Positions 1-16,867 of a stretch of 16,867 nt of DNA are shown here, piece by piece; the stretch's first letter is position 1; each line of letters begins with the position of its first letter. Origin of the DNA: Jimgerdemannia flammicorona (Eukaryota > Mucoromycota > Endogonomycetes > Endogonales > Endogonaceae); the NCBI GenBank assembly GCA_003990745.1, contig RBNI01003012.1, positions 1 to 16,867 on the forward strand, in the 5' to 3' direction. The notes under the pieces are model-generated. The model searched no databases. It was given only the letters and a program-made list of their open reading frames with translations, and was not told where the DNA came from. Position numbers and translations under genes: made by a program.

Positions 1-346
1 TTTTTTTTCTCCTACTACCTTGAAAATGATTCTCTGATCGGACTGTCCCTAAGTCCATTGTTGACCACATGAATATCGCTTTGTTCATCTATACATAGTA
101 TTGGCTATTATTTACCTCTGTTTTGTCCTTCGAAATGTATCATTTATCGCTGTTTTCTTGGAATGTTTTTTGTATTATTGTAATTCACCTCTGAATAGTG
201 ACATCAAAACAGTTGCCTAAGCATTGACTTTTGGTTAAGTTGGGCTGCGGCTCATTTCAAGAAATGTGTCAAAAGGCCGAACTGTAGTACAGAACGGAAG
301 CCTTTCTGATACCGCAGCAACCGCAGGTTCCTGTAAATAAATCAGA

Positions 347-912
347 ATGCTCGGAAAACAGTAAGTACACCGCGCACAACATTTCCATTTATGTGGCCAA
401 GTCTTTTTTTTTTTTTTTTAATATATACATATAATTGCGCATACAAATTGACATCCACTATTGCGAGCACCACAATTCTTTCTCACCATTCGAACCAGAA
501 ATCATATCAACCATCAACGTGACATCCCATCACTCTCTCACGCCTGCCCAACTTTCGCAGATCGCGATCCTGCTGCAATACGTCACTACGCTTGCGTGGC
601 ATCAAGTGGGATGCCGCTCGGACGAGATACGAGCCGGCTGAGTACAAGAACGGCTTCTTGGCGCATCGCGTTTCCGAAGAGTCCGGGGAAGCCACACTGA
701 TCGGATACATCGGCCTGTACTGTTTCGATGGTGCGGAGCTGGAGATCGGCCTCCTGGTCGCGTCGCAGGCGGACGAGTTGGCCTACATTGAGATCGTGGG
801 GATGCCGATGGATGCGGCGGCACACGAGTACAGACGGCGCAAGACGGATCCCGGTGTCATGAACCCGCCCCAGAAGATGATCTTCATCCATCGCACCGGG
901 TTCGAGGTGTAG
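347..912 (+). CDS. Possible small two-exon protein, function unknown
   Basis: Proposed exons are 347-360 (ATG then four codons, phase 2) and 561-912, joined by an intron with a perfect GTAAGT donor at 361 and a TTTCGCAG acceptor at 553-560. The spliced frame is 366 nt, encoding 121 aa and a TAG stop. I chose this model because the strongly coding-looking frame in 592-912 has no ATG in front of it, while this splice joins it to an ATG. The body contains TLIGYIGLYCFDGAELEIGLL and later EIVGMPMDAAAHEYRRRK, then PQKMIFIHRTGFEV at the end. The GYIGL...ELEIGLL stretch faintly recalls the central strands of GNAT acetyltransferases, but the protein is too short and lacks a recognisable acetyl-CoA loop, so I do not assign a function. 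A 16-nt T run (404-419) lies in the intron. The start exon is the weakest part of the model. Confidence 0.4.
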
Positions 913-1151
913 TGGCGCGCGGTCAGGTGTGGTCCGTGCGGAGGGGGTGCGAGCTTCGGTCAGATCACGACGAGGTGGAGATGGTCCTGAACGCGAGCAG
1001 GTTCTGGGAGCGGTAGTATCATGAAGTTCTGGGATGGTGAATTTAGTCGGTTGTTTTGTTGCTTCGCTCCACTCCCAATGAAAGCATTGTTAAATATAGG
1101 AATTAGGAATTTCCCGCCATTCGGTGGCTTGGCGATTCAGATGATCGGATG

Positions 1152-1176
1152 TGACGTCACCAGCCGGTATATTAAA
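1152..1176 (+). promoter_or_regulatory. CRE palindrome plus TATA-like box upstream of the transporter
   Basis: TGACGTCA, the perfect 8-bp CRE palindrome bound by bZIP factors of the ATF/CREB type, is at 1152-1159. TATATTAAA follows at 1168-1176, about 34 bp before the ATG at 1210. This implies a very short 5' leader and argues against starting the protein at the in-frame ATG at 1021. Function is inferred from motif and spacing only. Confidence 0.5.
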
Positions 1177-1209
1177 CCCGTGGCTTGGAATATTCGGACT
1201 CGAAAGAAC

Positions 1210-4082
1210 ATGGCAGCCCATTCATCTTCAAACGGCTACCAGCCCGTCTCGCGCACATCTTTCACAAACGACTCCGTAGACAACCTACCCGAGATCCGCA
1301 ATCCCTCTACCTCCCCATCACCCACTTCGGTGTCGGCGCTCCCGTCACCAAAGAGATCCCACTCTTTCACCCTCGACCGCAGCAATGAAGTAGAGACAAG
1401 GAACGGCAAGCGGAACGACTACGACGGCTATGGTGGTTCGTATGAGGAGACGATGCCGCTGCACTTGCTGTCGCAGGAGGACGATGAGGATGAGGACGGC
1501 GACGAGGCGGCAAGAGACGTGACAATGCGGGATGACGACCCCATCAAGACACCCATGGATGGCGGGACAATTTTGGAAAGCTTTGTGAGTTTCCAGACAA
1601 GAGCATGACAGTCTAGTTGGGATATGCATTGAAATTGAGGGAAGGCGTGAGAGGAGTGCTTGAGACGGGGTGGAGAGGTGCTGGGAGAGAAGCGCTTGTA
1701 TTTTTGAAAGCGGATCGGAGCGCAGATGTGCCGCCTTTCTACTGGCATATTCGGACCTCGAAATTGAATGGAACTGCTTTGAGGCACATCTTCTAATTTC
1801 TATATCCCCTCTCTATCCATTATATCAACCTATAGCTGAACATGGCAAACAGTATCATAGGCGCTGGTAAGAAACGATTTCTAATCTTTAGCGATATGGT
1901 GGGATGCACGTATTTGATTTGCCAGTTTCAGGCGCTGCGTTTGGTGAGGTTAGTTAATTTGTTCCTCCATCTATCGATCATTGCCAAAAAAAATAAAAAA
2001 TAAAAAATAGGTATCATTGGGCTGCCATATTCATTCCGAGAAGCGGTTCGTACTAGTTTTGTTGATAAACTGGTTCTAGGCGAATTCAGAGTATGAGAGT
2101 AAGAATCTGAAGCAGAAGGGAGGAGGGGGGTATAGAGTGATGCGCTGGACTTCTATTTCAGATGGCGTATACAATTCCGCACCCTTATCAATATTCTCTT
2201 CATGTTGTAAATGATCATGATAATTACTGATGACTATTGTCTTCTTTACCATATCAAACAGGGGTTTTGGATGGGCCTGCTCCTCCTTGTCGGCCTGACG
2301 TGGACTGTTGGTACGTATTATTATTTCTCTCAGTCCTGTTTGCTTGGTCGTATCATCACATTGACACCACTCACTTTCTTGGACCACCTGAAACAGACTG
2401 GACGGTGCGGCTCTTGATGCACAACGGCAAACTAGCCGGGCGCAACACCTACCAGGACCTTATGTACTTCTGCTTCGGGCACGCTGGGCTGATCGCCATC
2501 TCCATGTTCCAGTTTGTGTTCGCGTTTGGGGGTGCGTAGATGAGTCAGATTTATCAAAGTTTGGTGGAAATGCCACGCGTCATCCGTTGGTAGGATATAG
2601 TACAATTTGGGCTGGTTTGCGTTGACATATTCCAAAAACCTTGCCTCGCGACTCTTTACAGCCATGTGCGCTTACTCTGTCATTCTTGGTACGCATTCCC
2701 CCATGTTCTTACTTGACGCGCACGCCCTGATTCCATGCACCCGACTTCTGAGACCCGATGTTTTCACCTCCCGCTCCCACTACGCAGGCGACACAATCCC
2801 CCACGTGGTCCTTTCCCTTTTCCCACGCATTACGTCCGTCCCAATCCTCTACCTTTTCACCAATCGCCGCTTCGTCATTGCCTTCTTCACCTGTTCTGTC
2901 TCCTACCCGCTTAGTCTCTATCGCGACATGACCAAACTCGCAAAAACCTCTGCTCTCGCCCTTGTTGCTATAGTCATCATTATCGCTTCGGTCATCATCG
3001 AGGGGCCTCGTATGCCACCGGAGCTCAGAGGGTCCCGCGTTGGCGCGTTCGATTTTGTACACGCGGAAGTATTTCAGGCCATTGGCGTTATTAGCTTTGG
3101 TGAGTGAAGGGTGATGTGGAGCTTGTGGATAAAACTCCACTCTTTGTGGGGTTTCGTTGTGATTTTCCTTTATAAGTGAAGCCATCTCTATTAATTAATG
3201 CTCTTATATACTTTCGGTTGCTGCGCCCGTCTCGCAGCCTTTGTCTGTCATCACAACAGCTTCCTCATCTTTGGTTCCTTGAAGCAGCCATCACTGAATC
3301 GGTTCGCCCTTGTCACACATTTGAGCATGTTTATCTCGCTTCTCGCGTGCCTAATGTTGGCGTTGGGTGGATATGCTGTGTTCACAGACCGGACAACAGG
3401 CAAGCTAAGGCTATCGGGATGGTTTGGTGTTTGCGTGAATTGAATTTCGGTGGATATAGCATTGGCTAGCTTCTGGTTGCTTTACGTCGGATCTGGAAAG
3501 TGACAAACTTAATACGGTACACAGGCAATATTCTCAACAACTTTCCGCAAAATGATTTCATCATCAATATTGCTCGTTTTTGCTTCGGCCTCAACATGTT
3601 CACGACCCTACCGCTTGAGACTTTTGTGTGTCGCGAGGTGAGCTTTGTTGTTCTTTGTGTCGAATCATTACACGTATCTTTACTTTGAAGCGATTCTAAC
3701 CCATTTCAATATCCCACACCAACCTTAATCTCAACCCACATAGGTGATTGAGCACTACTTCTACCACAACCGCACCTTCTCCCTCACCCGGCATGTGATC
3801 CTGACGACTCTGCTGGTTCTAGTGTCGATGCTCATCGCCCTCGTCACCTGCAACCTCGGCTTCGTCCTCGAGCTCACTGGTGGCTTCTCCGCCACCGCCC
3901 TGGCCTTCATCCTGCCGCCCATGTGTTATCTGCGCCTGGCCTCGGGACCCGTATTGACCCTCAAAAAGTTGCCCCACCTGGTATGCATAGCCTTCGGCGC
4001 CGTCGTCATGGTTCTCAGTACGTTCTTTAGCTTACAGAAGGCCTTGACGCCGGGGGGAGAGGAGGGCGGGTGTGATGCATAA
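1210..4082 (+). CDS. AVT2: Vacuolar amino-acid transporter, Avt2/SLC38-like (AAAP family)
   Basis: Predicted exons: 1210-1584, 1836-1866, 2011-2045, 2262-2310, 2397-2531, 2662-2688, 2788-3099, 3238-3399, 3525-3637, 3744-4082. They sum to 1578 nt, giving 525 aa and TAA. Residues 1-120 are a polar, Ser/Pro-rich N-terminal tail with an acidic patch near residues 89-99. The transporter core opens with GTILESF then LNMANSIIGAGIIGLPYSF, the TM1 signature of the amino acid/auxin permease family. VDWTVRL, FAFGAMCAYSVILGDTIPHV and TDRTTGNILNNFP follow, all typical of Avt2-type proteins. About ten to eleven hydrophobic segments are visible. The family moves neutral amino acids across vacuolar or endosomal membranes; the substrate here is unknown. 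The protein is somewhat longer than yeast Avt2 because of the N-terminal tail. All introns are GT-AG except the eighth, which appears to be GC-AG. The start at 1210 fits the TATA box 34 bp upstream. Confidence 0.9.
3400..3524 (+). other. Probable GC-AG intron in the Avt2-like gene
   Basis: The family alignment expects TDRTTG followed directly by NILNNFP. That junction requires a donor at 3400 reading GCAAGC after exonic CAG, with the acceptor ACACAG ending at 3524. GCAAG is the usual form of the minor GC donor. Using a GT donor further downstream would insert extra residues into a conserved loop. Confidence 0.65.
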
Positions 4083-4431
4083 GGTAGGGCGAGGGGCTAT
4101 TTATTGTCGATGAACCAGATACGATTATATTGTATGTATAGAGGCGTTTTGGAGGGATGGGAGTTCCAGTCTATACAGTACTGGATCTGTATTCGGTGGC
4201 TGGTTCGTCAAAAAAAAAAAACAAAAAACAAAAAACAATATATATAGAATCACCAACAAATTGTATAAATTTTAATTTTAAACGCCATTGTCGTTGCCCA
4301 ATGTTGAAGACTGGCAACTCTTAATCGGCAGCGACTCAAATAGACGTTCTGCAAGATTGGGCTCTGAGTCAGGCTAGCAGTTTCTAGACCAATAGGCGTG
4401 ACATAGAACAACAGCTAGAGATGTTGCCGTG
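4083..4431. other. Intergenic 3' flank of the transporter gene
   Basis: No coding signal is visible here. The stretch holds the 3' end of the transporter transcript, with AT-rich TATATTGTATGTATA at about 4126-4140, and an A-rich tract with C interruptions at about 4210-4238. No clear AATAAA lies close to the stop. Confidence 0.5.
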
Positions 4432-4560
4432 TTAGAGTGCTCTGATCCCAAAGAACGCCAGCGCCTGTTCGTACAACGGCTCCGCCTTGTCGTACTTGCC
4501 CTGGTTGGAGTAGAGTCCAGCCAAACAATGGTCTCTAAGCGCAACACCTTCACGGACTAC
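4432..4560 (-). pseudogene. Orphan TPR-motif relic (kinesin-light-chain-type TPR)
   Basis: Read on the minus strand, this stretch encodes one clear tetratricopeptide repeat, LAGLYSNQGKYDKAEPLYEQ followed by ALAFFGIRAL and a TAA stop (4432-4434). The GKYDKAEPLYEQAL core is the hallmark of the TPR_10/TPR_12 type found in kinesin light chains and in fungal NB-ARC-TPR proteins. Upstream residues VVREGVALRDHC no longer look like a TPR, and a CAAGC microsatellite interrupts the sequence at 4584. No ATG or neighbouring repeats are visible, so it is best read as a decayed fragment. It could alternatively be a last exon of a gene whose other exons I cannot recognise. It lies on the same strand as, and downstream of, the kinase-LRR gene. 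Confidence 0.6.
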
Positions 4561-4583
4561 GAGTGCAATAACAATAATAATAC

Positions 4584-4613
4584 AAGCCAAGCCAAGCCAA
4601 GCCAAGCCAAGCC
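4584..4613. repeat. Microsatellite (AAGCC)6
   Basis: Six perfect copies of the 5-bp unit AAGCC are followed immediately by an A-rich run (4614-4640). It sits next to the TPR relic. Confidence 0.95.
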
Positions 4614-5233
4614 AAAAAAAAATAAAATAAAATAAAAAAAACTTGCAAATAAATATAATTACTATGGAGATTGAACCTATCTTATTATACCACTTGTATG
4701 GTATTGATCAATCTATTTAAAAATCTATGTTGAGACTATACTGGATTACATATTTCAGTTTGGTCTTAAACTATAGAGCTATATTATTTAAATAATAAAG
4801 TGTTTTTAAAATTAGCTTTATATGTTATTAGAGTATTGGTTCAGATGTTGATTCCAAGTTGATTAAATAAATACTACTCATGTTCTAATAATTGTAATAA
4901 ATTTGAAATACTATTAATTTAAGTTAACTAGATTAATTCAGAGCACCAATTAAGCTTTATATATATACTATTTCAACAAACATATGCTAGCATTTAAACT
5001 AATGAGAACAGTTAAAGTTCACAATTTTTCATATTACATATTTGCAACTCATTCACTAGATTGTATGGGACATTCTAATATCTGCTATGGTCTGATCCAT
5101 TCCAGAGACCCAGTTATGGTACTGATCACATCGTCATATGCTGCTATCAAAGGATCAGGGAGAGAACACACTGAAATCGTGAGCTTGATTCCATTACGAC
5201 GCTGCACAACACTTTCACACAGTTTTCACATAC
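4614..5233. other. AT-rich intergenic region, no gene seen
   Basis: About 600 bp of strongly AT-rich sequence without recognisable coding potential, repeats or RNA genes. It is the 3' flank of the minus-strand kinase-LRR gene. The base composition changes abruptly to the more balanced composition of the LRR array near 5150. Confidence 0.6.
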
Positions 5234-5241
5234 TTCGAGAT

Positions 5242-8200
5242 TCAGATCAGAGACCCAGCTAGGGCGCGTGCCCCCTCGTGGCTGATGCCGGTTGCTGAAT
5301 ATGAACCGGGTATAAGCGAGCACGCACAAAACATGAGCATCATTCCATCGTGCAGCTGCACATAATGCTACACACAGTTCAGACATACAGAAGATATGCA
5401 GCTTGGTCAAGGTCGTATTCTGCTTCAGAGACTCGGCTAGGGCGCGTACCCCCTCGTCGCCAATGAAGTTGTCTGAACATGAACAATGGAAGAGCAAACG
5501 CACGGATCATGAACTTGATTCCATTATGCTGCTGCACACAATTTATCATACAGTTCCGACATACTGTTGAGATTCAGCGCGGTCAACGTCCAGTTCTGCT
5601 TCAGAGATCCGGCTAGGGCACGTGCACCCTCGTGGTCAATCCTGTTGACTGAACATGGGCGAACACGCACAGATCGTGAGTTTACTTCCTTCGCACCACC
5701 GTACACAATGCTTCATATAGTTCTGACATACTCTCGAGATTCAGCTTGATCAAGGTCGTGTTCTGCTTTAGAGATTCAGCTAGGGCGCGTGCATCCTCCT
5801 GGCCAATGCTGTTGTCTGAATATGAACAGGAGATGAGCGAACACGCATAAATCCCTCCATTACTCAGCTACGCACAATGCTTCACACAATTCAGACATAC
5901 CTTGGAGATTCAGCTCGGTCAAGGTCGTGTTCTGCTTCAGAGACTCGGCTAGGGCGCGTACACCCTCCTGGCCAATCTTATTTTCTTAAAACGAGTTAAC
6001 GCACACAGGCATGTGAGCTTCATTCCATCACGCAGCTGCACACAATGCTTCACACGGTCCAGACATACCTTGGAGATTCAGCTCGGTCAAGGTCGTGTTC
6101 CGCTTCAAAGACTCGGCTAGGGCGCATGCACCCTCGTGGCCAATGTCATTCTCTTCAAACGAACAGGGGATGAGCGAATACGCACAGATTGCGAGCTTTA
6201 TTCCATTACGCAGCTGCGCGCAATGCTTTACACAGTTCAGACATACCGCAGAGATTAAGCTCGGTCAAGGTCGTGTTCTGCTTCAGAGACTCAGCTAGGG
6301 CGCGTGCTCCTTCGTGGCCAATGCTGTTGTCTGAACATGGACAGGGAATAAGCAAACACGCACAGTCATGAGTTTAACTTCATCACGCAGCTGCACATAA
6401 TGCTACACAAAGTTCTGACATACTGGAGAGATTCAGCTTGGTCAAGGTCGTGTTCTACTTCAAAGATTCGGCTAGGGCGCATGCTCCCTGGTGGTCAATG
6501 GCGTTGTCTGAACATGAATAGAATGAGCGAACTCGTGCAGTCGTGAGTTTAATTTCACCATGCAGCTGCATATAATGCTACACAGAGTTCTGACATACAG
6601 GAGAGATTCAGCTCGGTTAAGGTTGTGTTGTGATTCAAAGATTCGGCTATGGCACATAACCCATGGTGATTGATGGTGTTGTCTGATATGAACGAATATG
6701 CACAGATTGTGAGCAAGATATCATTACGCTGCTGCACACCATGTCCCATACAGCTCTGACATACTTTCGAAATTCAGCTTGGTCAATGTTGTGTTCTGCT
6801 TCAGAGCCTCAGCTAGGGCGATTGCCCCTTTGTTGCCGATGCTATTGTCTGAACATAAACAGGGAATGATCGAACACGCACAGATCGTGAGCTTAATTCC
6901 ATCACGCAGCTCCACACAGTACTTCACACAGATCTGGCATACAGGAAAGATTCAGTTGGACTAAAGTCGTGTCCTTCAGAGACTCGGCTAGGGCGCTTGC
7001 TCCTTCGTGGCCAATGTCATTCCCTTAAAACGAATATGAGTTGGGTGAATACGCACAAATCGTGAGCTTGATTCCATTAAGCTGCACACAACGCTTCACA
7101 GAAATCTGCCTCACCTTCGAGATACAGCGCGGTCAAGGTCGTATTCTTTTTCAGAGACTCGGCTAGGGCGCGTGTCCCCTCATGGCCAATGTGATTCCCT
7201 TAAAATGAACAAGGGATGAGCGAACATGGACGGATCTTATGCTTGATTACATCAAGCAGATGCACATAAACGGTTCCGAGGTACCTTCAAGATACAAATC
7301 GGTTAAGGTCGTGTTCTGCTTCAGAGACTCGGCTAGGGCGCATGCCCCCTCGTTGCCGATGCTGTTAGCTGTACATGAAGGGAATAAGCATAGATCGTGA
7401 GCTTGATCCCGTCACACAGCCATACACAATATTTCATACAGTTTGACATACAGGAGAGGTTCAACTCGGTCAAGGTCGTGTTCAACTTTACAGACTCGGC
7501 TAGGGTACGTGCGCCCTCGTTAGAAATGCTGTTGCCTGAACGTCAACAAGGGATGAGCGAACACGCACAGGCGCGAGCTTAATTTCTTTACGCAGATGCA
7601 CCCAATGCTTCACGAAATTCGGACATACAGCTGAAATCCAGCCCGATCAAGGTCGTGTTCTGCTTCATTGACTCGGTTAGGGCACGTACCACTTCGTGGT
7701 CGATGTTATTGGCTGAACATGAGCGAACACAGACAGATCGTGAGCTTGATAACATTACGCAGCTGCACACAATGCTACACACAGTTCCGACCTACAGCAG
7801 AGATTCAGCTTGGTAAAAGTCGTGTTCTGTTTCAGAGACTCAACTATAGCGTGTGCACCTTCGTGGCCAATGTTGTTGTCTGAACGTGAACAGGGGATGA
7901 GCGAACATACACAGATCGTGAGCTTCATTCCATCACGCAGCTACACACAATGCTTCACATAGTTCAGACATACCGAAGAGATTCAGCTCGGTTAAGGTCG
8001 TGTTCTGCTTCAGAGACTCGGCTAGGGCGCATGCACCCTCGTGGTCAATGACATTCCCTTTAAATGAACCAGGAATGAGCAAATTGCGAGCTTCATTCCA
8101 TTACGCAGCTACGCGCAATACTTTACACAGTTCAGACATACCGCAGAGATTAAGCTTGGTCAAGGTCGTGTTCTGCTTCAGAGACTCAGCTAGAGCACGT

Positions 8201-11200
8201 GCACCCTCACCGTCACTGCTGTTGTCTAAACATGAACAGGGGATGAGCGAACACGCACAGATCGTGAGATTTCTTTCATCACGCGGCCGTACACCATGCT
8301 TCACACAATTCTGACATACTATCGAGATTCAGCTTCATCAAGGTCGTGCTCCGCTTCAGAGACTCGGCTAGGGCTCATGCACCCTCGTCGCCAATGTTGT
8401 TATCTGAGCATGGAAAGGGGATGAGGGAACACACAGATTGTGAGATTCAGTTCATAACGCAGCTGCACACAATGCTTCACACGGTCCAGACATACCTTGG
8501 AGATTCAGCTCGGTCAAGGTCGTGTTCCGCTTCAAAGACTCGGCTAGGGCGCATGCACCCTCGTGGCCAATGTCATTCTCTTCAAACGAACAGGGGATGA
8601 GCGAATACGCACAGATTGCGAGCTTTATTCCATTACGCAGCTGCGCGCAATGCTTTACACAGTTCAGACATACCGCAGAGATTAAGCTCGGTCAAGGTCG
8701 TGTTCTGCTTCAGAAACTCAGATAGGGCGCGTACACCCTCGCCACCAATGTCATTCCCTTAAAAATAAACCAGGGAATGAGCGGACACGCACAGATGGTG
8801 AGATTACTTCCATCTCGCAGCCGTACACAATGCTTCACATAGTTCCGACATACGTTTGAGGTTCAGTTTGGTCAAGGTCGTGCTCTGCTTCAGAGACTCG
8901 GCTAGGGCGCGTGCATCCTCGTGGCCAATGTCATTCCCTTAAATGAACAGGGGATGAGCAAAAACACAAACGCAGCTGCGCGCAATGCTTCACACAGTTC
9001 AGACATACCGCAGATATTAAGCTCGGTCAAGGTCGTGTTCTGCTTCAGAGACTCGGCTAGGGCGCATGCACCTTTGTGGTCAATGCTGTTGTCTGAACAT
9101 GAACTGGGGTTGAGCGAATACGCACAGATCGTGAATTCAATTCCATCACGCAGCTGTACACAATGCTTCACACAGTTCTAGCATACCGGAGAGATTCAGC
9201 TTTGTCAAGGTCGTGTTCTGCTTCAGAGACTCGGCTATGGCGCGTGCACCTTCGTAGCCAATGCTGTTGACTGAACACGAACAGGAGATGAGCGAACACA
9301 CCGATAGTGAGCTTCATTCCATCACGCACCTGCGCACAATGCTTTACACAGGTCAGACATACATGAAATATTCAGTTTGGTCAAGGTCGTGTTCTGCTTC
9401 AGAGACTCGGCTAGGGCGCGTGCACCTTCGTAGCCAATGCTGTTGACTGAACACGAACAGGGGATGAGCGAACACACACCGATAGTGAGCTTCATTCCAT
9501 CACGCAGCTGCGCACAATGCTTCACACAATGCTTCACACAATGCTTCACACAATGCTTCACACAATGTTTCACACAATGCTTCACGCAATGCTTCACACA
9601 GTTCAGACATACAGTCGAGATTCAGCTCGGTCAAGGTCGTGTTCCGCTTCAGAGACTCTGCTATGGCACATATACCATCGTGGTCAATCTGGTTGCCTGA
9701 ATATAAGCAAACACGCAAAGATTGTGAGCTTCATTCCATCACACAGCTGCGCAAAATGCTTTACACATCTCAGCCATACATACAGGAGAGATCCATCTGG
9801 GCCAAGGTCCTGTTCTGCTTCAGAGACTCGGCTAGGGCGCGTGCCCCCTCGTGGCTAAAGTCATTCCCTTAAAATGAACATTGTATGAGCGAACACGCAC
9901 ATATTATGAGCTTCATTCCACGCAACTGCGCACAATGCTTCACACACAGTTCCGACATACTGTCGATATCCAGCTTGACCAAGGTCGTGTTCTGCTTCAG
10001 AGACTCGGCTATGGCGCGTGCACCCTCACCGGTAATGCTGTTGGCTGAACATGAACAGGGGATGAGCGAATATGCACAGATTGTGAGTTCATAACGCAGC
10101 TGCGCACAATAATCAGCCATACAGGAGAGATTCAGTTCGATCAAGGACGTGTTCTGATTCAGAGACTCGGCTAGGGCGCGTGCACCCTCCTGGCCAATGC
10201 TGTTGTCTGAACATGAACAGGGGATGAGGGAACACACACGAATCGTGAGATTCAGTTCATAACGCAGCTGCGCACAATGCTTCACATAGTTCTGACATAC
10301 AGGAGAGATTCATCTCAGTCAAGGTCGTGTTCTGCTTCAGGGACTCGGCTAGGGCGCGTGCACCCTCGTGGTCAATACTGTTGACTAAACATGAACAGGG
10401 ACGTACAGATCGTGAGCTTCATTCTATCATGCAGCTACGCACAATGTATCACACAGTTAAGACATACATTTGAGATTCAGCTTGGTCAAGGTCATATTCT
10501 GCTTAAGAACTTCGGCTAGGGCGTGCGCCCCCTCGTGGCCGATGCTGTTGTCTGACATGAGGAAACATGTATATACAGATCGTGAGCTTTATTCCATCAC
10601 GCAGTTCGACACCATTAATCATACAGTTCTGACATACACATGAGATCCAGCACGGTCAAGGTCATGTTCAGCTCCAGAAACTCGGCAAGAACTCCGGCCT
10701 CCTTATCATCGATGTCGTTACCTGGAAGAGTCGATAAGAAACATACGCACATGCTGAGCTGGATTCCATCACGGAACTGCAAACAAGTTCTTACATACGT
10801 TGGAGATTCAATTCCGTCAAGGTAGTGTTCTGCTTCAGAAACTCTGTTAATGCGCGGGCGAACAGAATCCCAATGCTGTTACCTGAACATGAACAAAAAA
10901 TGTGAGCATACCCAGATCATAAGCTTGCTCCAACCACACAAAACAACAATTTACATAATTTCGACGCACAGCTGAGATCCAGCTTGGTTATATTTGTGTT
11001 CTGCTTTAGAAAATGGACGAGAACGCTCACTATTCTGATGTCAACGCCCTTTCCTGAACAAGATGGTCGATTAGTAGATAGGCCTTAATTTTCTGCTGAC
11101 AATAGTTCACTTAGTTCTGGCATACCGGACAGATTCAACTCATGCGAGGCTATATTCTGATTCAGAAGCTCTGCTAGCATGCCGGCCCCTCCGTCGCCGG

Positions 11201-12995
11201 TCCTACTTGCTGAAGATAAATTAAAGAATTAGCGAATTCAAACAGACCATGAGCTCGATTAGATGACAGCTATAAACCAATGGTTCGTATAGGTCTAACG
11301 TACGAGTGGTGTCCTGAGGCTCGGCGAGAGCGTCGGGCTCTTCGAGGCGGTCGGTTTTCTCTAAATATAGACGAATGTTTAATAAGCATAAAGTAGCAGT
11401 TAGCTATAAGTAATTGCGGTATGCAAACCCCCTCCAGTTGTCCGTTATCATCTAGTCACCGCCGTCCCTCATCCGCCAACATTACCTTCGATATTACCAT
11501 TTCCTGAACGATGCAACATGAAACAACACAAATGCCCGTCGGTTGGAAATGTGGATATTTTAAACTGTGTGAACGATGTGCAGTGTCGTTATATACATAC
11601 CTAGACTTGGCTGACGACTGAGATTTTCAAGTGCCGCTCGCGAGTGATGTTCTGTGATTTTCTGGAGCTGTTGGCTCGTGTAAAATTTACTTCCGGCATA
11701 GTGCACGCTCGCTCCATCCACGAATTCGAAAAGATCGGCGGCGGTGTTCGATTCCAGCTCACGCTGATGGAACGCCCGTCGTTTAACGATGAACGATTGC
11801 ATCTCGGGCGAAAACGAAACCGTCGCGATTGCAAGTGCTCGCAAAACTTTATCTTCCATATTTGGTGGTAAGACAGGCGGAATCTCAGCTAAACCAGCTG
11901 CACATTCGATCAACTGATTGTAGACTTCACGAGCGCTAGATCGCCGGTTGGGGTCGAGGTGCCAGCAGTTCCGAATGATATCGTTGAATGCTGTTGGCGC
12001 ACCAGGAATCAGCTCCTCGCGAAGGCCATCTGGTTTGCTGGCAGCAGCTGCCGATGCGTTGCCATGGGGTGGGACCCCGACAATCAGCTGCCACAACAAG
12101 GTTCCCAAGCAGTATACGTCCGATTTTTGTGTATAATGCTTTCCCTCAAAGATCTCAGGAGGAAAGTATGTCATCCGACCATAAACTCCATCCTCAACAT
12201 TTGCATTATCTACAGATCGACTGAGTCCAACATCAATCAAGAGCGCTGTGTAAGATTTATGGAATACTACGTTGCCCGCGTGAAGATCTTCATGGCAGAA
12301 TCCCATATCGTGGAGACTGACCAAGCGACTGGTAAGTTTTATGGCATATGTCAATGCGGTGTACCATTCACCATCTTGTTCGCACGGCTTCTTCTCGAGA
12401 GTGCCCATATCAGCAAATCGCATAATCATCAGATACTCTCCAGTAATAGGGTATTGTGACAAAGCAACAATATCCAATGTGGGGGCAGGAATGGTTTCAC
12501 TTCTGCAGTGACTCAAAAGAACATTGAGCACTAACTGTGTTGGTGAGGTAAAGACATAGTAAGGTTACTGATAATAAAAGTTGTCTGAAAAAATATATAT
12601 TAACCCAACCGAAACTCACCTCTTCGACCATTGACAATTTCAATTCTTTGGCGGCCACATCGCACTTTGCGTTATTCATATCAACTGTTGCACGATAAAC
12701 TTTGGCAAATCCGCCTTCGGCAAAGGGCTTAAATTCGTTGAGTTCCTGGGGCGGAATCCAGGCAAGGTATGGCTCCAGCTGCGGCACGCCCAAGGTATCG
12801 AGGCAGGCACGGAGTTGTTGGTCGTTACGGAGTTGGTGGTCATTACGGAATTTGTCAATATCGCGTTGTCGCCGACTACGGGGTCGACCAAGCACTTTTT
12901 GTTCATAACGGCGATTCTTCCACTTCAAGATTTCTGCTTGGTGGGCTCTGTCCAGGCGGTCCCAGGACTAGCAGATCGTTCAGGCGGGCGGACAT
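5242..12995 (-). CDS. Kinase-LRR protein with one exon per leucine-rich repeat
   Basis: The 5' end has a kinase domain in exons 12995-12620 and 12534-11601. It is followed by 36 LRR exons, R1 (11304-11360) to R36 (5234-5294), the latter carrying the terminal TGA at 5242-5244. Each typical exon is 84 nt, starts with two bases of a split codon and encodes one 28-residue ribonuclease-inhibitor-type LRR of the form NSIGHEGARALAESLKQNTT plus LTELNLx. All introns after the kinase are phase 1. Without skipping, the frame would give roughly 1,400 residues. Three defects complicate this. The best start ATG (12995) is one base out of frame with the kinase frame. R18 has an in-frame TGA (8375-8377). R29 has an in-frame TAG (6455-6457). 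Either of these exons can be skipped with the frame kept. The layout suggests an intracellular recognition kinase, by analogy with RI-type LRR sensors; that role is inference. It may also be a pseudogene. Confidence 0.75.
6030..6287 (-). repeat. Perfect 258-bp duplication, copy A
   Basis: By direct comparison this is identical base for base to 8457-8714, a displacement of 2427 bp or 14 modules. It covers all of exon R31, the next intron upstream and about half of exon R30. Beyond both ends the copies diverge at once to ordinary inter-module similarity. Confidence 0.9.
8457..8714 (-). repeat. Perfect 258-bp duplication, copy B
   Basis: Partner of 6030-6287. It covers exon R17, the adjoining intron and about half of exon R16. 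The first mismatch on the right is at 8715 (A against G). Confidence 0.9.
9241..9511 (-). repeat. Recent tandem module duplication (R12/R13)
   Basis: The 3' exon part plus intron beginning at 9241 and the equivalent beginning at 9418 share unusual variants, including CTTCGTAGCC, GTTGACTGAACACGAAC and CCGATAGTGAGC. They differ only by an A/G change, a 2-bp AC insertion and a few substitutions over about 100 bp. This looks like a one-module tandem duplication, younger than most of the array. Confidence 0.75.
9514..9597 (-). repeat. 12-bp minisatellite, 7 copies, inside an LRR-array intron
   Basis: Seven copies of ACAATGCTTCAC run from 9514 to 9597, with single-base variants in copies 5 and 7. 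They lie in the intron between exons R11 and R12 (9447-9612, 166 nt). Removing six copies (72 nt) restores the usual 94-nt intron length, so the expansion arose from one pre-existing intron motif. Confidence 0.95.
11486..11503 (-). other. Possible 18-nt microexon between kinase and LRR array
   Basis: The gap between the kinase exon and R1 (11361-11600, 240 nt) is over twice the usual intron length. On the minus strand an acceptor GTTCAG, then 18 nt encoding roughly GNGNIE, then a GTAATG donor would split it into introns of 97 and 125 nt and keep phase 1 at both ends. The NxNI start resembles the beginning of an LRR module, so it may be a vestigial repeat. Retaining or skipping it keeps the frame. 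Confidence 0.25.
11601..12967 (-). other. TKL-like protein kinase domain (two exons)
   Basis: Exon 12967-12620 (start of the open kinase frame) and exon 12534-11601 are joined by an 85-nt intron, with donor GTGAGT at 12619-12614 and acceptor CACAG next to 12534. Motifs in order: glycine loop FAEGGFAKVYRA, lysine in VAAKELKL, a helix-C segment with VEE, hinge region IMRFADMGTL, catalytic loop HEDLHAGNVVF, activation start DVG (usual DFG), PPE in place of APE, DVYCLGTLLWQLIVGVPP, and a final arginine in NRRSSAREV. All residues needed for ATP binding and phosphotransfer seem present, so an active Ser/Thr or dual-specificity kinase is likely. The N-terminal lead ends in LAWIPPQELNEF, a type of lead-in seen in expanded kinase families of mycorrhizal and related fungi. 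Confidence 0.88.
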
Positions 12996-13159
12996 GTTTC
13001 GGTAGTGTGTTTGCGATTTCTATGGCTGTCAAAACAGAGATAGACGAGCAGTTTACGAAGTCTATCTCGCGACTTGGCGACGTTTGTGTAATAACGGAGG
13101 CTTAGTCTCAGCCTCTCAGCCTCTCGACACCATCCTGATGAGGATTATGAGCCGCACGG

Positions 13160-13172
13160 TGTCCGTCGGACA
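13160..13172. promoter_or_regulatory. TGTCCG-T-CGGACA inverted repeat, possible zinc-cluster site
   Basis: A perfect 6-bp inverted repeat around one base, containing CCG-N-CGG. Fungal Zn2Cys6 regulators bind CCG/CGG half-sites in this kind of arrangement. It lies about 165 bp upstream of the kinase-LRR start codon. Only motif and position support the call. Confidence 0.3.
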
Positions 13173-13238
13173 ACCTTAACAGTAAGATGTGAGATCAATA
13201 TGTACATGAATATTGTTGTTACTGGTGTTGTTTTATTT

Positions 13239-13256
13239 TAATAATAATAATAATAA
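13239..13256. repeat. Microsatellite (TAA)6
   Basis: Six TAA units followed by AA, in AT-rich intergenic DNA. Confidence 0.9.
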
Positions 13257-13364
13257 AATCATTGAATATGCTTTCATCATCAGCAATAAATTCAATACTT
13301 GCAAAATAGAGTCCATATATATATATACATAATTGCTAAATATAGAAATATATATATGGGTAGG

Positions 13365-13397
<33 letters not shown>

Positions 13398-13403
13398 AGA
13401 AAG

Positions 13404-13431
<28 letters not shown>
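13365..13431. repeat. Two long poly-A tracts (31 and 28 nt)
   Basis: An uninterrupted A31 run (13365-13395) and an A28 run (13404-13431) are separated by TAAGAAAG. It may be simple-sequence expansion or the tail of an old retroposed insert; no target-site duplication is recognised. Homopolymer lengths may also be inexact in the assembly. Confidence 0.9.
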
Positions 13432-13434
<3 letters not shown>

Positions 13435-13996
13435 ATAATGAGTGGTTTATTGTTATGTATTGTGCGCTGCCCACTAGGGGTAGTCAGGAAATTTATCTTC
13501 TCTCTAAATGTCGGTCTTGGCGGCTCTTAGGCAACCGACAGCAAGGACGAGATTAGTTGCACGAGATAAAAGAAGGCCGTGAAAAGGCGGTGGCCGAGCG
13601 GGTGGTTGAACATTCCACCAGATATCGTCTCACTTCCCTACCCCTAGCGCCTTCCCTCTCTCTATTATCTGCTATTCCTCACAAAATGCCCGAGGCTCCG
13701 CTATGATGTACATACTGGTGGCATCACGATTCTTTGGCGATATGTTTGTGGCGCGATTAAGCGCCAGGGTGTTACGATGAAGGGGAGGCTTTTTCTTATG
13801 ATGATCCTATGGTTGTTGAAGGGTATTGCGAATTGCAGGGATGGGAGATTGTATCAAGAAGCTACGATACACACAATTGTGTTTGCATAGACTCGCTTCC
13901 ATTGCAATCGAGTTGCTTGCTCTCATTGTTACAAGCAATCCACAATCCACCACTCAATCACTTATCTCACAACGTCCCGTTGTAATTTTCCCCGCT

Positions 13997-14374
13997 TTAT
14001 TCCTCGTCCTCCTCTTCCGAATCCGTCCTCCTCTTCCGAATCCGTCCGTTGTCTTGTTGATATATCCTGGAACGTGAATAGTGCCAAGTGAGTAGCACGA
14101 CGTGATTGGCCGCTATCGTGATGGCCGCTATTTATGCATTTATAATTAGGTCCACTGGGCGTTGCGGGTCCCTCGTTATCACAGTATGAGAACCTGTGGT
14201 ATCGATTGCCTTGCCCTCCATCCGTTCCGGTTGCTGTACTCACATTTCGAACCCGAGTGTAAGGTCAATGAGCATAATTAGGCCGGTCACCACGACCGCA
14301 CCGAGGAAGATTGGTTTTATGGCGCGGATGTATGACCTTTGAAGCGGGTTTGTTGGCTTGCGATAAGGTGGCAT
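13997..14374 (-). CDS. Small single-pass membrane protein, unknown function
   Basis: Exon 1 runs from the ATG at 14374 to 14244 (phase 2, donor GTGAGTAC). Exon 2 runs from 14066 (acceptor GTTCCAG) to the TAA at 13997-13999. Together they are 201 nt, encoding 66 aa. A basic N-terminus (MPPYRKPTNPLQRSYIRAIK) leads into one hydrophobic segment (PIFLGAVVVTGLIMLIDLTL), then a polar tail with IRKRR and an acidic end, TDSEEEDEE. The stop overlaps an AATAAA hexamer. The layout of a short positive leader plus one membrane span is common among small mitochondrial inner-membrane assembly factors, but I recognise no family. A competing acceptor at 14194-14196 gives a 50-nt intron and a longer frame ending at 13962; I prefer the first model because of its intron length and coherent tail. 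Confidence 0.55.
14007..14044 (-). repeat. 19-bp tandem duplication in the small membrane-protein gene
   Basis: Two perfect copies (14007-14025 and 14026-14044) of a 19-bp unit. Because 19 is not a multiple of three, the copies are read in different frames: the upstream copy gives the basic RIRKRR segment, the other the acidic TDSEEE segment. Confidence 0.9.
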
Positions 14375-15549
14375 TCTGAAAATCCAGAATTGATTTAATC
14401 ATCATGCGTGTTTGTGCGTTTGTGCATGCTATGTTTTATTATGCTTTTGCATGATCTTTCATAGTTCCTTTGCATCCCATCATCATCAATATGGTGGAAA
14501 TCAAGAGTGTCCCGCCTCATGAGCTATTTTGGGATATCGTGGCTGCGAGGTGTTTTGCCGGGTCGATACGGGACCTTTCGCGCCTTGGATCAGTCTCTTA
14601 TGACAAACATCAGCAAATCGTCATTTCCGAGAGCATGTGCAGCAAACTCTTGTACTCAAAGGCATTGACTGGTCACGTCACGGGATCCGGCTGCCTCGTC
14701 CTCCTCGTAGGAGAGGCGTCATGCTGATATGGGGGGTGGCAAATTTACGGCGGTGATCCAATCGTCTGGGATGAGATCAATGAGATGCCGGAATGGGATT
14801 TCTGTAGTTCCGTGATCAATATTTGGCTGTTTCACTGGGCAATTGACAATGCCAGGTTGTGGGGAAGGGAGGAGGTAAATGGTTCATCCATTCAATAAAC
14901 CGTTGTGTAAAGTGGGGATTTGGATACAAGGGCCAATTGAGGACAATGAAGCGGCCAGTGCGAGACATCACACATGACCAAGCATTTTAGGTATGGCGAC
15001 AAACGCCCAGCAAGAGATAGGATTTAACAAAGAGGACAATGGCTATACTCAACCGTTGTTCGGCATGTAAGCCAGTATGTGTATTATATATATGGGCAAA
15101 GGAGGCGGATCGGAGAGTTGCAATATAATTTGTATCTTCACATGGCTTTGCTCTGGCACGGGGGGGTGATCTTCTGTATGCAGCGGGGGGAAGGTGTAGA
15201 GAGATTGGATTGGTATTGTAAGAACGTGCAGAGCATGATATCATGGTGCGACTCTTGGGTGATGTTGGGCTTGGCCTTTTTGGACAAGCAGGCAAGAGAC
15301 CTCGGCCAATCATTCGCAGTAAATTTCGGGAGTGATCTGATGAGAAAAAAAGAAAACACTGGATTGTGAGTGGCCCTTGTAATTACGATCTCTCTTTCCC
15401 TGCTTTGCCTTTTGTCGTCTCTTTGCCCTATCGACTCGTATGAAGTAGTGTTGCTGCCCTTTTGCTGACTTTCTTTTTTGGACGCGCACCTATTCCATCT
15501 ATCCACAACTACACCCCCCCCCCCCCCCAAAAAAAAAAAAAGAAAAATC
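14375..15549. other. Divergent intergenic region between the small gene and FZO1
   Basis: About 1.17 kb containing the upstream regions of both divergent genes. An open frame from ATG 14491 to TGA 14727 (plus strand, 78 codons) has no family resemblance and no supporting signals, so I do not call it a gene. Nothing else recognisable was found. Confidence 0.5.
15514..15541 (+). repeat. C15-A13 homopolymer pair just before the FZO1 start
   Basis: Fifteen C (15514-15528) are followed directly by thirteen A (15529-15541), ending eight bases before the ATG at 15550. It probably lies in the 5' leader or core promoter. Exact lengths may vary between individuals or be sequencing-sensitive. Confidence 0.9.
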
Positions 15550-16746
15550 ATGTCCGCGCAATACTTCGCTGGCGGTGGATCCGCAGGCTCGTCCTTTGTA
15601 AACAGCCAAAACACCCGCCGCCGCTTCTCGCTGCCTTCTGACGAACCCCCAAGGAACCCCACCATGGCCAACTTCCCAAAACCCTCGGAGAGCACCCCCT
15701 GGTCGTGTCCCGCCCCCTCCGTTCCCGCCATCATTACGAATGCCCGGCCCGTCTCTGTCAATCCCTCCACGCCGAGGCTGACCACCGTGCAGGAGAATCA
15801 AATCTTCGCCGACAAGAGCAATCGTCTGCTCAACATTATTAAGGGGACCAACGGCATCCTCAACGAGCTGCGCGAGACAAACAAGAACCGCTTCCTCGTC
15901 TCCTACCCTGTCATCGACTCTCTTAACAAACTCTCCCGATCCCAATCATTCGCCCAGAAACCCGATGACGCCGCCTCCTCTTCCCAACGCGTTATCGACG
16001 CCGTCCCACGCGACTACCTCCGCCGCAGCAACTCCCTGTCCCTCCCCCCCTCCCTCAAAGACAATGCCCAGGTCGATCCATTGACTCACCGCCTTCTGAC
16101 CCCAGAGACCGCCCAAGCATTCAATCACCAGCTCAATGTTCTCAAGCTTGACCTGAAGGTTGGCAACCTCTCGACGGACGTTGCTTCGCTCGAGAAGGAG
16201 TCGATCGCGACTCTCCTGGACGATCGCCTAGCGCAGAGCATCAAGCACCTGGACAACCTGCACTCGCGCGTGGCCGACAAATCCTCCAAGGTTCTCGTCA
16301 CGGGCGACCTCAATGCCGGCAAGTCTACCTTCGTTAACGCCCTGCTTCGCCGCGACCTCATGCCCACCGACCAGCAGCCGTGCACCACCCTCTTCTGTGA
16401 GGTCCTTGACGCTACTGAGAACGACGGCGTCCAGGAGGTTCATGCCGTGCCCGATCCCGCTGCCTACGTTCGCACAGACGAATCCACCTACGACAAGGTC
16501 GACCTCCGTCACCTATACAAGTACGTCACCGACGGAAACGAGCAGTACGCCATTCTCAAGATCTACACCGCCGATAAGAGGTCCACACAGGAGAGTCTAC
16601 TGCATAATGGCGTCGTCGATATCGCAGTGATTGATTCTCCCGGATTGAATCGCGATTCGCTCAAGACTACCGCACTTTTCGCGAGGCAGGAGGAAATTGA
16701 TGTCGTTGTGTTTGTGGTGAGCGCTGAGAATCATTTTACCCTTTCG
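15550..16746 (+). CDS. FZO1: Mitofusin Fzo1, N-terminal part (GTPase of mitochondrial outer-membrane fusion)
   Basis: The first 399 residues form one exon ending at a GTGAGT donor at 16747; the rest lies beyond the window. Fzo1 is a dynamin-family GTPase anchored in the mitochondrial outer membrane that drives fusion. A Ser/Pro-rich N-terminal region with ETNKNRFLVSYPVIDSL is followed by a helical segment (about residues 195-245) and the GTPase domain. The P-loop is GDLNAGKST (residues 252-260), switch I has QPCTT (residues about 276-280), and the G3 motif is DSPGL (362-366). The sequence breaks off after VVFVVSAENHFTLS, where family members continue with the G4 region. The Met at 15550 is preferred; upstream in-frame codons are read through the homopolymer tract and lack an ATG. 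Identification is firm, although the C-terminal half with the membrane anchor cannot be seen. Confidence 0.95.
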
Positions 16747-16867
16747 GTGAGTCACAACAACATTTACTATTATTTCTACTATTGTTATTACTGCTGATAC
16801 TAAATAAATGCATTGATTTGTTTACGAACGGAGAATTGTGAATGATGAATTACGACACTAAAAAAAA

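Follow-up and report, generated by a model that had tools for sequence, protein, structure and literature searches.

The genome of Jimgerdemannia flammicorona probably encodes a large family of proteins in which arrays of leucine-rich repeat (LRR) exons are joined to a kinase or an NB-ARC module, the repeats serving as modular units with a variable ligand-binding face. One such gene lies on the minus strand of the DNA stretch of 16,867 nucleotides analysed here (the window), with the kinase first and the LRR exon array after it. The initial annotation had treated this array as a feature of a single gene, which is too narrow, since a large family of such genes is present in the same genome.

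Exon plan of the window array

The window gene and its surroundings contain the following features, listed in the direction of the gene. A mitofusin gene is found on the same contig; its best named matches are in Mucoromycota (Choanephora, Rhizopus and Lunasporangiospora, 52-54%), and its top match overall reaches 71%.

12620-12967, minus strand: N-terminal region exon with the kinase glycine loop and VAAK lysine; open frame, the ATG at 12995 being in another frame
11601-12534, minus strand: kinase exon (PK_Tyr_Ser-Thr, 81.9 bits; HEDLHAGN, DVGLS), ending in phase 1
11486-11503, minus strand: candidate micro-exon (GNGNIE) in the gap between kinase and array; 18 nt, phase 1
11304-11360, minus strand: module U0, a truncated LRR of 57 nt, phase 1-1, with a GTACGT donor
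10799-11209, minus strand: head units U1 to U3 (11209-11126, 11053-10970 and 10882-10799), recognisable in paralogs by their position
5389-10721, minus strand: inner units U4 to U34, 31 LRR exons, all of 84 nt except U25 (81 nt), with introns mostly of 71-96 nt
9513-9600, unstranded: 12-bp minisatellite of 7.3 copies, enlarging one intron to 166 nt
8457-8714, unstranded: the 258-bp block a second time, at a distance of 14 units from the copy at 6030-6287
8320-8403, minus strand: U17, with an in-frame TGA (acceptor 8403)
6424-6507, minus strand: U28, with an in-frame TAG (acceptor 6507)
6030-6287, unstranded: 258-bp block of about 1.4 units, found in identical form at 8457-8714, starting in an intron and ending inside an exon
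5242-5294, minus strand: terminal truncated unit U35 and gene end, with a TGA stop at 5244-5242

Between 11209 and 5389, 34 LRR exons are bounded by AG on the 5' side and GT on the 3' side. All 34 are in phase 1 on both sides, as had been claimed, and 33 measure 84 nt, the remaining one (7023-6943) being 81 nt long. The two halves of each exon were scored apart, so that exon length was not assumed, with matrices trained on the same units. The 5' halves of the 34 units scored from 9.8 to 83 bits and the 3' halves from 26 to 67 bits in 33/34, the truncated last unit failing, while the top score on the opposite strand was -12.6. The count of 36 modules given earlier is reached when the 57-nt U0 and the truncated last unit are added, but only 34 have both splice sites; likewise, the fixed length of 84 nt is true of 33 of these 34, but not of the 81-nt exon, U0 or the last unit.

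The 5' border of the array was compared among the 15 kinase-then-array loci examined. U0 candidates were found in 13 of them, the best measuring 33, 57, 60, 63 or 84 nt, with that of L017 having lost its GT; L022 and L023 gave none. The 18-nt micro-exon candidate occurs in 8 of the 15, window included.

The repeats are of the ribonuclease inhibitor (RI) type, with 28 residues that read LxxLxLxxN followed by a helix. A spliced 307-aa part of the window array matched Pfam LRR_6 with 209.7 bits (cut-off 23.4), and the spliced repeats matched ribonuclease inhibitor, NLRP and similar structures. The catalytic HxD and DxG residues of the kinase are present in 15/15 loci, and VAAK was retrieved by regular expression in 14/15, L019 reading MAAKEM. 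We detected no transmembrane stretch in the window gene: the best 19-residue mean hydropathy reached 1.25 in the LRRs, 1.09 in the C-terminal kinase exon and 1.02 in the N-terminal exon, this last value being taken from paralog L010 only. The usual threshold is 1.6. A stretch of 1.98 was seen in C850, in a piece of frame read as intron. The single transmembrane helix that separates LRR from kinase in LRR receptor kinases was thus not found in the window gene, nor does this gene have the nucleotide-binding (NB) domain of an NLR, a kinase taking its place.

A genome-wide family in three architectures

We measured 355 LRR exons in 23 arrays of the same 135-Mb genome, window included. The plan of one LRR per exon, with 84-nt frame-neutral exons in series, is repeated throughout: 348 of the 355 are exactly 84 nt long and the other seven are multiples of 3. 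These exons were kept from 372 candidates. Among the 17 dropped, 16 lacked a scored donor (these were U0, last or cap units, ends of stretches, one broken unit of C1811 and one false hit), and the other was without AG and not 84 nt long. The keeping rule retained four 84-nt units without AG and is therefore biased toward 84; when AG and GT were required together, 340 of 347 exons were 84 nt long. In 8/355 kept exons one splice dinucleotide differs from AG or GT; an exact intron loss accounts for one of the eight. The introns have 46 different lengths, most of them 64-137 nt, in statistics that leave out nine gaps of at least 140 nt.

A strict exon-end pattern gave 423 matches genome-wide and none in the reversed control. 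As 77 of 306 known units match this pattern, the family is estimated at ~1,700 units. The same cassette is found in three architectures. The array lies directly 3' of the kinase in all 15 loci examined (the window and 14 paralogs); the same exons precede a kinase in two loci, and follow an NB-ARC/Sel1/ankyrin region in three. Six further contigs are candidates for the array-then-kinase order from coordinates alone. When a second partner domain was sought downstream in C138, only a kinase-like fragment was found, and the stretches of C4210 and C228 stop at the contig edge.

In the third group (C2430, C977 and C3740), NB-ARC was detected above the cut-off (23.5) upstream of same-strand arrays, which have 29, 5 and 16 units. 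The match in C977 spans positions 2-247 of 248, whereas those of C2430 (37.3 bits) and C3740 (42 bits) have their best stretch in the P-loop part only. Frames of 157-159 aa further upstream, possibly outside the gene, had no Pfam match. C6241, with NB-ARC and LRR-like units, was not counted because its frames are broken. Intronless LRR giants (C1490, C2995, C5367 and C4667) might have been ancestors or retrocopies, but they belong to another family: they too advance in 84-nt steps, yet score low with the exon model.

One relative bears on splicing. On C4481, 13 units are joined at exact 84-nt steps without introns, and the copy has an A18 tract and a target-site duplication of 13 matches in 15, a value reached by 3 of 5000 shuffles. 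Its terminal unit and 3' end are homologous to gene C1944. C4481 is thus a retrocopy, and its intronless units, A18 tract and duplication show that the predicted splicing occurs in the family. Use of the predicted sites in mRNA is accordingly shown for this relative and not for the window gene itself. A search for its parent found closer 3' ends in C453 and C3504 (90% and 89%) and no unit-by-unit match; for that reason C4481 says nothing for or against isoforms or skipping.

Variation of the units and state of the window copy

Over the 23 arrays, pN/pS was 0.23 in the core, 0.62 in loop and helix, and 1.18 at exposed beta-strand positions; these are descriptive ratios pooled over repeats that are not independent, rather than a formal selection test. 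Codon 27 reached 1.31 (bootstrap 1.11-1.61) and is the only codon with an interval above 1, those of codons 2, 23, 25 and 28 including 1. Of all codons, the one that the splice junction interrupts ranks in the top two for variability. As the exon border lies inside the beta-strand, the split codon itself is an exposed residue.

The number of units and their content vary from one paralog array to another. In 6 of the 8 arrays tested, inner units are similar to others from their own gene; in C4477 and C4509, own-gene nearest neighbours were not beyond shuffles. Moreover, the 258-bp identical block, against a background exon identity of 0.72, points to conversion, a recent exchange within this array. 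Together with the variable exposed positions, these observations make change at the DNA level well supported for the arrays, in line with the frame-neutral gain and loss of exons that had been proposed from their phase symmetry.

The window copy itself is a poor model for the family: nonsense codons interrupt two of its exons and its N-terminal frame is broken (the ATG at 12995 and the kinase are in different frames), while 14/14 kinase-then-array paralogs have an in-frame Met start and open frame. Both stop-bearing exons among the 355 kept are in the window; the C1811 array also has one broken unit. The two stops and the displaced ATG somewhat favour the view that this locus is simply a pseudogene and its array a decaying tandem repeat. 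However, 32 of its 34 exons are open, its array pN/pS (0.49) resembles that of the open paralogs (0.34-0.53), and the paralog arrays are open in their kept exons. We conclude that decay holds at most for the window copy, and recently; this copy is probably a recently disabled member of the family.

Predicted function and relation to known systems

We propose that the family consists of intracellular proteins of an early-diverging fungus, in which each 84-nt phase-1 exon encodes one 28-residue repeat of an RI-type LRR solenoid, and this solenoid is attached to a kinase or, at other loci, to an NB-ARC/ankyrin module. The exons are spliced exactly at the predicted sites, as the retrocopy shows for the family. 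Because each exon is frame-neutral, recombination could gain, lose, convert or disable units and leave the protein frame intact, a tolerance that we infer. The concave beta-sheet face varies on a conserved scaffold; it may bind partners, probably ligands that are non-self or variable, and a bound partner may control the attached kinase or NB-ARC switch. As a more tentative proposal, the family could represent the fungal equivalent of LRR immune receptors, with ~1,700 interchangeable cassettes serving kinase (on either side) and NB-ARC modules. DNA recombination, and possibly RNA skipping, would then remake a non-self recognition surface, the choice of exon at each junction altering an exposed residue.

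A rather unlikely alternative is that the proteins are scaffolds for conserved, ordinary partners, with drifting repeat number and unconstrained exposed positions, exon regularity being a by-product of duplication of exon-intron units. Such units do duplicate jointly, as the similar intron and exon identities indicate, and relaxed constraint would also yield pN/pS near 1 at exposed sites; yet codon 27 lies above 1, and the estimated size of the family and its use with NB-ARC modules resemble receptor families. We regard it as more doubtful still that exon skipping or somatic exchange gives many isoforms per array within an individual. Every measured exon length is a multiple of 3 in phase 1, damaged units lie within otherwise open arrays, and LRR exons are skipped in human NLRs of the same design, according to Hoss et al. 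(2019, PMC6642158), but the sole processed copy found, C4481, retains its 13 units in unbroken series. Collapsed or chimeric repeats, the 258-bp duplicate included, are a very improbable source of the whole pattern even in a repetitive region of a fragmented assembly (7,754 contigs), as the same exon plan occurs with different sequences on independent contigs, though assembly may have affected the 258-bp block or the count of units in a given array.

The receptor-like reading is best compared with vertebrate NLRs of the NOD/NLRC type, which have one 28-aa LRR per exon (Hoss et al. 2019, PMC6642158). As described there, they share with the present arrays RI-type repeats of 28 residues per exon, frame-neutral exons with a border inside the beta-strand and, for the C2430/C977/C3740 group, an NB module. 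They differ in that NACHT is replaced here by a kinase (window gene) or NB-ARC (third group), in a fungal family with arrays of 20-38 units. The likeness in exon plan is likely to be convergence.

Lamprey variable lymphocyte receptors, mentioned too in PMC6642158, owe the diversity of their concave LRR face to modular segments; these are assembled somatically. Diversity is also placed on the concave face by modular segments here, but in arrays known from the genes of one genome alone.

In fungal NLR/STAND proteins, the repeats are WD40, TPR and ankyrin, 'no LRR motifs were found', and LRR-bearing NLRs are described as absent from fungi (Dyrka et al. 2014, PMC4986451), as also in a figure legend of Uehling 2017 and the introduction of Wojciechowski 2022. 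A 2025 paper on Sordariales includes LRRs among accepted NLR repeats, with eight Mucoromycota in its set (PMC12258605). The fungal proteins resemble ours in their highly similar internal repeats, concerted evolution and variable exposed sites (PMC4986451) and, for the third group, in NB-ARC with ankyrin repeats; here, however, LRRs come after the ankyrin repeats, with a separate exon for every LRR. Fungi have also been described as lacking LRR receptor kinases, and nine fungal LRR+kinase genes are all without introns (Soanes and Talbot 2010, PMC2939053). Like those few genes and the LRR receptor kinases of plants and oomycetes, the window group unites LRR and kinase in one protein, but it is kinase-first, with RI-type repeats, many introns and no transmembrane stretch found.

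Our literature search, thin on subscription journals and preprints, found no paper on such fungal arrays. Kinase-LRR and NB-ARC-LRR genes made from one exon cassette in a fungal genome would change the picture of fungal receptors, through an apparently independent arrival at a vertebrate NLR exon plan reported missing from them. Whether one-repeat-per-exon LRR arrays are kept for skipping and recombination of recognition modules thereby becomes a testable question.

The nearest named kinases are P0013 and P0017 of J. flammicorona (40%), and for the LRRs the MYND-LRR protein P0160 of this species (54%) is nearly as close as the best match, given next; each of these database proteins has a kinase or LRRs, not both. 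The best protein match to the spliced repeats (49% identity) is CAOG_03008 of Capsaspora owczarzaki, a holozoan and not a fungus, which has LRR_6 then a kinase and was compared by protein rather than by exons.

The window array and its condition

On the minus strand of the window, 34 exons between 11209 and 5389 are each preceded by AG and followed by GT, 33 of them measuring 84 nt and one 81 nt. Together with a 57-nt module (11360-11304) and a final truncated unit, ended by the stop at 5244-5242, these give the 36 leucine-rich repeat (LRR) modules counted in the initial annotation, all in phase 1 on both sides, as it had proposed. The fixed length of 84 nt also claimed holds for 33 of the 34 exons, but not for the 81-nt exon, the 57-nt first module or the truncated last one. 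When exon halves were scored separately with the length left free, using matrices trained on the same window units, the five-prime halves reached 9.8-83 bits (34/34 units) and the three-prime halves 26-67 bits (33/34 units), and the best score on the opposite strand was -12.6. The introns are mostly 71-96 nt long; one of 166 nt contains a 12-bp minisatellite.

In-frame stops occur in two window units, at 8403 and 6507, and the ATG at 12995 lies in a different frame from the kinase. An in-frame Met start with an open frame was found in 14/14 paralogs, i.e., other kinase-plus-array loci of this genome. The pN/pS of the window array is 0.49, compared to 0.34-0.53 in five other arrays. Given the two stop exons, the out-of-frame ATG and a pN/pS within the paralog range, the window copy was therefore probably disabled recently, unless both stop exons are skipped and another start is used. 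It is a poor specimen of the array family. The following features surround it:

1200-4080, plus strand: amino-acid transporter gene (Aa_trans), multi-exon
4436-4560, minus strand: short stretch resembling a TPR (YSNQGKYDKAEPLYEQALAFFG), located downstream of the array; either a relic or a separate exon
13365-13431: A-rich run of 67 bp (90% matches)
15550-16746, plus strand: first exon of a mitofusin/Fzo1 gene (Dynamin_N)

A genome-wide family in three architectures

The array had been attributed to a single gene. It is present in the window, but the family proved to be genome-wide (134.8 Mb searched, 7,754 contigs); the observation was essentially right, and its scale is larger than claimed. 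With 150 of 244 candidates scored, kinase matches were found on at least 28 contigs, the window's included (E 1.2e-50 or better, 58-100% identity), and an exon array followed the kinase in all 15 loci examined. After 17 candidates had been dropped, 355 exons were kept from 23 arrays, of which 348 are 84 nt long; the others measure 81 (three), 90, 78, 72 and 51 nt (one each), all 355 lengths being multiples of 3. Requiring both AG and GT, 340 of 347 exons are 84 nt. Introns range from 64 to 137 nt with 46 different lengths, only gaps under 140 nt being counted. Stops were present in two of the 355 exons, both from the window. AG is missing at four exons and GT at four others, one missing GT reflecting an exact intron loss; units with a missing dinucleotide may drop out without a frameshift. 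A strict exon-end pattern gave 423 matches genome-wide and none in the reversed control; since it catches 77 of 306 known units, these figures suggest roughly 1,700 LRR units in the genome.

Three architectures were observed. In the first, that of the window gene, the kinase precedes the array; in the second, the array precedes the kinase (contigs C850, with 27 units including the last cap unit, and C4509, with 23). In the third, the array is preceded by an open frame of 714-780 codons that encodes NB-ARC, Sel1 and ankyrin repeats and closes with half an LRR, from which a GTATGT donor leads into the array:

C2430: 29 units
C3740: 16 units
C977: 5 units, running to the contig end

NB-ARC exceeds the Pfam cut-off in C2430 and C3740, where the best stretch is the P-loop part only; in C977 the match spans positions 2-247 of 248.

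On C3740, a frame with CHAT and NB-ARC domains (locus L058, 3-1538) lies just upstream of the NB-ARC/ankyrin/LRR gene, the two possibly forming a cluster of STAND genes. Related frames of 157-159 aa (L054, 47-523; L058, 1602-2072), for which no Pfam match was found, lie upstream of the NB-ARC frame and may represent an N-terminal domain of these NB-ARC-LRR genes.

A retrocopy and splicing at the predicted sites

Splicing is recorded in one further locus:

C4481 (locus L025), reverse complement 1192-2542: retrocopy with A18 and an imperfect target-site duplication

Its 13 intronless units follow one another in steps of exactly 84 nt; after these come an array gene's terminal unit and 3' end (84% identity to those of C1944) and a run of 18 A. 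The 5' end falls inside a unit, and a 15-bp flank recurs on the other side with 13 matches, which was equalled in 3 of 5000 shuffles. The locus is a processed retrocopy, and it shows, as read from the genome, that the transcript of one array gene of the family was polyadenylated and had its introns removed at the predicted sites. The copy has decayed, since a stop codon ends two of the 13 units. LINE-like retroposition, active or past, is a feature of this genome. One intron of C1811 was removed precisely at the predicted sites, which fused an exon pair.

Variation, turnover and proposed function

In ten arrays with at least 15 units, pN/pS was 0.23 in the core, 0.62 in loop and helix and 1.18 in the exposed beta-strand, classes assigned by LRR motif independently of the data; these ratios are descriptive and pool repeats that are not mutually independent. 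Codon 27 reached 1.31 (bootstrap 1.11-1.61), and the intervals of codons 2, 23, 25 and 28 include 1. The highest pN belongs to codon 28, which the splice junction divides (0.621 vs 0.609 at codon 27); as many as 20 different residues occur at this codon (3.65 bits). The junction thus falls at an exposed residue, and joining other exons alters it.

For the 42 head units (those near the start of an array, picked by protein motif), the nearest DNA relative was always in another gene, and in 93% it was another head unit. Among inner units, same-gene nearest relatives exceeded all 200 shuffles in six of eight arrays tested, with no such excess in C4477 and C4509. A 258-bp block is identical between window sites 14 units apart (background exon identity 0.72). 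The six-array kinship and this block lend support to the earlier proposal of diversity generated at the DNA level, and the overall pattern is consistent with head units that stay fixed and inner units that unequal exchange and conversion would remake. In C1811 (L044), a second LRR subtype (KGASALVEALKINTSLQ) is interspersed among units of the common one within one array.

The kinase HxD and DxG motifs are present in 15/15 loci, no transmembrane stretch was found in the window gene model, and the spliced repeats match ribonuclease inhibitor and NLRP structures. We infer that these genes encode intracellular receptors, in which the concave face of the LRRs binds variable partners and governs the attached module.

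Among proteins, a Capsaspora LRR-kinase matches the repeats best; related Jimgerdemannia proteins are a kinase and an LRR protein. In most human NOD and NLRC genes each 28-residue LRR has an exon of its own, the border being placed in the beta-strand, and exons of this kind are skipped in NLRP3 (PMC6642158); the nine fungal LRR-plus-kinase genes of Soanes and Talbot, from 49 genomes, are all intronless (PMC2939053); LRR motifs were not found in fungal NLRs by Dyrka et al. (PMC4986451), and Uehling et al. (PMC5658179) and Wojciechowski et al. (PMC9815663) make equivalent statements; and a 2023 review mentions 'predominantly other repeats' (PMC10197012). No report of one-LRR-per-exon arrays in fungi was found in a search that took in few subscription journals or preprints. 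The new finding is that, in a fungus, kinase and NB-ARC modules share a one-LRR-per-exon cassette.

Very long intronless frames (858-2403 aa), whose 28-residue LRR is of another type, were also seen on C1490, C2995 and C5367 (loci L026, L030, L034 and L036); these could be of bacterial or ancient origin.
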